Position numbers and translations under genes: made by a program. This document shows, piece after piece, positions 1-64,000 of a stretch of DNA of 64,000 nucleotides. Source of the stretch: Clostridiales bacterium (GTDB lineage: Bacteria; Bacillota; Clostridia; Lachnospirales; Lachnospiraceae); the NCBI GenBank assembly GCA_023663185.1, contig JAMPHY010000004.1, forward strand, positions 1 to 64,000, read 5' to 3'. Within the stretch, counting starts at the first letter, position 1. Each line of letters starts with the position of its first letter. The notes beneath the pieces were generated by a model. That model ran no database searches, had not been told where the DNA came from, and worked only from the letters and a program-made list of their open reading frames with translations.

Positions 1-28
1 CAAAAAATAGTGTATACTAAATATAGTA

Positions 29-134
29 GGTGATGCACAGCCTTATAAATGAGCGAGTTATGAGCGGGTGATGCACAGCCCTCAAATGAGCGAGTTAGCA
101 GATGGCAGGGACTATTTCAGGTTCCTGCCTTTTC
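29..134 (+). ncRNA. toxI: ToxI-type antitoxin RNA: two 38-nt tandem repeats and terminator
   Basis: Two near-identical direct repeats, each starting GGTGATGCACAGCC, begin at 29 and 67 (period 38) and share AAATGAGCGAGTTA in their second halves. They lie just upstream of a ToxN/AbiQ-like toxin gene and are followed by a hairpin terminator. Repeats, leaky terminator, then toxin is the known layout of type III toxin-antitoxin loci, in which the processed RNA repeats bind and inhibit the ToxN endoribonuclease. A -10-like TATACT sits at 13-18; the -35 would lie at or beyond the window edge. The repeat number could be larger only if the array started before the window, but the -10 position argues that it is complete. 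Confidence 0.8.
104..134 (+). terminator. Terminator between ToxI repeats and toxN
   Basis: Stem GGCAGGGA (104-111) pairs with TCCTGCC (123-129), followed by a short T run. In type III systems this attenuator limits read-through into the toxin gene so that antitoxin RNA is in excess. Confidence 0.75.
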
Positions 135-156
135 TGCAGACTGGCAAAGGAGTTGT

Positions 157-636
157 ATGAAAGACAATATTAGAATATATAGCGTGAAAGATGCATATAT
201 AAAATACCTGAGTAAATATCAAGAGCATTTGTTTTTGCATGAAGGCGGCTCATTCGGGCGAAAATACATAGGCACTGTTTTGGAGATTAAAGGGTTATCT
301 TATTTTGTACCATTGTCCTCATTTAAGCTTAAGCATAAGAAAATGAAAGAGAGTGTAGACTTTATCAAAATAAAAGATTATGCGGTTATTAATATTAATA
401 ATATGATTCCTGTTCCGAAAGAGCAGTTAATTGAGTTAGACATTAATGACGAAAAAGATTCGCACTATAAATTTCTTTTGCAGGCTGAAAGTCGTGAAAT
501 TAACAGACAGAAAAATCGAATAAGAAAAAACGCAGAGATTGTTTATAACCATAAAAAGCGGAATAGGAATTTAACAGCATTAGCAAAAAGGACAAATGAC
601 TTTGAACTATTGGAAAGGAAGTGCAGGGAGTATTAG
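157..636 (+). CDS. toxN: Type III toxin-antitoxin endoribonuclease toxin, ToxN/AbiQ family
   Basis: The 159-residue product has the ToxN/AbiQ signature: an early FGRKYIGTVLEIKG strand, the YFVPLSS stretch, a KHKKM segment, and NINNMIPVP in the middle. Length fits the family (about 170). Family members cleave mRNA and are held inactive by ToxI RNA repeats; several protect against phage by abortive infection. The start is supported by AAAGGAG about 5 nt upstream of the ATG. It lies directly downstream of the repeat RNA and terminator and is probably co-transcribed with them by read-through. The C-terminus is rich in Lys and Arg, as expected for an RNA-binding nuclease. Activity is inferred, not seen. 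Confidence 0.88.
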   Translation: MKDNIRIYSVKDAYIKYLSKYQEHLFLHEGGSFGRKYIGTVLEIKGLSYFVPLSSFKLKHKKMKESVDFIKIKDYAVININNMIPVPKEQLIELDINDEKDSHYKFLLQAESREINRQKNRIRKNAEIVYNHKKRNRNLTALAKRTNDFELLERKCREY

Positions 637-644
637 AGTGGAGA

Positions 645-670
645 GTATTCAATATAATCGGTATTGGAGG
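645..670. repeat. Direct repeat copy 1 (partner at 2865-2892)
   Basis: GTATTCAATATAAT followed by CGGTATTGGAGG closely matches GTATTCAATATAAT TGGCATTGTGGAGG at 2865-2892. Each copy immediately precedes a start codon and supplies its ribosome site (genes at 681 and 2899). It may be a shared translation-initiation region or a duplication made when the intervening two genes were inserted. Confidence 0.55.
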
Positions 671-680
671 ACAGTCATTC

Positions 681-1586
681 ATGAATTATAAAGAAGCAAT
701 CACGATATTTGAAAATGATACCAAAAAAAGTGTTGTTCAGATAGAACGCTGTGGTACTGGTATCGCAAACTATGTTTTTATTGTTTCAACTGCAACCGAA
801 AAATTTGTTCTTAGGTGCAGTAAAGATGCGAATGCTTATAAAGATTCGGTATATTGGTTAAACAAACTGTCTATATGTGAAATCCCGATTCCCACTGTAT
901 TATCACAAGGAAAATACAACGAGTATTCCTACTTGATTCTCTCATATATTTGCGGAGATGATATTGGAAACGTCTATTACAAATTAAGCGATATCGAGAA
1001 AAGGCAGATTGCCCAAGAAGTCATTGCGATACAGCGAAAAGTAGCAAGGGTAGATATCTCAATAGATACACAGTGGACATGGACTTGCGTTATAGAGGAA
1101 ATACTTGAGCGCGCAGAGGAACGAATAAAGCAAAATCAGTATTTTGCTGCTGGGAAAATTCATATCATAAAAAGTATACAGCACGAAATACAGGAATACT
1201 TGGATATGATTGAACCAATACCATATTTGGACGATATTAGTACAAAGAATTTGTTGATTTATGAGGGCAGACTATCTGGGATAATAGATATTGATTGGAT
1301 AGGAGTTGGCGATATGCTTACCTTTGTTGCAATGACAAATGTAGCATTGTTAAACATGGATTTGGATACACAATATGTTGATTATCTATTGGAGGAACTT
1401 CATCTAAATGCAATGCAATATAAAGCATTTATATTCTACTGTCTGATTTTTTGTGTAGATTTTATGGGAGAAAGAGGTATGAAGTTCCTTGATAAAATGA
1501 TTCCGGTAAATGAAACCATAATCAAGAGATTAAACGGCATTTTTGACATTCTTATGAATGAATGGAATAAATGCTGTGAGCGATAA
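681..1586 (+). CDS. Aminoglycoside phosphotransferase (APH)-family kinase-like protein
   Basis: The 301-residue product has the APH/choline-kinase fold signatures. The catalytic loop reads YLDDISTKN, with Asp185 and Asn190 in the HxDxxxxN spacing (the usual His is Tyr), followed by DIDW (Asp203, Asp205) as the metal-binding motif. An N-terminal nucleotide-binding lobe with FVLRCSKDANAY carries the probable ATP-binding Lys/Arg region. Such proteins phosphorylate small molecules; the substrate cannot be inferred and drug resistance should not be assumed. ATG at 681 is chosen because TTGGAGG lies 10 nt upstream; a longer in-frame start at 621 overlaps toxN and lacks a good site. Confidence 0.7.
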   Translation: MNYKEAITIFENDTKKSVVQIERCGTGIANYVFIVSTATEKFVLRCSKDANAYKDSVYWLNKLSICEIPIPTVLSQGKYNEYSYLILSYICGDDIGNVYYKLSDIEKRQIAQEVIAIQRKVARVDISIDTQWTWTCVIEEILERAEERIKQNQYFAAGKIHIIKSIQHEIQEYLDMIEPIPYLDDISTKNLLIYEGRLSGIIDIDWIGVGDMLTFVAMTNVALLNMDLDTQYVDYLLEELHLNAMQYKAFIFYCLIFCVDFMGERGMKFLDKMIPVNETIIKRLNGIFDILMNEWNKCCER

Positions 1587-1684
1587 ATTCATATTTATAT
1601 ACGGGAAAAAACTTATGAATGCACTATTAATAAATAGGAAAAGCACTTGTGTTAATAGAATATTTTTGGCAAAGGAACATAAAC

Positions 1685-2764
1685 ATGGAAACGTATGCGC
1701 AGAAATCAATTAAACATTGTCTGGACATGATTGCGCCATTTGAAATGTCAGGTCAACATGAAGAAGAGGGACAATGGCAGTTTTATCAGTTTATGGTATC
1801 GATTTATCGTGGAATGTATCAAAATCCGGAAGAATACATGGTATTTCCGAAACCATATGAAGAGTATGTAAAGAAATTAAAAATGCAGGAAGCACAGAAG
1901 AAAAAGGAAAAGGCACATGTGAATGATGCAAGAGAAAGCACGCTTAGAAACACGTTTCAGCAAGCTATACAGTTTTATGCGCTCTATTTTTACAATATAG
2001 GGTTAAGAAGCATTGGGCTTAATAAACAGTCAGGTGCGTTGATGATACAAAAGGAAGATTACGCTATTGTTTTGCAGCAGATAAATCGTATTCATGAATC
2101 CCAATATAATGTTGAGAGATTGGAAGTATTGTCCACGCATGGCATTCAGGTATATCAAGACGGTGAATGTATTCATGTCGTTCACACAGCATATAAACGG
2201 GCAATGGAAGGGGTTTTATATTTATGCAAAGCACCGGACAGCAAATTTAAGTTGATGAATTTCCTCCGCCTTGATTATAAAAATGCGTATTCGCCGGTGC
2301 TGGCAATCAGCGATATATGCCAAACCCTGCCCGTTAGAAGTGCAGAGACTGTCAAGAAGCTGGAAAATAATCTGTCAGGAATGAAGATAAAGGCGAGGAT
2401 AAAGCCATTGAGAGCAATTGTCTCAGATTTTAAGTGGAAGGTTGAATATGTATATAAAGGGAAAAATATATGCGGCTTCTATGCGGACAATGAGTACTTC
2501 ATGCTGTGCATTTATTTTAATCATTTTCAGAACATTAATGAATTTGCAAAGCTTTTATATGAGGAAGACTACGATTTATTTTTATGGTTTAAGAAACAGT
2601 TTCCTGAAAGACTGTGCAAATGTCCGAATAACCGAAGGGTGTGCTTTGGCGATGAAATACGCCGCATTTGCGGCTTATCAAACCGAGCCGAAATAGTGAA
2701 TCCCGATGACAGTGATGTGGACAAGGCTTTGTATGTTTTAAGAAAATATCGGAATATTGGTTAA
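1685..2764 (+). CDS. Hypothetical protein, about 359 aa
   Basis: I do not recognise a family. The protein is soluble, with no signal or membrane segment. An N-terminal helical part has a charged stretch (KKLKMQEAQKKKEK, around residues 75-90). The C-terminal third resembles small DUF3788-like folds only vaguely (FKWKVEYVYKGKNICGFY followed by hydrophobic strands) and ends with a Cys cluster, CKCPNNRRVC...C, possibly a metal site. The ATG at 1685 has AAAGGA 9 nt upstream; a GTG at 1649 would add 12 residues. It follows the APH-like gene by about 100 nt on the same strand, ends just before a terminator, and both genes are visibly AT-rich. Confidence 0.6.
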   Translation: METYAQKSIKHCLDMIAPFEMSGQHEEEGQWQFYQFMVSIYRGMYQNPEEYMVFPKPYEEYVKKLKMQEAQKKKEKAHVNDARESTLRNTFQQAIQFYALYFYNIGLRSIGLNKQSGALMIQKEDYAIVLQQINRIHESQYNVERLEVLSTHGIQVYQDGECIHVVHTAYKRAMEGVLYLCKAPDSKFKLMNFLRLDYKNAYSPVLAISDICQTLPVRSAETVKKLENNLSGMKIKARIKPLRAIVSDFKWKVEYVYKGKNICGFYADNEYFMLCIYFNHFQNINEFAKLLYEEDYDLFLWFKKQFPERLCKCPNNRRVCFGDEIRRICGLSNRAEIVNPDDSDVDKALYVLRKYRNIG

Positions 2765-2778
2765 TAGAAGTTATATAG

Positions 2779-2810
2779 AACCGGAATTGCTTAGGCTGTT
2801 CCGGTTTTTG
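2779..2810 (+). terminator. Rho-independent terminator
   Basis: AACCGGAA (2779-2786) pairs with TTCCGGTT (2799-2806), followed by TTT. It closes the transcript of the preceding hypothetical gene. Confidence 0.8.
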
Positions 2811-2864
2811 TACATATGTTTTTTCTTCTTTTGATAGTAATATCAATATTCTTGTGGTAGAATT

Positions 2865-2892
2865 GTATTCAATATAATTGGCATTGTGGAGG
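2865..2892. repeat. Direct repeat copy 2 (partner at 645-670)
   Basis: Second copy of the GTATTCAATATAAT...GGAGG sequence, just upstream of the flavodoxin-like gene. It has two extra bases (TG) before GGAGG relative to the first copy. Confidence 0.55.
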
Positions 2893-2898
2893 TATTCT

Positions 2899-3438
2899 AT
2901 GAATGCACTTGTCATAAACTGCTCGCCTGTGAGAACAGGGGCGACAGCGGAAATAACGGGTATCGTGGCAAAAAAGCTGTCTCATAAATATACTGTGAAA
3001 AGCGTTTGTATAGATGATTATGCCTTTCAATTCTGCAAGGGGTGTAGGAGCTGCCACACAACAGCCAAATGTGTTCAAAATGATGATGTAGATTTGCTGA
3101 TGAATGAATTTGAACAGGCTGATGTAATTGTCTCGGTTTCACCTTCATACTGGGCGGATATTCCGGGACAATTTAAAGCGTTTATCGACCGGTGTACGCC
3201 GTGGTGCAACACCCACGAGCCGCATGCAGCAATCAGTGCTGGCAAAAAAGGATATGTGATAGCCCTGCGGACAGGTCCAAGTATGCGGGAATGCGATAAA
3301 ATAATCGGCAGTATAGAACATTTTTACGGTCATTTAGAGATTGAATGTTCCGGAAAACTTGGGTTATGCTCAGTAGAATTTAAAGAAGCAGTAATACATA
3401 GGGAAAATGAAATACTGGCTTTTTGCGAACAAATATAA
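2899..3438 (+). CDS. Flavodoxin-family NAD(P)H-dependent FMN reductase-like protein
   Basis: A 179-residue flavodoxin-like fold: the N-terminal strand and FMN phosphate loop MNALVINCSPVRTGATAE, the CKGCRSC...KC Cys cluster (around residues 46-58) typical of this reductase group, and SPSYWADIPGQFKAFIDR around the flavin site. The family reduces FMN-bound substrates with NAD(P)H; the physiological partner is unknown. GGAGG lies 6 nt before the ATG at 2899. Its stop codon overlaps a 28-bp repeat that recurs at the GH2 start (6067-6094), so the gene probably sat directly upstream of that GH2 before a defence module was inserted. Confidence 0.75.
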   Translation: MNALVINCSPVRTGATAEITGIVAKKLSHKYTVKSVCIDDYAFQFCKGCRSCHTTAKCVQNDDVDLLMNEFEQADVIVSVSPSYWADIPGQFKAFIDRCTPWCNTHEPHAAISAGKKGYVIALRTGPSMRECDKIIGSIEHFYGHLEIECSGKLGLCSVEFKEAVIHRENEILAFCEQI

Positions 3439-3460
3439 AGTGAGGTATGCTATGAACGAA
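3433..3460. repeat. 28-bp direct repeat, left boundary of AbiL-like island
   Basis: ATATAAAGTGAGGTATGCTATGAACGAA matches 6067-6094 at 27 of 28 positions (one G/T difference). The left copy overlaps the flavodoxin stop codon; the right copy contains the GH2 ribosome site and start codon. The 2.6 kb between them holds only the RloA/RloB pair. Confidence 0.8.
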
Positions 3461-3502
3461 TTTACTTTCTGCATATTTAAGTAAAAAATTAAATTTATTA
3501 TG

Positions 3503-3547
3503 TTAAGGCTGCCAAAATTGAAAAAATATCAAAATTGGTAGCCTTAA
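3503..3547. repeat. Inverted repeat in the 348-bp gap before the AbiL-like pair
   Basis: TTAAGGCTGCCAA (from 3503) pairs with TTGGTAGCCTTAA (ending 3547) with one G-T pair, around an AT-rich loop. There is no T run on either side that would make a classic terminator. The rest of 3461-3732 is AT-rich and shows no gene I can support. Confidence 0.5.
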
Positions 3548-3732
3548 CTTGAAAATAAATGAAAAAATATGATAACAAATCATAAAAATAGTGGGTGAAG
3601 TGATATGATATATTATACTGGAATTAAGAATTTAAAAATGGAAAGAATAGAAAATGATAAGATTAAATGTGAAAAAAACACGTTTATCAAATAAACAAGT
3701 AGCATATAATGATTAATGTTTAACGAAATTAG

Positions 3733-3761
3733 TTGCAATGTGTTAAATAATCACATATAAT
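3733..3761 (+). promoter_or_regulatory. Sigma70-type promoter for the AbiL-like operon
   Basis: TTGCAA (3733-3738), a 17-nt spacer, and a consensus TATAAT (3756-3761), about 25 nt upstream of the ATPase start codon. GGAGG follows within the short leader. Confidence 0.7.
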
Positions 3762-3786
3762 GTTGTTGGAGACGGAGGTGCATATT

Positions 3787-5127
3787 ATGTTAATTAGATT
3801 TTCAGTTGAAAATTATCGTTCATTTAATGAACGGCAAGTTTTCTCAATGGCAGCAGGAAAGCATACTAGGCATAAAGAACAGGTAATTGTTATAAATGGA
3901 AGAAGATTGTTAAAAGCAGGGGTTATTTTTGGCGCAAATGCTTCAGGAAAAAGCAATTTGATTAAGGCTATAAACTTTGGTAAAAATATAGCTTTAAGTG
4001 GGATAAAAAATAGTATGACTATTAATAGACATTTTAGGATTGATCCAATGGCGGTTAATCGTCCCGGAATATTTCAATATGATTTTGTTTGTAATGGACA
4101 TATATATTCATATGGATTTGCTATTTCATACATCAATAATGTATTTGAGTCGGAGTGGCTGTACTTGTGTGATGATAATAAAGAAATATGTATTTTTGAA
4201 CGAGCGGCAGGAAAAAGTGTTTCAACAGATTTATGTTTTGTGAATGCTGAAGATGAGCAGAGATTTAATATATATGCAGATGATGTGGCTGATAATACGA
4301 GTTTTTTAGCGGAAATTTGTAGTCATAAACTTAGGGAGATCAAAGAATTTAATTCATTTTTTGATGCGTTTGATTGGTTTGTATCCTTGATAATAATTTT
4401 TCCACAAACTAAGTATAGAGATTTGGGACAGTTGTTTAAAAGTAACACAAAAGACTCATTGGGGAAATTATTGAATTATTTTGATACTGGCATTGAAGAG
4501 GTTTTAACATCAGTAAGACCAATAGAGGAAGTCTTGGCATTTTTGCCGGAGAATTTAAAAAATGATATGATGAATTATATTCAAGATGGATTTGATGGAG
4601 ATAATAATAAAATAACAACGTCCGTTGATATTACGATTTCGGGAAAAAGATTTACTTTTACGAAAAAAAATGGGGAGATTGTTGGATCGCAATTGACAAT
4701 GAATCATGGAAATCCAACAGATTTATTTGAGTTAAATGATGAGTCGGACGGAACAAGAAGGCTGTTTGATTTAATACCTCTTTACCAAAAGGGTAAAACA
4801 GATTGTGTTATCTTTGTAGATGAACTTGACCGAAGTTTTCATACAAAACTTACCATAGAGTTTTTACAGAAGTTTTTTGAAAAAACAGAAGGAAATGCTT
4901 CGCAGTTAATAGTAACGCTGCATGATTCTAATGTTATGAATTTAAATATTTTTAGACAGGATGAGATCTGGTTTGTTGATCGAAAGGAAGATCATAGTTC
5001 GGAAATATATTCTCTTAATAAATTTAAAGAACGTTTTGATCATTCTGTAGCCAAAGATTATTTGTTAGGAAGGTATGGATCTGTTCCTGTTTTTGGAACG
5101 TATGATATGGAAGAAGGGGGGGAGTAG
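3787..5127 (+). CDS. AAA-family ATPase of an AbiL-type defence pair (RloA/AbiLi-like)
   Basis: The 446-residue protein begins MLIRFSVENYRSFNERQVFS, the SMC/OLD-like N-terminus of the COG1106 (AAA15) ATPases. Walker A is GANASGKS (residues 49-56); Walker B is VIFVDELD (Asp345-Glu346); DESDGTRRLFDL is the ABC-like signature and TLHDSNVM the His switch. Such ATPases pair with RloB-domain proteins in AbiL abortive-infection systems and the R-linked rloAB genes. GGAGG lies 9 nt before ATG 3787, preferred over 3760, which overlaps the -10 box. It is followed by rloB two bases after its stop. A G7 run ends the gene (5116-5122). The biochemical role of the pair is unresolved in what I know. Confidence 0.8.
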   Translation: MLIRFSVENYRSFNERQVFSMAAGKHTRHKEQVIVINGRRLLKAGVIFGANASGKSNLIKAINFGKNIALSGIKNSMTINRHFRIDPMAVNRPGIFQYDFVCNGHIYSYGFAISYINNVFESEWLYLCDDNKEICIFERAAGKSVSTDLCFVNAEDEQRFNIYADDVADNTSFLAEICSHKLREIKEFNSFFDAFDWFVSLIIIFPQTKYRDLGQLFKSNTKDSLGKLLNYFDTGIEEVLTSVRPIEEVLAFLPENLKNDMMNYIQDGFDGDNNKITTSVDITISGKRFTFTKKNGEIVGSQLTMNHGNPTDLFELNDESDGTRRLFDLIPLYQKGKTDCVIFVDELDRSFHTKLTIEFLQKFFEKTEGNASQLIVTLHDSNVMNLNIFRQDEIWFVDRKEDHSSEIYSLNKFKERFDHSVAKDYLLGRYGSVPVFGTYDMEEGGE

Positions 5128-5128
5128 C

Positions 5129-6046
5129 TTGGGAAGCCCTTTTCGGTTAAAGTCAGATACTATGTTCTCAAGGCCTGAAGAATCAAATAAAGAACCTCCT
5201 TTGCGAATTGTTTTTTTGTCCGTAGAAGGAAATAAAACGGAACAGAATTATTTTGAATGGATTGAAAAATATAGAGAACAATTGGGAATAAAATCAAAGG
5301 TTCATGTTCATTCTCTGCGTAGATCGCAAAAGGACACTTTAAGTGCGCCTGAGCATGTATTAGAGTTATTGGAAGAATATGTTGAAATTAGAGAAGCAGA
5401 AGTCTTGCCTAAAAGGATGCGGACTGTTATTCCGACAGAGTATACAGATGATTTTGTCAAGAGGTATATTGAGAATCCTGAACAAATAAATGCAACTGTT
5501 AGAGACAATTTTGAAATGTTGTTGCAACAAGCAGGTATTGATTTGGAATACGAGTATTTTTTAAAAGAGTATTCGGGAAAATATGATGTGTTTGGAGTTG
5601 TGGTTGACAGAGATTGTTATACACATAGTGTCACGCAAATGAACAAAATTGAGCAAGAATGTAGAGAAAAAGGATATCGCTTTTTTATTACAACGCCTTG
5701 TTTTGAATTTTGGTTGTTAATGCATTTGGTGGATATTTGCAATATATATGCAGATGATTTGCAGGAGTTTAGAAACAATGCTAAGAAATCAAAAAAGCAT
5801 ACGTTTACAAGTTTTGAAGTTTCAAGACATGCTCATCATTCAAAAGGAATTAATGAAGATACATTTAAGAAATATTATCTTTCAAAAGTAGATTCTGCAA
5901 TCCGTCAAACTAAAGAGCGCTTTTCAACTGATATAGATGAATTAATAGGTACGGATGAATCAGATGATATGAAAAAAGGAAAATTGGGTTCTAATCTTCC
6001 GGATTTGTTTGATTTGTTGAGAGATGAGACAATAACCACTGTTTAG
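5129..6046 (+). CDS. RloB-domain protein, partner of the upstream ATPase (AbiLii-like)
   Basis: The protein has the RloB hallmarks: FLSVEGNKTEQNYF (a Toprim-like acidic strand) near residues 25-38, VVDRD in the middle, then TTPCFEFWLLMHL, matching the conserved PxFExWLLxH segment. At about 305 residues it is longer than many RloB proteins, with a charged insert between the first motif and VVDRD. The start is uncertain: TTG 5129 follows the G-rich AGGGGGGGAG site closely, while ATG 5162 would give 294 residues. It is translationally coupled to the ATPase gene (2-nt gap). The pair resembles AbiLi/AbiLii; a defence role is inferred from family and from the island-like setting. Confidence 0.75.
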   Translation: MGSPFRLKSDTMFSRPEESNKEPPLRIVFLSVEGNKTEQNYFEWIEKYREQLGIKSKVHVHSLRRSQKDTLSAPEHVLELLEEYVEIREAEVLPKRMRTVIPTEYTDDFVKRYIENPEQINATVRDNFEMLLQQAGIDLEYEYFLKEYSGKYDVFGVVVDRDCYTHSVTQMNKIEQECREKGYRFFITTPCFEFWLLMHLVDICNIYADDLQEFRNNAKKSKKHTFTSFEVSRHAHHSKGINEDTFKKYYLSKVDSAIRQTKERFSTDIDELIGTDESDDMKKGKLGSNLPDLFDLLRDETITTV

Positions 6047-6066
6047 AGGTTGAGGAAGATATAGGC

Positions 6067-6094
6067 ATATAAAGTGAGGTATTCTATGAACGAA
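6067..6094. repeat. 28-bp direct repeat, right boundary of AbiL-like island
   Basis: Matches 3433-3460 at 27 of 28 positions. It spans the ribosome site (GTGAGG) and first three codons of the GH2 gene, so an insertion that duplicated this target would leave the GH2 start intact. Confidence 0.8.
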
Positions 6095-9000
6095 AAAATC
6101 TTATGGAACGACGGTTGGACATTTCTAAAGACCAAACCGGAAACTACGCCCGCGCAGGCAGCGGAGCGGCTTCAGGAATTTAAACCGGTGGATATTCCGC
6201 ATGACTGGTTGATTTATGATTCGCTTAAGCTTTACGAGGACAGCACGGGCTGGTATAGGAAGACATTCACATATGAGCAGGACAGTGAGAAAAATGCCTT
6301 TATCATATTTGAAGGTATCTATATGGACAGCACTGTGTACATAAACGGGGTGAAGGCGGGAGTATGGAAGTACGGCTATTCAGCTTTTATACTGGACGCT
6401 ACGGATTTTCTTAAATCAGGTGAAAATGAGATTTTAGTAAGCGTGTGCTTCTTAAGCCCCAACAGCCGTTGGTATTCGGGCGCGGGCATTTACCGCGACG
6501 TATGGTTTAAGGTAACGGACAAGGTTTATATTCCTGAAAATAGTGTATATATAAGCACGAAAGCGCAGGCAGACGGAAGCTATACGCTCTACGTTGAGGT
6601 TGAAATTGTCGAGAAAAAGGTCGCAATAGGTCCAGACGGCGTGGAAGTTGAGTTCAGCCTCTATGATAAGACTGGAAATAAAGTTGAACTGGAACTTATG
6701 CCTATGCCTGAAACAGAGTGTATAAAAAAAGAATATACCTTAAAAGAAGGCGTAATAACAGCGGCAACAGAATGTACGGAAACAATAGCAACAGAATGTG
6801 CAAAACCGGTAGGCGAATATTCAATCACAAGGCAGTATCAGGTAAAAGGTATACAACTCTGGGATTTGGACTCGCCTGTGCTTTACACTTTTCAAACCAA
6901 GCTGATTATAGACGGTAAGGTTGTGCAGCTAGAAGAAGAGAAAATCGGCTTCCGCCATATTGAATATGACACGCAGAAGGGCTTTTTCTTAAATGGAAAG
7001 CATATGAAATTAAACGGCGTCTGTGAACATCACGATTTGGGGGCGCTCGGAGCCGCATTTAATAAGTCGGCAATGCGGCGTAAATATACCATTCTTAAAG
7101 AAATGGGCGTAAACGCGGTACGCGGCGCGCACAATATGATGGCGCAGGGGGCGATTGAGCTTGCCGACGAGATGGGTATGCTGGTGCTTTCGGAAGCTTT
7201 TGATATGTGGGAGCGTCCCAAGACTACATACGATTATGCGCGGTTTTTCAATGAATGGGCGGAGCGCGACGTGGAGAGCTGGATAAAGCGTGACAGAAAC
7301 CACCCCAGCGTAATTATGTGGAGTATCGGCAATGAAATCTATGATACCCATGCTGGCGAGCGTGGAATGGAATTGACTATATACCTTAAGGAGCTTGTTG
7401 AGAAGTATGATTATATGAAAAACGCTCCTGCGACGTTATGCTCAAATTATATGCCGTGGGAGAATACGCAGAAATGCGCCGACGTTCTGAAATTAATAGG
7501 GTACAACTATGCGGAGCGGTATTATAAGGAGCATCATGCCAAACACCCGGACTGGATTATATACGGCAGCGAAACTTCTTCCATTGTGCAGAGCAGGGGA
7601 GTTTACCATTTTCCGCTTAAGGCGGGAATACTTGCGGAAGAAGATGAACAGTGTTCAGCGCTTGGAAACAGCACGACAAGCTGGAGTGCGAAATCTATGG
7701 AAGCCTGCATTACCGAAGACAGAGATATGGAGTTTTCACTCGGACAGTTTATATGGTCGGGCTTTGATTATATCGGTGAGCCTACGCCCTATCATACTAA
7801 AAATTCATATTTCGGGCAGATTGATACAGCGGGCTTTCCGAAGGATTCCTTCTATGTGTGGAAGTCTGCGTGGACGGACTATAAAAAGGAACCTATGGTG
7901 CATATTTTTCCATATTGGGACTTCAACGAAGGTCAGCTTATAGATGTGAGGGTTTGCTCTAATGCGCCGTATGTGGAGTTGTTTATAAATGGAAGAAGTC
8001 TCGGAAAACAACATCTTACGCATGAACAAGGAAGCGGAAGCCATATCATAGCGGATTATCAGCTTCCTTATGAAAAAGGTACGTTGTCCGCAATCGCATA
8101 TGACTATGATGAGAAAAAAGTCGCACACGCTGAAAGGCATTCATTTGGCAACTCTACAAGTATAGTATTAGAAGCCGAAAATAAGACGGCAAAGGCGGAC
8201 GGCAGAGACTTGCTTTTCTTTGATATAAGCACAGTGGACGAAGCGGGCAATCCGGTAGAAAACGCATGCGACAGAGTGACGGTAAAAGTTACGGGAGCAG
8301 GAAGGCTTGTCGGGCTCGATAACGGAGATAGCACAGACCACGACAGCTATAAAGGCATAAGTAGGAGACTGTTTAACGGCAGGCTGCTTGCCATCGTGCA
8401 GACGAATATGCAGCCCGGCGAAATAAAGATTGAAGTGGAAGGTAAGGGCTTAAAGGGTGCGTCCATGTGTTGCGAGAGCTGTGAAGATGTGGATAGCGCG
8501 AATAAGTGTGATAGAAATGAATGCGGCGACACGCTTACAACTCTTGAAGCCAATACTGACAGAAAGATTGTGCTTGGCGCAGCGGACGAAATTCCCGTGC
8601 GCAAGATTAATCTGAAATCTCTTGACGGACAGAAGTTTACGAAAGGCAACGATACAATAGTGGTAGAAGCGTATGTCGAGCCGTCTAACGCCACAGACCA
8701 TGAGCTGAGTTTCCGCGCGGTAAACGATACCGGAGTCACGACTAATCTGGTTGAGCTTGAATATGAGAAAAACCGCGCGGTAATGAAAGCAAAAGGCGAC
8801 GGCGATTTCAGGCTTTTTGCCATGTCGAAGAGCGGAAGCAATAAAGTTAGAATTATGTCGCAAATAGAATTTTCCATCGAAGGCTTCGGACAGGCGTATA
8901 AGAATCCCTATGAATTGATAGCGGGCAGCCTGTATACGTCCGTGCCTGTCGGAGAGGTAGGCTGTGGCAATGAGAAGGGCGTTGCGACGGGAAGAGAAGA

Positions 9001-9658
9001 TGAAACCGTAGTATATTATAACAATATTGACTTTGGCAGCGTGGGAAGCGACGAAATTACTATTCCTATTTTTGCCCTGAATGATGATGAGTATCCTATG
9101 CAGATATGGGAAGGCATTCCGGGGGAGGAAGGCAGCGTGATACTTGCAGACGTAATATATCAGAAGCCTTCGATATGGAATGTGTACCAGCCTGAGACTT
9201 ATAAACTGAATAAAAGGCTTAAAGGCATTACTTCCATAAGCTTCAGGCTCTATCAGAAGGTGCATATCAAGGGCTTTTATTTTACAAAATATGAAAAAGC
9301 ATGGCTTGAGCTTAACGCAGGCGAGGCTGATGCGGTATACGGCGACAGCTTTGTAAGGAACGGTTCTAAAATAGAAGGAATCGGAAATAACGTCACGCTG
9401 GAATTTACCGAGATGGATTTTGGCGACAGGAGCGTAAAAGGAATAGCCATAGATGGCAGGGCGTCGGGCGGAGTCAATACCATTCATGTGCGTATGTATA
9501 ACGGTGTTGAGGAAATTAAGCAGATTGTGGAATTTCCTGAGAGCAGCGAGTACAACGTGCAGGAATTTACATTAGAGCATGTAAGCGGCAAATGGAACGT
9601 AGCGTTTGTGTTCCTGCCCGGAAGCAACTTTGACTTCGCGGGTTTTAAGTTCTATTGA
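6086..9658 (+). CDS. Glycoside hydrolase family 2 protein with C-terminal CBM6-like modules
   Basis: A 1190-residue cytoplasmic enzyme (no signal peptide). Order: GH2 sugar-binding domain (about 5-160), Ig-like domain, TIM barrel (about 300-600) with acid/base Glu417 in WSIGNE and probable nucleophile Glu496 in YGSETSS, a DUF4982-like segment (NAPYVELFINGRSLGKQ near 625), an Ig-like domain, and two beta-sandwich stretches at the C-terminus that look like CBM6 (about 940-1190). The family includes beta-galactosidases and beta-glucuronidases; exact specificity is not readable. A Cys/Asp-rich insert near residues 793-815 is unusual. ATG 6086 is used; the upstream in-frame start lacks support. 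Any original promoter appears displaced by the AbiL-like island. Confidence 0.85.
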   Translation: MNEKILWNDGWTFLKTKPETTPAQAAERLQEFKPVDIPHDWLIYDSLKLYEDSTGWYRKTFTYEQDSEKNAFIIFEGIYMDSTVYINGVKAGVWKYGYSAFILDATDFLKSGENEILVSVCFLSPNSRWYSGAGIYRDVWFKVTDKVYIPENSVYISTKAQADGSYTLYVEVEIVEKKVAIGPDGVEVEFSLYDKTGNKVELELMPMPETECIKKEYTLKEGVITAATECTETIATECAKPVGEYSITRQYQVKGIQLWDLDSPVLYTFQTKLIIDGKVVQLEEEKIGFRHIEYDTQKGFFLNGKHMKLNGVCEHHDLGALGAAFNKSAMRRKYTILKEMGVNAVRGAHNMMAQGAIELADEMGMLVLSEAFDMWERPKTTYDYARFFNEWAERDVESWIKRDRNHPSVIMWSIGNEIYDTHAGERGMELTIYLKELVEKYDYMKNAPATLCSNYMPWENTQKCADVLKLIGYNYAERYYKEHHAKHPDWIIYGSETSSIVQSRGVYHFPLKAGILAEEDEQCSALGNSTTSWSAKSMEACITEDRDMEFSLGQFIWSGFDYIGEPTPYHTKNSYFGQIDTAGFPKDSFYVWKSAWTDYKKEPMVHIFPYWDFNEGQLIDVRVCSNAPYVELFINGRSLGKQHLTHEQGSGSHIIADYQLPYEKGTLSAIAYDYDEKKVAHAERHSFGNSTSIVLEAENKTAKADGRDLLFFDISTVDEAGNPVENACDRVTVKVTGAGRLVGLDNGDSTDHDSYKGISRRLFNGRLLAIVQTNMQPGEIKIEVEGKGLKGASMCCESCEDVDSANKCDRNECGDTLTTLEANTDRKIVLGAADEIPVRKINLKSLDGQKFTKGNDTIVVEAYVEPSNATDHELSFRAVNDTGVTTNLVELEYEKNRAVMKAKGDGDFRLFAMSKSGSNKVRIMSQIEFSIEGFGQAYKNPYELIAGSLYTSVPVGEVGCGNEKGVATGREDETVVYYNNIDFGSVGSDEITIPIFALNDDEYPMQIWEGIPGEEGSVILADVIYQKPSIWNVYQPETYKLNKRLKGITSISFRLYQKVHIKGFYFTKYEKAWLELNAGEADAVYGDSFVRNGSKIEGIGNNVTLEFTEMDFGDRSVKGIAIDGRASGGVNTIHVRMYNGVEEIKQIVEFPESSEYNVQEFTLEHVSGKWNVAFVFLPGSNFDFAGFKFY

Positions 9659-9683
9659 CCTTAGGCTTTATTAGCTTTAAGTT

Positions 9684-10583
9684 TTATTGACTTCCTATTT
9701 TAGCGGAAGACATAGTATTGCGGTTAAGGCTTTTATATTCGGAAGGAGTGCAGCCTTTTGCATTCTTAAAAATGCGGTTAAAGGTTGATAGACTTCCGAA
9801 GCCTGAGCGCATTGCTACTTCTGTGATAGAGACGTTGGGCTGTATCAGCAGCGTTTCAGCGAAAGCAATTCGTTTGCGCGTCAGATAATCATAGCAGGAC
9901 ATTCCTATAAACTGCTTAAACAGTCTGGAAAAGTGGAATTTGGAAAAACCTGCGATATCGGCAAGCTCGTCCACGGTGATATTTTCCGTACAATGCTCGG
10001 TGATATAGTTGCAGACATTGATAAACTTCTCTATATATGCGTGCTGCTTGCTTGAAGCAACACCGGGGAATCTCTCATCAACATTACTAAAGCTGGCACG
10101 TCCTAAAGTTGCAAAGAAATTAATCATCAGTGAATAAATGCGCGCTTCCGCAAAAGGAAGCTGCTCGTCATATTCACGGCTGACCTCATCAAGATATCCG
10201 CGGAGTTTAGCGTTTAATTCGGGATATTCGTCTTTGCTTATAAGCACATACGGGTGTATGGAGTGGATAAGAAAATCCAGTCCATTGATATTACAAATAA
10301 GCCCATAATCAAAAAGCATTATAAGCCGCGCGCCGTCGTCATTCTTAGGAGCAATCAGCCTGTGCAGCGTACCCGATGGGGTAATCCAGATATCGCCTTC
10401 TTTGAAAGTGTGGGGTTTATCGTCGATAATAGCGGTATATACATCTTTTTCCGGCACGATGATTTCTATAGCGTTATGCCAATGCAGCGGATAATCTACC
10501 GCCTCTGTATTGTGGTAAAGCTTTATGCCGGGATATGAATCATATGCTACTGTTTCGTGAATACCGTTTAAAATTTCTATCAT
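9684..10583 (-). CDS. AraC-family transcriptional regulator
   Basis: A 299-residue regulator with an N-terminal cupin sensor (PLHWHNAIEIIVPEKDVYTA, then GDIWITPSGTLHRL) and a C-terminal double helix-turn-helix (DELADIAGFSKFHFSRLFKQ and ITEVAMRSGFGSLSTFNRIF). Family members usually bind sugars through the cupin and activate nearby catabolic genes. It converges on the GH2 gene with a 25-bp gap and sits between glycosidase genes, so a sugar-responsive role in this locus is likely but its targets are not shown by the sequence. Length is normal for the family. Confidence 0.88.
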   Translation of the reverse strand: MIEILNGIHETVAYDSYPGIKLYHNTEAVDYPLHWHNAIEIIVPEKDVYTAIIDDKPHTFKEGDIWITPSGTLHRLIAPKNDDGARLIMLFDYGLICNINGLDFLIHSIHPYVLISKDEYPELNAKLRGYLDEVSREYDEQLPFAEARIYSLMINFFATLGRASFSNVDERFPGVASSKQHAYIEKFINVCNYITEHCTENITVDELADIAGFSKFHFSRLFKQFIGMSCYDYLTRKRIAFAETLLIQPNVSITEVAMRSGFGSLSTFNRIFKNAKGCTPSEYKSLNRNTMSSAKIGSQ

Positions 10584-10610
10584 AACTTTATATCTGTTCT
10601 TTCTATATTT

Positions 10611-10964
10611 CTAAGCCGCTGTTTCTTTTCTCATACATAGGAAATTATATATCTCATATGGTATAAGTGATAATATTCCAAGCACGCAGATAAGGCTCAT
10701 TGTTATCGGGAAAAATATGCACATAATAATCTTAAAAAATAACTCTTGGCGTTTGAAAAAATTCGCGAACAGTATAATTCCGGAAACCAATCCGCCAAGC
10801 AGTACAGCGCCTGAAAAACCATATACTAATATAGTCGGGACAATATTTAACGGAATATTAAGGGATTCTCTGCCGGCTGCCGCCATTCCGCCGTACAGGA
10901 CAAACCCGATACAGCAAAATATAAGGGTAAAAAGCAAATATTCTTTACGTTTTTCTAATTCCAT
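10611..10964 (-). CDS. Small membrane protein of unknown function
   Basis: A 117-residue protein with three or four hydrophobic segments: LLFTLIFCCIGFVLYGGM, ILVYGFSGAVLLGGLVSGII and FKIIMCIFFPITMSLICVL. No family recognised. The internal ATG at 10964 is preferred because GGGAG lies about 9 nt upstream; starting at 10985 would add seven residues with no clear ribosome site. It lies just upstream of the AraC gene on the same strand (27-nt gap), so the two may be co-transcribed. Confidence 0.6.
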   Translation of the reverse strand: MELEKRKEYLLFTLIFCCIGFVLYGGMAAAGRESLNIPLNIVPTILVYGFSGAVLLGGLVSGIILFANFFKRQELFFKIIMCIFFPITMSLICVLGILSLIPYEIYNFLCMRKETAA

Positions 10965-11125
10965 TATTATTTTCTCCCGCCCCATTACATATATAGATGT
11001 TCTATCTCATTACATATATATCCGGCTATTTTCATGATAAGCTATATAATTTGTGTAATAAATCTGTATAATAAAATATCATAAAGTAAGGAAAATGTCA
11101 ATTTTGCCACTAGCGACAAATTAGA

Positions 11126-11168
11126 TAAAAATGGTAGCTGATTATCTGTTAAGATAAACCGCTACCAT
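11126..11168 (-). terminator. Rho-independent terminator of the C45-like gene
   Basis: On the minus strand ATGGTAGC (11168-11161) pairs with GCTACCAT (11138-11131), followed by a T run. It lies about 50 nt past the stop of the gene at 11218-12225. Confidence 0.8.
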
Positions 11169-11217
11169 AAATAAGCAATATTCAATTTTTATATTGTTTT
11201 GGCATTATGGATAACTA

Positions 11218-12225
11218 TTAAACAAATTTCATTCTTGTATCTTCAAGATACTTTTTTCGTGCCGGATTTCCCTCAACCCTGAAAATTTTCTTGTTCCGTG
11301 TATCGTAAATGACTGACCATACTGTGTCTGTCCCCTTGCTTCTTTCATACTGGCACATAAAGCCGTATTTGCCCGATAAAATATCCTTAGCCAGTTCAAA
11401 AGAAAAATGATTTTTATTTTCCCTAAGCGCATTACAGGCAACAGAATATCTTTCGTCCGAATGCCAATTATCTGGGTTATGGTGATTGTATTTTATCATT
11501 TTGGGGGAAACAAAACTGTTCGTGGCTACAATGAAATTGTCATGCTCCGTTGGCTTTATCGCTTCAATGTGGGCGCAATTACATTCTATGACAGCGCAAT
11601 CGCCAAAACTATCCATAACAGTCAACGTCTGTTGCGAAGCAATGGGGAGTGTGTTCAAGCTTTTAATTGCTTCATTAACGGTTTTGCATTTTTCTAATAA
11701 ATAACGCACCAGCATACCGGAATTAAATCCTGCCCCTATCATCTTGGGATATATGAAAGTAAGACCAACAGCCAAACCATGCTCATTTATCCCGTCTTCC
11801 ATTTCTATAAAAGCGGTCGTATTTCCGTTGAAACTATACACTCCATTTAGTTTATACAGACAATTATCATACAGTTTTTCCAGTGCGACAAGAAAATCGC
11901 TGTTCCTGCCAAAAAAAGAAATGTCCTTATCCTTGAATGCAAAACAAGTGCAGTGATTATTATACGTAAAACAATACATGCTTAACAGAAACGTATAAAA
12001 ATCTTCGTAGCTGTCTTTTTGTCCGTCTGCCAAGCCTCTGATTTCATCTAAGATTTCAGGATAATATTTTTCATAGATAGGCAGACATTTATCCGCAAAT
12101 AGTTTACGTTCTTCTGTTATCCCAAAGGTAAGGTTTTTACCTATTTTCATGCCCTTTTTATATAACAGGTTTCCATAATTATAACCTGCTTCATAATGGC
12201 TTTTCCTAAATCTGTCATGATACAT
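11218..12225 (-). CDS. C45-type peptidase / acyltransferase-like (linear amide hydrolase) protein
   Basis: The 335-residue product resembles the C45 (isopenicillin N acyltransferase-like) Ntn-hydrolases. NNHCTCFAF carries the probable autoprocessing Cys92 followed by Thr; FFGRNSDF and the segment HGLAVGLTFI follow as in the family, and DSFGDCAVIEC and NFIVATNSFV form later core strands. These enzymes self-cleave before the Cys and hydrolyse or transfer amide-linked acyl groups; the substrate is unknown. No signal peptide. ATG 12225 has GGAGG 9 nt upstream; a start at 12285 would add 20 residues of poor-looking leader. It is divergent from the GH3 gene. Confidence 0.75.
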   Translation of the reverse strand: MYHDRFRKSHYEAGYNYGNLLYKKGMKIGKNLTFGITEERKLFADKCLPIYEKYYPEILDEIRGLADGQKDSYEDFYTFLLSMYCFTYNNHCTCFAFKDKDISFFGRNSDFLVALEKLYDNCLYKLNGVYSFNGNTTAFIEMEDGINEHGLAVGLTFIYPKMIGAGFNSGMLVRYLLEKCKTVNEAIKSLNTLPIASQQTLTVMDSFGDCAVIECNCAHIEAIKPTEHDNFIVATNSFVSPKMIKYNHHNPDNWHSDERYSVACNALRENKNHFSFELAKDILSGKYGFMCQYERSKGTDTVWSVIYDTRNKKIFRVEGNPARKKYLEDTRMKFV

Positions 12226-12440
12226 TTTAAGTATTCCTCCTACTATTTTTTTGAGTAGGCGCCTGCTCTGATTAAATGCTAGCAAAATAAAAAATTTATG
12301 TCAATGAAATAAAATTAGTTTTTACAAATAGCAATTTTCGGGCATGATAAAGCAAAAAATAGAGAGTATTTGCACTAAATTTAATATAAAATCAATATAA
12401 GATAATATTATCACACAACAGGAAGGGGTATGCTAACAAC

Positions 12441-14597
12441 ATGGAACTTGTCAGAGACGAAATCAAGAATGCAGAATTTGAGAAACGTGCGCGTGAACTG
12501 GTCGCACAAATGACGCTGGAGGAAAAGGCTTTTCAAATGTTAAATGGGGCTCCGGCGATAGAACGGCTTGGCATTAAGGCTTATAACTGGTGGAATGAGG
12601 CGCTCCATGGCGTAGCAAGAGCCGGAACTGCGACGGTTTTCCCACAGGCAGTTTCGCTTGCCGCTTCTTTTGACGAGGATTTTATAGAAGAAGTCGCGGA
12701 CGCTATTTCCACGGAAGGAAGGGCGAAGTTCAACGCGCAGCAGAAATACGACGACTTAGATATTTATAAGGGGCTGACATTCTGGTCGCCCAATGTCAAT
12801 ATATTCAGAGATCCCAGATGGGGGCGCGGGCATGAGACTTTTGGCGAGGATCCATATCTGACTTCCAGACTTGGAGTGCGGTTTGTTGAAGGCTTACAGG
12901 GACATGACGAGAATTACATGAAGGCGGCGGCGTGCGCTAAGCACTTCGCAGTACATAGCGGACCGGAAGACCTGCGCCATGAGTTCAACGCTAAGGCGAG
13001 CAAACAGGATATGTACGAGACCTATCTGCCGGCGTTTAAGGCGTGCGTTCAGGAAGCGAAAGTCGAAGCGGTCATGGGTGCGTACAACCGTACCAATGGG
13101 GAGCCATGCTGCGGCAGTAAAACCCTTCTTATCGATATACTTAGAGACGAGTGGGGCTTTAAAGGTCATGTGGTTTCAGACTGTTGGGCAATCAGGGATT
13201 TTCACGACGGGCATGGGGTGACGTCCGGTGCGCTGGAGTCAGTTGCGCTTGCAGTAACTAACGGCTGCGATTTAAACTGCGGCAATCTTTTCATATATGT
13301 TAAGGAAGCGGTGGAAAAAGGAATGATACCGCAGGAGCGGGTTGACGAGGCTTTAGTCCATCTTTTCACTACCAGAATGAAACTGGGGCTTTTTGATGAA
13401 AAGGGAAAGACTCCTTATGACGATATTCCTTATACTGTCGTGGATTCCAAGCCGATGCAGGAGCTTAATCTGAAAGCGGCGGAGAAGTGCATAGTGCTGC
13501 TTAAGAATGCGGATAACCTTTTGCCGCTTGATAAATCGAAGATAAAGACCATAGGCATAATCGGACCTAACGCGGATAACAGAAAAGCGCTGATTGGCAA
13601 CTATGAGGGTACGGCTTCCCGCTATTATACTATTTCTGAAGGTATTCAGGAATATGTTGGCGACGATATAAGGGTGCTGGTATCGGAAGGCTGCCATCTG
13701 TATAAAGATAAGATTAGCAATTTAAGCGCAGGAAGCGACAGGGATTCCGAGATAAAAGCAGTCTGCGAGGCAAGCGACGTAGTAGTTATGTGTCTGGGAC
13801 TCGACGCAGGACTTGAAGGCGAAGAAGGCGATGTGAGCAACCAGTATGCCAGCGGCGACAAGCGCGACTTAAATCTTCCGGGCATACAGCAGGAGATGTT
13901 AGAGATTGCCTATAAATGTGGCAAACCGATAGTATTGGTGCTGCTTTCAGGAAGCGCGCTTGCAGTAGGCTGGGCTGACGAGCATATTCCTGCGATTGTT
14001 CAGGGCTGGTATCCCGGCGCGCAGGGCGGCAGGGCGATAGCAAGGGTATTGTTCGGAGATAAAAACCCCGAAGGAAGAATGCCGGTGACATTTTACCGCA
14101 CCACAGAGGAGCTTCCTGAATTTACTGATTATTCGATGAAGGGAAGAACTTACCGTTATATGACGAACGAGGCTCTTTATCCTTTCGGCTACGGCTTATC
14201 CTATACTAAGTTTGATTATCAGGATATCTCCGTATCGTCTGATACTGTGGGCGAGGACGGAATCGAGGTAAAAACCGTTGTAAGCAATACGGGAGACAGG
14301 GAAGGCACGGAAACTGTGCAGGTCTATGTGAAAGCGGACAGGGAAGGCACGCCGAATGCGCAGCTTAAAGGTATCTGTAAGATTGAATTGAAAGCAGGAG
14401 AGAGCAGGGAAGTGTCGATTAAACTTCCGCTTAAAGCGTTTGCGCTCTATGACGAGCAGGCGGTAAACAGAGTTGTGGCAGGAAGATATCTGGTCTATAT
14501 GGGAGGCACGCAGCCTGATACGCGCAGCGAGAAATTGACCGGAAAGAAGGTCGGTATGGCGGTAGTGACTGTGGCGGAAGATGTAGTTGTAGATTAG
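12441..14597 (+). CDS. Glycoside hydrolase family 3 (beta-xylosidase/beta-glucosidase type)
   Basis: A 718-residue intracellular GH3 with (a) an N-terminal barrel beginning LVAQMTLEEKAFQMLNG, the NWWNEALHGVARAG motif characteristic of the xylosidase/glucosidase branch, and nucleophile Asp247 in VVSDCWAI; (b) an alpha/beta sandwich with GPNADNRKALIGNY and GLEGEEGD, the loop that supplies the acid/base Glu; (c) a C-terminal FN3-like domain. No signal peptide. AAGGGG precedes the ATG. It is followed by GH67, an importer and uxuA/uxuB, which suggests removal of xylose from imported xylo-oligosaccharides; glucosidase activity remains possible. Confidence 0.88.
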   Translation: MELVRDEIKNAEFEKRARELVAQMTLEEKAFQMLNGAPAIERLGIKAYNWWNEALHGVARAGTATVFPQAVSLAASFDEDFIEEVADAISTEGRAKFNAQQKYDDLDIYKGLTFWSPNVNIFRDPRWGRGHETFGEDPYLTSRLGVRFVEGLQGHDENYMKAAACAKHFAVHSGPEDLRHEFNAKASKQDMYETYLPAFKACVQEAKVEAVMGAYNRTNGEPCCGSKTLLIDILRDEWGFKGHVVSDCWAIRDFHDGHGVTSGALESVALAVTNGCDLNCGNLFIYVKEAVEKGMIPQERVDEALVHLFTTRMKLGLFDEKGKTPYDDIPYTVVDSKPMQELNLKAAEKCIVLLKNADNLLPLDKSKIKTIGIIGPNADNRKALIGNYEGTASRYYTISEGIQEYVGDDIRVLVSEGCHLYKDKISNLSAGSDRDSEIKAVCEASDVVVMCLGLDAGLEGEEGDVSNQYASGDKRDLNLPGIQQEMLEIAYKCGKPIVLVLLSGSALAVGWADEHIPAIVQGWYPGAQGGRAIARVLFGDKNPEGRMPVTFYRTTEELPEFTDYSMKGRTYRYMTNEALYPFGYGLSYTKFDYQDISVSSDTVGEDGIEVKTVVSNTGDREGTETVQVYVKADREGTPNAQLKGICKIELKAGESREVSIKLPLKAFALYDEQAVNRVVAGRYLVYMGGTQPDTRSEKLTGKKVGMAVVTVAEDVVVD

Positions 14598-14623
14598 GAA
14601 AGATACTGTTCATAGTTATATAT

Positions 14624-14758
14624 GGCATGAACTCATATGTTTCCATGAGTGGCACACTTTCGTTCCGTGTAAAATCGCAGCGGTACTAAGCTCGAAAATA
14701 CCTCGCTAAGTACCGGCGTTTTACAAGGACCGCTCATGGAAACATATGAGTTCATGCC
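14624..14758 (+). repeat. 135-bp long palindromic element, copy 1
   Basis: Perfect 26-bp outer arms (14624-14649 with 14733-14758) containing CATATG enclose a core. In the core TGTAAAATCG pairs with CGTTTTACA (one bulge) and CGGTACTTAG-type segments pair around a loop with CTCG. The core from GGCAC to GGACC is nearly identical to copy 3 (23970-24106, inverted) and similar to copy 2 (23703-23848). The outer arms differ between copies but remain complementary. It lies between the GH3 and GH67 genes, where a folded transcript could attenuate or protect mRNA. Confidence 0.85.
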
Positions 14759-14812
14759 CCTAGGCTGTGAATAGTAACAGTCAAATACTAAGAAGGGAGT
14801 ACGAACACAAAC

Positions 14813-16846
14813 ATGGCTTACGAACAGGCGTGGCTCAATTACACATGCGGAACATCTGCTAAGGAGATTGCGAATCTCGAATATATATATGCAGACACAG
14901 AAAAAGACGAGCTCATAAATAACAGCATAAAAGAACTGCAGCTTGCCTTTGCGGGTATAAGCGGGCATGAGCTTAAAGTACGCCCCTTATCAGACGGCGA
15001 TATAGCGGAAATTCCGTTCGCCGCAAATGGAGCCGATACTAACATAGACTTAAAAAGCATACATCTTATAATTAAGGAAGGTTTGAAAGCGGAAGGCTAC
15101 AGAGTCTATGGGAAAAATGGCGGCATTATCATAGAAGCGTCCGACTCCAAAGGCGTCCTGAACGGAACTTTTGAACTTATCCGTCAGATTAAGATGGAAG
15201 CTCCGCTTGCAGATATGGACATATGCAAAGAGCCGGTTATGCCGCTTAGAATGTTAAACCATTGGGATAATATGGACGGCAGTATTGAGCGCGGATATTC
15301 GGGGGATTCGTTCTTTTTTAAAAATAATGAAATCATAGTAAATGACAGAACTGTCACTTATGCAAGGCTGGCGGCAAGCGTCGGGATAAACGCAGTCGTA
15401 ATCAATAACGTCAATGTGAAGGATTCTGCCACATGGCTTATCACAGACAGATATTTTGATAAGTTAAAAGCCATGTCCGAGATTTTCGCTGGCTTCGGAA
15501 TTAAGCTTTTTATGAGCCTTAACTATGCCGCGCCGGTTGAGTTGGGCGAACTTGATAGTGCAGATCCGCTGGATTTAGAGGTGCGCGAGTGGTGGAAAAA
15601 GCGAATGGAGCTTGTATTTAAGGCAATCCCTAATCTGAGCGGCTTCCTTATTAAAGCGGATTCCGAAGGGCGTCCGGGACCTTTTACATATGATAGGACT
15701 CACGCCGACGGAGCGAATATGTTAGCCGAGGCGGTAGAGGCTTACGGAGGAATCATAATCTGGCGCTGTTTTGTATATAATTGCAAGCAGGACTGGCGTG
15801 ATTATAAGACGGACAGGGCGAGGTCGGGCTATGACAATTTCATGCCCTTAGACGGCACGTTCAAAGACAATGTAATTTTGCAGATTAAAAATGGACCGAT
15901 GGATTTTCAGGTCAGAGAACCGGTACACCCACTGTTTGGCGGGCTGACCAAGACCAAACAGATGTTGGAAGTGCAGATTGCGCAGGAATATACGGGGCAG
16001 CAGCGGCATATATGTTATTTAATCCCGATGTTTTCTCAGGTTTTGCAATTTAGGACCTATGTGAAGGATAAGGACGATACGGTGGGAGATATCGTATCCG
16101 GCAGGACTTTTAAGCAGACAAACTGCGGTATGGCGGCGGTAGCGAATACGGGAAACGATGACAACTGGACAGGGCATGACTTTGCGGCAGCAAATCTCTA
16201 CGGTTTCGGGAGGCTTGCATTTGATACGTCTCTTACTCCGCAGGAAATAGCGAAAGAGTGGATTAATCTGACATACGGCACGGATAAAGAAGTGGAAGAG
16301 ATTCTTCTTAATATATTGATGTCTTCGTGGCCGACTTATGAGAAATACACGTCGCCGCTTGGCATAGGCTGGATGGTGAATCCGAACTACCACTACGGTC
16401 CGAACGTGGACGGGTATGAGTATGACAGGTGGGGGACTTACCACCGCGCCGACCATCTGGGTATAGGTGTTGACAGGAGCCATGACGGAACCGGATACGC
16501 CACTCTTTACAGAGAGCCTAATGCTGCGGTTTATGACGATAAGGAGAAATGTCCCGACGAGCTGCTTTTATTTTTCCATCATATTCCATATGCATGGAAG
16601 TTAAAAAGCGGCAAGACCGTAATCCAGCATATTTACGATACGCATTTTGAAGGCGCGGAAGCTGTAGAGGAGATGGCGCGCGAATTTGAGAAGCTTAAAG
16701 GGAAGCTGCCGAACCATGTATATACAAGGGTTATGGCACGAATTGAGCACCAGAAAGAACATTCAAAAGAATGGCGCGACAGGATAAACACTTATTTCTA
16801 CAGAATATCGGGGATTCCTGACGATAAAGGCAGAAAAATATATTAA
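14813..16846 (+). CDS. aguA: GH67 alpha-glucuronidase
   Basis: The 677-residue enzyme matches GH67 in length and motifs: LNHWDNMDGSIERGYSG, KADSEGRPGP, and LQIKNGPMDFQVREP. Glu285, Asp364 and Glu392 fall at the positions of the catalytic acid and the two base carboxylates described for Geobacillus AguA. GH67 enzymes remove 4-O-methyl-glucuronic acid from the non-reducing end of short aldouronic acids and act inside the cell; no signal peptide is seen here. AAGGGAG precedes the ATG. The downstream importer and uxuA/uxuB supply substrate and consume the glucuronate. It is separated from GH3 by a large palindrome, which may set the relative expression of the two. Confidence 0.95.
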   Translation: MAYEQAWLNYTCGTSAKEIANLEYIYADTEKDELINNSIKELQLAFAGISGHELKVRPLSDGDIAEIPFAANGADTNIDLKSIHLIIKEGLKAEGYRVYGKNGGIIIEASDSKGVLNGTFELIRQIKMEAPLADMDICKEPVMPLRMLNHWDNMDGSIERGYSGDSFFFKNNEIIVNDRTVTYARLAASVGINAVVINNVNVKDSATWLITDRYFDKLKAMSEIFAGFGIKLFMSLNYAAPVELGELDSADPLDLEVREWWKKRMELVFKAIPNLSGFLIKADSEGRPGPFTYDRTHADGANMLAEAVEAYGGIIIWRCFVYNCKQDWRDYKTDRARSGYDNFMPLDGTFKDNVILQIKNGPMDFQVREPVHPLFGGLTKTKQMLEVQIAQEYTGQQRHICYLIPMFSQVLQFRTYVKDKDDTVGDIVSGRTFKQTNCGMAAVANTGNDDNWTGHDFAAANLYGFGRLAFDTSLTPQEIAKEWINLTYGTDKEVEEILLNILMSSWPTYEKYTSPLGIGWMVNPNYHYGPNVDGYEYDRWGTYHRADHLGIGVDRSHDGTGYATLYREPNAAVYDDKEKCPDELLLFFHHIPYAWKLKSGKTVIQHIYDTHFEGAEAVEEMAREFEKLKGKLPNHVYTRVMARIEHQKEHSKEWRDRINTYFYRISGIPDDKGRKIY

Positions 16847-17040
16847 TCCGGATATAGTCGAAATAAGGGGATATATTGAGCAGAATGCTGGATTTATGCG
16901 CTATATAGAGACATACATTCATAAAAGTTGCACAATAAGTAAGCAAGATTTGAATGTGAAATAGCAATATATAACAAGAAAAACTCATCAAATTTGTGCT
17001 ATTATATAACCAGTATTAAATAATTATGGGGGTGTAAAGG

Positions 17041-17994
17041 ATGAAAAGTTCTAAAAAGAATGTACCTGCGACAAGCGGCAACAAGAACTTCGGCGTTTAT
17101 ATCAAGCGATATTGGCAGTTGTATGCGCTGTTAGCTCTTCCGCTGCTATACCTGTTTATTTTTAAGTACATACCGATGGTATATCTGCAGATTGCTTTCA
17201 AGAAGTACAGTATCGTTCAAAGCGTATGGGAGATGCCGTGGGCGGATAATCATGGATTTGAATACTTTATTAAGGCGTTTAATAATGGAGATTTTATAAG
17301 GGCGCTGCGCAATACTTTAGTGTTGAACCTGCTGGATTTATTTATAGGTTTCCCGATTCCTATTATATTTGCCCTGATACTTAATGAGCTGGTATTTAAG
17401 AACTTTAAGCGTGTAGTACAGACCATAGCTTATATGCCCCACTTTCTTTCATGGGTTATTATTTACGGTCTTGCCCTGCAGATATTTGCACCGACTACCG
17501 GTTTCTTAAATATGCTGATTACCAAACTGGGATTTGAGACGATTCCTTTCTTGAATGATTCAAATCATTGGGTGGGAACTTACATATTCTTAGGAGTATG
17601 GCAGAGCTTCGGCTGGAACTCTATTGTCTATCTTGCAGCTATTGCGGGAATCAACTCAGAGCTTTACGAGGCGGCTTCCGTAGACGGAGCGGGACGATTT
17701 GCGAAAATGTGGCATATAACGCTGCCGGGTATTCGCTCAACAATCGTAGTGCTTTTGGTAATGAGTCTTGGTAATATTTTAGGAAGCGGCTTCGACAGAC
17801 CATTCGCATTACAGAATAATCTGGTTATGGACGTGGCGGAAGTGCTTTCGACCTTCATATATAAATACGGTGTCAGGAGTCTGCAGTTCTCGCTGACAAC
17901 AGCGGTTGGTTTCTTCCAGTCCTTGATATGCGTTATCTTCCTGTTACTTGCCAACTGGATTTCACGCCGGCTTGGTGAACGTGGAATCTGGTAG
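17041..17994 (+). CDS. lplB: Sugar ABC transporter permease, LplB type
   Basis: A 317-residue CUT1 permease with six hydrophobic segments, beginning YALLALPLLYLFIFKYIPMV, and the EAA loop EAASVDGAGRFAKMWHITLPG for contact with the ATPase. It pairs with the YtcP-like permease 20 nt downstream and the lipoprotein after that. LplB-YtcP-LipO transporters sit in aldouronate utilisation loci of related Firmicutes, which fits the adjacent GH67. No ATPase gene is present; CUT1 systems often share an MsmK-type ATPase encoded elsewhere. The 194-bp gap upstream contains TATTATATAA-type -10 candidates but no clear -35. Confidence 0.92.
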   Translation: MKSSKKNVPATSGNKNFGVYIKRYWQLYALLALPLLYLFIFKYIPMVYLQIAFKKYSIVQSVWEMPWADNHGFEYFIKAFNNGDFIRALRNTLVLNLLDLFIGFPIPIIFALILNELVFKNFKRVVQTIAYMPHFLSWVIIYGLALQIFAPTTGFLNMLITKLGFETIPFLNDSNHWVGTYIFLGVWQSFGWNSIVYLAAIAGINSELYEAASVDGAGRFAKMWHITLPGIRSTIVVLLVMSLGNILGSGFDRPFALQNNLVMDVAEVLSTFIYKYGVRSLQFSLTTAVGFFQSLICVIFLLLANWISRRLGERGIW

Positions 17995-18014
17995 AAGGGA
18001 AAGGAGGAAAATAT

Positions 18015-18890
18015 ATGAATAAAGTTCGTTCAAGGTCTGAAAAAATAGGAGATTGGGTATTTATATTGATTTGCGTTATTGTCAGTCTGATTTGCGTTGT
18101 TCCGATGCTTAACCTTTTAGCCAAGTCTTTAAGCTCGGCGGACGCGCTGATTAAGCGTGAGGTGTATCTGCTGCCGAAGGGACTGAATTTTGACGCATAT
18201 GGCATGGTATTCGGTGATGCGAAATATGTACGCTCGTTCTTCTGGACCGTGTTCTTAACTGTTGTATGTACATTTGTATCACTGACAATGACGGCGCTTT
18301 GCGCATACCCGCTTATATTTGAGAAGTTAAAAGGACGCGGGGCAATCAATATTTTCATTACGATAACGATGTTCTTTAATGCGGGTACTATTCCTAACTA
18401 CCTGCTTATGAAGAGCATAGGATTTTTAAATAATCCGCTTGTACTCATTGTTCCAAGCTGTATGAGCGTATATAACATGATTATTATGAGAAGCTTTTTC
18501 TACGGTATCCCCGACAGCCTTAGGGAATCGGCAGAGATTGACGGCGCAAGCTTCTTTAGGATACTGGTGAGTATATATCTGCCGCTGTCCAAGCCGGTAT
18601 TTGCGACGCTTGCCCTGTTCTATGCGGTAGGAAGATGGAACGGTTACTCGGACGCATTGCTCTATATTAATAAAGAAGCGTTATATCCGCTGCAGCTTTT
18701 CCTGTATAACATACTTAACAATATGAACAGTGTGGAAATTGCGACGCAGGAAGGTTTTTCCTCGCCGGGACTTAGTGAATCGGTTAAAGCGGCAGTCGTT
18801 ATGTTCTCAACGATACCGATTTTGTGTATCTATCCGTGGTTACAGAAATACTTTATTCATGGCGTAACTATGGGAGCTGTAAAGGAATAA
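18015..18890 (+). CDS. ytcP: Sugar ABC transporter permease, YtcP/YesQ type
   Basis: A 291-residue CUT1 permease. The N-terminal membrane segment reads WVFILICVIVSLICVVPML, and ESAEIDGASFFRILVSIYLPLS is the EAA loop. AAGGAGG lies about 8 nt before the ATG. It forms the second half of the heterodimeric channel with the preceding LplB-type gene, and the pair is followed by the substrate-binding lipoprotein; the three genes are closely spaced and co-directional, hence one operon. Confidence 0.92.
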   Translation: MNKVRSRSEKIGDWVFILICVIVSLICVVPMLNLLAKSLSSADALIKREVYLLPKGLNFDAYGMVFGDAKYVRSFFWTVFLTVVCTFVSLTMTALCAYPLIFEKLKGRGAINIFITITMFFNAGTIPNYLLMKSIGFLNNPLVLIVPSCMSVYNMIIMRSFFYGIPDSLRESAEIDGASFFRILVSIYLPLSKPVFATLALFYAVGRWNGYSDALLYINKEALYPLQLFLYNILNNMNSVEIATQEGFSSPGLSESVKAAVVMFSTIPILCIYPWLQKYFIHGVTMGAVKE

Positions 18891-18950
18891 TCGGAATCTG
18901 TTTTACAGAATCCGTTCATTCAAATAAAACCAAATAGGGAGGTAAAAAAA

Positions 18951-20714
18951 TTGAAAAAGAAAATTTTGGCAGTAGTGCTTGCCTGTGCAATGACATTCTC
19001 ACTGGCAGCATGCGGCAACAACGATTCCGGAACAACTTCGTCTACTGATAACAATCAGACGACGTCTTCCGGTACGGAGACCACAACTCCGTCTACAGAT
19101 TCAGGCTCTACAGACGCCGGCACCACAGACGCCGGAACAGATGCAGCAGATCCGACAAACGGTGAAGTTGTTGATGGTAAGTTTGTAGACACAAGACACA
19201 TCACGGTAGAAGTTTATAACCGTGAAAACGATGGCGGTTCAGACCCGACCAACAACAAGTACACCAAGTATATTCAGGATAAGATGCTTGAACTGCACAA
19301 CGTAGAAGTTGAGTTTATCTCAGTTCCCCGTTGGACAGAGGTAGAGCAGATTAACAACCTGCTTGCAGCAGGCGATGCTCCTGATATCTGTGTAACTTAT
19401 GATTATGCAACAATTCAGACTTACGCTAACATGGGGGGGGTTCAGAATTTATGGCCTCATGTCGATACCTACAAAGATTTGCTTCCGAATATGTGGGAGT
19501 GGCTCGGTTCATTTAATATTTATGCTGATCAGGACCCTGCTAACAATGATCTTTGGGCTATTGAAGGCAAGCTGGCAGTTGCTAACCGTATCAATACTTT
19601 TGTTCGTAAGGACTGGCTTGATACATTAGGTTTAAGCGAGCCTACAACACGTCAGGAATTTGAAGATATGCTGATTGCTTTTAGAGACAATGCAGATACC
19701 CTTCTTGGCTCTGACGCAGACAAGATGGTTCCTTTCTCAATCAGCTACGATGTAGGCTGGAGAGCAGCTCTGTTGATTGAATCCAACATGGATCCTGATA
19801 TTACTGATTACGAATATTTCGTAAACGGTTTTGATGACAGAAAGCTTACCCAGAACGGAACAAAGGAAGCTATCCGCACATTGAACAAATGGTATAACGA
19901 CGGACTTATTTGGAAAGATTTCGCTCTGTATGGAAGCGGTGATACCACAGAGGACGATATGATGAAAGCCGGATATGTAGGCGCATTCATGCACAACTGG
20001 GATTATCCTTTCAGAAATGGTGAAGATTCTATTCAGACCAACCTTGAGAGACTTGTAGGTCCTGACGCTTGCTACGTTGCAGTTGACTGCTTCGAGGACA
20101 GCAAGGGAACACATACCAAGTTCGTAAACAGCTCTGTTGGTGATAGAAAGATATTCTTCCCTTCAACCAACGACGAAATCCTTGCATCATTAATGTATCT
20201 TGATTTCATCAGCATGCCTGAGACAATCGAGTACTTACAGATTGGTGATGAAGGCGTTACACACAACAAACTGGAAGACGGTGCAATCGAAGTTATCGCA
20301 GCTACAGGCGACGATATCCAGAACTCAGGCTTCAACATTGATTACACAATCACATGTAACGGTCTGCATCTGGTAGATCCTGATGTAACAGCAAGGTCAA
20401 CAGCTCATACCTATTCCGGTATTGCTACTGAACTTGTTGAGAAGGCTAATACAATCGCTAATACAGATACACGTTCATTTGCTCCTGTAAACGTAGGCGA
20501 GATTAAGTCTGCTGAAGGTCAGGGCGAGGCTCTTTCAAGTAAGAGAGACGTTATTCTGGACAATGCAGTTGTAACTTCTACTGACAATTTCGATAAGGTA
20601 TGGGACGATGGCATGGCTGATTACTTAAGCTCAGGCGGTCAGGCAATTATGGACGAACGTGCTGAGAAGTGGAAAGCTACATTCGGCGACGCAACATCAC
20701 TTCCTAACAACTAA
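18951..20714 (+). CDS. Extracellular sugar-binding lipoprotein of the ABC importer
   Basis: A 587-residue solute-binding protein. The signal peptide MKKKILAVVLACAMTFSLAAC has a lipobox with lipidated Cys21, followed by a Ser/Thr/Asp-rich linker (about 25-65) and a family-1-type binding domain (LipO/LplA-like). The start is TTG at 18951 behind GGGAGG. It would capture oligosaccharides, probably aldouronates judging by GH67 context, and hand them to the two upstream permeases. Codon use is smoother and less AT-biased than the neighbours, as expected of a highly expressed gene. A G8 run at 19433-19440 is in frame here. Confidence 0.9.
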   Translation: MKKKILAVVLACAMTFSLAACGNNDSGTTSSTDNNQTTSSGTETTTPSTDSGSTDAGTTDAGTDAADPTNGEVVDGKFVDTRHITVEVYNRENDGGSDPTNNKYTKYIQDKMLELHNVEVEFISVPRWTEVEQINNLLAAGDAPDICVTYDYATIQTYANMGGVQNLWPHVDTYKDLLPNMWEWLGSFNIYADQDPANNDLWAIEGKLAVANRINTFVRKDWLDTLGLSEPTTRQEFEDMLIAFRDNADTLLGSDADKMVPFSISYDVGWRAALLIESNMDPDITDYEYFVNGFDDRKLTQNGTKEAIRTLNKWYNDGLIWKDFALYGSGDTTEDDMMKAGYVGAFMHNWDYPFRNGEDSIQTNLERLVGPDACYVAVDCFEDSKGTHTKFVNSSVGDRKIFFPSTNDEILASLMYLDFISMPETIEYLQIGDEGVTHNKLEDGAIEVIAATGDDIQNSGFNIDYTITCNGLHLVDPDVTARSTAHTYSGIATELVEKANTIANTDTRSFAPVNVGEIKSAEGQGEALSSKRDVILDNAVVTSTDNFDKVWDDGMADYLSSGGQAIMDERAEKWKATFGDATSLPNN

Positions 20715-20748
20715 GAAGTAGAATTAAGCAGTAAAAAATAAGCAGATA

Positions 20749-20777
20749 AGGGGCGTTCCTTGTGGAGCGCCTCTTTT
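20749..20777 (+). terminator. Rho-independent terminator of the ABC importer operon
   Basis: AGGGGCGTTCC pairs with GGAGCGCCTCT (one T-G and near-perfect otherwise) around TTGT, followed by TTTTT. Confidence 0.85.
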
Positions 20778-20820
20778 TAAAAAAGAAATGGTTTTCTGAT
20801 AAATCTTTTTGAAAAAGGTA

Positions 20821-20829
20821 TGTTATAAT
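20821..20829 (+). promoter_or_regulatory. Extended -10 promoter upstream of uxuA
   Basis: TGTTATAAT (TG, one base, consensus TATAAT) lies between the importer terminator and uxuA. A -35 box is not obvious, which extended -10 promoters can tolerate. Confidence 0.55.
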
Positions 20830-20890
20830 AAGAAATGTAGCTGTGAAGATACTGAAAAGATACAAAAATAAAAGAAAGGAATTAAACAAT

Positions 20891-21958
20891 ATGGAAATGA
20901 CATTGCGCTGGTACGGCTCAAAATTTGACACTGTAACTTTGGAACAGATAAGGCAGATTCCCGGAGTGAAGGGAATTATCACCACTCTTTATGATACGCA
21001 GCCCGGCGAAGTATGGCAGACAGAACGTATCAGAGCCATGAAAAAAGAAGTCGAGGCGGCAGGCATGCACATCGCCGGAATAGAAAGCGTCAACATACAT
21101 GACGCAATCAAAGTCGGTTCTGCCGACAGGGATACATATATTGATAATTATATTGAGACGCTTGAAAATTTGGGAAAAGAAGATATACACATGGTATGCT
21201 ATAATTTCATGCCTGTATTTGACTGGACAAGAACTGAGCTTGCGCGTAAAAGAGAGGACGGCTCGACGGTGCTTGCATATACACAGGAAGCGGTGGACGC
21301 CTTAGTTCCTGAAAAGATGTTTGAGTCTATCGCAGGCGACGCAAACGGAAGCATTATGCCGGGCTGGGAACCTGAGCGTATGGAGCATGTAAAAGAACTT
21401 TTTGATATGTATAAGGACGTGGACGATGAGAAGCTTTTTGAAAATCTCAAGTATTTTCTTGAGCGTATTATGCCGGTCTGCGATAAATATGATATAAATA
21501 TGGCCATTCACCCCGATGATCCCGCGTGGAGCGTATTTGGGCTTCCGCGTATTATTATAAATAAGAAAAATATACTTAGAATGATGAAGATGGTAGACAA
21601 TCCGCACAACGGCGTGACGTTCTGCTCCGGCTCTTACGGCACCAACCTTGAGAACGACTTGCCGGACATGATTCGCTCACTGAAAGGCAGAATCCATTTT
21701 GCGCATGTGCGCAACCTTAAGTTCCATTCACCGACTAATTTTGAAGAGTCGGCGCATCTTTCAAGCGACGGCAGCTTCGATATGTACGAGATTATGAAAG
21801 CCTTGTACGATATAGGGTTTGATGGACCTATTCGCCCCGACCACGGAAGAATGATATGGGGCGAGAAGGCAATGCCTGGCTACGGACTCTATGATAGGGC
21901 GCTGGGCGCGGCGTATTTGAATGGGTTGTGGGAAGCGATAGAGAAGAGTGCGAAATAG
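20891..21958 (+). CDS. uxuA: Mannonate dehydratase
   Basis: The 355-residue product begins MEMTLRWYGSKFDTVTLEQIRQ and carries the UxuA segments PGVKGIITTLYDTQPGEVW, CYNFMPVFDWTRTEL, NMAIHPDDPAW, FCSGSYG, HFAHVRN and RPDHGRMIWGE, which include the His and Cys metal ligands. It dehydrates D-mannonate to 2-keto-3-deoxygluconate in glucuronate catabolism. ATG 20891 follows AAAGGA; the longer frame from 20843 starts with a Lys-rich stretch and has no site. uxuB follows on the same strand. Uronate isomerase (uxuC) is not in this window. Confidence 0.95.
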   Translation: MEMTLRWYGSKFDTVTLEQIRQIPGVKGIITTLYDTQPGEVWQTERIRAMKKEVEAAGMHIAGIESVNIHDAIKVGSADRDTYIDNYIETLENLGKEDIHMVCYNFMPVFDWTRTELARKREDGSTVLAYTQEAVDALVPEKMFESIAGDANGSIMPGWEPERMEHVKELFDMYKDVDDEKLFENLKYFLERIMPVCDKYDINMAIHPDDPAWSVFGLPRIIINKKNILRMMKMVDNPHNGVTFCSGSYGTNLENDLPDMIRSLKGRIHFAHVRNLKFHSPTNFEESAHLSSDGSFDMYEIMKALYDIGFDGPIRPDHGRMIWGEKAMPGYGLYDRALGAAYLNGLWEAIEKSAK

Positions 21959-22042
21959 CAGCGAATATGTTATGTAAATCGAATGCTGTATGAGCGAGAT
22001 ATTATGTAAATGAGATGTTATGTAAACATAGATGGAGGTTCT

Positions 22043-23656
22043 ATGATGAGATTAAATGAGGAAGGTTTAAAAAATCGTACACAGTGGGAAGACGCAGGAT
22101 ATGCGCTGCCGCAGTTTGACAGAGAGAAGATGGTGAAAGAAACCGCGCAGAATCCATTCTGGATTCATTTTGGCGCAGGTAATATTTTCCGTGCTTTTCA
22201 GGCTAATGTCGTACAAAACCTGTTAAATCAGGGAGATTTGGCATGCGGTCTGGTAGCCGTGGAAGGCTTCGACTATGAGATTATCGAGAAGATGTATAAG
22301 CCGCATGATAATTACGGTATTCTGGTAACGCTCAAGGCGGACGGCAATGTTGAGAAGACGGTTGTAGGAAGCATAGCGGAATCATATACGCTTAATTCTG
22401 CGAATGAGAAAGAATTTACGCGCCTGAAAGAGATTTTCTGTAAAAGCTCCTTACAGATGGCGACATTTACCATTACTGAAAAGGGCTACAGCCTTGTGAA
22501 CGGTAAGGGCGAATTGCTTAAAGACGTGGAAGAGGACTTTGCAAACGGTCCTGATAAGCCGAACAGCTACATTGGAAAAGTAGTGTCTTTGCTTTACGCG
22601 CGTTATAAAGACGGGGCTAAGCCGCTTGCTATGGTGAGCATGGACAACTGCTCGCACAATGGCGATAAACTCTATGCGGCGGTTAATGCTTTTGCAGAGG
22701 CATGGACGAAAGCAGGACTTGCTGAAGAAGGCTTCCTTAAATATGTAAACGATAGTGCGAAAGTGTCATTCCCGTGTACTATGATAGATAAGATAACGCC
22801 CAGACCTGATGCGTCCGTGGAAGATATTCTTAAAAAAGACGGGGTGGAAGAGCTTGAGCCTGTGGTTACGTCCAAGAATACCTATGTGGCTCCGTTTGTA
22901 AACGCCGAAGAATGCGAGTATTTAGTGATAGAAGACTCATTTCCAAACGGCAGGCCGTGTCTGGAAAAGGGCGGCTTCATGTTTACGACGAGAGAGACCG
23001 TGGATAAGGTTGAAAGAATGAAGGTCTGCACCTGCTTAAATCCGCTGCATACCACGCTTGCCGTATACGGCTGCCTGCTCGGATACACCAAAATATCCGA
23101 AGAAATGAAGGACGCACAGCTTCGCAGGCTCGTGGAAATCATCGGCTATACGGAAGGACTGCCGGTAGTGGTTAATCCTAAAATCATAGAGCCGAAGGAA
23201 TTTATCGACACAGTGCTTAACGTGCGTATACCGAATCCCTTTATGCCGGATACCCCGCAGCGAATTGCCACCGATACCTCGCAGAAACTTGCAATCCGTT
23301 TCGGTGAGACTATTAAAGCGTATAAAGCGTCGGATAGTCTTGACGTAAAGGAACTTAAGTTTATTCCACTGGTGTTTGCGGGCTGGCTGCGCTATTTGAT
23401 GGGGATAAACGATAACGGTGAAAAGTTTGAGTTAAGCCCTGATCCGCTGCTTGCTACGGTGTGCCCGTATGTTGAGGGGATAAAATTAGGCGACCATGTA
23501 GAAACTGACAAGCTGAAAGAGGTTCTTGCCAATGAAAAGATTTTCGGTGTGAATTTATATGACGTCGGAATGGCGGAAACGGTTATGGGGTATTTTAACG
23601 AACTGATAGCAGGAGTGGGGGCTGTTAGAGGGGTTTTGGAGAGGTATGTGAAATAA
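22043..23656 (+). CDS. uxuB: Fructuronate reductase (mannitol dehydrogenase family)
   Basis: The 537-residue product has the polyol dehydrogenase layout: FWIHFGAGNIFRAFQ is the NAD(P)-binding Rossmann loop (about residues 43-57), SMDNCSHNGDKL follows, and CLNPLHTTLAVYGCLLGY contains the conserved Asn/His of the catalytic region. It reduces fructuronate to mannonate, the step before UxuA. Two adjacent ATGs at 22043/22046 follow GGAGG; the in-frame start at 22010 is unlikely. It probably shares the uxuA promoter across the 84-bp gap. The gene is followed by a palindromic element that may end the transcript. Confidence 0.92.
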   Translation: MMRLNEEGLKNRTQWEDAGYALPQFDREKMVKETAQNPFWIHFGAGNIFRAFQANVVQNLLNQGDLACGLVAVEGFDYEIIEKMYKPHDNYGILVTLKADGNVEKTVVGSIAESYTLNSANEKEFTRLKEIFCKSSLQMATFTITEKGYSLVNGKGELLKDVEEDFANGPDKPNSYIGKVVSLLYARYKDGAKPLAMVSMDNCSHNGDKLYAAVNAFAEAWTKAGLAEEGFLKYVNDSAKVSFPCTMIDKITPRPDASVEDILKKDGVEELEPVVTSKNTYVAPFVNAEECEYLVIEDSFPNGRPCLEKGGFMFTTRETVDKVERMKVCTCLNPLHTTLAVYGCLLGYTKISEEMKDAQLRRLVEIIGYTEGLPVVVNPKIIEPKEFIDTVLNVRIPNPFMPDTPQRIATDTSQKLAIRFGETIKAYKASDSLDVKELKFIPLVFAGWLRYLMGINDNGEKFELSPDPLLATVCPYVEGIKLGDHVETDKLKEVLANEKIFGVNLYDVGMAETVMGYFNELIAGVGAVRGVLERYVK

Positions 23657-23702
23657 AGTTAGAGTTATAGAGTTGGTTTTGGAAATAATTTAGGTTGTGG
23701 TG

Positions 23703-23848
23703 GGTATGGGGGCATATGTTTCCCTTTGCGGCACGCTCTCGCTCCGTGCAAAACGTAGCGGTACTAAGTTCAAAAGCTAAAAAACAGCTTTTTCACTAAG
23801 TGCCGACGTTTTACAAGGACCGCAAAAGGAAACATATGCCCCCATACC
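23703..23848 (+). repeat. 146-bp long palindromic element, copy 2
   Basis: 29-bp arms (23703-23731 with 23820-23848, one mismatch) containing CATATG enclose a core like that of copy 1: GCACGCTCTCGCTCCGTG, then GCGGTACTAAG, and CTAAGTGCCG before GTTTTACAAGGACC. The central loop differs and is replaced by its own hairpin, AAAAGCT...AGCTTTTT. It lies just after uxuB in the 476-bp gene-free region 23657-24132. Confidence 0.85.
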
Positions 23849-23885
23849 TTCTGTGTATTGAACAATTATTATTCACTTATTTACC

Positions 23886-23949
23886 TATTCGTTTATTTGC
23901 TTATTCATTTATTTGCTTATTCATTTATTTACTTATTCATTTACTCGCT
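23886..23949. repeat. Four 16-bp tandem repeats
   Basis: Consensus TATTCATTTATTTGCT repeated four times without spacers (23886, 23902, 23918, 23934), each copy differing by one to three bases. It sits between two inverted palindromic elements in a gene-free gap. No coding role is apparent; it could be a slippage-generated microsatellite. Confidence 0.85.
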
Positions 23950-23969
23950 ACTTATTCACAGTTGTTGGG

Positions 23970-24106
23970 CGGCATGGACTCATATGCTTACTCTTGAGGT
24001 CCTTGTAAAACGCCGGTACTTAGCGAGGTGTTTTCGAGCTTAGTACCGCTGCGATTTTACACGGAGCGAGAGCGTGCCTCAAGAGTAAGCATATGAGTCC
24101 ATGCCG
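23970..24106 (-). repeat. Long palindromic element, copy 3 (inverted)
   Basis: Perfect 30-bp arms (23970-23999 with 24077-24106), again with central CATATG. Read on the minus strand its core (GGCACGCTCTCG... to ...AAGGACC) is almost the same as copy 1, differing at a handful of transitions. Orientation is opposite to copy 2, 120 bp away, at the convergent end of uxuB and a minus-strand operon. Confidence 0.85.
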
Positions 24107-24132
24107 CATTCAGTTATGTATACTAACTAACA

Positions 24133-24390
24133 TTACTTATCTTGTTGTGTGTTCTCATTTTCTGACTTCGCCGCGTCACGCTTTTTCTTAGTAATGGTAT
24201 AGAGCTGGATATATACCCATATCAGAATAGGCAGCCCGATAGAAGCAAACAGACAAACCGCAAACAACCTGTCTGAATTGGGAAAATCCAGACAGGCGGC
24301 AATAAACGTGATAATATACATACCTATTAAAATTACTATACAGATAAGCGCCGCAATCTGTTGTGGCGTTCTGGTTCTTTTTTCTTTCAT
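24133..24390 (-). CDS. Small two-helix membrane protein
   Basis: An 85-residue protein with two membrane segments (IAALICIVILIGMYIITFIAA and LFAVCLFASIGLPILIWVYI) and a charged, Lys-rich cytoplasmic tail. No family recognised. It lies 25 nt downstream of the PocR-domain gene on the same strand, so they are probably co-transcribed; a membrane partner for that soluble sensor is possible but speculative. Confidence 0.65.
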   Translation of the reverse strand: MKEKRTRTPQQIAALICIVILIGMYIITFIAACLDFPNSDRLFAVCLFASIGLPILIWVYIQLYTITKKKRDAAKSENENTQQDK

Positions 24391-24415
24391 GAATAGATTA
24401 AATCCCTGATAAATA

Positions 24416-25198
24416 CTATACTATATTTAAGCCGTTGATGGTTACTGTAAGATTGGCAAGTTTGGAGTCGATTTCCTTGCTGGTCTCAGCCATGCTTGCG
24501 GCAAGCTTCTGTACTTCTGTCGCCACTACCGCGAAGCCGCGTCCTGCTTCACCTGCACGCGCCGCTTCGATAGATGCGTTAAGTGCAAGCATATTTTGGC
24601 GCTTACTGTAAGCTGCGATTTGCGATGTACTATCGTTGGCAGCATTAATTTCTTCTACTGCCGTGGAAATACCGTCTTTAAGCTTGTCAAGAATAGCGCT
24701 GTTATTCTTTTCGTAATAGCTGGAGCGCACATACATATTAATAACGTCTCCGAGAAGGTTTGCCGCCGCTTCTATTTCTGCGCGGGTTTTGATGGAGACT
24801 TTATGTAAGGCGTTTATATAAAGGTCTTCGTCAATATCCAGCTCTCTTGCGACTTTGCGGAAATATTCTTCGTCGGGATTTTCGGGAAGAACCTGTCCGC
24901 CGATAACACTTCCAAGAACCGTACCGTCGCTTAGGGTAATCGGGATTCCAAAGTCTACGAGACCTGCATGGCAGTTATATACGCCTTTACCTTCGCGGTC
25001 GCATTTTTCACAGCGTTTGCAGCCTTCCGCGCTGCCACGGGTAAGCTTGATACAAAAATCCGTAAAATTGTAACATTCACTTATGTACTTACCGTCTGCA
25101 CCAACGGCAACTGTAGCTAATCCGGTGGATTTCGCCCAGTTATTCATTATACTCTCAAATTTCTGCATATCACAAAAGTCTTCGATTTTTATTGCCAT
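24416..25198 (-). CDS. PocR sensory domain fused to a chemoreceptor signalling domain
   Basis: The 260-residue protein has an N-terminal PocR domain (about 5-160) with [19 protein letters not shown] and the Cys-rich CEKC...C motif followed by [11 protein letters not shown], then the methyl-accepting signalling hairpin tip [27 protein letters not shown] (about 200-230). No membrane segment, so it is a soluble receptor. PocR domains are thought to bind small hydrocarbon-derived ligands, and chemoreceptor tips contact CheA/CheW. GGGGGA precedes the ATG. Its place among sugar catabolic genes suggests sensing of a fibre-derived ligand, but the ligand cannot be read. Confidence 0.85.
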
Positions 25199-25478
25199 GC
25201 CATATCCCCCTTGATATATATTTTTGCGTCAAGTTATGTGACTTAATTCTATCATTTATTGATGAGATTGTAAAGTGCAAAATCGAAGTAGATATGCGGC
25301 GAAGAAATCGGGGCGAGAAATCGGGGTGGATATGAGGACGATATGAGAATAGAAGAAAATCAGGTTGAAATAGCGGCTTGACGATGAAATAAGATAGTGA
25401 CAAACCCCGCAAATTACGCTATTATTATCTGTAACGGTTGAGTTGACTGCTTATTTTAAGTATCTTTGCAAGTAGTCG

Positions 25479-25547
25479 CTTGGCTACAAAATAAACTTGC
25501 AGGCTGAGTAAGCTTGGCTGTAAAAATAGACTTGCAGATTGAGTAAG
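25479..25547 (+). repeat. Tandem 34/35-bp repeat in the beta-mannosidase leader
   Basis: CTTGGCTACAAAATAAACTTGCAG + GCTGAGTAAG (25479-25512) is followed directly by CTTGGCTGTAAAAATAGACTTGCAG + ATTGAGTAAG (25513-25547), ending 14 nt before the start codon. The 363-bp gap 25199-25561 otherwise shows no gene; it must hold divergent promoters for the chemoreceptor-like and mannosidase genes. Function of the repeat is unknown: operator pair, leader RNA or chance duplication. Confidence 0.6.
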
Positions 25548-25561
25548 AATGGGAGATTACT

Positions 25562-28117
25562 ATGGAAAGAATTGAAATAAACCAAAACTGGCAAATGCGG
25601 ATTATCGGGGAGAACATATATGGCATATCGGAAGAATGGCTGGACGCGGAAGTGCCCGGTTCCGTATATGGCAATCTCTTAAAAAAAGGCTTGATGCCCG
25701 ATCCGTATTATCGTATGAATGAGTTGGACGCTTTGAAACTTATGGAGAAGGATTTTTGTTTCAGGACGAAGTTTAATATCTCTAAGGAGCAGCTAGAAGA
25801 GGACTTTCTGCTTCTACGTTTCGATGGCATAGATACGTTGGCGGACGTATATCTTAATGACGAACATCTTGGATATTGCGATAATATGCACAGGATATGG
25901 GAATATGATATACATGAGACTGCAAAAGAAGGGGAAAACGCCCTTCGGGTGCAGATATATTCACCGACTAAGTACATAGCCGAAGAGAATGAGAAAATCT
26001 ATACCGGAGGTTCTTTGGAGTGCATGGAAGGATTTCCACATCTGAGAAAGGCGCACTGTATGTTTGGCTGGGATTGGGGACCGAGACTGCCGGATGCCGG
26101 AATTTTCAGGGCGGTGTCGCTTTTGTCAGGAAAAAAGGCAAGGTTAGAGCAGGTTTACATAACGCAGAAGTGGAATCATAAGGCGACGGAAGAGAATGCC
26201 TTGAGCACAAATACCTCAAATGTGGTGGTTGTAAATGATGATGAAATAGTGACTGTTGTGTGCAATGTCACAATAGAGAATTTTACAGATGATGTTGCTG
26301 ACGCTTTGGTGCTGAAAACAGCACTCTTTGCCCCTGACGGTCAACTGATTGCTGAAAAATCTTCCGCTGCAAGCGAAGATTGGGACAGGTTCGTAGTCAA
26401 TGCCCCGCAGAAGTGGTGGCCACATGGCTATGGGGAGCAGCCTTTATATACGATAAAGGTAATATTAGAGGACGAAGACGGCAAGGAGTTAGATTCGTTT
26501 GTAAGGCGAATCGGACTGCGCACAATCACTGTTAATACAGAGAAAGACGAATGGGGAGAGTGCTTTGCCCATGAAGTGAACGGAGTGAAGATTTTTGCAA
26601 TGGGCGCAGACTACATACCCGAAGACAACATTCTTTCGAGGGTGACGAAGGAGCGTACATATAAGCTGCTTAAAGCTGCGGCGGAAGCTAACCATAACTG
26701 TATCAGGGTGTGGGGCGGCGGTTACTATCCGGACGATTGGTTTTATGACGCTTGCGACGAGCTGGGGCTGATTGTATGGCAGGACTTTATGTTTGCCTGC
26801 GCATCTTATGAGTTGAATGATGATTTTGAACGCAGTATAAGCGCTGAAATCCGTGATAATATCAGGAGGATACGCCATCACGCTTGTCTGGGCTTGTGGT
26901 GCGGCAACAATGAGATGGAGACTCAGACTTTGGACGGAGTCTGGAAGCCTTCAATTAAGCAGAAATATGATTATATTAAGTTGTATGAATATATTATTCC
27001 GAAAATAGTGGAAGAGGAAGATCCTGCGACGTTTTACTGGCCTTCTTCACCGTCTTCTGGCGGCAATTTCGATAATCCATGGGACGAAAACAGAGGAGAT
27101 GCGCATTATTGGGACGTATGGCATGGAAACAAGCCCTTTACGGAATATAGGAAGTTCTATTTCCGTTATCTTTCAGAGTTTGGTTTCCAATCGTTCCCCT
27201 GCTTGAAGACAGTGGAAAGCTTTACGGAGCCTGTGGATAGGAACATTTTTACAAGAGTTATGGAAATGCACCAGCGAAACAGGGCGGCAAACGGTAAGAT
27301 TTTGGATTATCTGTCGGCAACCTATCTTTATCCTGCGGACTTTGAAATGATGTTGTATGCGTCGCAGCTTTTACAGGCTGACGCGGTCCGCTATGGAATC
27401 GAGCATTTCAGGCGGCATCGGGGCAGATGTATGGGGACGGTGGTATGGCAGCTCAATGACATCTGGCCTGTGGCGTCATGGGCGAGTATCGACTATTATG
27501 GAAGGTGGAAAGCGCTGCATTATGCGGAGAAAAGGGCGTTTGCCCCGATTATGATTTCCTGTGAGGAAATAGGAGAACTGAGCGAAAGACCTTATTGTAT
27601 CAAACAGCCTGCGCCGATTGAAAAGGCTGCGAGAATCCATGTGGCGAATGAAACGATGGAAAAAGTCAACGGAAAAGTAGTATGGTCGCTGCGTGAATCC
27701 GATGGAAGTATTATTATATCAGGCGAGAAAAACGTCGCAATAGAGGCACTTGATGGCGTATGGCTGGAAAAACTGAACTTTTCGGAATATGACGAGCTGG
27801 AGGTTTACATAAGTTTTGCATTTTTGATGGACGGGAAAGTGGTGTCCGAAGGAACCTGCCTTTTTACCGCACCGAAGCATTATCCGTTTAAAAACCCTGA
27901 ATTGTCATACCGCAGGGAAGGCAAGGAACTGATAATATCTGCGTCCGCCTATGCTAAGAATGTGGCGATTGAGGGCGTGGACGGCGATGTAAAACTGTCG
28001 GATAACTTTTTTGACATGAATCCGGGCGAGCGGCGCGTGGAGATTATAGAAGGCGACGCGAAGGAGTTTTCGCTTAAGTCGGTGTACGATATCGCGGGGG
28101 AGTGGGGTTCAAATTAG
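25562..28117 (+). CDS. Beta-mannosidase, glycoside hydrolase family 2
   Basis: The 851-residue enzyme has the mannosidase-type GH2 N-terminus (VPGSVYGNLLKKGLMPDPYY, then RFDGIDTLADVYLN), KAHCMFGWDWGPRLP, a TIM barrel with acid/base Glu451 in LWCGNNE and probable nucleophile Glu539 in LSEFGFQSFP, and GTVVWQLNDIWPVASW. It would release terminal beta-mannose from manno-oligosaccharides inside the cell (no signal peptide). GGGAG precedes the ATG. It overlaps no gene; a TraX-like membrane gene starts one base after its stop. Length is typical of the family. Confidence 0.93.
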   Translation: MERIEINQNWQMRIIGENIYGISEEWLDAEVPGSVYGNLLKKGLMPDPYYRMNELDALKLMEKDFCFRTKFNISKEQLEEDFLLLRFDGIDTLADVYLNDEHLGYCDNMHRIWEYDIHETAKEGENALRVQIYSPTKYIAEENEKIYTGGSLECMEGFPHLRKAHCMFGWDWGPRLPDAGIFRAVSLLSGKKARLEQVYITQKWNHKATEENALSTNTSNVVVVNDDEIVTVVCNVTIENFTDDVADALVLKTALFAPDGQLIAEKSSAASEDWDRFVVNAPQKWWPHGYGEQPLYTIKVILEDEDGKELDSFVRRIGLRTITVNTEKDEWGECFAHEVNGVKIFAMGADYIPEDNILSRVTKERTYKLLKAAAEANHNCIRVWGGGYYPDDWFYDACDELGLIVWQDFMFACASYELNDDFERSISAEIRDNIRRIRHHACLGLWCGNNEMETQTLDGVWKPSIKQKYDYIKLYEYIIPKIVEEEDPATFYWPSSPSSGGNFDNPWDENRGDAHYWDVWHGNKPFTEYRKFYFRYLSEFGFQSFPCLKTVESFTEPVDRNIFTRVMEMHQRNRAANGKILDYLSATYLYPADFEMMLYASQLLQADAVRYGIEHFRRHRGRCMGTVVWQLNDIWPVASWASIDYYGRWKALHYAEKRAFAPIMISCEEIGELSERPYCIKQPAPIEKAARIHVANETMEKVNGKVVWSLRESDGSIIISGEKNVAIEALDGVWLEKLNFSEYDELEVYISFAFLMDGKVVSEGTCLFTAPKHYPFKNPELSYRREGKELIISASAYAKNVAIEGVDGDVKLSDNFFDMNPGERRVEIIEGDAKEFSLKSVYDIAGEWGSN

Positions 28118-28118
28118 T

Positions 28119-28874
28119 ATGTATGCTGAGAAAGAAAAAGGTCTGAGCGCCAATCAGTTAAAGTTAATCGCCATCATAGCGATGACATTGGACCATTTGA
28201 CATGGACATTTTTTCCCGGATATTCAAAGGAGTGGTATGTTATACTGCTGCATATTGTAGGCAGGCTTACCGCGCCGATTATGTGGTATTTTATTGCCGA
28301 AGGCTATCATCATACGCATGATATTAAGAAATATGCGGCGAGATTGTTTATACTGGCGGGCATATCGCATTTTGCCTATAACTTTTGTTTTGGGATACCG
28401 TTTATTCCACTTAAGACATCTGTGTTTAACCAGACGGGCGTAGTATGGTCGCTTGCATGGGGCTTGGTATTGCTTTACATATATGATAAATCGCAGTGGA
28501 AACATTGGCAGCAGATATTGGCAACCTTTGTCATTTGTCTGATTACGTTTCCGTCTGATTGGAGCTGTATCGCGACAATGGCGATTGTGTCAATCGGCGT
28601 AAACAGGGGAAATTTTAAGAAACAGATGATGGCGATGATGATATGGACGGCGGCGTATGCTATTGTGTATTTTATCTTTATTGATAAGGTTTATGCCATA
28701 ATCCAGCTTGGCACATGCCTGACTATTCCGTTTCTGCGGCTCTATAACGGCAAGCGCGGTTCATATAAGGGAATGGGGAAATTGTTCTATGTATATTACC
28801 CGCTGCACCTTTTCGTATGTGGAATTATACGCATATTATTATGGGGTGCGTCGTTTTTAACCGGAGTTGGCTGA
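28119..28874 (+). CDS. TraX-family membrane protein
   Basis: A 251-residue polytopic protein beginning LSANQLKLIAIIAMTLDHLTWTFFPGY, the TraX N-terminus, with IVGRLTAPIMWYFIAEGYHHT next and about seven hydrophobic segments. TraX of F plasmid acetylates pilin; chromosomal firmicute homologues are common and uncharacterised, and act perhaps as membrane acyltransferases. The start follows the beta-mannosidase stop by one base, so translation is probably coupled, although no functional link to mannose metabolism is known to me. Confidence 0.8.
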   Translation: MYAEKEKGLSANQLKLIAIIAMTLDHLTWTFFPGYSKEWYVILLHIVGRLTAPIMWYFIAEGYHHTHDIKKYAARLFILAGISHFAYNFCFGIPFIPLKTSVFNQTGVVWSLAWGLVLLYIYDKSQWKHWQQILATFVICLITFPSDWSCIATMAIVSIGVNRGNFKKQMMAMMIWTAAYAIVYFIFIDKVYAIIQLGTCLTIPFLRLYNGKRGSYKGMGKLFYVYYPLHLFVCGIIRILLWGASFLTGVG

Positions 28875-28909
28875 TTTTTAATATGGCAGGAGGCTAGGGC
28901 TTATACGCA

Positions 28910-29704
28910 TTAAGCCCCTATAAATAATGTCCCTACGCTGTCACCATTAATAATTTTGTATAAAGATGATGGTTCATTCCCATTTGTTATAATTGTGTCT
29001 ATGCCTTGTTCTGTTGCGATTTTTGCGGCTTTCAGTTTTGTTTTCATTCCTCCAGTTCCGCGCCTTGAACCTGCTCCGCCTGCAATTTTATATACTTCAT
29101 CTGTCACCTTTTCAATCTGCGGTATCAAATGAGCCTGTGTATTTTTGCGTGGATCACTGTCATACAGACCGTCTATATCTGAGAAAATCACTAATTTTTT
29201 TGCCTGGCACAAAACTGCAACAATAGCAGACAACATATCATTATCCCCAAACAACTGCTCCTCTGACTGTATTTCCTCATAGCTGACGGAGTCATTTGCA
29301 TTTACAACGGGGATAATTCCCATTTCAAGCAGGGTATTAAAAGTATTTATCAGATTTTCCTTTTTCTTTTCGTTGGTAACATCTGAACTGCTTAATAAAA
29401 TCTGCCCGATTACTTTGTCATACTCTTGAAAATATTTACTGTATAAATGTATAATGCGGCATTGTCCGACCGAAGCCGCCGCCTGCTTAAACCTTATACT
29501 GCCTGCCCTGTTTTTCAGGCTCATTTTGTTAGTTCCTACTGAGATTGCTCCTGATGATACCAGTATCACTTCATAGCCCATGTTCTGCACATCGGATATT
29601 ACGCAAGCAAGTCTGTCAAAAGAACGAAAATTGCTCTGTCCCATTTCATTCGTCAATGTGGAAGTTCCAACTTTCACTACAATTCTGTTATGATATAAAT
29701 TCAT
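28910..29704 (-). CDS. proB: Glutamate 5-kinase without PUA domain
   Basis: The 264-residue product has an amino-acid-kinase fold: RIVVKVGTSTLT near the N-terminus, LVSSGAISVG, NANDSVSYEE, FGDNDMLSAIVA, IFSDIDGLYDSDP and GTGGMKTKLKAA near the C-terminus. It phosphorylates glutamate in the first step of proline synthesis. The C-terminal PUA domain of longer ProB proteins is absent. proA is not adjacent; instead the gene directly follows a YbaK-like deacylase (1-nt gap) with a divergent LysR gene, an unusual pairing. Confidence 0.9.
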   Translation of the reverse strand: MNLYHNRIVVKVGTSTLTNEMGQSNFRSFDRLACVISDVQNMGYEVILVSSGAISVGTNKMSLKNRAGSIRFKQAAASVGQCRIIHLYSKYFQEYDKVIGQILLSSSDVTNEKKKENLINTFNTLLEMGIIPVVNANDSVSYEEIQSEEQLFGDNDMLSAIVAVLCQAKKLVIFSDIDGLYDSDPRKNTQAHLIPQIEKVTDEVYKIAGGAGSRRGTGGMKTKLKAAKIATEQGIDTIITNGNEPSSLYKIINGDSVGTLFIGA

Positions 29705-29705
29705 T

Positions 29706-30245
29706 TTACACCTCTATAATACTTGCCTCATGTTTGACATAGGGCAGAAATTTTCGGATTATCAGTTCCGTTTTTATTTTCATATATCCCGTTGTAGTTC
29801 CGTCACTGCACCCATAATATTCTTCATTCAGGACTTCTTTATCAAAAACTACTTTCACATTTTCCGCCGTTTCCAAAAGCATGCTGAATATCGTTGCCGC
29901 ACCTATTTTTGTCCCTAACATTGTTTCCATTTTTTCAGACGGGGCAAATGATACCCTCGATATGCCTAACGCGCTGCTAAAATCTTTAGAATGAAACGGT
30001 TTGTCTCCTTTTGTAATAAACAGATAAAATTCTGTCTGCTGTCTATTGCACAAAAACAATGTTTTTACCATGTTCATATCCAATTTTTTGTTGATTTCCA
30101 CACAATCTTCCATTGTGATTGCCTCATCAGTGTCCACACGCTCAAATGGCAACTGCAATTCTTCTAATACTTGATAGACCTTCCTCTGCAAATGGCTCTT
30201 ATAGTCTGTTGGCGCCATTTTCTTGATTTCGCTTACATAAAACAT
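29706..30245 (-). CDS. YbaK/ProX-like aminoacyl-tRNA deacylase
   Basis: The 179-residue protein resembles the YbaK/prolyl-tRNA synthetase-associated editing domain: MNMVKTLFLCNRQQTEFYLFITKG, FSSALGISRVSFAPSEKMETMLGTKIGAATIF and the late VVFDKEVLNEEYYGC. Family members hydrolyse mischarged tRNAs such as Ala- or Cys-tRNAPro in trans. AGAGGT lies 7 nt before the ATG. It is first in a two-gene operon with proB, so the pair concerns proline supply and proline-tRNA quality at once; a co-regulatory reason is inferred from arrangement only. Confidence 0.8.
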   Translation of the reverse strand: MFYVSEIKKMAPTDYKSHLQRKVYQVLEELQLPFERVDTDEAITMEDCVEINKKLDMNMVKTLFLCNRQQTEFYLFITKGDKPFHSKDFSSALGISRVSFAPSEKMETMLGTKIGAATIFSMLLETAENVKVVFDKEVLNEEYYGCSDGTTTGYMKIKTELIIRKFLPYVKHEASIIEV

Positions 30246-30366
30246 AATTTTACCTCTTTTCCTTGTGTTTGTTTCTTATCTAGTGTATTATAATTAAATA
30301 AATTTGAAAAGCGAATAAATCTCATATAATACATGACATTTTCAGATACAAGGAGTGGATACCACA

Positions 30367-31233
30367 ATGGATTTAAGCATACAAAAATATTTAGCCTTTG
30401 TAAAAACAGTGGAATGCGGCAGTTTTACCAATGCGGCGGAAATTCTTTCTTATTCTCAATCAGGCATAAGCCGCATGATAAACGATTTGGAAAAGGAATG
30501 GAATGTTTCGCTGTTGGAGCGAGGCAGGGGCGGCGTTAGGCTGACCTCTGACGGTCTGAAACTTCTTCCATATGCTCAGAGTGTTTGTTCAGAATATTTA
30601 AAATTACAAATGCAGGTATCAGAATTGAACGGACTTCATTCGGGTTTAATCCGTATTGGTACTTTTTCAAGTGTTGCAACACACTGGCTGCCACATATCA
30701 TCAAAAGATTTCAATCTGACTATCCCAATATTGATTATGAATTGCTGTTAGGTGACTATACAGAGATAGAAAACTGGATTTTAGAAGGTCGTGTTGACTG
30801 TGGTTTTCTGCGCCTGCCCACAGGTCCTGAATTGGAAACAACCTTTTTGGAGCAGGACAAACTCCTTGTAGTTTTGCCTGAAAATCACCCTCTTGCTGAT
30901 TATGAATTTTTTCCTGTCAAAGCTTTATGCGACTATCCGTTTATGCTGTTGGAAAAAGGGGCAAAGTCAGAAATATCAGAGATATTTGAAAAGTGCAGTC
31001 TAACTCCCAAAATTCACTTTACAACATGGGACGACTATGCGATTATGTCAATGGTGGAAAACGGATTAGGGATTAGTATTCTCCCCCAGCTTATTTTACA
31101 GCGTACTCCATACCGCATTATCACAAAAGAATTAGATGTCCCTGCATACCGCAATATTGGTATAGCTATGCGGAGCAAAAAAAGCACTTCTGTGGCTGTG
31201 AAAAAGTTTCTTGAATATATTCAGTATAGATAA
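30367..31233 (+). CDS. LysR-family transcriptional regulator
   Basis: A 288-residue LysR protein with N-terminal winged HTH (FVKTVECGSFTNAAEILSYSQSGISRMINDLEKEW) and a periplasmic-binding-like effector domain (LIRIGTFSSVATHWLPHII onwards). ATG 30367 with AAGGAG upstream is preferred to GTG 30355, which abuts the ribosome site. It is divergent from the YbaK-proB operon across a 121-bp gap, the classic layout for a LysR protein that controls the divergent operon. The effector is unknown. Confidence 0.88.
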   Translation: MDLSIQKYLAFVKTVECGSFTNAAEILSYSQSGISRMINDLEKEWNVSLLERGRGGVRLTSDGLKLLPYAQSVCSEYLKLQMQVSELNGLHSGLIRIGTFSSVATHWLPHIIKRFQSDYPNIDYELLLGDYTEIENWILEGRVDCGFLRLPTGPELETTFLEQDKLLVVLPENHPLADYEFFPVKALCDYPFMLLEKGAKSEISEIFEKCSLTPKIHFTTWDDYAIMSMVENGLGISILPQLILQRTPYRIITKELDVPAYRNIGIAMRSKKSTSVAVKKFLEYIQYR

Positions 31234-31284
31234 TATTTGTTTTGCTAACTTTTATTGGACAAATTTATTGCTTGCGTATTTACA

Positions 31285-31929
31285 TTATTCATCTTCCCTG
31301 ACAAACCCCCATGAATCCCAAAGCCAAATGCTGACTTGTCCATCAGGGGCGGTTAGCACAAGGCGGTAGTCCAGCGTTTCGCTGCCGCTTATAGCGATTT
31401 CTGCTACATCTTGACCTATATATGAGGACTGCCATTTGGTGCGGATTTCTCCGGCGGCGGGAAAGGTGCTGCCGTTTGATATTTTCTCAAGTTCTTCTGG
31501 ACCTGTTAAATCTATATCTCGTCCATATTCATACACGAAAATATGCTGAGACCATTCCGTATCTTCCATCTCCGTTTCGTCTATCCAGAAAGGTTTATGA
31601 GTACCGAAATGTCCCTGCCGCCAGCATAGGAGTATAAGCTCGTCATAACCGTCGTTGTCAATATCGCCGGAGAGTGCCTTTTGGACTTTTATGTTATCGG
31701 GGGAAGACCAGCAGATATTACCGTTGTATCTTACAGTTATAGATTTGCGACGTAATTCTATCTCGTATCCACCAGTATTGTCATGGAAGGTTCCACTTTG
31801 CCACTTTACCCAGCTAGGTATGTTCGCCCCGTGTGAAAACGCTATATACAAAACGGCGCCGGAGCATACCAGCGCCACTGTTATAAGGAATATCCTTGTT
31901 TTTTTAAATACAGAAGCATTCATATCCAT
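31285..31929 (-). CDS. Membrane-anchored protein with FG-GAP-like motif
   Basis: A 214-residue protein with an N-terminal anchor (TRIFLITVALVCSGAVLYIAF) and an extracellular part containing SGDIDNDGYDELILLCWRQG, an FG-GAP/VCBS-type calcium-binding repeat. No enzyme motif. A similar motif occurs in the C-terminal part of the M56 protein at 43899. Converges with the LysR gene; lies downstream of the DUF3160 lipoprotein on the same strand beyond a long inverted repeat. Confidence 0.65.
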   Translation of the reverse strand: MDMNASVFKKTRIFLITVALVCSGAVLYIAFSHGANIPSWVKWQSGTFHDNTGGYEIELRRKSITVRYNGNICWSSPDNIKVQKALSGDIDNDGYDELILLCWRQGHFGTHKPFWIDETEMEDTEWSQHIFVYEYGRDIDLTGPEELEKISNGSTFPAAGEIRTKWQSSYIGQDVAEIAISGSETLDYRLVLTAPDGQVSIWLWDSWGFVREDE

Positions 31930-31985
31930 ACCTTTTATTCTAAATATGCCATATGAGCAATTACAAATCCTTGTTTCAATAACCA

Positions 31986-32070
31986 GAGTTTAGACAGAAT
32001 GAACAAAATAAGGAGTGACTTACCGCTTTTCAGGCATGGAACTCCGTTTTTGTTCATTCTGCTTAAACTC
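31986..32070. repeat. Long inverted repeat between DUF3160 gene and its downstream neighbour
   Basis: GAGTTTAGACAGAATGAACAAAA (from 31986) pairs with TTTTGTTCATTCTGCTTAAACTC (to 32070) with two mismatches, and an inner AGGAGT/ACTCC pair continues the stem; the loop is about 24 nt. It could end transcription of the DUF3160 gene, or be a small mobile palindrome. GTGACAG/ATGACAG repeats follow at 32071-32106. Confidence 0.7.
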
Positions 32071-32110
32071 GTGACAGTTACAGTATGTGACAGCACATGA
32101 CAGTACGTTT

Positions 32111-34390
32111 TTACTCATCACGGTATCCCATCGTCCACTCAGGCTTTTCAATAGGAAGCGGCTCATAATTGCGCTCGCCGTTTTCATCAGCTTTAATTCC
32201 TAACATATAATGCCACTTGCTGTCAGTCAGCCTGTCTTGAAGCGGCCACTCGAACTGATAGAAATTGTATACGCTGCCTCTTGCAAGTTTAATTTTGCCG
32301 TCAACGTTTACTAGAACTAATATATATGACGGATTGGCGGTTCCAACCTCAAGCACTGTGGCGTCGTCAGGATTGGTTGCGATATCAGCGACAACAGCGG
32401 CGGGAAATTCCTGTGTAGCTACATAATCTTCACCACTGGTATCTGCTGCAACTTCAATCCAGAAATGCTCAATAGAACCGCCGTAGCATCTGATAAATTC
32501 ATATTCTTCGTCAGTTAAAACTTCGTCCATAAGCTCTTTATTGGAAATTGTCAATAACTGCTCGGACATCTGTGACAGCCGCGATAGATTTTCTTCGTCT
32601 TTTTCAGTCAACATACCATACTCTTTAAGCCCTTGCAGCGTCATGTTGGCAAGGTCGTTAAATCTTGCATATACGAGAGGCTCCGGCTCTACATATCCCC
32701 TGTCGTCGTATTCAATCTCGCCGCCGCCCATTTCCGCTATTACCTGTTTGGAATATAGAATAGTGTCGTGTTTAAGCTCCGCGAAACTGCCTGCAAAACA
32801 TTCTAAATCTTTTTTCAGCCATTCATCACTCTGCATAAATGCGGGATAGCCTTCGCCCTTCGGACTAAGAAGGGGGCGGAGCGTATTCAGCCAGCCTGCG
32901 TACAGACTTGCTGACCAGAGAGTGTCGTCTGCTGCAAGAAGAGAGCTCTGCAGTTTCGCCATATTTTCTGAATAATTTTCGTAATCTGTATCGCCTTGCT
33001 CCTGTAAAATATCAAGCGCTATATCGCTGCCAAGCGCGGCGGGAACGTCAAGCACATCAGGGAGCATACGCTTTGCACCGCTACTATTTGCTCCTACGTT
33101 GCTGTAAATAAGCTTCTGCATAATAGCTGCGTCAATGGTAAAACGCTGCCCCATAAACCTAAAGCCAAGAATTGTATTGCCTTCACCATCTTCAATCGGT
33201 ATAGAATTAATCTGCGGAGCCGGAAGCGTGCCTGTTAAGTTATGAAAGACATTGAACGCTTCGCTGTCGCCTTTAAGCTCGGCAATAGTGAAGTCGTCTC
33301 CATAAGCTTCGGTCATAGCCTGTGAATACTCGTATGCTCCGAGGTCGTCGCTTGCGCCTGCAAAAAACGATGTTACCGCATAGATACCTTCCCATAGACT
33401 ATACGCTTCGGGGTTATCGGCAAAAGCCTTAGTCATAAGGAGCGCGCTCCTGTCCATATCGGCGTTATCCTGCCTAAAATGGATTCTTCCGTACCACATC
33501 ATTGTTTTGAAATATTTCTCCAGCGTTTCATCATTTTCATAATATCCGCGGGGTTTGTACTGAGAGTAATCTTCATAGTCATTTGTTATCAAGGAAGTAC
33601 CTATTCCCTCGGCGGCGTTTATCTTATCGAGTTCGCTTGTAACAATTGACTCTACATAGTCGGCGGGAGTAACGCTTTCATCAAGAAGTTTTGCCCCAAT
33701 GGTAAAAAATGCGACGTTTATCTGAGCTGCGCCTTCCCATTCGCTGCCTTTTAAAAGCTCATATTGCGCCATGCTCTCTTCAAGCATCAGCGTGCTTAAG
33801 CGTGTGAGATTTTCGCTTAGGTATTCTCTTTCGATATTTTTAAGCAGATAACTGAAATATAGGTGGTAGGCGTGCATAAGCGAATCTACCGTTACAAAGT
33901 TAGGAATATATTCATATCTGTTCATTTCGTATACTTCATGAAATTCGCAGCCGGAATTACCATAGACAATAAAACCGTTGTCTGCCAGTTTTTCTATAAA
34001 TTCATCTGCATCTGCAAAATAATGAAATTGATACAAATTATCGACGTTGCTTAAATCAGGCTCAACCGTATATGGCGCGACACAAGGAGTTATGCCGATA
34101 TCGAAGTCTGCTGCAGTCTGCTTTATAAGGAGCGGTCTGCCGTTTGCAAAAGGCTCGGAAAAGGTCTGAGTAACACCTTCTGGCGCACCGTTTTGTGAAG
34201 TGGCAGAAGTATCGGTTGATGTATCTGTCTCGTTTGATTCATTTGCTGCCTGATTTTCAGTGGTTGTATTTGCGACGTTTTCTGTAGAAGTATTGTCCGT
34301 GTTGCCTTCTGACGCTTGCGGCGCGGTACATGCGCATACGATACTCACGATAAGCGACACGGCAAGAAATGTTTTTAGCTTCTTTTTCAT
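32111..34390 (-). CDS. DUF3160 lipoprotein
   Basis: A 759-residue protein with lipoprotein signal MKKKLKTFLAVSLIVSIVCAC, a Ser/Thr/Asn/Glu-rich linker (about 25-75), and a DUF3160 domain: LADNGFIVYGNSGCEFHEVYEMNRY, FVTVDSLMHAYHLYFSYLLKN, FMGQRFTIDAAIMQKLIY and YGGSIEHFWIEVA. Function of DUF3160 is not established. It is expected on the outer face of the membrane. Start 34390 is chosen as the beginning of the Lys-rich signal peptide; an ATG four codons upstream touches the ribosome site. Confidence 0.82.
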   Translation of the reverse strand: MKKKLKTFLAVSLIVSIVCACTAPQASEGNTDNTSTENVANTTTENQAANESNETDTSTDTSATSQNGAPEGVTQTFSEPFANGRPLLIKQTAADFDIGITPCVAPYTVEPDLSNVDNLYQFHYFADADEFIEKLADNGFIVYGNSGCEFHEVYEMNRYEYIPNFVTVDSLMHAYHLYFSYLLKNIEREYLSENLTRLSTLMLEESMAQYELLKGSEWEGAAQINVAFFTIGAKLLDESVTPADYVESIVTSELDKINAAEGIGTSLITNDYEDYSQYKPRGYYENDETLEKYFKTMMWYGRIHFRQDNADMDRSALLMTKAFADNPEAYSLWEGIYAVTSFFAGASDDLGAYEYSQAMTEAYGDDFTIAELKGDSEAFNVFHNLTGTLPAPQINSIPIEDGEGNTILGFRFMGQRFTIDAAIMQKLIYSNVGANSSGAKRMLPDVLDVPAALGSDIALDILQEQGDTDYENYSENMAKLQSSLLAADDTLWSASLYAGWLNTLRPLLSPKGEGYPAFMQSDEWLKKDLECFAGSFAELKHDTILYSKQVIAEMGGGEIEYDDRGYVEPEPLVYARFNDLANMTLQGLKEYGMLTEKDEENLSRLSQMSEQLLTISNKELMDEVLTDEEYEFIRCYGGSIEHFWIEVAADTSGEDYVATQEFPAAVVADIATNPDDATVLEVGTANPSYILVLVNVDGKIKLARGSVYNFYQFEWPLQDRLTDSKWHYMLGIKADENGERNYEPLPIEKPEWTMGYRDE

Positions 34391-34772
34391 AATAATAAAC
34401 ATGCTCCTTCCCTTATTTACGGATTTATGCGCAAAGACATTAGTGATGAAGTATCAATATGTCGGCACGAATGCAAATTGTTACCTGTTTAAGTTGAGCT
34501 TATTATATTATAGAATTAAGTGTGTGGCAAGAGCGTAACTCCACCTTGAAGAAATTAAATGCCCTGTCAGAGAAATCATATGCGAAATAAGGAAAAAGAA
34601 GATTAAGCAAAATTTAATGGACTTATGGGCGTATTTATAATAAAATATTCATGTTGGATTATTCAACAAATCGAAATATGAAAACTTGAATCTGTGAATT
34701 ATAGTTAGTGATAATTTGAGTAAATATGCCTATACCACAGAAAGAAACTTTAATTATTTTTGGAGGATTATC
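34391..34772. other. Gene-free region, 382 bp
   Basis: AT-rich spacer between divergent genes (DUF3160 to the left, SUKH protein to the right). It must contain both promoters, but I see no consensus pair, terminator, repeat or supported small gene. Confidence 0.5.
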
Positions 34773-35357
34773 ATGGGAACACTTTGGACAGAAATATTAG
34801 AACAACTCAAATCCATTTCAAATAACATTTATTTGAGTGTCAATGCCCCTGCCGACTTTTCGGAAATACAGCTTTTGGAGGAAACCATAGGCGTAAAACT
34901 TCCGAATGCTTTTTGCGAATATTTATCTACATTAAATGGACAGAAAAATACAGAAGAAAATACTAGAAATAGAAATACGGAGATACATTTGCTTGGATTT
35001 AATACATTTTTGTCTATCACTGGAATTATTGAAACATGGAATATGATGAACGAAATATTGGCGGACGACACAGATATAATTGATTGGGTGCAAGAAGATA
35101 AAATTAAACCATTTAATTGGCGCAAACATTGGATACCGTTTACAGAATATGAGGGAAGTTATCTTATTCTTGACTGCGATCCCGGAATTAATGGAACATA
35201 TGGACAAGTGTTTATCTGGGACTCTGGCATGGATTATGAAAGTGTCGTTGCAGATTCGTTTGAAGATTTTGCTAAGGGGATTTTGGACAGGCTGTATGCA
35301 AATCAGTTTCAAGTTACAGAATTTGGAACGATTGAGTTTGAGGATTATTATATATAG
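34773..35357 (+). CDS. SMI1/KNR4 (SUKH-1) family protein
   Basis: A 194-residue SUKH-1 fold protein: FSEIQLLEETIGVKLPNAFCEYLSTLNGQ near the N-terminus, WRKHWIPFTEYEGSYLILDCDP in the middle and GQVFIWDSG towards the end. In bacteria SUKH proteins are often immunity proteins of polymorphic toxins; an orphan copy without an adjacent toxin gene, as here, is common. TTGGAGG lies about 8 nt before ATG 34773, preferred over an upstream in-frame start at 34716. Confidence 0.8.
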   Translation: MGTLWTEILEQLKSISNNIYLSVNAPADFSEIQLLEETIGVKLPNAFCEYLSTLNGQKNTEENTRNRNTEIHLLGFNTFLSITGIIETWNMMNEILADDTDIIDWVQEDKIKPFNWRKHWIPFTEYEGSYLILDCDPGINGTYGQVFIWDSGMDYESVVADSFEDFAKGILDRLYANQFQVTEFGTIEFEDYYI

Positions 35358-35381
35358 TAAGGAAGGAACGAGGTTATTGCT

Positions 35382-35885
35382 ATGTTATATTTGAAAGAAG
35401 CATCGTTTAAAGAAATAGAGAAAGAATACGAATTTATCACTAATACGCCTAAAAATGAGAATGGCTTTACTAATCCGGCAGCCGGTTGTTCGAGAGAAGA
35501 ATTTGAAAGCTATATTCTGCCCGGTTTTATCAATTCGGCAAAGGGGATTGGATTACCTGAAGGTTTTGTGCCGGAGACTGAATTATTTTTATGGGATAAT
35601 GAACAAATTGTGGGTTTGTTCAGGATACGGCATTATCTTACGGAAGCTTTAGCAAACGGAGCGGGGCATATAGGATATGGGATAAAGAAGGAATTTCGAG
35701 GAAAAGGCTATGCCACCGAGGGCTTGAAGCTGACAATAGAAAAGGCGTGGACAATTATAAGGGAGGACGAAATTTATATGTCTGTTCGTAAAGATAATCC
35801 CGCATCGCTTAAGGTACAGCTAAAGAACGGAGCCTATATCCACCACGAAGACGAGCAGGAGTTTTATACAAGGATTAAAATGTGA
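35382..35885 (+). CDS. GNAT-family N-acetyltransferase
   Basis: A 167-residue GNAT. The core HIGYGIKKEFRGKGYATEGLKL holds the acetyl-CoA pyrophosphate-binding R/QxxGxG/A loop (RGKGYA), followed by VRKDNPASLKVQLKNGAYIH, the usual C-terminal Asn-x-x-Ser helix. Substrate unknown. It starts 24 nt after the SUKH gene with GGAAGGA upstream and converges on the cptN-like gene 4 nt away. Confidence 0.85.
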   Translation: MLYLKEASFKEIEKEYEFITNTPKNENGFTNPAAGCSREEFESYILPGFINSAKGIGLPEGFVPETELFLWDNEQIVGLFRIRHYLTEALANGAGHIGYGIKKEFRGKGYATEGLKLTIEKAWTIIREDEIYMSVRKDNPASLKVQLKNGAYIHHEDEQEFYTRIKM

Positions 35886-35889
35886 ATTT

Positions 35890-36381
35890 TCATACATTTT
35901 CTCTAAGTTGTGCTTCAAGACCAGCGTATATTGTGAATATGTCTGGGAATATAATCTTTACTCCACGCTTTGCCAATGCTAAAACTTCGCGAGCGTTTTG
36001 GACAACATCTTTTGCTATACGATTGTCAATTCGTATGGGCGAGTTATTCTTATCTATATAAGCGGTTAAATACTTTTCGGTTGCCGGACACATATTCTGG
36101 ATAAGAAAAGCAGTATTTCTGCCTAGAACCGTTCCAAAGCGGATAGTATTGCACTTTCCGTATTTGGCAATCTTAGCTTGCTCAATTTTCTTGAATTTCT
36201 CACATCTGGAAGAAATTGGCACAATCCAATAAATAGCAGGATTATTTGTATCCGGAAAAGCATAAAAACAAGGGCGGCTATGCGCTACGCCATCAATAAT
36301 ATCCTTGTTTTTCATCAATTTATCATCGGGAAAATCCGAATAATATTGCTCTGAAAGAAAATATAACTGTGCTTTAGACAT
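35890..36381 (-). CDS. cptN: Type III toxin-antitoxin toxin, CptN family
   Basis: The 163-residue protein matches the CptIN-type toxins: LYFLSEQYYSDFPDDKLMKNK, RPCFYAFPDTNNPAIYWIVPISS, KYGKCNTIRFG, FLIQNMCPATEKYLTAYID, and a tail RGVKIIFPDIFTIYAGLE. Like ToxN these are endoribonucleases held by tandem-repeat RNA. The call is strengthened by two 48-bp repeats, a terminator and a consensus promoter immediately upstream on the same strand, exactly the type III layout. ATG 36381 has GGAGG 8 nt upstream. It is unrelated in sequence to the ToxN at 157, so the window holds two distinct type III systems. Confidence 0.82.
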   Translation of the reverse strand: MSKAQLYFLSEQYYSDFPDDKLMKNKDIIDGVAHSRPCFYAFPDTNNPAIYWIVPISSRCEKFKKIEQAKIAKYGKCNTIRFGTVLGRNTAFLIQNMCPATEKYLTAYIDKNNSPIRIDNRIAKDVVQNAREVLALAKRGVKIIFPDIFTIYAGLEAQLRENV

Positions 36382-36403
36382 TGAGATAACCTCCATATGT
36401 ACA

Positions 36404-36434
36404 AGTAAAGCCCTGCTTTGCAACAGGGCTTTAC
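36404..36434 (-). terminator. Terminator between CptI repeats and cptN
   Basis: Perfect 11-bp stem GTAAAGCCCTG/CAGGGCTTTAC (36434-36424 with 36415-36405) with an 8-nt loop, followed on the minus strand by TTGT. A short T run suggests a leaky attenuator, fitting read-through into the toxin gene. Confidence 0.75.
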
Positions 36435-36556
36435 AAACATTTTAGTCCCGAACATTTATAAGTCGCATATCGGGGAGCGAACATTATTTGTAATCCTGAA
36501 CATTTATAAGCCGCATATCAGGAAGCGAACATTATTTTAGGAGCATTTCTGCCACC
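36404..36556 (-). ncRNA. cptI: CptI-type antitoxin RNA with two 48-nt tandem repeats
   Basis: Two direct repeats occupy 36446-36493 and 36494-36541 (period 48), sharing GAACATTTATAAG, CGCATATC and AGCGAACATTATTTT. Within each repeat the 5' and 3' ends of a short helix covary: CCCGA...TCGGG in one and CCTGA...TCAGG in the other. This supports a conserved RNA fold (hairpin or pseudoknot) as in processed type III antitoxins. The 5' end is inferred from the promoter at 36563-36591 and the 3' end from the terminator. Confidence 0.8.
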
Positions 36557-36562
36557 ACTATT

Positions 36563-36591
36563 ATTATACTTATGGTGAAATTTTATGTCAA
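36563..36591 (-). promoter_or_regulatory. Perfect sigma70 consensus promoter for CptI RNA
   Basis: On the minus strand TTGACA (36591-36586), exactly 17 nt, TATAAT (36568-36563). Such strength fits the need for excess antitoxin RNA. Confidence 0.88.
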
Positions 36592-36725
36592 TAACTTTTC
36601 AGAAAATCGCACAAATTCGCACAAATTTCACAAAAATAGCGCAAAACAGGACAGTATAAAACTTTTTATTTTCCCTGAAACCTTTCCGCCGTTTGATTCG
36701 TATTATAGGTAAAGGCGGTGGATTT

Positions 36726-37484
36726 ATGGATAATATGATGAACTTCAGTGCAATGACAAGGTTGTGCCACAACATAATGAAAGCAAGTCAGGCATATAGC
36801 AATAAGGGTACAGTTGGTATTGCGGGCGTATCAGATACAGGCATAGACGGCGTATCTTTTAGTGAAAGTCTGGCGAAGAAGAACGCTAAAATCGAGGAAT
36901 ACAAACGCTATATCTATGATAAAATCGAAGCTTTACCCATACACCCCTCGAATGTCCACGATTCCATATCGGTTCATATATCAGATGAGGGATTTGAAGC
37001 GATGATGAACGACTCTGAGTATGAAAAATGGGTTTTGGATACGCTGGAAAAGAATTTTATGTGTCCTGACCAGTGGAGCGGCACAAGCGGCGGCAAATTC
37101 GTGATATTCCGTTTCGGAGCCAAGAGAAGTGAATTTCGCTCTGATGTATGGCGAATCGGTTTCAGGAGTGGAAACGGATACAGGCAGTTTAACGAGAAAT
37201 CGGAGGACAGCTTTTGGCAGCGCAGGGAAAAGCGTAGGAAGCTGCTTAAAGAAGAACTGGAAGAAATGCAGGAAAAGAAGGCTATTGCGAAGCAGATTGC
37301 AAAGTCGCAGTATTATGCGCAGATGGCAGAATTTACACAACTTGCAAAATTGCAGCAGGGAGAAAATGTGACAGATGTGTCGGGAATGCCGTTAAATTAC
37401 GATGCGCTTGCAATGCAGATTTTTTCTACATTTAAGACAAGCATTCTGTTGGAATCTTTGAGAGGGAAGAAGTTTGATAAATAG
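36726..37484 (+). CDS. Hypothetical protein, 252 aa
   Basis: No family recognised with confidence. Soluble, no signal. The middle contains VHDSISVHISDEGFEAMMNDSEYEKWVLDTL, and the second half has a long basic/acidic helix (RREKRRKLLKEELEEMQEKKA, about 170-195) likely to form a coiled coil. ATG 36726 has GGCGGTGG upstream. The next gene (37563) follows on the same strand after 78 nt and both look like companions seen in Lachnospiraceae genomes. Confidence 0.6.
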   Translation: MDNMMNFSAMTRLCHNIMKASQAYSNKGTVGIAGVSDTGIDGVSFSESLAKKNAKIEEYKRYIYDKIEALPIHPSNVHDSISVHISDEGFEAMMNDSEYEKWVLDTLEKNFMCPDQWSGTSGGKFVIFRFGAKRSEFRSDVWRIGFRSGNGYRQFNEKSEDSFWQRREKRRKLLKEELEEMQEKKAIAKQIAKSQYYAQMAEFTQLAKLQQGENVTDVSGMPLNYDALAMQIFSTFKTSILLESLRGKKFDK

Positions 37485-37562
37485 TAACTATTAAACAGTG
37501 TGATTGTAAAAGTACTAAGCAGTCGGGATAAATAGTAAAATACGTGATATGGAGGCGGGATT

Positions 37563-38474
37563 ATGGATTTAGGGGCAATCGGATATAACGGACAGGATTA
37601 TATACAGGCGGCAGGGAAAAACACGCAGGCAGCAGGCAAAACTCAGTCGGGAATAAAAGCCGGAAATAAGAGTGAAGCGGCTGAACATACGGACTTTAGC
37701 CTTAAATATGTGCAGGCGGGCAGCAGGAAGAAAGTTTTTCTGGACCCGGAAGCGCTTTTTTCAAACTGTCATGCACAGAGCGGCGAAAGTATCAATGTCT
37801 ACAGAGCGGAAGAATTTTCGGGAGAAAATCCCCTATATCTTATCAAGGGTACGGATTGCCGCGGAAACGAGTATGAGGAAAAGATAGACGTAAGCAAGGT
37901 AAATCCCCATAACTGCTCGTATAAGGAGATGGTAGCTTTAGGCGTCCATACGGGGCAGAAATCAGACGAACTTTTTCTCTCTATGTCCATATTGAAAGAT
38001 AAGGCGGCGAAGCTTTCTTATAGTGATAAAGCGGACTGGATTTCTTTGCTTGACGAGCTTAAAAATGACATGAAAACGTTAGGTCGCTGGGACAGTTATA
38101 TGCGCTATGACAAGATAATAAATGGGGTTTTGGCGTATTTTGGCGCAAATACTGATAGTATAGCGGCTTGGCATGCAGAAACAAAGAATACAGATGATAA
38201 GAATGGCGACAACGAAAAGAATACTGGAACAGAGCATACAGACTCAGAAACCGAGTCCGAAATAATAGTCCGGGCAGACGGCTCTAAAGTGCTTATGATG
38301 ACTACGCATATTGGCGGAGCAGAGACAATGATGAGCATACAGATATCAGGTCCGTCAGAACTTCAGAATAGCCAAACACCCCACAGCAAGCTGAGCCCAT
38401 TGCGGCAGTCGCCCATATGTTCAAGCGATGAAAGCGATGAAAGTAACCGCTTGGCTCATTGCTCGCGGGAATAA
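37563..38474 (+). CDS. Hypothetical protein, 303 aa, with atypical C-terminus
   Basis: No firm family. The N-terminus is Gln/Ala/Gly-rich (repeats of QAAGKTQ type); the core includes FSLKYVQAGSRKKVFLDPEALF, YLIKGTDCRGNEYEEKIDV and YSDKADWISLLDELKNDMK, resembling DUFs common in this family of bacteria. From about residue 210 the chain is low-complexity, Asn/Asp/Glu/Thr-rich. The last 25 codons run through an imperfect palindrome (AGCAAGCTGAGCCC with GGCTCATTGCT, 38389-38464), so the native end may have been replaced by read-through into a repeat. GGAGG precedes the ATG. Confidence 0.55.
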   Translation: MDLGAIGYNGQDYIQAAGKNTQAAGKTQSGIKAGNKSEAAEHTDFSLKYVQAGSRKKVFLDPEALFSNCHAQSGESINVYRAEEFSGENPLYLIKGTDCRGNEYEEKIDVSKVNPHNCSYKEMVALGVHTGQKSDELFLSMSILKDKAAKLSYSDKADWISLLDELKNDMKTLGRWDSYMRYDKIINGVLAYFGANTDSIAAWHAETKNTDDKNGDNEKNTGTEHTDSETESEIIVRADGSKVLMMTTHIGGAETMMSIQISGPSELQNSQTPHSKLSPLRQSPICSSDESDESNRLAHCSRE

Positions 38475-38546
38475 AGCCAATCTCGGTTTATCCGAATCGG
38501 CTTATGGAAAGTGATTTATCTTACGGTCTTAACGGCTACAGAGATT

Positions 38547-39050
38547 TTACCGTGCCAATACTTCAAGAATTTCACCGACATACATGGTGTGCATATCATT
38601 ATCTGCATACCATTTTTTTATGTCCGGCGCAATAAAAGAATCCTCGGTAATCTTGGTGGCGGACAGCTTTTGACAGAGCAGAACCAAATTGCCCTCATCA
38701 ATAAAAGGTATAGAAAGCTTATAATTCCATGAAAGCCCTGCGCCCTTCATCTTATCTTCGTCGCGCCCCGTGTGCGAACCGCAGTAATTAAGGGCATCTT
38801 TATACTGGCTGCCTAAAAAGGAAACTGAGAAAAAATCGCCCGCGTCTATAAACTCTTTGGTATATCTTGAGTCGCGGACAAAAACAAAGACCACGTTTTT
38901 CCCCCAAAGTACGCCAACACCGCCCCAGCTTATCGTCATGGCATTGGCTTTCTGTTTGGAACCCGCAGAGACTAGAGCCCATTCCTTCCCTATTTTTTCA
39001 AACGGATTAAAATCCAGTTTATCAATTGGAAATGGTTGAAATAAATGCAA
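38547..39050 (-). CDS. Flavin reductase-like (FMN-binding) protein
   Basis: A 167-residue protein of the flavoredoxin/flavin-reductase-like group: ALVSAGSKQKANAMTISWGGVGVLW near the N-terminus is the FMN-contacting TxSWG-type motif, with YTKEFIDAGDFFSVSFL and LNYCGSHTGRDEDKMKGAGL following. It would bind FMN and reduce it or a partner. The start is a TTG at 39050 behind a strong AAAGGAGGG site. It is divergent from the GH8 gene. Confidence 0.82.
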   Translation of the reverse strand: MHLFQPFPIDKLDFNPFEKIGKEWALVSAGSKQKANAMTISWGGVGVLWGKNVVFVFVRDSRYTKEFIDAGDFFSVSFLGSQYKDALNYCGSHTGRDEDKMKGAGLSWNYKLSIPFIDEGNLVLLCQKLSATKITEDSFIAPDIKKWYADNDMHTMYVGEILEVLAR

Positions 39051-39177
39051 TATTAAGCCCTCCTTTTGATATTTTTTGTGTACATATAAATATATTTATG
39101 CTAATCTGTATTATACATGGTCTTAAAAAGAAGAGCAATATATGATTTATTTTTAGTAAGTAAAGGAAGGCTTAACT

Positions 39178-40311
39178 ATGACAGAGAAAAAGAACTACCG
39201 AAATGTGTTTGCGCAAATCGGCATAAGTGAAGAAAAGATTAATAGGCGGCTTGCAGAGATTAAGCATACTTTCTTTTATGAGGAAGGTGAAAAGCTTTAT
39301 TATCCTGTAGGAGACGATATGGCGTATATCGTGGATACGGGGAATAATGACGCTAGAACCGAGGGCATGAGCTATGGCATGATGCTCTGTGTGCAGCTTG
39401 ATATGAAAGAAGAATTTGACCGCTTATGGAAATGGGCGAAGACATACATGTATATGGACGAGGGCGAAAACGCGGGCTATTTCGCATGGTCCTGCGCTAC
39501 GGACGGCAGTAAGAATGCGTATGGTCCTGCCCCTGACGGCGAGGAGTTTTTTGCAATGGCGCTTTTCTTTGCTTCTCATAGATGGGGCGATGGCGCAGGG
39601 ATTTTTGCATACTCTAAAGAGGCGAAAAAAATTCTCGACGCATGTCTTCATAAAGGCTTAAATGGCAGGGCGGGCAGCGCGATGTGGAATCATGAAAATC
39701 ATCAGATTTTGTTTGTGCCCGGCGCGGATTTTACAGACCCCTCCTATCATCTGCCACATTTCTATGAACTGTTTGCATTATGGGCGAATGAAGAAGATAG
39801 GGCGTTTTGGAAGCAGGCGGCAGTATCAAGCCGCGAATATCTTGCTAAGGCATGTCATTCGGTGACAGGCTTTAGCGCAGAGTACGCTGAGTTCGACGGC
39901 ACGCCTATGAGCAGGAAGCTGCCGTGGACTAACGATAGGCACGACTGGTTCTATAGCGATTCTTATAGGACGGTGGCAAATATCGGTCTGGACTATGAAT
40001 GGTTTGGCGAGGACAAAGGGCAGATAAAAGCGGCGGACAACATTCAGAAATTTCTAGCGGCTGACAGGATAAGCGGTACATATCATGTATATGAAGTGGA
40101 CGGAAAAGTGGCGGCTGAGTCAGCGCTGCACCCGGTAGCGATTACGGCGACAATCGCACAAGCTTCGCTTGCCGCGGATAATGAATACACGCGCGAATGG
40201 GTGGAGGCTTTTTGGAATCTGCCGCTTAGAACCGGAGAGAGAAGATATTATGATAATTGCCTTTACTTTTTTGCTTTTCTTGCATTAAGTGGTAATTACC
40301 GGATTTGGTAA
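39178..40311 (+). CDS. GH8 reducing-end xylose-releasing exo-oligoxylanase
   Basis: The 377-residue product has the Rex-type GH8 sequence and length: GDDMAYIVDTGNNDARTEGMSYGMMLCV with catalytic acid Glu62, AWSCATDGSKNAYGPAPDGEEFFAMALFF, and FYSDSYRTVANIGLDYEWFG with Asp261 at the base position (Asp263 in the Bacillus halodurans enzyme, from memory). Rex enzymes clip single xylose units from the reducing end of imported xylo-oligosaccharides. No signal peptide, so it is intracellular, complementing GH67 and GH3 25 kb upstream. AAAGGAAGG precedes the ATG. Confidence 0.92.
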   Translation: MTEKKNYRNVFAQIGISEEKINRRLAEIKHTFFYEEGEKLYYPVGDDMAYIVDTGNNDARTEGMSYGMMLCVQLDMKEEFDRLWKWAKTYMYMDEGENAGYFAWSCATDGSKNAYGPAPDGEEFFAMALFFASHRWGDGAGIFAYSKEAKKILDACLHKGLNGRAGSAMWNHENHQILFVPGADFTDPSYHLPHFYELFALWANEEDRAFWKQAAVSSREYLAKACHSVTGFSAEYAEFDGTPMSRKLPWTNDRHDWFYSDSYRTVANIGLDYEWFGEDKGQIKAADNIQKFLAADRISGTYHVYEVDGKVAAESALHPVAITATIAQASLAADNEYTREWVEAFWNLPLRTGERRYYDNCLYFFAFLALSGNYRIW

Positions 40312-40322
40312 GGTGGAAAGTT

Positions 40323-40379
40323 GACATTGATATAAAAATCGAGAAGTTTAAGCTTCAAGGGTGTACGTTGTTTGTGTAG
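40323..40379 (+). pseudogene. 3' fragment of the zinc-ribbon gene at 42253
   Basis: Nineteen codons, DIDIKIEKFKLQGCTLFV plus stop, match the last 19 codons of the gene at 42253-42444 (two residue differences) and the DNA identity runs to the TAGTG after the stop. No start codon or upstream part remains. The fragment lies directly before the HigB-like toxin gene, so the two copies bracket higBA and the GH27 gene. Confidence 0.8.
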
Positions 40380-40451
40380 TGAGGAAATGTTTTGTTGACA
40401 ATATGGCATATTTGCCATATACTTAATGTAGAAAATAAATTGGGGATTACA

Positions 40452-40811
40452 ATGGATAAATTTGAAGTTGAATTTTATACTAAAGATAATGGAGAAAAAC
40501 CGGCTAAAGAGTTTATTCTTAGTCTGGACACTAAGATGCGTGCAAAAATATTAGGGATAATTAGTGTTCTTGAAGAAAAAGGAAATCAGTTGAGAGAACC
40601 ATATAGCAAACATTTGACTGATGGGATATTTGAGATTAGAGGAAAAGTGGGAACTGATATAACAAGAGTTTTATATTTCTTCTATTATGATAAGAAGATT
40701 ATAATGACAAATGGTTTTGTAAAGAAAACGCAGGAAACACCAAAAAATGAAATAAAGCTTGCAAAGGCATATCGAAAAGATTATTTGGAAAGGGTGAAAA
40801 GTAATGAGTGA
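40452..40811 (+). CDS. higB: HigB/RelE-like (Gp49 family) toxin
   Basis: The 119-residue protein has the phage-derived Gp49-like toxin pattern: VEFYTKDNGEKPAKEFILSL, SKHLTDGIFEIRGKVGTDITRVLYFF, and IIMTNGFVKKTQETPKNEI. Such toxins cleave mRNA on the ribosome. The gene precedes and overlaps its antitoxin by 8 bp, the usual higBA order. ATG 40452 is chosen; the upstream frame from 40392 lacks a ribosome site. Visibly AT-rich relative to the flanking glycosidase genes. Confidence 0.85.
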   Translation: MDKFEVEFYTKDNGEKPAKEFILSLDTKMRAKILGIISVLEEKGNQLREPYSKHLTDGIFEIRGKVGTDITRVLYFFYYDKKIIMTNGFVKKTQETPKNEIKLAKAYRKDYLERVKSNE

Positions 40812-41097
40812 ATTTCAGGAGTTTTTACAGGAACAACTGCAAGACGAAGAGTTTAAAAGTGAATGGGAAAATATTCAACCTGAAATGGACGTGATTAGGG
40901 CGATGATAGATGCAAGAATATCACAAAACCTTACTCAAAAAGAACTTGCCAAGAGAACAGGAATTAATCAGGCGGATATAAGTAAGTTAGAAAATGGAAC
41001 AAGAAATCCTTCGCTTAAATTGTTAAAACGTCTTGCCGAAGGCATGGGAATGACTTTAAAATTGGAATTTGTTCCTAAAAGGTCTGCTAAAAATTAG
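40804..41097 (+). CDS. higA: HigA-like XRE antitoxin
   Basis: A 97-residue protein with a helix-turn-helix NLTQKELAKRTGINQADISKLENGTRNPS (about 40-68) and a C-terminal extension typical of HigA. It would neutralise HigB and repress the operon. The start overlaps the toxin end by 8 bp with GAAAGGGTG upstream. Confidence 0.87.
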   Translation: MSEFQEFLQEQLQDEEFKSEWENIQPEMDVIRAMIDARISQNLTQKELAKRTGINQADISKLENGTRNPSLKLLKRLAEGMGMTLKLEFVPKRSAKN

Positions 41098-41122
41098 ATA
41101 CAAAGTGTGATTGGAGAAAATT

Positions 41123-42253
41123 ATGGTTAAACTAACGCCGCCGATGGGGTGGAATTCATGGAACACATTCGGAGATAAGATTGATGAAAAGCTGATATTT
41201 GAGACGGCTGACGCAATGGTCGCAAATGGCTTGCTGCAGAAGGGATACGAATATCTGGTCATTGACGATTGCTGGTCGCTTAAAGAAAGGGACGATAAGG
41301 AGCGCCTTGTGCCTAACCCTGAAAAATTCCCGCACGGAATGAAAACGGTAGCGGACTATGTACATTCAAAGGGACTTAAATTCGGTATGTATTCGTGCGC
41401 CGGAAATCTGACCTGCGCGGGATATCCGGGCAGCTTTGAACATGAATTTATTGATGCTGCGACGTTTTCTGAATGGGGAGTGGACTTTCTAAAGTACGAT
41501 TACTGCTACCACAGCCCTATTATTCATGGGAAATACCTCTATCATCGAATGGGGCTTGCGTTGCAGAACTGCGGCAGGGACATACTTTTCAGTGCATGCT
41601 CATGGGGAGCTGATGAAACGCATGAGTGGATTAAAACTACGGGAGCGAACGCATGGCGTTCCACAGGTGATATCTTTGATACATGGGAGTCCATAAAGGA
41701 TCTGACAAAGCAGCAGGAGAAGCTGCACCCGTATTCGAGCGCAGGCTGCTTTAACGACATGGATATGCTGGTAGTGGGAATGTACGGTAAAGGCAACGTG
41801 GGCTTGAAAGGCTGTAATGACACACAGTATAAGACGCATTTTTCCATATGGGCGTTCATGGGTTCTCCGCTGATGATAGGCTGCGACGTGCGGAACATGA
41901 ACAAAGAAACGGTTGCTATACTCGGCAATGAAGAAATCATTCGCATAAATCAGGACAGGGCGTGCCGCCAGCCTGTGAAGTTGAAAGGCTCTTGTGCTAT
42001 AGAAGATATCATTATATATTCAAAACAGCTTGAAAACGGCGATATTGCAATAGGAATGTTTAATTTAAGTGATGAAAAGGCAGAGGCAAGATTTAATTTG
42101 GACGAGATAGGTCTGCCATTCAGCACGGGCAAGACGTTAGAATTAACGGAAATTTGGAGCGGTGAAGTAAGCAGGGTGAAAAATGCGACGTTTATCTATG
42201 AACTGCCGCCGTATGACTGCGCAGTATTTCGTGGCAGGGTGGTTGATTTATAA
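41123..42253 (+). CDS. GH27 alpha-galactosidase-type glycosidase
   Basis: A 376-residue enzyme without signal peptide. LTPPMGWNSWNTFG is the GH27 opening, YEYLVIDDCW follows, nucleophile Asp126 lies in FLKYDYC, and acid/base Asp183 in WRSTGDI; AGCFNDMDMLVVGM and SPLMIGCDVR are further conserved strands, and a small beta-sandwich ends the chain. The family is mostly alpha-galactosidase; beta-L-arabinopyranosidase is a minor alternative. TTGGAGA lies 8 nt before ATG 41123. The stop overlaps the start of the zinc-ribbon gene by one base. Confidence 0.9.
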   Translation: MVKLTPPMGWNSWNTFGDKIDEKLIFETADAMVANGLLQKGYEYLVIDDCWSLKERDDKERLVPNPEKFPHGMKTVADYVHSKGLKFGMYSCAGNLTCAGYPGSFEHEFIDAATFSEWGVDFLKYDYCYHSPIIHGKYLYHRMGLALQNCGRDILFSACSWGADETHEWIKTTGANAWRSTGDIFDTWESIKDLTKQQEKLHPYSSAGCFNDMDMLVVGMYGKGNVGLKGCNDTQYKTHFSIWAFMGSPLMIGCDVRNMNKETVAILGNEEIIRINQDRACRQPVKLKGSCAIEDIIIYSKQLENGDIAIGMFNLSDEKAEARFNLDEIGLPFSTGKTLELTEIWSGEVSRVKNATFIYELPPYDCAVFRGRVVDL

Positions 42254-42444
42254 TGGAAAAATGTATACAGTGCGGCAAAACGCTTACTTATAATGAAATC
42301 GGCGCCCACAAGAAGTTCATTAACCGCGGTAGTAAAGAATTTCTTTGTAAAAACTGCCTAGCGGATAAATTCGATATAACTGTCGCTGATATTGACAGGA
42401 AAATTGAGGAGTTTAAACTTCAAGGGTGTACGTTGTTTGTGTAG
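42253..42444 (+). CDS. Small zinc-ribbon protein, 63 aa
   Basis: Two Cys pairs, CIQCG near the N-terminus and CKNC at about 32-35, form a probable zinc ribbon, followed by a helix and the tail LQGCTLFV. Translation is coupled to the GH27 gene (TAATG overlap). No function is known to me. A duplicate of its last 57 bp lies at 40323-40379. Confidence 0.75.
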   Translation: MEKCIQCGKTLTYNEIGAHKKFINRGSKEFLCKNCLADKFDITVADIDRKIEEFKLQGCTLFV

Positions 42445-42469
42445 TGGTATTAAAGAAGGAATATAAATT

Positions 42470-42522
42470 TAATCCCCTGTAAATGCTAATAGACTTGGCA
42501 CCAGCAGGGGATTTACTTTTTT
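42470..42522 (+). terminator. Terminator after the GH27/zinc-ribbon operon
   Basis: AAATCCCCTG (42470-42479) pairs with CAGGGGATTT (42505-42514) around a 25-nt loop, followed by ACTTTTTT. Confidence 0.75.
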
Positions 42523-42672
42523 ATACACTATGTTTGGTCTTATAATATTGGATATAATTCTGGATAAAATACCAATGAACTATTTCTTTATATATGATAT
42601 AGATAAGTTTATATAGATTAGAAAACGAATTTATACGATTTCTTTTGTACTTTCTAAATCCGATTAGTTGTC

Positions 42673-43056
42673 TTATATTTCGTCTTGCAATCCCATACAA
42701 AGACCTATGTATAATCTTGCGTCTACTTCGTCTAAAATTTCTTTAGAGAGTTTGCCTGCACACCAGACTCCTTGTTTTTCAAATAGTGATTTTAAAATTG
42801 TATACGGTTGAGCACAAATTATGTAAGACTCTTTATCAAGTTTCGTTGTGCCTTTTTCAACAGTTACATTTGTTTCAAAATCCTTACTTTCCGGGTCTGA
42901 TGTAATTAAAAGAACTGTAACAGCGTCATAATCCTTAAAAATGGAGCCCTGTTGTAAAATAACAACAAATTTATTTTTTCCTTTTGGAAAATTTACATCA
43001 AATGTGTAAGGAAAATGAATATAATAAATCTGCCCGCGTTCAAATTCTAAAGCCAT
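42673..43056 (-). CDS. MazF/PemK-like toxin
   Basis: A 127-residue protein with the PemK/MazF beta-barrel pattern: FERGQIYYIHFPYTFDVNFP opens with the conserved G-x-I-Y loop, KNKFVVILQQGSIFKDYDAVTVLLITSD continues the core, and SYIICAQPYTILKSLF follows. These toxins are mRNA interferases. It lies 4 nt downstream of a small acidic/basic antitoxin-like gene on the same strand. MazF subtype cannot be set by eye. Confidence 0.78.
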   Translation of the reverse strand: MALEFERGQIYYIHFPYTFDVNFPKGKNKFVVILQQGSIFKDYDAVTVLLITSDPESKDFETNVTVEKGTTKLDKESYIICAQPYTILKSLFEKQGVWCAGKLSKEILDEVDARLYIGLCMGLQDEI

Positions 43057-43060
43057 AACA

Positions 43061-43297
43061 TCAATCCTCCTTTCCTATAGTTTTTTCCTGATAGGTATGT
43101 AAGAGTTTTGTGTTATCTGAACATTTTTTAATATCATGCTCATTTGGTACATGTCTTAGAGTATCATCTTTTAATACTTTATCAGCTTTTGCTTTTAATA
43201 ACTGTATTTTTGCTGCGATATTATCATTTTTTAAAACAGCTTGCATACCATCATCTCCTTTCTGTTTGTGATTTGTTTGTTTATTGTTCTTTGTCAT
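43061..43297 (-). CDS. Probable antitoxin of the MazF/PemK-like toxin
   Basis: A 78-residue charged protein upstream of, and nearly touching, the toxin gene. It contains IAAKIQLLKAKADKVLKDDTLRHVPNEHDI and no recognisable DNA-binding fold, so the assignment rests on position and size. Two starts are plausible: ATG 43297 with AAAGGGG, or ATG 43246 (61 residues) with AAAGGAG. Confidence 0.6.
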   Translation of the reverse strand: MTKNNKQTNHKQKGDDGMQAVLKNDNIAAKIQLLKAKADKVLKDDTLRHVPNEHDIKKCSDNTKLLHTYQEKTIGKED

Positions 43298-43456
43298 AGA
43301 AAACCCCTTTCATATTACATTATATAATATAAAAAGTGCGAAATTTGTTATTCTATGTACATTTATTATAAATTAAGACTAATAATATAGCAAGAAATAA
43401 TTAGCAGTATGTAAAACCCCCATTATATTTAGATTAACTTTTTTTAAATATTAACA

Positions 43457-43486
43457 TTGACATATATATTAAACAATATGTATAAT
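43457..43486 (+). promoter_or_regulatory. Promoter and possible BlaI-type operator
   Basis: TTGACA (43457-43462), 18 nt, TATAAT (43481-43486). The spacer contains ACATAT...ATATGT and AACAAATGTT follows, dyads resembling the TACA/TGTA half-sites of BlaI/MecI operators. Autorepression by the downstream BlaI-like protein is expected. Confidence 0.7.
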
Positions 43487-43521
43487 AATAACAAATGTTT
43501 AATAGAAAGGAAAAATAAGAA

Positions 43522-43899
43522 ATGAAAAAACTATCGGACTCAGAATTTGAAATTATAAAAGTCTTATGGAGTAGAGATACACCTATGACCTCTAATGAGA
43601 TATTGGATAGGTTAAAGGATAGATTTGATTGGAAACTGGCGGGACTAATGACTTTTCTGGCGAGAATGGTTGATAAAGGATATGTATACTGTGACAGGAG
43701 TACGCGGACCAATTATTATTCCGCCGTTATTTCGCAGGAACAATATCGGGTACAGGAAAGCGAGTCATTTTTGGAAAAATTATACGATAACTCTGCAACA
43801 AAGATGATAGCCCAACTTTATAAAGGAAAGAAAATGTCGCAAAATGAACTTGCTGAATTAAGAAACTATCTCGATTCATTAGAAGGAGAGAAAAAGTAA
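43522..43899 (+). CDS. BlaI/MecI/CopY-family repressor
   Basis: A 125-residue winged-helix repressor: KLSDSEFEIIKVLWSRDTPMTSNEILDRL, then LMTFLARMVDKGYVYCDRSTRTNYYSAVI, the family's DNA-binding domain and wing, and a C-terminal dimerisation helix. It overlaps the M56 peptidase gene by one base (TAATG). BlaI-type repressors are cleaved after their M56 partner senses a signal. Confidence 0.9.
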   Translation: MKKLSDSEFEIIKVLWSRDTPMTSNEILDRLKDRFDWKLAGLMTFLARMVDKGYVYCDRSTRTNYYSAVISQEQYRVQESESFLEKLYDNSATKMIAQLYKGKKMSQNELAELRNYLDSLEGEKK

Positions 43900-45572
43900 T
43901 GGGGGAGTTTATTTTCGCAGTCTTAAATACATCTCTGGTAGTGGGAACGAGTATTGTAGTCTTACATATTTTCTTTCTTTTATTAGGGAACAGTTATAGC
44001 GCAAAGTGTAGAAAGGCAATTTGGATTTTGACAGCAATTTGCTTATTGCTGCCATTCCGACTGTTTGTAACTCCGAGGGCATATACGGCAGAAATTCCCG
44101 ATGTGGTATTAAAGGAAATTGATTATGTAAAAACTTCCCATGAACAAGGCGATGTAGGACAAACAGCTTTAACAGATTTTTCAAGGCAGAATCCATCTAA
44201 GGCTGTATCAAGACTGGAAATCACTTTAGCAGACATGGCTTTTATTTTATGGGTATGTATAGGCATTCTTATGGCAGGTTACTATACGGTTGGCTATTGG
44301 CGAATGAAAAGGAAAATAAAGCGATGGGGAAATGAATGCGGCAACGAAAGTATCCGAAAAGTTCTCGTAGAGGTATCTAATCAATATGGACTGAAAAAAA
44401 TTCCCGGATTGTATATTCTGTATAATTCGTCAGCAGGACCATTTACAACAGGAGTGTTAAAGAATGTTGTGGTGCTGCCAGATGAAGTCAAAAGCGAAAG
44501 AGATTTAGGTTTTATTATGAAGCACGAAATACTTCATTGTAAAAATAAGGATATTTGCTGGAAACTACTGTTTCTTGTTGTGAATATCATTCATTGGTTT
44601 AATCCGTTTGTGTGGCTGTTGAGGAAAACTGCGGAGCAGGATATAGAGATTGCCTGTGACGAGGAGATTATATTCGACAAAACGAAAGAATATCGAGAAG
44701 AATATTGCGATGTAATTATGTCATGGGTGGCAAAAAAACAATACAAAGGGAGTACACTCTCTACCGGATATGTACAGGGGGTAAATTTTTTAAAACGAAG
44801 ATTTGCCGGTATTTTTGATAACAGAAGAAAAAAGAAAGGTTTTTTGCTTATTGGAGTAACCTGTATTTTTATAATGTTGGTTGGAAGTATGATACAAGTT
44901 AAGAGCGGCGCAAAAATATATGTAAGACGAAGGATTCCTATACTGAATGGTATAGAAGTAAGGACAGATGTAGACGGAGATAGAGAAGTAGACAAGGTGC
45001 TTGTATCGGATAATAATCCGGACGGCTGGGATTTGGTAGAAACGAGTGTAAGTGTACGCTTGAGCAGCGGTGAGGAGATGTGGATAAATTATCCTGAGCG
45101 TTGGGACTCATATCTCGTGACAGGCGATTTGAGCGGGAACGGAGCCGCCGATATTGTTCTGGTAAAAATTGCATGGATGAGCAATCACGGTGTAGGAGAT
45201 GTCACAGTGTTACATGTGCAGACAGATAAGGCGGGAAAGCCTGAATTAGTGGAATATCCCAGAAATTTTATACAAAATCCGGATTTGGAGCCGGAATGGA
45301 TAGGAGGTTGGGAGAACTATCCTTATGCGGAGGATATCGGTATTTTTGCCGAGCAGCCGTTTACTTTAGATGAGGATTGCTTTGGGGCAGCCATTATCGA
45401 GAAGGATAAAAAGACGATGTTGCGTGTAATTAAATTGGTGGACGCACAGACAGACAGCGGTATGTGCATAGACTGTTCGTATACGCCGAAAGGCTGGTAT
45501 ATCGAGGATATACAGATGGTTTATGATTACTACGGCGGAGACTGGGACGATGTGCTGTTAGGCGATATTTAA
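43899..45572 (+). CDS. BlaR1/MecR1-like M56 membrane peptidase with non-penicillin-binding sensor
   Basis: The 557-residue protein has an N-terminal four-helix membrane part and the M56 zinc site HEILHCKNKD (about residues 208-217) with ACDEE as the third-ligand region. After a membrane segment (GFLLIGVTCIFIMLVGSM) the extracellular part has FG-GAP/VCBS-like motifs (TDVDGDREVDKVLVSD and TGDLSGNGAADIVLV) instead of the penicillin-binding sensor of BlaR1. It probably senses an envelope cue and inactivates the BlaI-like repressor. A lipoprotein gene follows 25 nt later. The signal is not readable. Confidence 0.85.
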   Translation: MGEFIFAVLNTSLVVGTSIVVLHIFFLLLGNSYSAKCRKAIWILTAICLLLPFRLFVTPRAYTAEIPDVVLKEIDYVKTSHEQGDVGQTALTDFSRQNPSKAVSRLEITLADMAFILWVCIGILMAGYYTVGYWRMKRKIKRWGNECGNESIRKVLVEVSNQYGLKKIPGLYILYNSSAGPFTTGVLKNVVVLPDEVKSERDLGFIMKHEILHCKNKDICWKLLFLVVNIIHWFNPFVWLLRKTAEQDIEIACDEEIIFDKTKEYREEYCDVIMSWVAKKQYKGSTLSTGYVQGVNFLKRRFAGIFDNRRKKKGFLLIGVTCIFIMLVGSMIQVKSGAKIYVRRRIPILNGIEVRTDVDGDREVDKVLVSDNNPDGWDLVETSVSVRLSSGEEMWINYPERWDSYLVTGDLSGNGAADIVLVKIAWMSNHGVGDVTVLHVQTDKAGKPELVEYPRNFIQNPDLEPEWIGGWENYPYAEDIGIFAEQPFTLDEDCFGAAIIEKDKKTMLRVIKLVDAQTDSGMCIDCSYTPKGWYIEDIQMVYDYYGGDWDDVLLGDI

Positions 45573-45597
45573 GCTGCTGTAAGAAAGGATTGATGTT

Positions 45598-46149
45598 ATG
45601 AAAAAAGTATGGAGTTGTTTATTAGTTACATTGTTGTCTGCTATTATAGCAGGTTGTGCCAAAGATACAGAAGTCATTCCAGCAGAGAACTTCTGGAAAA
45701 TAGAAACTAATGAGGATAACGTTATAAAATTTGCCACAGGTCTTGAAATAATATTGCCTGATGAATATAGAGAAAAGATAGTTTTTGAGACGGAAAGCGA
45801 TAATAGTAGTTTTAACAGGCTGTTAGTGTGTGAGAAAGGAAATGCAGATGAAGGGCTGGGTGGAATTTTATTTTGCTTAGAGCTTATTGAATATACGGAA
45901 AATCCGCTGGTTATTATGGATTGGGATAAATTATTTGGCTTGTATGAACAGGGAGATAAAGAATATGTATTGCTTTTAACCTTACCTGACGACAGGCAGT
46001 ATTCGGAAGATAATCAGGCTCTGATAAATACCTATATGGAATTAAGTTCTATAGTAGAGAATGTCACTATTAATACAGATAAAATGCCTAATTTTGTCAA
46101 GAAAGATATCAGCGAATTAGAGTGGATTGTATATGAAGGTGATTTATAA
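45598..46149 (+). CDS. Small lipoprotein of the BlaI/M56 operon
   Basis: A 183-residue protein with lipoprotein signal MKKVWSCLLVTLLSAIIAGC (lipidated Cys20) and a mature domain with no recognised family (IKFATGLEIILPDEYREKIVF onwards). GAAAGGA precedes the ATG. As third gene of the operon it may be the regulated output or a co-sensor. Confidence 0.75.
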   Translation: MKKVWSCLLVTLLSAIIAGCAKDTEVIPAENFWKIETNEDNVIKFATGLEIILPDEYREKIVFETESDNSSFNRLLVCEKGNADEGLGGILFCLELIEYTENPLVIMDWDKLFGLYEQGDKEYVLLLTLPDDRQYSEDNQALINTYMELSSIVENVTINTDKMPNFVKKDISELEWIVYEGDL

Positions 46150-46198
46150 TTAAGTAAATCGTAAACCACTAAATTTTATTTTGTCTGCGGTACAATAA

Positions 46199-46242
46199 GA
46201 AAACCCCGAAACTGCGCCTTTGCAGCTTTGGGGTTTTCTTTT
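46199..46242 (+). terminator. Terminator of the BlaI/M56/lipoprotein operon
   Basis: GAAAACCCC (46199-46207) pairs with GGGGTTTTC (46230-46238), with an inner CTGC/GCAG helix, followed by TTTT. The A run on the left arm makes it potentially bidirectional. Confidence 0.85.
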
Positions 46243-46415
46243 AGGGGAGGATAAGTATTTCATTATCTTTTGACTACTATCATTATTACCTTATTTACAA
46301 GGTTTATTCAGCGTGACAAATTTTTCCGAATTTTTTTAAAAAGATAAATATAATTTTACTTTTTCCCTAAAATGTTATATACTAACGGAGTATAAAGAAG
46401 GAGGCATGGTTACAA

Positions 46416-46922
46416 ATGACATTATTGGATAAATGGCGCGAAAAAGCATATTCTGAGACAACCGACAGGGCGGCTTTGCAGAAAATATGGGCGGATTACT
46501 TCGCTAAAGAAAAAGAAATCTATATGCAGCTTTTGAAAAATCCCGACGAAGTGGTAGAGGGAACGGTAAAGGAGCTTGCTGAAAAATATGATGTTGATAT
46601 TATGACAATGACAGGCTTTTTGGACGGTATCAACGACAGCTTGAAGACTCCTAATCCGATTGAGGAAATGGAAGAGGATACTAAGGTAAATCTTGGATTT
46701 GAGAAAGCGCTGCTTTATAAAAATATGGTAGCGGCGGATGCGGACTGGCTCTATAATCTGGAAGAGTGGAACGATATCTTTGATGAAGATACCAGAAAGA
46801 CTCTTTACAGGGAGCAGAAGGATTCCACCACAATCCGCAAAGAAGCTAAAATATATCCTAACGATCCTTGTCCATGCGGGAGTGGAAAAAAATATAAGAA
46901 ATGTTGTGGCAGAAATGCGTGA
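46416..46922 (+). CDS. SEC-C motif protein
   Basis: A 168-residue soluble protein ending in [19 protein letters not shown], a zinc-binding SEC-C motif as at the SecA C-terminus. The upstream helical part ([27 protein letters not shown], then [25 protein letters not shown]) resembles small SEC-C proteins of clostridia with unknown role. AAGGAGG lies upstream of the ATG. The stop overlaps the start of the next gene. Confidence 0.8.
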
Positions 46923-47439
46923 AAACGAAGTAAGCAGTAAAGTGGAAAACGACGTAAGCAGCGAAGCGGAAGATGCCAGACAACTAAATGGCACGCGCGT
47001 GCAGGACGCCGTGGCTTTATTTGAGATCGGCTACAACTGTGCACAATCGGTATTTGCCGCCTATGCCGATTTATTTGGCATGGATATGAAGACGGCGCTG
47101 AAAATGTCAAGCGCAATGGGCGCAGGAGTCGGGCGTATGCGTGAAGTCTGCGGAGTGGTGTCTTCGATGGCGATGCTTGCGGGATTGAAGGAAGGCAATG
47201 ACGACCCTGAAAATGAAGAGGCAAAAGCGCATATTTACGGGCTTGTACGGCGTATGAGCGCTGAGTTTAGGACACAGCATGGGACAATCATATGCAGGGA
47301 GCTGCTTGGCATAGAAGGCATGGAAGAGAGCGCGAAGCCTTCCATAAGGACGCCGGAGTTCTATGCGTCCAGACCGTGCAGGAAGCTTATCGCCCATGCT
47401 GCGCAGATAATAGAGGACACTCTCTTGACGCAGGATTAG
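46915..47439 (+). CDS. C_GCAxxG_C_C family probable redox protein
   Basis: A 174-residue protein containing [48 protein letters not shown] and RPCRKLI, the Cys pattern of the C_GCAxxG_C_C family, whose members are thought to bind redox cofactors. The first 30 residues are charged and poorly conserved-looking, so the start is uncertain; ATG 46915 overlaps the SEC-C stop by 8 bp and allows translational coupling. A longer in-frame opening inside the SEC-C gene is rejected. Confidence 0.8.
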
Positions 47440-47460
47440 TATAAAAAGGAGATGCGGTAT

Positions 47461-47817
47461 ATGGTAACGACAATAGCATTTGTGAAAAAAACGGCGGCGG
47501 AATTAAAGAAAGCTTCCGTAAAATTTTTTCAGGGTGAAATTACGGTAAGCAAGAGGGAATGTTGGCTGGTAGGCATCATACTGCTGCTTACGGGAATCGC
47601 AATCGGTCTGATAAATGCGCCGCTGACGCATGGCGTAAACATAAGTATGTTCAGTAATAACGGCAATAACAGCGGCAATGGTAATGGTAATGGAAACGGT
47701 ACTGATAATGGAGACGATAGTCCCATTCATACAGATAAAGACAAGTTATGTCAACCAAATTCAAAAAAAGGTAAAAATAAATGCCGATGTGGCAGGAAGG
47801 AGTATGATAATCAATGA
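47461..47817 (+). CDS. Small single-pass membrane protein upstream of thrS
   Basis: A 118-residue protein with one membrane segment (CWLVGIILLLTGIAIGLI), an Asn/Gly low-complexity stretch (GNGNGNGNG) and a Lys/Cys-rich tail ending KCRCGRKEYDNQ. AAAGGAG lies 10 nt before ATG 47461, favouring it over ATG 47452. It overlaps thrS by 4 bp. No family recognised. Confidence 0.65.
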   Translation: MVTTIAFVKKTAAELKKASVKFFQGEITVSKRECWLVGIILLLTGIAIGLINAPLTHGVNISMFSNNGNNSGNGNGNGNGTDNGDDSPIHTDKDKLCQPNSKKGKNKCRCGRKEYDNQ

Positions 47818-49772
47818 AAATCACATTAAAAGACGGTTCGGCGAAAGAATATGCGCAGCCTATGAGCATATATGAAATTGCTGCGGATATTTCAGAAGGA
47901 CTGGCAAGGGCAGCATGTGCCGGAGAAGTAGACGGTAAGGTGGAAGATCTGCGAACTATAATAGATAAGGACTGCGAGCTGAATATCGTGACGGCAAACG
48001 ACGCTGCCGGGCTTAGAGTTATCAGACATACTGCTTCCCATGTGCTTGCAGAGGCGGTTAAAAGACTGTTCCCGAGTGCTAAGGTAACAATCGGACCGGC
48101 TATTGACGAAGGCTTTTATTATGACTTTGACGCGGAGCCTTTTTCCAGAGAAGATTTGGACAAACTGGAAGCCGAGATGAAGAAGATTATAAAAGAAGGG
48201 CATAAGATAGAGCGATTTACGCTGCCGCGCGAAGAGGCGATTCGCTTCATGGAGGAAAAAGGCGAGCCTTATAAGGTGGAGTTGATAAAAGACCTGCCGG
48301 AAGATGCGGAGATTTCCTTCTACGATCAGGGCGGATTCGTAGATTTGTGCGCGGGACCACATCTTATGAGTACGAAAAATATTAAGGCGTATAAGCTGAT
48401 ATCATCGTCGATGGCTTACTGGCGGGGCGATTCCAATAAGGCGCAGCTTCAGCGTATTTACGGCACGGCTTTTCAGAAAAAAGAAGAGCTTGAGGCGTAT
48501 TTAGAACATTTGGAGGATATAAAGCGGCGAGACCACAATAAACTCGGACGCGAAATGGAATTATTTACAACGGTGGACGTAATCGGTCAGGGACTTCCAC
48601 TGTTGCTTCCTAAGGGCACTAAGATGATTATGAAGATGCAGCGCTGGATAGAGGACCTTGAGGATAAAGAGTGGGGATATGTGCGGACCAAGACTCCGCT
48701 TATGGCAAAGAGCGATTTATACAAGATGTCGGGGCATTGGGACCATTATAAAGAAGGAATGTTTGTACTTGGAGACGAGGAAAAGGATAAAGAAGTGCTT
48801 GCGCTTCGTCCGATGACCTGCCCGTTCCAATATTTTTGCTATAAAAACAGCCAGCATTCTTATAGAGAGCTGCCGATTCGCTATGGCGAGACCTCGACTT
48901 TATTCAGAAACGAGGATTCCGGCGAGATGCACGGACTTACCAGAGTGCGCCAATTTACGATTTCCGAAGGTCATTTGATTGTCAGACCTGACCAGATGGT
49001 AGAAGAGTTTAAAGGCTGTATGGCGCTTGCCAAACATTGTCTGACTGTGCTTGGCGTGGAAGAGGACGTGACTTACCATTTGTCCAAATGGGATCCCGAC
49101 AATCGTGAGAAGTATATCGGCGAGCCGGAGGTATGGAACGAAACCGAGCAGCATATCAGAGAGATTTTGACAGAGTTAAATATTTCCTTCGTGGAAGATA
49201 TCGGCGAAGCGGCGTTCTACGGACCGAAGGTAGATATCAACGCTAAGAACGTATACGGCAAAGAAGATACGATGATTACTATTCAGTGGGACGCTCTTTT
49301 AGCGGAGCAGTTCGACATGTATTATATCGACCAGAACGGCGAGAAGCAGCGTCCGTATATCATACACAGAACTTCTATGGGCTGCTATGAGAGGACTTTA
49401 GCATGGCTGATAGAGAAATACGCGGGCAAATTCCCGACATGGCTGTGTCCTGAACAGGTGCGCGTACTTCCTATTTCCGAGAAATATGAAGAATATGCCG
49501 AGTCAGTCAGAAAAGAACTGGCAAGAAATGATATCGACGTGACGGTTGACAACCGCTCCGAGAAGATTGGCTTCAAAATCCGTGAGGCAAGGCTGGCGAA
49601 GATTCCGTATATGCTGGTAGTAGGGCAACAGGAGGAAGAGGAAGGCACTGTTTCTGTCAGAAGCCGTTTTGCAGGAGACGAGGGCGTCAAGCCGCTTGGC
49701 GATTTTATCGAGCAGATTTGTAAAGAAATAAGAACCAAAGAAATCCGCAAGGAAGAAAATGCGGCTGAATAA
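47814..49772 (+). CDS. thrS: Threonyl-tRNA synthetase
   Basis: The 652-residue enzyme has all ThrS parts: N-terminal TGS domain (MKITLKDGSAKEYAQPMSIYE), editing domain with RHTASHVLAEAVKRLFP, class II core with LRPMTCPFQYFCYKNSQHSY carrying the zinc-ligand Cys, RNEDSGEMHGLTRVRQF (motif 2), HRTSMGCYERTLAWLIEKY (motif 3), and a C-terminal anticodon domain from PTWLCPEQVRVLPI. It charges tRNAThr. AAGGAG precedes the ATG, which overlaps the upstream small gene (ATGA). No T-box leader is visible directly upstream; control must lie further up or be absent. Confidence 0.97.
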   Translation: MKITLKDGSAKEYAQPMSIYEIAADISEGLARAACAGEVDGKVEDLRTIIDKDCELNIVTANDAAGLRVIRHTASHVLAEAVKRLFPSAKVTIGPAIDEGFYYDFDAEPFSREDLDKLEAEMKKIIKEGHKIERFTLPREEAIRFMEEKGEPYKVELIKDLPEDAEISFYDQGGFVDLCAGPHLMSTKNIKAYKLISSSMAYWRGDSNKAQLQRIYGTAFQKKEELEAYLEHLEDIKRRDHNKLGREMELFTTVDVIGQGLPLLLPKGTKMIMKMQRWIEDLEDKEWGYVRTKTPLMAKSDLYKMSGHWDHYKEGMFVLGDEEKDKEVLALRPMTCPFQYFCYKNSQHSYRELPIRYGETSTLFRNEDSGEMHGLTRVRQFTISEGHLIVRPDQMVEEFKGCMALAKHCLTVLGVEEDVTYHLSKWDPDNREKYIGEPEVWNETEQHIREILTELNISFVEDIGEAAFYGPKVDINAKNVYGKEDTMITIQWDALLAEQFDMYYIDQNGEKQRPYIIHRTSMGCYERTLAWLIEKYAGKFPTWLCPEQVRVLPISEKYEEYAESVRKELARNDIDVTVDNRSEKIGFKIREARLAKIPYMLVVGQQEEEEGTVSVRSRFAGDEGVKPLGDFIEQICKEIRTKEIRKEENAAE

Positions 49773-49873
49773 TATGAAACGCCGCAGCACTTCTGAATAA
49801 ATACTTTAATATAGGAAATAATAACCTTAATAGCGTGTTAAGACGTTAAAAATGGACATTTTAGGAGGTTATT

Positions 49874-50188
49874 ATGGCAGAATTAAAATGCGGCGTGGAA
49901 AATTGCGGGTATAATCAGGAGTGTTATTGTTGTAAGGGCGATATTATGGTAGGCGGACAACATGCGTGCGATTGTGACGATACATGTTGTGAGAGCTTCG
50001 TTCAGAGGAGAGACGATTCGTATACAAGTTCGCTTTCCCACCCAAGCAGGACGATAAGCATTGACTGCGAGGCGGCAAATTGTAAGTACAACAGTAATTA
50101 TAAGTGTTACGCGGAGCACGTTGACATCAAGGGCTGCGGAGCGGCAGATTGTAAAGAGACGGAGTGCGCGACGTTTAGAGAGGCGTAA
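49874..50188 (+). CDS. Two-domain DUF1540 Cys-rich protein
   Basis: A 104-residue protein made of two DUF1540 repeats, each with about six Cys: LKCGVENCGYNQECYCCKGDI...C and IDCEAANCKYNSNYKCYAEHV...C, probably metal-binding. Function unknown; common in clostridia, often spore-associated by report. AGGAGG lies 7 nt before the ATG. It has its own terminator downstream. Confidence 0.85.
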   Translation: MAELKCGVENCGYNQECYCCKGDIMVGGQHACDCDDTCCESFVQRRDDSYTSSLSHPSRTISIDCEAANCKYNSNYKCYAEHVDIKGCGAADCKETECATFREA

Positions 50189-50201
50189 AAGTAAAAGTAT
50201 G

Positions 50202-50250
50202 GTCCGCGGTTGTGCGTAGGATTATATAGTACAACTGCGGACTGAGTTTT
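50202..50250 (+). terminator. Terminator after the DUF1540 gene
   Basis: GTCCGCGGTTGT (50202-50213) pairs with ACAACTGCGGAC (50231-50242, one G-T pair), followed by TGAGTTTTT. Confidence 0.85.
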
Positions 50251-50333
50251 TGAATAGACTTTACATATTTTATGTAATACACTATAATGAGATTGTATCG
50301 ATAAATACTATCAATCAAAAAGGCGGTGGAAGG

Positions 50334-50510
50334 ATGGTAGCAGATATGAGTTTAGAAGAACAAAAAGAAATCGCTATTAATAGGTATGTAGATTTAATGA
50401 GAATTAAAGCACATGAAACAGGTGAGAATAAAGAACTTGATTATCAAATCAAAGTTGCAAAAGTAAAGTTGTCAAGTTTTGGAATTGATTATTCTGAACT
50501 TGAATTTTAA
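50334..50510 (+). CDS. Small hypothetical protein, 58 aa
   Basis: A short helical, charged protein (MSLEEQKEIAINRYVDLMRIKAHETG...). No family recognised. ATG 50334 is behind GGCGGTGGAAGG; another ATG follows four codons later. It stands alone between a terminator and the Rpn remnant. Confidence 0.5.
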   Translation: MVADMSLEEQKEIAINRYVDLMRIKAHETGENKELDYQIKVAKVKLSSFGIDYSELEF

Positions 50511-50540
50511 AACGGACACCACAATCCGCCTTAAAATATT

Positions 50541-50756
50541 TTGACAGTCTGGCGCCGCAGGATGCCTTTACGGCGGAATTGGAAAAAAGGAAAGACACCT
50601 GAAGAAATTGCGGATGATTTAGAAACTGACAGTTTAGAAAAAGTACAGCGTATCTGCAAAATAGCGGGAAAATATGCTCCGAATTATGACGTAGAGAGTA
50701 TTCTTTATGAGTATATGCGTTGTAAGTTTAAAAGTATAAATTTAAGAGGTGGTTAA
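50541..50756 (+). pseudogene. C-terminal remnant of an Rpn-like (PD-(D/E)XK transposase family) gene
   Basis: KTPEEIADDLETDSLEKVQRICKIAGKYAPNYDVE matches the C-terminal tail of the Rpn-like proteins that are common in Lachnospiraceae. Upstream, DSLAPQDAFTAELEK is readable in another frame and runs into the remnant through a frameshift near 50580-50600. No nuclease domain is left. Confidence 0.65.
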
Positions 50757-50813
50757 TCCCACCTCTTTAGTTTTATCCAAAGAATTCGTATTTTCCTTGT
50801 AAAAGCATATTGT

Positions 50814-51188
50814 TCAGACACGCTGAGTTTCCTTGAAAGCCTTTATTATTCTGATAAATGTCTGGATTTCTTCCGGGCTGGCATCCTTTACTGTATCGTA
50901 TAACAGACGGAGAGACGTGTTGTGCTGAATATTCAGGGCTATTTCTTTTACGTCATTATTAATTGGGATATCCGTAAATTTGTCATAATCCACGTTATCG
51001 TCAAGAAAATAGTCAATTTTAACACCGAAATAGTCAGATATCTTTTGCAGCTTGTCGTTTTTAGGTTCGCTCCGACCGTTTTTCCAATCTGAAAATGTGG
51101 ATTTAGCGATTTTAGTTCCACGTGAGACGTCGGCGTCTTTTAAATTCATGGAATTTCTTAGTTGAACATATCTTTCATACTTTGTCAT
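50814..51188 (-). CDS. XRE-family repressor divergent from loaP
   Basis: A 124-residue protein: N-terminal helix-turn-helix MNLKDADVSRGTKIAKSTFSDWKNGRSEPKN (about 14-44) and a C-terminal helical part for oligomerisation. GGAGG lies 8 nt before the ATG. It is divergent from loaP across 300 bp that contain a perfect 18-bp inverted repeat, the likely operator. It probably represses itself and the polysaccharide operon; the inducing signal is unknown. Confidence 0.85.
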   Translation of the reverse strand: MTKYERYVQLRNSMNLKDADVSRGTKIAKSTFSDWKNGRSEPKNDKLQKISDYFGVKIDYFLDDNVDYDKFTDIPINNDVKEIALNIQHNTSLRLLYDTVKDASPEEIQTFIRIIKAFKETQRV

Positions 51189-51218
51189 TTAATACCTCCA
51201 AAAATAAAGTGAAAAATT

Positions 51219-51271
51219 TTTTTGTTCTATGAAAACACAACGCAAAACAAAAAGTTTTCATAGAACAAAAA
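51219..51271. promoter_or_regulatory. Perfect 18-bp inverted repeat, probable operator
   Basis: TTTTTGTTCTATGAAAAC (51219-51236) and GTTTTCATAGAACAAAAA (51254-51271) are exact complements with a 17-nt spacer. The repeat lies upstream of the XRE gene start on one side and just upstream of the loaP -35 box on the other. A degenerate half-site, ATGAAAAACGAAC, lies in the promoter spacer. Confidence 0.75.
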
Positions 51272-51283
51272 GCGCAAAAACTA

Positions 51284-51312
51284 TTGACAAATTATGAAAA
51301 ACGAACTAATAT
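51284..51312 (+). promoter_or_regulatory. Sigma70 promoter of the loaP polysaccharide operon
   Basis: TTGACA (51284-51289), 17 nt, TAATAT (51307-51312). The same pair with the same spacing recurs at 54911-54939. Confidence 0.82.
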
Positions 51313-51316
51313 TAAT

Positions 51317-51400
51317 AAAATAGTTCGGAATTCATAACATACAGCGAATTATAATAGGTTTTGTGGTGACTCTTATTATAACTGAATTCCGAACTATTTT
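51317..51400 (+). promoter_or_regulatory. Leader hairpin of the loaP operon
   Basis: Perfect 18-bp arms AAAATAGTTCGGAATTCA (51317-51334) and TGAATTCCGAACTATTTT (51383-51400), with an inner TTATAATA/TTATTATAA pairing, lie right after the promoter. A second, smaller TTCCG/CGGAA hairpin follows at about 51424-51447. LoaP proteins are known to need a leader RNA hairpin to suppress downstream terminators, so this could be the recognition element or an attenuator. Confidence 0.65.
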
Positions 51401-51488
51401 CAATAAAACGTTTACTTTTTAGTTTTCCGTATAAAATGTTGGCGGAAGGCTTAATAAAGTACTGCTATTTTAGCATGGAGGTGACGCC

Positions 51489-51995
51489 ATGTGGTACATA
51501 GCGCAGGTGCGGCTTGGAACCGAGGAACAGATTAAGCACAAGTGTATCAAGATTGCAGATAAAAGAATATTAGAGCAATGCTTCATTCCCCACTACAAAG
51601 AAATGAAAAGATACCAGGGCGCATGGCATACGCAGGAGAAGATATTGTTTCCGGGATATGTATTTATGATAAGCAGCCATGCGGAAGAACTGAATAAAAG
51701 TCTCGGCAATGTAATTGGACTTGTGAAGATGCTTGGCACGGGAGATGAGATTGTACCGCTTAAGGAAAGCGAAGAGGAACTGTTAGAACATATGGGAGTC
51801 CGTGAGAACACGCTGGATATTTCCACGGGAGTCATAAAAAACGGAGTTGTCCATGTCACGAAAGGTCCGCTTACGGGATTGGAAAGTTATATCCGTAAGA
51901 TAGACAGGCATAAAAGGAAAGCATGGCTTGAGCTTAACCTGTCAGGGAGTCAGATGCGAATAGAAGCTGGATTGGAGATTACGGAGAAGAGTTGA
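51489..51995 (+). CDS. loaP: LoaP-type NusG-paralogue antiterminator
   Basis: The 168-residue product opens MWYIAQVRLGTEEQIKHKC (NusG NGN domain), has CFIPHYKEMKRYQGAWHTQEKILFPGYVFM, and a C-terminal KOW domain VVHVTKGPLTGLESYIRKIDRHKRKAWLEL. LoaP proteins bind RNA polymerase and promote transcription of long polysaccharide or metabolite operons. GGAGG precedes the ATG. It is first in the operon after a strong promoter and leader hairpin, and its stop overlaps the next gene start by one base. Confidence 0.92.
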   Translation: MWYIAQVRLGTEEQIKHKCIKIADKRILEQCFIPHYKEMKRYQGAWHTQEKILFPGYVFMISSHAEELNKSLGNVIGLVKMLGTGDEIVPLKESEEELLEHMGVRENTLDISTGVIKNGVVHVTKGPLTGLESYIRKIDRHKRKAWLELNLSGSQMRIEAGLEITEKS

Positions 51996-52840
51996 TGGAA
52001 GCAAAAGAATATATATACAGCGTATTAATGTCCGTCTATAAGAATGACAAGCCGGATTATCTGATACAGGCGGTAGATAGTATGCTGCAGCAGACGGTTT
52101 TGCCGGAACAGTTTGTATTAGTGGTAGACGGTCATGTTTCAGAGGAAATAAACACGGTAATATCAAAGTATGAAAGAAATGAAAGCATGTTTACTGTTGT
52201 CAGGCTTAAAGAAAACGGCGGACTGGCAAATGCCTTGAACGTAGGGCTGGAATACTGTAGGAATGAACTCGTGGCAAGAATGGATGCTGACGATATTTCG
52301 CTGCCAACAAGGTGTGAGCGTGAACTGGAGATGTTTGCACGGTATCAGGATTTAGCGGTTTGCGGCTGTAATATTGATGAATTTTATGGAACGCCTGATA
52401 ATGTCAGGACATCAAGGATAGTGCCGGAAACATATGAAGAAATCAAGAAATTCATGAGAAAGCGGCAGCCGTTTAATCATCCTACGGTTATGTATAGAAA
52501 ATCAAAAGTAACAGAAGCAGGCGGGTATATAAATCTTAAAAGAAAAGAAGATTTTGATTTGTTTTCACAAATGTTGTCAAACGGCTGCTATGCGGTCAAT
52601 ATTGGCGAGTCCTTATATCTGTACCGGGCAAACGAAGATAATTATGCAAGAAGGAAAAGCTGGCAGAACTTTAAGAGCGCAATATATGTGTATGCCAGGC
52701 ATTTAAAGAGAAAAGGGTGTACGGTTATCGATTTTATTATTATTTCGTTAGCTGAATTATCTTTTTTAATTCTTCCGGTTGGGGCTGTGAAAGTTTTATC
52801 GGATAGATTATTAAGAAGGGCAGTACATAATGAGGGCTAG
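51995..52840 (+). CDS. Family 2 glycosyltransferase
   Basis: The 281-residue GT-A enzyme has YSVLMSVYKNDKPDYLIQAVDSML, LKENGGLANALNVGL, the DxD-type metal site MDADD, then PFNHPTVMYRKS and a KRKEDFDLF acceptor/catalytic region. It would transfer an activated sugar to a lipid-linked glycan for the surface polysaccharide. The C-terminus has a membrane-prone helix (LSFLILPVGAVKVL). ATG 51995 overlaps the loaP stop. A 24-bp piece of its 3' end (52770-52793) recurs at 55075-55098 beside a LicD remnant. Confidence 0.88.
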   Translation: MEAKEYIYSVLMSVYKNDKPDYLIQAVDSMLQQTVLPEQFVLVVDGHVSEEINTVISKYERNESMFTVVRLKENGGLANALNVGLEYCRNELVARMDADDISLPTRCERELEMFARYQDLAVCGCNIDEFYGTPDNVRTSRIVPETYEEIKKFMRKRQPFNHPTVMYRKSKVTEAGGYINLKRKEDFDLFSQMLSNGCYAVNIGESLYLYRANEDNYARRKSWQNFKSAIYVYARHLKRKGCTVIDFIIISLAELSFLILPVGAVKVLSDRLLRRAVHNEG

Positions 52841-53082
52841 AAAAAACAAAGGTTATTCAAGAAACTAAGAAAATATAGCGAATATGAAAAAATTATAAGT
52901 CCGTTATTGCATTTCCAGATACAAATATGATAAACTATATATATCAGTTATTTTCTATGCGTAAGTCGGTCAGACCGGCTGCGTTCATGACGGATTCTCT
53001 TTTGAAAATCCCATGCTAATAACAAAACTTAATAGAAAGCAGGGGTTTTCACAGTAAACTCCTGCAAAACACAGGAGGAACT

Positions 53083-53784
53083 ATGGAGAAGAAAAGAAAG
53101 AAGCCTGGGGAAAGGAGCAAGGCTCCCCTTAGTTTCCAATTTCCTCAGTCCTGTTTGATATGCGTAAGGCCGGAGATAGAAAAGAGAGATTCCTTAAAAC
53201 TGTATATTATTATGCAAAATGGGGAAAAGGTTATGTATGAAGTACCGGTGGTACAGGCGCAGAATTTTTCCAAAGAAGATATATTTCGGAAAAGGCTTCT
53301 GATACTAATACCGTTTTATGTGCTACGGTATGAGAAGGATATAAAAGATGGAAATAATGAAATTCTGGATAAGCTGGAGAATGAATATGAATATATTAGG
53401 AAGCAGCTTACTGCAGAAGGAGATTCCATAAATGAACCAATGCTGTATCATGACCTTGCCATGCTGGCTCAAAGAATTTTAGATTATGTGGGAAAAGAGA
53501 ATGAAGATTATAAGGAAAGGATGAAAAATATTATGGGTGGAGTAATATTAGAAATGGAATCAGATAAGATATGGAATAAAGCATGGAATGAAGCTGACCA
53601 GTATGCAGATTCACGGCGGCTAATATTAGCTGTTGACAATATAGTGAAAAAAATGAATATACCATTGACGAAGGCATGTGAAATCCAGGACATTACGGTA
53701 GATGATTATAGAAAAACGGTAAAATTTGTCCAGAAAATACAAGAAGAAAGGATGTCTAAAGCAGGAAATATTTCTGAAAAATAA
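53083..53784 (+). pseudogene. N-terminally truncated Rpn-like gene
   Basis: The 233-codon frame matches the C-terminal half of Rpn/PD-(D/E)XK 'transposase' family proteins: FQFPQSCLICVRPEIEK, YEVPVVQAQNFSKEDIFRKRLLILIPFYVLRYEKDI, YHDLAMLAQRILDYV and DITVDDYRKT near the end. The N-terminal half with the nuclease active site is absent and replaced by a Lys/Arg-rich start. A translated stub cannot be excluded (AGGAGG before the ATG). Flanking gaps 52841-53082 and 53785-54056 hold no gene I can support. Confidence 0.7.
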
Positions 53785-54056
53785 TCAGAATGATCACACG
53801 AAAAGGGGAACATTTTGCTGCCAGAAAGAAATGAGCCTGACGGTATCCCGGTTTATCTTTTGAAAATTTGAAAAAGCTATTTACAAAGTATCTTATAGCT
53901 GATATATTAAATTCAAGTGAAAAGCATTTGTGGCTGCTTTCATGGTGGCTATAAAATCCCGGCGTTTCGCCATATTTCACAGTCTTAAAGTAACTTGTTA
54001 GCGCCTGCAATGTTTTAACCGTTGCAGCGGAAGAAAAAAGTAGAAAGGATAATTTT

Positions 54057-54835
54057 ATGCTAAAAGAAACATCTATGGAAGAAAACGCAGTTTATGATGG
54101 CCGTAAACTGTGGGATGAGATTTTAAAGGCCATTGTTGACACCATGCCGGAGCAGTTATTCCCGTTGTTTAAAGAGGTTTACGGGAAAGATTACCCGAAA
54201 GGGACTCCCATTGTACTGTTAAAGACGGAGAAATTACAATAAGATTCCCCAATTCCGTGGTGATTTATCCCGCAGAAAACAGTAGGATTCCCGACCGCCT
54301 TAGGTGCCGCATATTGTTTCAGGACAACAGCGAGCATATCTACCAGATTCCGACCGTCAGAATCCAGAACTATTCGTTGGAAGAAATCAGCGAAAAGCAT
54401 CTGACGCTGTTCCTGCCTTATACAATACTCCGTTTCCGTATACGGAAAAATCAAAAGAAAAAGTTCACAAAAAAAGAATTGACAGAACATTTGGAGAAAG
54501 TTATATTGATTTTAGAGGAGGAGGTATCCGCAGGAAATCTTACACCGATGCAGTATCATGACTATGCAAAGCTGATCCAACATGTAGCGGAGAGGGTGTT
54601 CGCGGGACAAAAGGAATTATGGAGGGAGGTCAGTGATGTGACAGAACGGCTGATCAGGTTACCCAGTGATGAGTACAGGGAAATGAAGGAAAAATATGAA
54701 ACGGAGCTTGCCAGGAAAGAAGATGAGCTTGTCAGGCAGGAAGATGAGCTTGCCAGACAAAAGGAAGAGAACGCCAGGCTGGCGGCAGAGAACCGCCGCT
54801 TACAGGAGCGGCTTAAACTTGCAGAAATGGATTAA
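54057..54835 (+). pseudogene. Rpn-like gene with internal deletion and frameshift
   Basis: The first 55 codons (LWDEILKAIVDTMPEQLFPLFKEVYGKDYPKGTPIVLL) are the family N-terminus; the frame then shifts near 54215-54225 into GEITIRFPNSVVIYPAENSRIPD and YQIPTVRIQNYSLEEISEKHLTLFLPYTILRF, the C-terminal half, ending in a coiled coil with repeated KEDELVRQE units. The stretch between, about 60 residues in relatives and carrying the catalytic acidic residues, is missing. A strong terminator follows. Confidence 0.75.
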
Positions 54836-54841
54836 GAAAAT

Positions 54842-54880
54842 GAGGCTGTTGCACTAAAATAGTGCTTCAGCTTCTTTTTT
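54842..54880 (+). terminator. Strong terminator after the second Rpn remnant
   Basis: GAGGCTGTTGCACTA pairs with TAGTGCTTCAGCTTC with few mismatches around AAA, followed by T6. It separates the remnants from the second leader copy. Confidence 0.85.
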
Positions 54881-54899
54881 ATGCTTTATTCTGGAAAAA

Positions 54900-55040
54900 C
54901 GCAAAAACTATTGACAAGTTATGAAAAGTAAACTAATATAGATAAGAATAGTTTGGAATTCATAACATGCAGTGAACTATGATAAATCTTATGATAATTC
55001 TTATTATAGCTGATTTCCAAGCTATTTTCAATAAAACTTT
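54900..55040 (+). repeat. Second copy of the loaP promoter-leader region
   Basis: CGCAAAAACTATTGACA onward matches 51273-51410: the same -35 TTGACA (54911-54916), 17-nt spacer and TAATAT (54934-54939), and a leader with AATAGTTTGGAATTCATAACAT and GATTTCCAAGCTATTTTCAATAAAAC, paralogous to the first leader hairpin but diverged (both arms changed in step at GTTTGG/CCAAGC, with a G-T or mismatch). It is not followed by loaP; the next readable sequence is a glycosyltransferase tail fused to LicD. Confidence 0.85.
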
Positions 55041-55074
55041 GAATTTACTGATTTGCGCGTTCGAATATTCAGGG

Positions 55075-55336
55075 TTCTTCCGGTTGGTGCTGTGAAAGAT
55101 ATTATGTAGTTGGCGGAACTATGCTCGGAGCCGTAAGGCATCAGGGTTTTATTCCGTGGGATGATGTTGTTGACGTAGGAATGCCAAGAAAAGATTATGA
55201 GAAGTATTTGACAAATTTATATGGAAATTGGAGACAGCCGCCGCCAAAAGAAAAACAGATAACCAATCATGACTTTATTGAATGTGATTTGAATAAGCCA
55301 TTTTTTAATAATGAATTTATGAAAGATATATCATAA
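55075..55336 (+). pseudogene. LicD-family phosphotransferase remnant fused to GT2 tail
   Basis: Bases 55075-55098 match the 3' part of the GT2 gene (52770-52793, 23 of 24). They are followed in frame by [24 protein letters not shown], the LicD N-terminus, with WDDVVD where WDDDID is usual. After DYEKYL the chain jumps to [12 protein letters not shown]...[13 protein letters not shown], the LicD C-terminus, so the central part is deleted. LicD proteins transfer phosphocholine or similar groups to glycans; this copy should be inactive. Confidence 0.8.
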
Positions 55337-55368
55337 ATAAAGTTGGTTTTAACTTAAAGGGATTAACT

Positions 55369-56475
55369 ATGAAGGTATTATATATTGTATCAACATTAAG
55401 AAGTACCGGTCCGACCAATCAATTATACGGTATTATTCATAATTTGGATAGGGAAAAATTTACGCCATATATACTTACACTGTCCAAAGAAGCAAAAGAC
55501 AGTGAAAAGCAGAAATTTGAAGACGATAATGTGAAAGTTGAAACTTTGGGATTGAGTCGGATAGCCCTTATTTTTGTCGGCAAAATAAAACTGAAAAAAG
55601 CGTTAAAAAGAATTACACCGGATTTAATTCATACAAGCGGACTCAGGGCGGATATCGTAATGAGTAAGATTAGGATTAATATACCTTTATGTTCCACAAT
55701 TAGAAATTATGTGTACGAAGACTATATTCTACAATATGGAAAAATAAAGGGGATTTTAATTAGTCTGTGGCATGAAAATGCAATTAAAAAAATGAAAAAT
55801 CCTATTTGCTGTTCAAAAGCATTACAGGATAAGTACATAAAGCATTTAAACAAAAAAGTTTTCGCAATTCAAAATGGCGTTGATATTCAACATTATTATG
55901 TAAAAAGTTTAGAAGAAAGACTAAAAATAAGACAAGATTTGAAATTGCCTATAAATAAAAAAATAATTATTGTCGTAGGTAGTTTAATAAATCGTAAAGA
56001 CCCTATGGCAATTATAAATGCGGTAGGGAAATTTCCGAAAAAGGAAGATTTTCAGCTTATATTTATCGGTGATGGAATACTATGGGAAGAACTGCAAAAA
56101 TATAAATCTGAATATATAAAATTTTTAGGGAATAAAAATAATGTTTTTGAATATTTGCAGGCAGCAGATTTTTTTATTTCGGCGTCAAAATCAGAAGGAC
56201 TGCCTAATTCGGTTCTGGAAGCCGGTGCATGCGGACTGCCGATGATACTGTCAGATATCCCACAGCATAGAGAAATATTTGAAGCTGATATTATGGGAAT
56301 AGAATATTTTAATACCGGGGATATAAATATGCTGGCTGAAAAGATTCAGAAGTATCTTGATGATTATGAAAAATATTCAAGGGCGGTAATCAGCGGTTAT
56401 ATAAAAGAAAGGTTCGACAGCAGGGTAATGAGCCGGAATTATCAAAAATTTTATGAACATATATATGGAGAATAA
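55369..56475 (+). CDS. Family 4 glycosyltransferase
   Basis: A 368-residue GT-B enzyme: MKVLYIVSTLRSTGPTNQLYGIIHNL, then IIIVVGSLINRKDPMAIINAVG and the donor-binding SASKSEGLPNSVLEAGACGLPMILSD with the E-x7-E motif. It adds a sugar from a nucleotide donor during repeat-unit assembly. It is the first intact gene downstream of the second leader copy and the LicD remnant. Noticeably more AT-rich than loaP and GT2, suggesting separate acquisition. Confidence 0.9.
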   Translation: MKVLYIVSTLRSTGPTNQLYGIIHNLDREKFTPYILTLSKEAKDSEKQKFEDDNVKVETLGLSRIALIFVGKIKLKKALKRITPDLIHTSGLRADIVMSKIRINIPLCSTIRNYVYEDYILQYGKIKGILISLWHENAIKKMKNPICCSKALQDKYIKHLNKKVFAIQNGVDIQHYYVKSLEERLKIRQDLKLPINKKIIIVVGSLINRKDPMAIINAVGKFPKKEDFQLIFIGDGILWEELQKYKSEYIKFLGNKNNVFEYLQAADFFISASKSEGLPNSVLEAGACGLPMILSDIPQHREIFEADIMGIEYFNTGDINMLAEKIQKYLDDYEKYSRAVISGYIKERFDSRVMSRNYQKFYEHIYGE

Positions 56476-56502
56476 AGTTTCCGTCCGGAGTGGATTATAC
56501 AT

Positions 56503-57561
56503 ATGACTATTTATATTATTACGATTATCCTAATTGTTATTTTGCAGCCAGTCTTACAATTAGTATTAGGTTCGGATAAGTATAAAAATACCTATAATGT
56601 TTTGATTGGTACATGGCTCTTTCTTGTATTGGCGCTTCGTTCGGAAAGTGTCGGCAGTGATCTGCCTACTTATATAAGGCGTTACGCAATATTTGGAAAT
56701 ACTGAATGGAATAATCTGGCTGAAGTTGCGGAAATAAATGATACAGAAATAGGATATGCCGCATTAAATAAAATTTTATATATGCTTTCAGATAATCCTA
56801 GATTATTGATTTGTGTAGTTTCTTTTTTCCTGATTTATGTATTTAGCAGGGAGATTAAATTAAATTCAGATAATCCCGCATTTAGTTATTTTTTATATAT
56901 AACATTAGGAATGTATGTCCGGACATTTAATACCATCAGACAACAGATTGCAGCAGCGATTGCGTTGCTCGCATATCATTATATAAAAGAGAAAAAGCCG
57001 ATTAAATTTCTGGTTGTGATATTGGCGGCATCAACTATCCATAAAAGTGTACTAATAGTTATTCCTATGTATTTTATTGCTCGTATGAAGATTAACTATA
57101 AAGTATATATTTGTTCTTTTATGGGATGTATATTAAGCATTGTAATTGGAGACAGATTATTATCACTTATTACATATAAGGAGCGTTATACAGCAACGGT
57201 TTCGAGTGTCAGTAATGGAGCCATTGGCTCATGTATTATTTTTGGAGCCTTTATTATATTAATGATTATAATTTGTAAAAAGTTTAAAGCATCTGAGTCA
57301 AGATTTTATATGCATTTCTCGATATTTTGCTTGCTGATTTCCAGTTTTACATTTGTAATGCCGATTATAGCAAGAGTATTGTTTTATTTTGATGCAGTGA
57401 CATTGTTAGCAGTGCCAAATACAGTTGGACAAGTTAAAAATATATCTACAAGGTATTTTATAATATGTGGAGTATGCGCTGTAACATTATTCTATTATAT
57501 ATGTATTATTTGCAGGGCAGATGTTGCAGCAGTAATTCCGTATAGCTTTTATCGAAATTAA
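56503..57561 (+). CDS. EpsG/Wzy-like polysaccharide polymerase
   Basis: A 352-residue protein with about nine to ten membrane segments. The EpsG-type signature is present: LRSESVGSDLPTYIRRY after the second helix, then YVRTFNTIRQQIAAAIALLAYHYI and STIHKSVLIVIPMYF. Members polymerise lipid-linked repeat units or act as O-antigen ligase-like proteins. Its place between glycosyltransferases fits. Very AT-rich. Confidence 0.87.
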   Translation: MTIYIITIILIVILQPVLQLVLGSDKYKNTYNVLIGTWLFLVLALRSESVGSDLPTYIRRYAIFGNTEWNNLAEVAEINDTEIGYAALNKILYMLSDNPRLLICVVSFFLIYVFSREIKLNSDNPAFSYFLYITLGMYVRTFNTIRQQIAAAIALLAYHYIKEKKPIKFLVVILAASTIHKSVLIVIPMYFIARMKINYKVYICSFMGCILSIVIGDRLLSLITYKERYTATVSSVSNGAIGSCIIFGAFIILMIIICKKFKASESRFYMHFSIFCLLISSFTFVMPIIARVLFYFDAVTLLAVPNTVGQVKNISTRYFIICGVCAVTLFYYICIICRADVAAVIPYSFYRN

Positions 57562-57592
57562 GGATACTTTGAAGAAGTTGATTTAATGAGGT

Positions 57593-58519
57593 ATGTGGAA
57601 GATGGCTATGAACAGATTGAAAGATTGCATAATGAATCCGCGAAAAATTATTATTGCCATTTGCAACAGATGGCTTCACTGGATGCCGGATGAACAGTAT
57701 TTAAAGATAAAATATTATATAAACTTTGGTAAAAAATTAGATATTAGTAATCCTCAAACATTCAACGAAAAACTCCAGTGGCTGAAAATTCATGACCGCA
57801 ACCCATTATATACCGTGCTGGTAGATAAGTATGCCGTCAGGAAGTATATAAAAGAAAAATTGGGTGAAGAGTATCTCATACCGCTTGTTGGTGGACCATG
57901 GAAAAATGCCAATGACATTAATTTTGATAAATTACCAGATCAGTTCGTGCTTAAATGTACACATGATTCGGGCGGTATAATAATATGTAGGGATAAGGAA
58001 AGTTTGAACCGTAAGGCTGCTGTAAAGAAATTAAATAAGGCACTGAAAAAGAACTTTTATTATGGCAACAGGGAATGGGTATATAAAAATGTTAAACGAC
58101 AAATCATAGCTGAAAAATATATGCAAAATGATTTGTCTGATGAGTTAATTGACTATAAGCTGATGTGTTTCAATTCACAGGTTAAGTGCTCCTTTACATG
58201 CACTGAGAGAAGAAAAAGTAGTGGATTAAAAGTAACATTTTTTGATACGGATTGGAAAAGGCTTCCATTTGAAAGACATTATCCAGCCAGTAGTGAGGAA
58301 ATCAAAAAACCAAAGAACTATGAAGAAATGATCAGAATTGCAGAAAATTTATCAGTGGGTATGTCGTTTGTGAGAATAGATTTTTATGAGATACATGGAA
58401 AAATTTATTTTGGTGAATTTACTTTTTATCCGGGCTCCGGGTCTGAAGAATTCAGTCCTGACAGTTGGGATTTGGAATTAGGGAATTGGATTAAAATTCC
58501 TGAAGACATGTTTTCATAA
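57593..58519 (+). CDS. TupA-like ATP-grasp family protein
   Basis: A 308-residue protein of the ATP-grasp TupA-like group common in polysaccharide loci: NPQTFNEKLQWLKIHDRNPLYTVLVDKYAVR, then LPDQFVLKCTHDSGGIIICRDK (ATP-grasp strand and glycine loop), IIAEKYM, and a C-terminal SFVRIDFYEIHGKIYFGEFTFYPGSG with metal-binding acidic residues. Likely adds an amino-acid or other acyl group to the glycan. The start is uncertain among ATGs at 57593, 57602, 57608 and 57632. Two further, damaged copies lie at 59904 and 60360. Confidence 0.85.
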   Translation: MWKMAMNRLKDCIMNPRKIIIAICNRWLHWMPDEQYLKIKYYINFGKKLDISNPQTFNEKLQWLKIHDRNPLYTVLVDKYAVRKYIKEKLGEEYLIPLVGGPWKNANDINFDKLPDQFVLKCTHDSGGIIICRDKESLNRKAAVKKLNKALKKNFYYGNREWVYKNVKRQIIAEKYMQNDLSDELIDYKLMCFNSQVKCSFTCTERRKSSGLKVTFFDTDWKRLPFERHYPASSEEIKKPKNYEEMIRIAENLSVGMSFVRIDFYEIHGKIYFGEFTFYPGSGSEEFSPDSWDLELGNWIKIPEDMFS

Positions 58520-58717
58520 TATGCCTTAGCGAAGATGCTTAGTATAACAATGCTATTATTTGGAGTACAGTTCATGACTTGTACTCATCATTTTTTGGAA
58601 AGATGTAGTGTGATATTAATTAAGTAGGTGAAGCCTGTTTTATTGACTGTAGCAAAAATAAATGAAGCTAGGTATAAGGAAAGTAAGTGGAAGGAATGAT
58701 AGGGTATTTATAGGAAA

Positions 58718-59815
58718 ATGAAAGAGGAGAATAATATTACGATTTTTATAGGAGGCTTGAGCGAAGGAGGCGCTGAGCGTGTGGTTTGTAATCTGGCAAA
58801 TTATTTGGTAGAAAGGAACTGGAAGGTAAATATTCTTACCATGTCAGATAAGAAAAGTACACATTTTTTGCATACTAATGTTAAACGATATGCATTAATT
58901 AGGAAGTATGAGAGAAAATCATTGATATATAATTTTTTAATACGGTATTTAAGGTTAAAAAAATATATTGAAACTGAGGAAGCAGATTGTTTTATTGTAA
59001 TGCTTCCGATAACAACCGTAATGTTACTCTCTCTCAGAAGACATATAAAGGGGAAGGTAATAGCTTCAGAAAGATGTAATCCAATTTATTGTCCAAGACA
59101 CATACAAATAATGATAAAAATGTTAGCCAATAAAGCCGATGGATATGTGTTTCAAACAGAAGAAAATTATAAATGGTATGTGCCGTACATAAATAAAAGA
59201 AGCAAGGCAATGATAATTCCCAATGCCATAAATGAAGAATTTCTTCTAGATTGTGAAAAAATTACTAAGGAAAATAGGATAGTGGCAGTAGGAAGATTGT
59301 CAAGTCAAAAGAATTTTCCATTGTTGGTAAAAGCATATGCGAGAATTGTAAGAAAATATCATGATTATAAGGTTTTTATTTTTGGAGATGGTGCGGAAAA
59401 AAGTAATTTAGAGAAACTTATAAAGGAACTTAATCTTGAAAATAATGTTAAGCTGGCAGGATTTACCGAGAACATAAAAGATGAACTACAAAAGGCAAAG
59501 ATATTTGTCATGCCATCAGATTTTGAAGGAATGCCAAACGCTTTGATTGAAGCTATGGCGCTTGGATTACCGTGTGTTGCCACGGACTGTGCGGGTGGTG
59601 GAGCCAGATTTTTGATACAGCACGGCATAAACGGATATTTAGTTGAGCCGGGAAACGTTGAGCAGATGGCACATTATATGGATTTGCTATTATCTTCTGA
59701 AGAACTTGCTGAACATATTGGCAATAACGCAAAAAAAGTTACAGAAACATTAAATCCAAATCGGATATATTCGGCTTGGGAAGATTTTATTAAGAGTGTA
59801 ATAGAAATCGTTTAG
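58718..59815 (+). CDS. Family 4 glycosyltransferase (WbbX/GalNAc-type)
   Basis: A 365-residue GT-B enzyme: ITIFIGGLSEGGAERVVCNLANYL at the N-terminus (acceptor side), IVAVGRLSSQKNFPLLVKAYA and the donor site MPSDFEGMPNALIEAMALGLPCVATDCAGG towards the C-terminus. No membrane segment. Located between TupA-like genes on the same strand; a 198-bp AT-rich gap precedes it with no evident promoter. Confidence 0.9.
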   Translation: MKEENNITIFIGGLSEGGAERVVCNLANYLVERNWKVNILTMSDKKSTHFLHTNVKRYALIRKYERKSLIYNFLIRYLRLKKYIETEEADCFIVMLPITTVMLLSLRRHIKGKVIASERCNPIYCPRHIQIMIKMLANKADGYVFQTEENYKWYVPYINKRSKAMIIPNAINEEFLLDCEKITKENRIVAVGRLSSQKNFPLLVKAYARIVRKYHDYKVFIFGDGAEKSNLEKLIKELNLENNVKLAGFTENIKDELQKAKIFVMPSDFEGMPNALIEAMALGLPCVATDCAGGGARFLIQHGINGYLVEPGNVEQMAHYMDLLLSSEELAEHIGNNAKKVTETLNPNRIYSAWEDFIKSVIEIV

Positions 59816-59903
59816 GCCGATATAGATGCATGTAGTATTGATTAAGATGATATTTAATTTTTATGTATTATATGAGTTTAAATTGGATTGGAGATACATA
59901 CAA

Positions 59904-60080
59904 GTGAAAGGATATTTTGATAAGTTAAAAAGCGTTATAAAGAACCCGCGGATAATACCGTTGTATTTTATGAATAAAGGCATTTTGGATTGGCTTTCTG
60001 ATGAAAAATATTTGACATTACGGTATTATGTCTTAATTGGAAGATGGTTATGGAATCCAGCATCCGGGGCTAATAGATAG
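59904..60080 (+). pseudogene. Truncated TupA-like gene (N-terminal fragment)
   Basis: From GTG 59904, VKGYFDKLKSVIKNPRIIP and ILDWLSDEKYLTLRYYVLIGRWLWNP match the first 50 residues of the TupA-like protein at 60360, then the frame stops where the conserved NPxTFxEKLQW segment should begin. The rest of the gene is absent. Confidence 0.78.
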
Positions 60081-60091
60081 AATGAAGGCTG

Positions 60092-60235
60092 TTATTGGAG
60101 TTTATTGCAGAAATATTGAAATTGGGATATAAGACAATAATGCCTGAAAAGCAGATAGGGCATATATCTTATAGTAAAAGCCAGGAATCGCATGATAAGA
60201 TTTTTGTTGATTTTTATGCGATGGCGGGGGGATAA
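60092..60235 (+). other. Coding-like remnant in a 279-bp gap
   Basis: One frame is open and protein-like (LLEFIAEILKLGYKTIMPEK onward, ending DFYAMAGG and TAA) but lacks a start and has no family I recognise. The remainder of 60081-60359 shows nothing. It is probably debris from the deletion that truncated the preceding TupA copy. Confidence 0.35.
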
Positions 60236-60359
60236 GGTGTATGCGATACGGGGAATGGGACTATATGTATCAGTATTTTCCTTGTATGCCTCTATTGTGG
60301 GTAAATAAAATTATCAGGTGATTAACCTTGAGAATCCTAATCAGATGGGAGAGATATAA

Positions 60360-61282
60360 GTGAAAAAATACATAGGTAAGTTAAAGAGAATTATTAAGAA
60401 CCCACGGATAGTTCCAAATTATTTTATGAATACGGGAATTTTTAACTGGCTTTCCGATGAAATGTACCTTTCCTTACGGTATTGGATAATAACCGGTAAA
60501 AAATTGAATATCGAAAACCCTGTGACTTTTTCTGAAAAATTGCAATGGCTGAAATTAAATGACAGAAATCCAATCTATACAAGAATGGTGGATAAATGCA
60601 CGGCAAAAAAGTACGTTTCGGAATTAATAGGCAGCGAATACATAATTCCGACATTAGGCGTGTGGGAACGGTTTGAAGATATAAATTTTGATATGCTTCC
60701 TAATAAGTTTGTGTTGAAATGCAATCATGATTCGGGGGGGCAATCGTATGCAGGGATAAAACCAGACTTGATTTGAAAAAGAGCAGTAAAATGATGGAAC
60801 ACCATCTAAAAGTTAATTATTTCTATCCAAGCAGGCAGCAGTCTTATAAGAATATAAAGCCTAAATTAATTGCAGAGGAATATTTGGAAGATATAAATGA
60901 TAAAGAAAAGAAGGGGTTATTGGATTATAAATTTTATTGTTTTCATGGGGAGCCAAAGTTTTTATATTTGTCACAAGGCTTGGAAGACCACAGGACAGCA
61001 AGGATTAGTTATGTGACTTTAGATTGGCAAAAAGCAGGTTTCTATAGAACTGATTATAAAGAATTTGAAGAATTGCCGCCGAAACCGGAACACTTTGAAA
61101 AAATGATTGAGTTGGCAAGGGTATTGTCAAATGGGCATTATTTTCTTAGAGTCGATTTTTATGAAGTAAACGAAAAGATATATTTTGGCGAGCTTACTTT
61201 TTATCCCGGCGGAGGAATGGCGCTGTTTGAACCGTTTGAGTATGAGCTTAAGTTTGGAGAAATGATTAAACTCCCTGTGTAA
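60360..61282 (+). pseudogene. TupA-like ATP-grasp gene, frameshifted in a G7 tract
   Basis: The 5' part (GTG 60360) reads to LPNKFVLKCNHDSGG and then goes out of frame into a stop at 60774-60776. Adding one base to the G7 run at 60734-60740 gives HDSGGAIVCRDKTRLDLKKS, which continues through LKPKLIAEEYLED... to HYFLRVDFYEVNEKIYFGELTFYPGGG and the end at 61282, a full-length protein of about 307 residues. So this is either a phase-variable gene in the off state, a true pseudogene, or a sequencing error in the homopolymer. Confidence 0.85.
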
Positions 61283-61314
61283 ACATAGTTTGAATCCGGT
61301 ATATGGTGTGGTTA

Positions 61315-62433
61315 ATGAAAATTATACAGTTTGTGCCGACTCTTGGAAATGGCGGCGGAGAGACTCTGGTACGCGATTATGCGGTTGCATTAAAGAAAAA
61401 AGGGCATGATGTAAGAGTTTTGGTAGGGAGGGATTTGCCTGAGGCAAGTAATGAAAAAATTGTCAAAGCAAATAAAATTCCTTTAGTGGCGTTAGAAGCG
61501 GCTGTTAACAAAAAAAGATGCTTTATTATTGAACGAGCATTTACGGCATATGGCTATTTGCGGTTGATAAAGTATCTGAATGAAGAAAAACCGGATATTG
61601 TGCACGTGCATTTGACGCTTCTGCATATATTGCATGTATGCCGCAGGTTTATACCCGCCGGAATCCGGATTATATATACCTGCCATTCTGTGCCGGAAAT
61701 TTATTTTAAAAAATATAGGAAAGAATTTTCAGCAGTAAAATATTTCCTAAAACGTGGCAACTTTGTGCTAATAGGACTGCATGAAGAGGCGGCTGCGCAA
61801 ATGAAAGAGATGTTTCAGAGCCCTGATATAACTTATCTGCATAATATGATTGACCTTAAGCGTTTCCGCAATCCTGCAGTTTCTAAGGAAGATATGCGAA
61901 GACAGTTGGGAATATCGCAGGACGCGTTTGTCATAGGACACGTAGGCAGATTCGTAGAGGTGAAAAATCATGACTTTCTTATAAAAATATTTGGAGCCGT
62001 CATAAAGGAGAAACCGAACGCCTTTTTATTGATGATTGGAGAGGGTGAGCTGAAAGCTGCTATAGAAGCGAAACTTAATGATATGGGATTTGCAGATAAA
62101 TATTTAATTTTATCTAACCGCTCAGACATACCGGAATTGGATCATGCAATGGATGTCTGCGTATTTCCAAGTAAACATGAGGGCTTTCTTATTGCAGTAT
62201 TAGAAGCGCAGGCATGCGGTGTAAAGTGTGTGTGTTCGCGCAATATTCCGTCCGCAGTATTTATAAATAAGAATGTTTATGCGCTGTCGCTTGATGATTC
62301 CACTGAGCATTGGAAAGATGCCATACTATATGACGATATGCCGCAGAATATTTCATCAAATCGCTTAGGGGATTACGGCGCAGATGTAATTATAAACAAA
62401 TTGGAACAAATATACAGAGGTCAAATACAATGA
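61315..62433 (+). CDS. Family 4 glycosyltransferase
   Basis: A 372-residue GT-B enzyme: MKIIQFVPTLGNGGGETLVRDYAVAL, KPDIVHVHLTLLHIL, VIGHVGRFVEVKNHDFLIKIF, then FPSKHEGFLIAVLEAQACGVKCVCS at the donor site. ATG 61315 is chosen; the upstream frame adds four residues. It overlaps the deacetylase-like gene by 4 bp (ATGA), so the two are translated together. Confidence 0.9.
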   Translation: MKIIQFVPTLGNGGGETLVRDYAVALKKKGHDVRVLVGRDLPEASNEKIVKANKIPLVALEAAVNKKRCFIIERAFTAYGYLRLIKYLNEEKPDIVHVHLTLLHILHVCRRFIPAGIRIIYTCHSVPEIYFKKYRKEFSAVKYFLKRGNFVLIGLHEEAAAQMKEMFQSPDITYLHNMIDLKRFRNPAVSKEDMRRQLGISQDAFVIGHVGRFVEVKNHDFLIKIFGAVIKEKPNAFLLMIGEGELKAAIEAKLNDMGFADKYLILSNRSDIPELDHAMDVCVFPSKHEGFLIAVLEAQACGVKCVCSRNIPSAVFINKNVYALSLDDSTEHWKDAILYDDMPQNISSNRLGDYGADVIINKLEQIYRGQIQ

Positions 62434-63386
62434 AATACTTCATTATAACAATTGACACGGAAGGCGACGACCAGTGGAGCTGGAAGCCCGGCAGGGAAAT
62501 AACAACGGAAAATGTAAAATATCTTCCACGATTTCAGAATTTGTGTAATAAATATGGGTTTAAACCTGTCTGGCTTAGTAATTATGAAATGATGCAGGAC
62601 GCCGGGTATGTTGATTTTATTTCTTCTGTAGAGGCCTCTGGCACAGGGGAATTGGGAATGCACCTTCACGCATGGAGTACGCCGCCCTTTTATAAGCTGC
62701 CCATACAGGAAAAAGGCGCACCTTACCTGATAGAGTATCCTGATGAAATTATGGAAGAAAAAATTGTGAAAATGACCGAAACCATTAAGCAAAGAACAGG
62801 TATTGTGCCGGTTTCGCACAGGGCGGGACGCTGGGCTACAGATTCAAGGTATTTTTCGCTGCTTGATAAATATGGTTATTTGGCGGACTGTTCCGTGACC
62901 CCTCATGAGAACTGGAAGGGAAGTATTGGCATGACCAGGGATTTTGGCGGGACGGATTATACCGGTTTCCCTGAAAATCCATATATTATTGAAGGGACAA
63001 ATATACTGGAAGTTCCCGTAACTGTCAGAAATGTACATTCATTGATTTTTGAGGACACTTTATCAGTAAGAAATATTGCAAGGAGTTTTTATCGCGTATG
63101 GAAAGGGCAGAATTTATGGTGCAATCCAAACCGCATGGGACTCCACGGACTAAAAAACATTGCAGACCATATAAGTATATCCTCAAAAGCCGGAGATGAT
63201 TACTTGATGTTTTTTACACATTCGTCACAGCTAATGCCGGGAGGCAGCCCGCAATATAGGACGATTGAGTCGATAGAGCTTTTGTATAAGAAGTTGGAAG
63301 CATTTTTCCAATATATATCCCGGAGTTATGTGGGAATAACGCTGAGAGAGTTTTATTTGTCAGAATTGAAGGAGATGAAATATTAG
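62430..63386 (+). CDS. Polysaccharide deacetylase-like (NodB/WalW-type) protein
   Basis: A 318-residue protein beginning MKYFIITIDTEGDDQWSW, with the NodB-like first motif TxDxEGDD, HLHAWSTPPF as the His motif, SHRAGRWATDSR (the R-x-G/P-Y-like motif 3), and FFTHSSQLMPGG near the end. The fold is that of metal-dependent carbohydrate esterase family 4; relatives such as WalW lie in O-antigen loci. No signal peptide, so it acts in the cytoplasm, perhaps on a lipid-linked intermediate. Start overlaps the glycosyltransferase stop; the stop overlaps the next start. Confidence 0.82.
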   Translation: MKYFIITIDTEGDDQWSWKPGREITTENVKYLPRFQNLCNKYGFKPVWLSNYEMMQDAGYVDFISSVEASGTGELGMHLHAWSTPPFYKLPIQEKGAPYLIEYPDEIMEEKIVKMTETIKQRTGIVPVSHRAGRWATDSRYFSLLDKYGYLADCSVTPHENWKGSIGMTRDFGGTDYTGFPENPYIIEGTNILEVPVTVRNVHSLIFEDTLSVRNIARSFYRVWKGQNLWCNPNRMGLHGLKNIADHISISSKAGDDYLMFFTHSSQLMPGGSPQYRTIESIELLYKKLEAFFQYISRSYVGITLREFYLSELKEMKY

Positions 63387-64000
63387 TGGAAAGCATAAAC
63401 ATTGAACTTTTAGAAGGAACATATATTATAAATCCGGATGTTATATACAACCGCTTTGACATGGTGTATGGTACAAGGAAGTATATACATGTTTTACAAG
63501 GGAACCATGAATGGTCAATACCATATAGGATTGAAAATAATACGGCGTATCTGGGATTATATCTGGTTGATATGCCACAGGAAGTATTCAACCTGTTGGT
63601 TCGCTTTGTCTTTAAGCAGGACAGACACATCAGCAGGATATATTTAAAAAAGAGCAGAAATAATTATCATGGGCATATCAGGGAAGGTAACCATTTCAGG
63701 ATAGAACTTCCCGACACATCGGACAGTCTATTAATGAGATTGAGCAAAAAACGATGTGAATATAGGCGTAAAAAGCGGAGGTTAAATGATGTTGGGACAG
63801 TGGAATACATGCATTATGACAGTGTTGAAGCACTTAATAATATCGCGGCCATATTTCTTGAACTTAAATATAAGACGCATGGAAAAGACTACCACATGTC
63901 TCCCGAAGAATATATAAAAAATTATTTTGTGAGTGATGCCTACACAATAAATATAAATGGAAAGATAGTGGCAGTTTTATTTTCATGTGAGCAGTGCAGT
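63386..64000 (+). CDS. GNAT/CelD-like acetyltransferase, cut by window end
   Basis: An open frame from GTG 63386 (overlapping the TAG of the preceding gene, GGAG 12 nt upstream) runs 205 codons to the last base without a stop. The later part, LLMRLSKKRCEYRRKKRRLND, then NNIAAIFLELKYKTHGKDYHMSPEEYIKNYF and a strand INGKIVAVLF, resembles the CelD/BioF2-like GNAT domain found in polysaccharide loci, whose members acylate glycans. The acetyl-CoA site would lie beyond the window, so the family call is tentative. Confidence 0.65.
   Translation, partial: MESINIELLEGTYIINPDVIYNRFDMVYGTRKYIHVLQGNHEWSIPYRIENNTAYLGLYLVDMPQEVFNLLVRFVFKQDRHISRIYLKKSRNNYHGHIREGNHFRIELPDTSDSLLMRLSKKRCEYRRKKRRLNDVGTVEYMHYDSVEALNNIAAIFLELKYKTHGKDYHMSPEEYIKNYFVSDAYTININGKIVAVLFSCEQCS

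Follow-up and report, generated by a model that had tools for sequence, protein, structure and literature searches.

The three long palindromes in the window, the 64,000-nucleotide stretch of genome G000 analysed here, raise the question of what kind of element retains a folded core between arms that differ from copy to copy. A preliminary description of this DNA had located them and suggested a structured mobile family. When the sequence was re-read, all three were found at the positions given there, with the following parts.

14624..14758, folded strand minus: copy 1, arms and core (model R2 match 14641-14741, minus, 105.3 bits)
14656..14663, minus: side mini-hairpin AC-GAAA-GT with GNRA loop, copy 1 (sequence and GNRA tally)
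14603..14615, plus: left outer terminal repeat ATACTGTTCATAG, decayed, of the composite unit around copy 1; the same repeat is flanked by 8-bp target duplications in genome G022
14765..14777, minus: right outer terminal repeat around copy 1, CTGTGAATAGTAA on the plus strand
23703..23848, folded strand minus: copy 2, extended apical hairpin (model R2, 97.9 bits)
23735..23742, minus: side mini-hairpin GC-GAGA-GC with GNRA loop, copy 2 (sequence and GNRA tally)
23969..24107, folded strand plus: copy 3, compact apical loop (model R2, 109 bits)
24066..24073, plus: side mini-hairpin GC-GAGA-GC with GNRA loop, copy 3 (sequence and GNRA tally)

As previously claimed, the arms were perfectly or nearly perfectly self-complementary: 97% in copy 1 (14624-14652 against 14730-14758), 97% in copy 2 (23703-23731 against 23820-23848) and 100% in copy 3 (23969-23999 against 24077-24107). 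The outermost arms, however, were in part transposon terminal repeats. The folding z-scores of the three copies were -12 to -14, and none of 200 shuffles was equally stable. Allowing up to two mismatches, GTTTTACAAGGACC occurred three times in the window, compared with a mean of 0.33 in 100 shuffles, none of which reached three. G007 also carried copy 2 at the orthologous site, and the G007 site of copy 3 retained only part of the left arm. The CATATG motif and a spacing of 27 nt between GGCAC and the arm end were features of the three window copies but not of the whole family: nine of the 79 distinct G000 copies (L128-L130 and L133-L138) had quite different arms without CATATG, which is a subfamily trait, and the arms of copies in other species differed yet again.

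Since BLAST searches with two of the copies each scored just 40 candidates, models R1 and R2 were used for finding copies. The model search revealed at least 83 places with the element in G000, the matches being 135-204 bp long, so the core was not confined to the window. The element was also detected in 34 of the 61 genomes in a sample of relatives and in 67 of the 392 genomes (32/173 genera) in a sample of the order. All matches in the order sample fell in one family, which we infer to be Lachnospiraceae, and the element with the same fold was further found in one genome of another class. In agreement with the reported lack of coding capacity, no stop-free frame of at least 150 codons ran across any of 76 of the 79 G000 copies, the other three being excluded as too near the locus end; by this test, the copies were intergenic. 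Rfam gave no match at the gathering score in the window and nothing at E values up to 1 for five diverse loci, and below the gathering score only generic miRNA hairpin models appeared. One exact core pattern had no match in viral contigs, and copy 1 with its flanks had none in plasmids or phages. A description of the family was not found in a literature search that covered few subscription journals.

The core is built from a long arm (P1), the short P2, P3 and P4, together with a side hairpin of 2 bp that carries a GNRA loop. In 48 cores from 30 genomes, both sides changed in 33 of 37 pairs. At eight loci common to G000 and a sister species, 27 pairs had changed on both sides, compared with 3.4 expected, and all 27 were Watson-Crick in both species. 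The paired changes noted earlier are independent, which does not agree with arms matched merely by recent gene conversion from one ancestor. The GNRA loop occupied the fixed mini-hairpin in 47/48 cores and in 173 of the 175 cores located (out of 178), a tally that rests partly on cores retrieved by a model built from GNRA-type cores. A tandem G.A motif was present in P4 in 47/48 cores. The cores thus have the covarying stems and fixed loops of a structured RNA class, and from one subfamily to another both the arms and the terminal repeats vary widely.

The GNRA loop and the tandem G.A motif favoured the fold on the strand opposite to that read in the preliminary description. The same strand was more stable as RNA in 76/79 and 34/36 copies, and the G017 copies exhibited no strand difference in stability (13 vs 9, n = 25). 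The counts of mismatch types conflicted. On the folded strand, the P1 arms of the 48 cores contained 16 G.U and 33 A.C; after conversion to that strand, the G000 arms contained 61 and 30, and the G000 core 16 and 51. Folding of both strands yielded G.U/A.C counts of 213/60 in G000, 45/40 in G017 and 88/51 elsewhere. Because these tallies disagree, a clear RNA wobble preference is not established. The hairpin of the repeats is probably RNA.

Insertion with target duplications of fixed length was observed in relatives, 9 bp for units with their own terminal repeats (23 units in G017, G063 and G006) and 8 bp for composite units (18/19 in G022). A 189-bp inner unit also had 9-bp duplications at L393, L394 and L396. 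In G000 and G007, 27 units gave a weak duplication signal at 8-10 bp, with at most one mismatch in two to three units. Clean empty sites, which had been proposed as support for mobility, were not found, and the target duplications serve in their stead. In G022, CAATGTCATTAAGTTAA was located at both ends of the 189-bp inner unit and of an intact IS4-family insertion sequence, whose transposase matches PF01609 and NF033592; the ends are thus common to an autonomous insertion sequence of the same genome. No homologue of this transposase, and no IS4-family insertion sequence homologous to that of G022, was found in G000 (E 1e-20), and G007, G017, G063 and G006 likewise had no homologue of the transposase. 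The element is short, non-coding and dispersed in many copies, and in relatives it has terminal inverted repeats and fixed-length target duplications, as MITEs do. High copy number, a wide distribution and paired changes that arose independently bear out the structured mobile family suggested earlier; overall, that interpretation is partly supported.

Around mostly unpaired G017/G063 repeats, no autonomous element with this repeat was recognised in 20 stretches, in eight of which the contig ended within the palindrome. The ORF inside L219 may encode an Rpn nuclease. A split copy as the parent was rejected: a 3'-half pattern matched 60 G000 sites, and the only one outside the R1 list (C32:5887) was a truncated copy. 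Distant inverted pairs enclosing a gene (L271, L264 and L281) contained, by eye, ordinary-looking genes or no clear gene. Although L130 and L175 suggested that arms are copied from flanking DNA when an element inserts, loss of an older copy accounts for them just as well, and such copying is not claimed.

We favour, with a probability of roughly 70%, the reading that the palindromes are non-autonomous, MITE-like transposable elements with a conserved fold that persists although their arms and ends change. The arms might instead be maintained in DNA only, through template switching or hairpin-directed repair that corrects one arm from the other, so that paired changes would arise with no selection for folding, with the loops bound by a protein on a cruciform or single-stranded DNA. 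Outer arms that vary within one genome yet remain complementary, cores able to invert between their own arms and to lose parts through deletion, and the arms' lack of a consistent G.U preference are in keeping with such correction, and both GC-GAAA-GC and tandem G.A are stable also as DNA. However, correction alone does not maintain loops, and covariation is as strong in the core stems as in the arms. Moreover, stable DNA loops allow any base at loop position 3, whereas all GNRA cases here had A or G there, as RNA loops do. Maintenance in DNA only seems unlikely to us.

A regulatory or antisense RNA that serves the host and is spread by transposons incidentally would suit the intergenic copies and a fold retained even in genomes with few matches. 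Against it, no neighbour gene at a fixed distance was common to the copies; shared neighbours, which we take to be pyrB, parA and moxR, recurred near copies at varying distances. Between co-directional genes, the strand of the preliminary description ran in the gene sense in 39 of 51 G000 copies, compared with a split of 42 vs 31 in other genomes. Orientation is only a bias that differs between genomes, and the proposed placement at operon boundaries survives as a tendency only. Presence also varies widely from species to species in both samples, and a host-serving RNA appears quite improbable. G000 copies often lie 10-40 nt past a stop codon, as bidirectional transcription terminators or mRNA 3' stabilisers might, but neither role would need a core nearly so elaborate, and no T run was seen by eye 3' of the hairpin in the copies inspected, making this role very improbable. 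REPINs mobilised by a RAYT (Y1) transposase are likewise high-copy extragenic palindromes, but we give them hardly any credence: a fixed core with variable arms sets the present family apart, Y1 enzymes are not expected to leave fixed-length target duplications, and a Y1 partner is disfavoured by the lack of Y1_Tnp matches in the copy-rich G000, G007, G017, G026 and G063. Y1_Tnp was present in 15/41 genomes, with 16 matches in G022 and one in G011.

If the palindromes are MITE-like elements, they are probably moved in trans by DDE transposases encoded by insertion sequences that would differ between hosts. The core is probably kept because the folded single strand, most likely as RNA, would aid the element's persistence or spread, possibly through protein binding or an influence on the shape of transcripts that traverse the element. 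A bolder and rather doubtful proposal is a bacterial SINE counterpart for DNA transposons, that is, a parasitic structured RNA module tied to no single transposon, which would swap terminal repeats, nest in other miniature elements, exchange hairpin modules in place and survive through recognition of its folded RNA by the host or transposition machinery.

Usual MITEs are defined by their ends, and their interiors are free or less constrained. The present elements resemble IS4-family MITEs in being non-coding, with terminal inverted repeats, 9-bp duplications and ends shared with the intact G022 insertion sequence, whereas here the interior fold is conserved and the ends vary by species. Rickettsia palindromic elements also conserve their folding but are located inside coding genes, unlike the copies tested here, which no long frame crosses. 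Integron attC sites similarly conserve the structure of a folded strand rather than sequence; the present family differs in being dispersed, in having terminal repeats and in duplicating its target. Roughly half of the bcr1-bcr18 copies in the Bacillus cereus group are seen in transcripts (PMC3446304), and PMC2267715 lists bcr1 as a stem-loop family. The bcr1-bcr3 repeats are structured intergenic repeats likened to MITEs but belong to another host group, the likeness being one of description rather than sequence comparison; the GNRA core, module exchange and terminal-repeat changes found here are absent from the accessible parts of the bcr descriptions.

In the elements described here, it is the interior fold that stays constant and the ends that vary, and this holds in many genera of a single bacterial family. 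The reason for which a non-coding mobile element retains a folded core thereby becomes testable. The covariance model reaches copies that sequence searches missed, and paired changes can be followed in this system where two closely related species share orthologous loci.

Reading of the sequence and comparison of the arms confirmed all three palindromes of the preliminary description at the positions claimed, and shuffle comparisons of sequence counts and of folding placed them far above chance. The details ascribed to them held for these three copies but not family-wide; CATATG marks one subfamily. The repeats of the window are as follows.

14624-14758: palindrome, copy 1
23703-23848: palindrome, copy 2
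23869-23948: tandem repeat of TTATTCATTTATTTGC-like units, separating copies 2 and 3
23969-24107: palindrome, copy 3
36440-36535: 48-nt unit twice in tandem, copies 88% identical
51319-51429 and 54947-55057: second direct repeat family, 111 nt, 78% identity
59893-60027 and 60349-60483: direct repeat family, 135 nt, 75% identity

Model searches found the element at 83 places in the window's own genome (G000) and in many other genomes. This working number was counted by hand from the match list of a covariance model built from 35 copies (R1), with both strands merged, 150 of 1479 candidates scored, and one partial and one shortened match included. In the sample of relatives, R1 matched 34 of 61 genomes, namely G000 and 33 of 36 genomes of the same genus, and none of the 24 members of other families in the order. 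R2, a model restricted to the core and run with 10 candidates scored per genome, matched 67 of the 392 genomes in the order sample, spread over 32 of its 173 genera; all 67 belong to one family. Only 5 of 398 genomes of the phylum sample were positive with R2: four from the same family and one, G758, from another class, with six matches. The fixed loops were the same in the two G758 copies read (L420, L425), which have the same fold. Scanning named genomes with a pattern for one core variant gave at least 120 stretches; among the 80 matches listed, 70 were titled Lachnospiraceae and the other 10 Acetatifactor, [Clostridium] symbiosum, Clostridiaceae, Eubacterium or Bacillus. At eight loci (L220, L223, L224, L226, L231, L233, L234, and L236), the contig ended 49-108 bases inside the terminal repeat; thus draft assemblies are probably interrupted at the palindromes, and the copy counts are probably lower bounds.

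The fixed loop of the core was UYNC on the strand read in the preliminary description, where the internal loop was UC/UC; read from the other strand, the former is a GNRA tetraloop closed by a 2-bp stem and the latter consists of tandem G.A pairs. Among 48 cores from 30 genomes, 47 carried the GNRA loop and 47 the tandem G.A, whose flanking pairs exchange. Of 178 distinct cores in a larger set from three alignments, 175 had a loop that could be placed (14 placements were ambiguous), and 173 of these loops were GNRA (GAAA 69, GAGA 41, GGAA 26, GCAA 18, GGGA 15, and GCGA 4; the exceptions were one GAAG and one GAGC), a tally biased towards GNRA because the model that retrieved the later cores was itself based on cores of this kind. 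The 2-bp stem beneath varied (GC/GC 156, GT/AC 11, AC/GT 4, GC/GT 3, and CC/GG 1). The tandem G.A was not located by pattern in 15 of 134 distinct cores, and plain pairs stand in for it in some groups. By RNA energies, the opposite strand was the stabler in 76 of 79 G000 copies and in 34 of 36 copies of a set from other genomes, the copies being non-independent; genome G017 showed no strand difference (13 versus 9 of 25 copies).

The claim that changes in one arm are matched in the other was borne out. With the structure drawn from one copy and the alignment of 48 cores made independently of it, both sides varied in 33 of 37 pairs, and the covariation score was 0.487, versus 0.185 (sd 0.009) for shuffles and no more than 0.144 with partners slid. 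At eight orthologous loci of G000 and its sister species G007, 27 of 414 pair cells were double-changed, where 3.4 would be expected with independent sides; all 27 were Watson-Crick in both genomes, and 21 changes were single-sided. Of the 15 double changes in the arms, 11 fell at two loci (L125/L173 and L074/L176), where another copy may have replaced the original. Omitted were a ninth locus, L023/L172, in which the core is inverted between its arms, and L130/L175, which holds different subfamilies in the two genomes.

The apical module was compact in G000 and extended in G007 at four loci (L078/L174, L026/L177, L020/L178, and L024/L183), and copies were partially lost by deletion at orthologous loci, including window copy 3 and L219 versus L165; in genome G011, window copies 2 and 3 were both absent. 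Copies in a single genome could have similar cores yet differ in their outer arms, which were complementary nonetheless. Of 172 elements, 46 had additional outer inverted repeats, compared with 1 of 172 with exchanged flanks. Two fixed places of the core had inserted hairpin modules, either a 48-nt module or AAGACCACTTTCAGTGGTCT-like hairpins or both (L139 on G000 contig C32; L121-L126).

Wobble counts did not fit a simple RNA reading. On the folded strand, the 48 cores gave 16 G.U and 33 A.C in the P1 arms, and 31 and 72 over all helices; a single pair with an invariant A accounted for 23 of the 72 A.C. After conversion to the folded strand, G000 gave 61 G.U and 30 A.C in the arms, and 16 and 51 in the core. 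Pairs from folding either strand, likewise converted, gave 213 and 60 in G000, 45 and 40 in G017, and 88 and 51 elsewhere. Because these tallies conflict, we claim no wobble preference. The complementarity of the arms may be maintained by a DNA process, whereas the fixed loops favour a single strand that folds.

Evidence of transposition came from other genomes. Whole units in G017, G063, and G006 measured 210-241 bp and were bounded by CACGGAAATCAATTTTCAGTCAGC-type repeats; at up to 3 mismatches, these repeats numbered 65, 65, and 13, respectively, and 0 in G000, G007, and a backward control. Across 23 such units, 9-bp flanking direct repeats had a mean identity of 0.67, versus 0.28 for mismatched flanks, and 9 of the 23 had no more than one mismatch, against a control fraction of 0. 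The values fell to 0.39 versus 0.29 (2 of 23) at 8 bp and to 0.32 versus 0.27 (none of 23) at 10 bp. In G022, composite units with GTTACTATTCACGGC ends, at places picked for having paired repeats, carried 8-bp duplications with at most one mismatch in 18 of 19 (mean 0.94 versus 0.28). The core was present in 11 of these 19; seven were a core-less miniature element of 154-157 bp and one was 67 bp. This separate miniature element (L403-L409) has the same ends and 8-bp duplications. Each of the 11 core-bearing composites enclosed a 189-bp inner unit (187 bp in one of them) that had CAATGTCATTAAGTTAAG ends of its own, indicating two nested transposon layers. In L393, L394, and L396, the 189-bp unit sat inside the terminal repeat of the other miniature element, flanked by exact 9-bp direct repeats; L392 was similar but had one extra base, and in the other seven, the unit lay between two opposed repeats. 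The outer repeat, decayed to varying degree, also borders some G000 copies, including window copy 1. Target duplications in G000 and G007 were weak (at most one mismatch in 2-3 of 27 units; mean 0.37-0.39 versus 0.29-0.30).

At locus L410, CAATGTCATTAAGTTAAG ends also bounded 1711 bp with an intact 436-aa transposase (Pfam DDE_Tnp_1, E 8.7e-18; NCBIfam IS4 family, above its cut-off). Its relatives occurred at eight loci in 5 of 44 genus genomes. A script that could assess all but L413 and L416 found end repeats of this kind at five of the eight, and reading added a sixth, L414, where the IS4-family insertion sequence (1335-2914) interrupts an element copy within its GNRA hairpin and has a copy of TTACGGAGCG on each side. 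At L410, an IS66-family transposase gene (PF03050; 3441-5159) adjoins the insertion sequence. No homologue of the L410-type transposase (E 1e-20) was found in G000, G007, G017, G063, or G006; therefore, the copies there had another mover, or the partner was lost or unassembled.

Relative to the reader's strand, neighbouring genes in G000, from simple ORF calls excluding frames that overlap the element, were (+,+) 39, (+,-) 16, (-,-) 12, (-,+) 10, and incomplete 2. Relative to the folded strand, 110 cases in other genomes were (-,-) 42, (+,+) 31, (+,-) 22, and (-,+) 15. Element pairs less than 1 kb apart (n = 25, with at least one pair double-counted, L242 and L344, and some being the same locus in sister genomes) were divergent in 21 cases, tandem in 3, and convergent in 1 on the folded strand. 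Gaps in close pairs (window 23720-24088; L240-L348) were 51-635 bp, nearly always with divergent members. In one genome group, the members were of two different subfamilies with similar 5' flanks.

Collectively, the family is almost certainly mobile; in the case of G000's copies, the evidence for this is their decayed ends and copy number. There is good support for constraint on the folded strand, and the folded form is likely, though unproven, to be RNA rather than single-stranded DNA. The family is MITE-like and mobile, with a conserved folded core.
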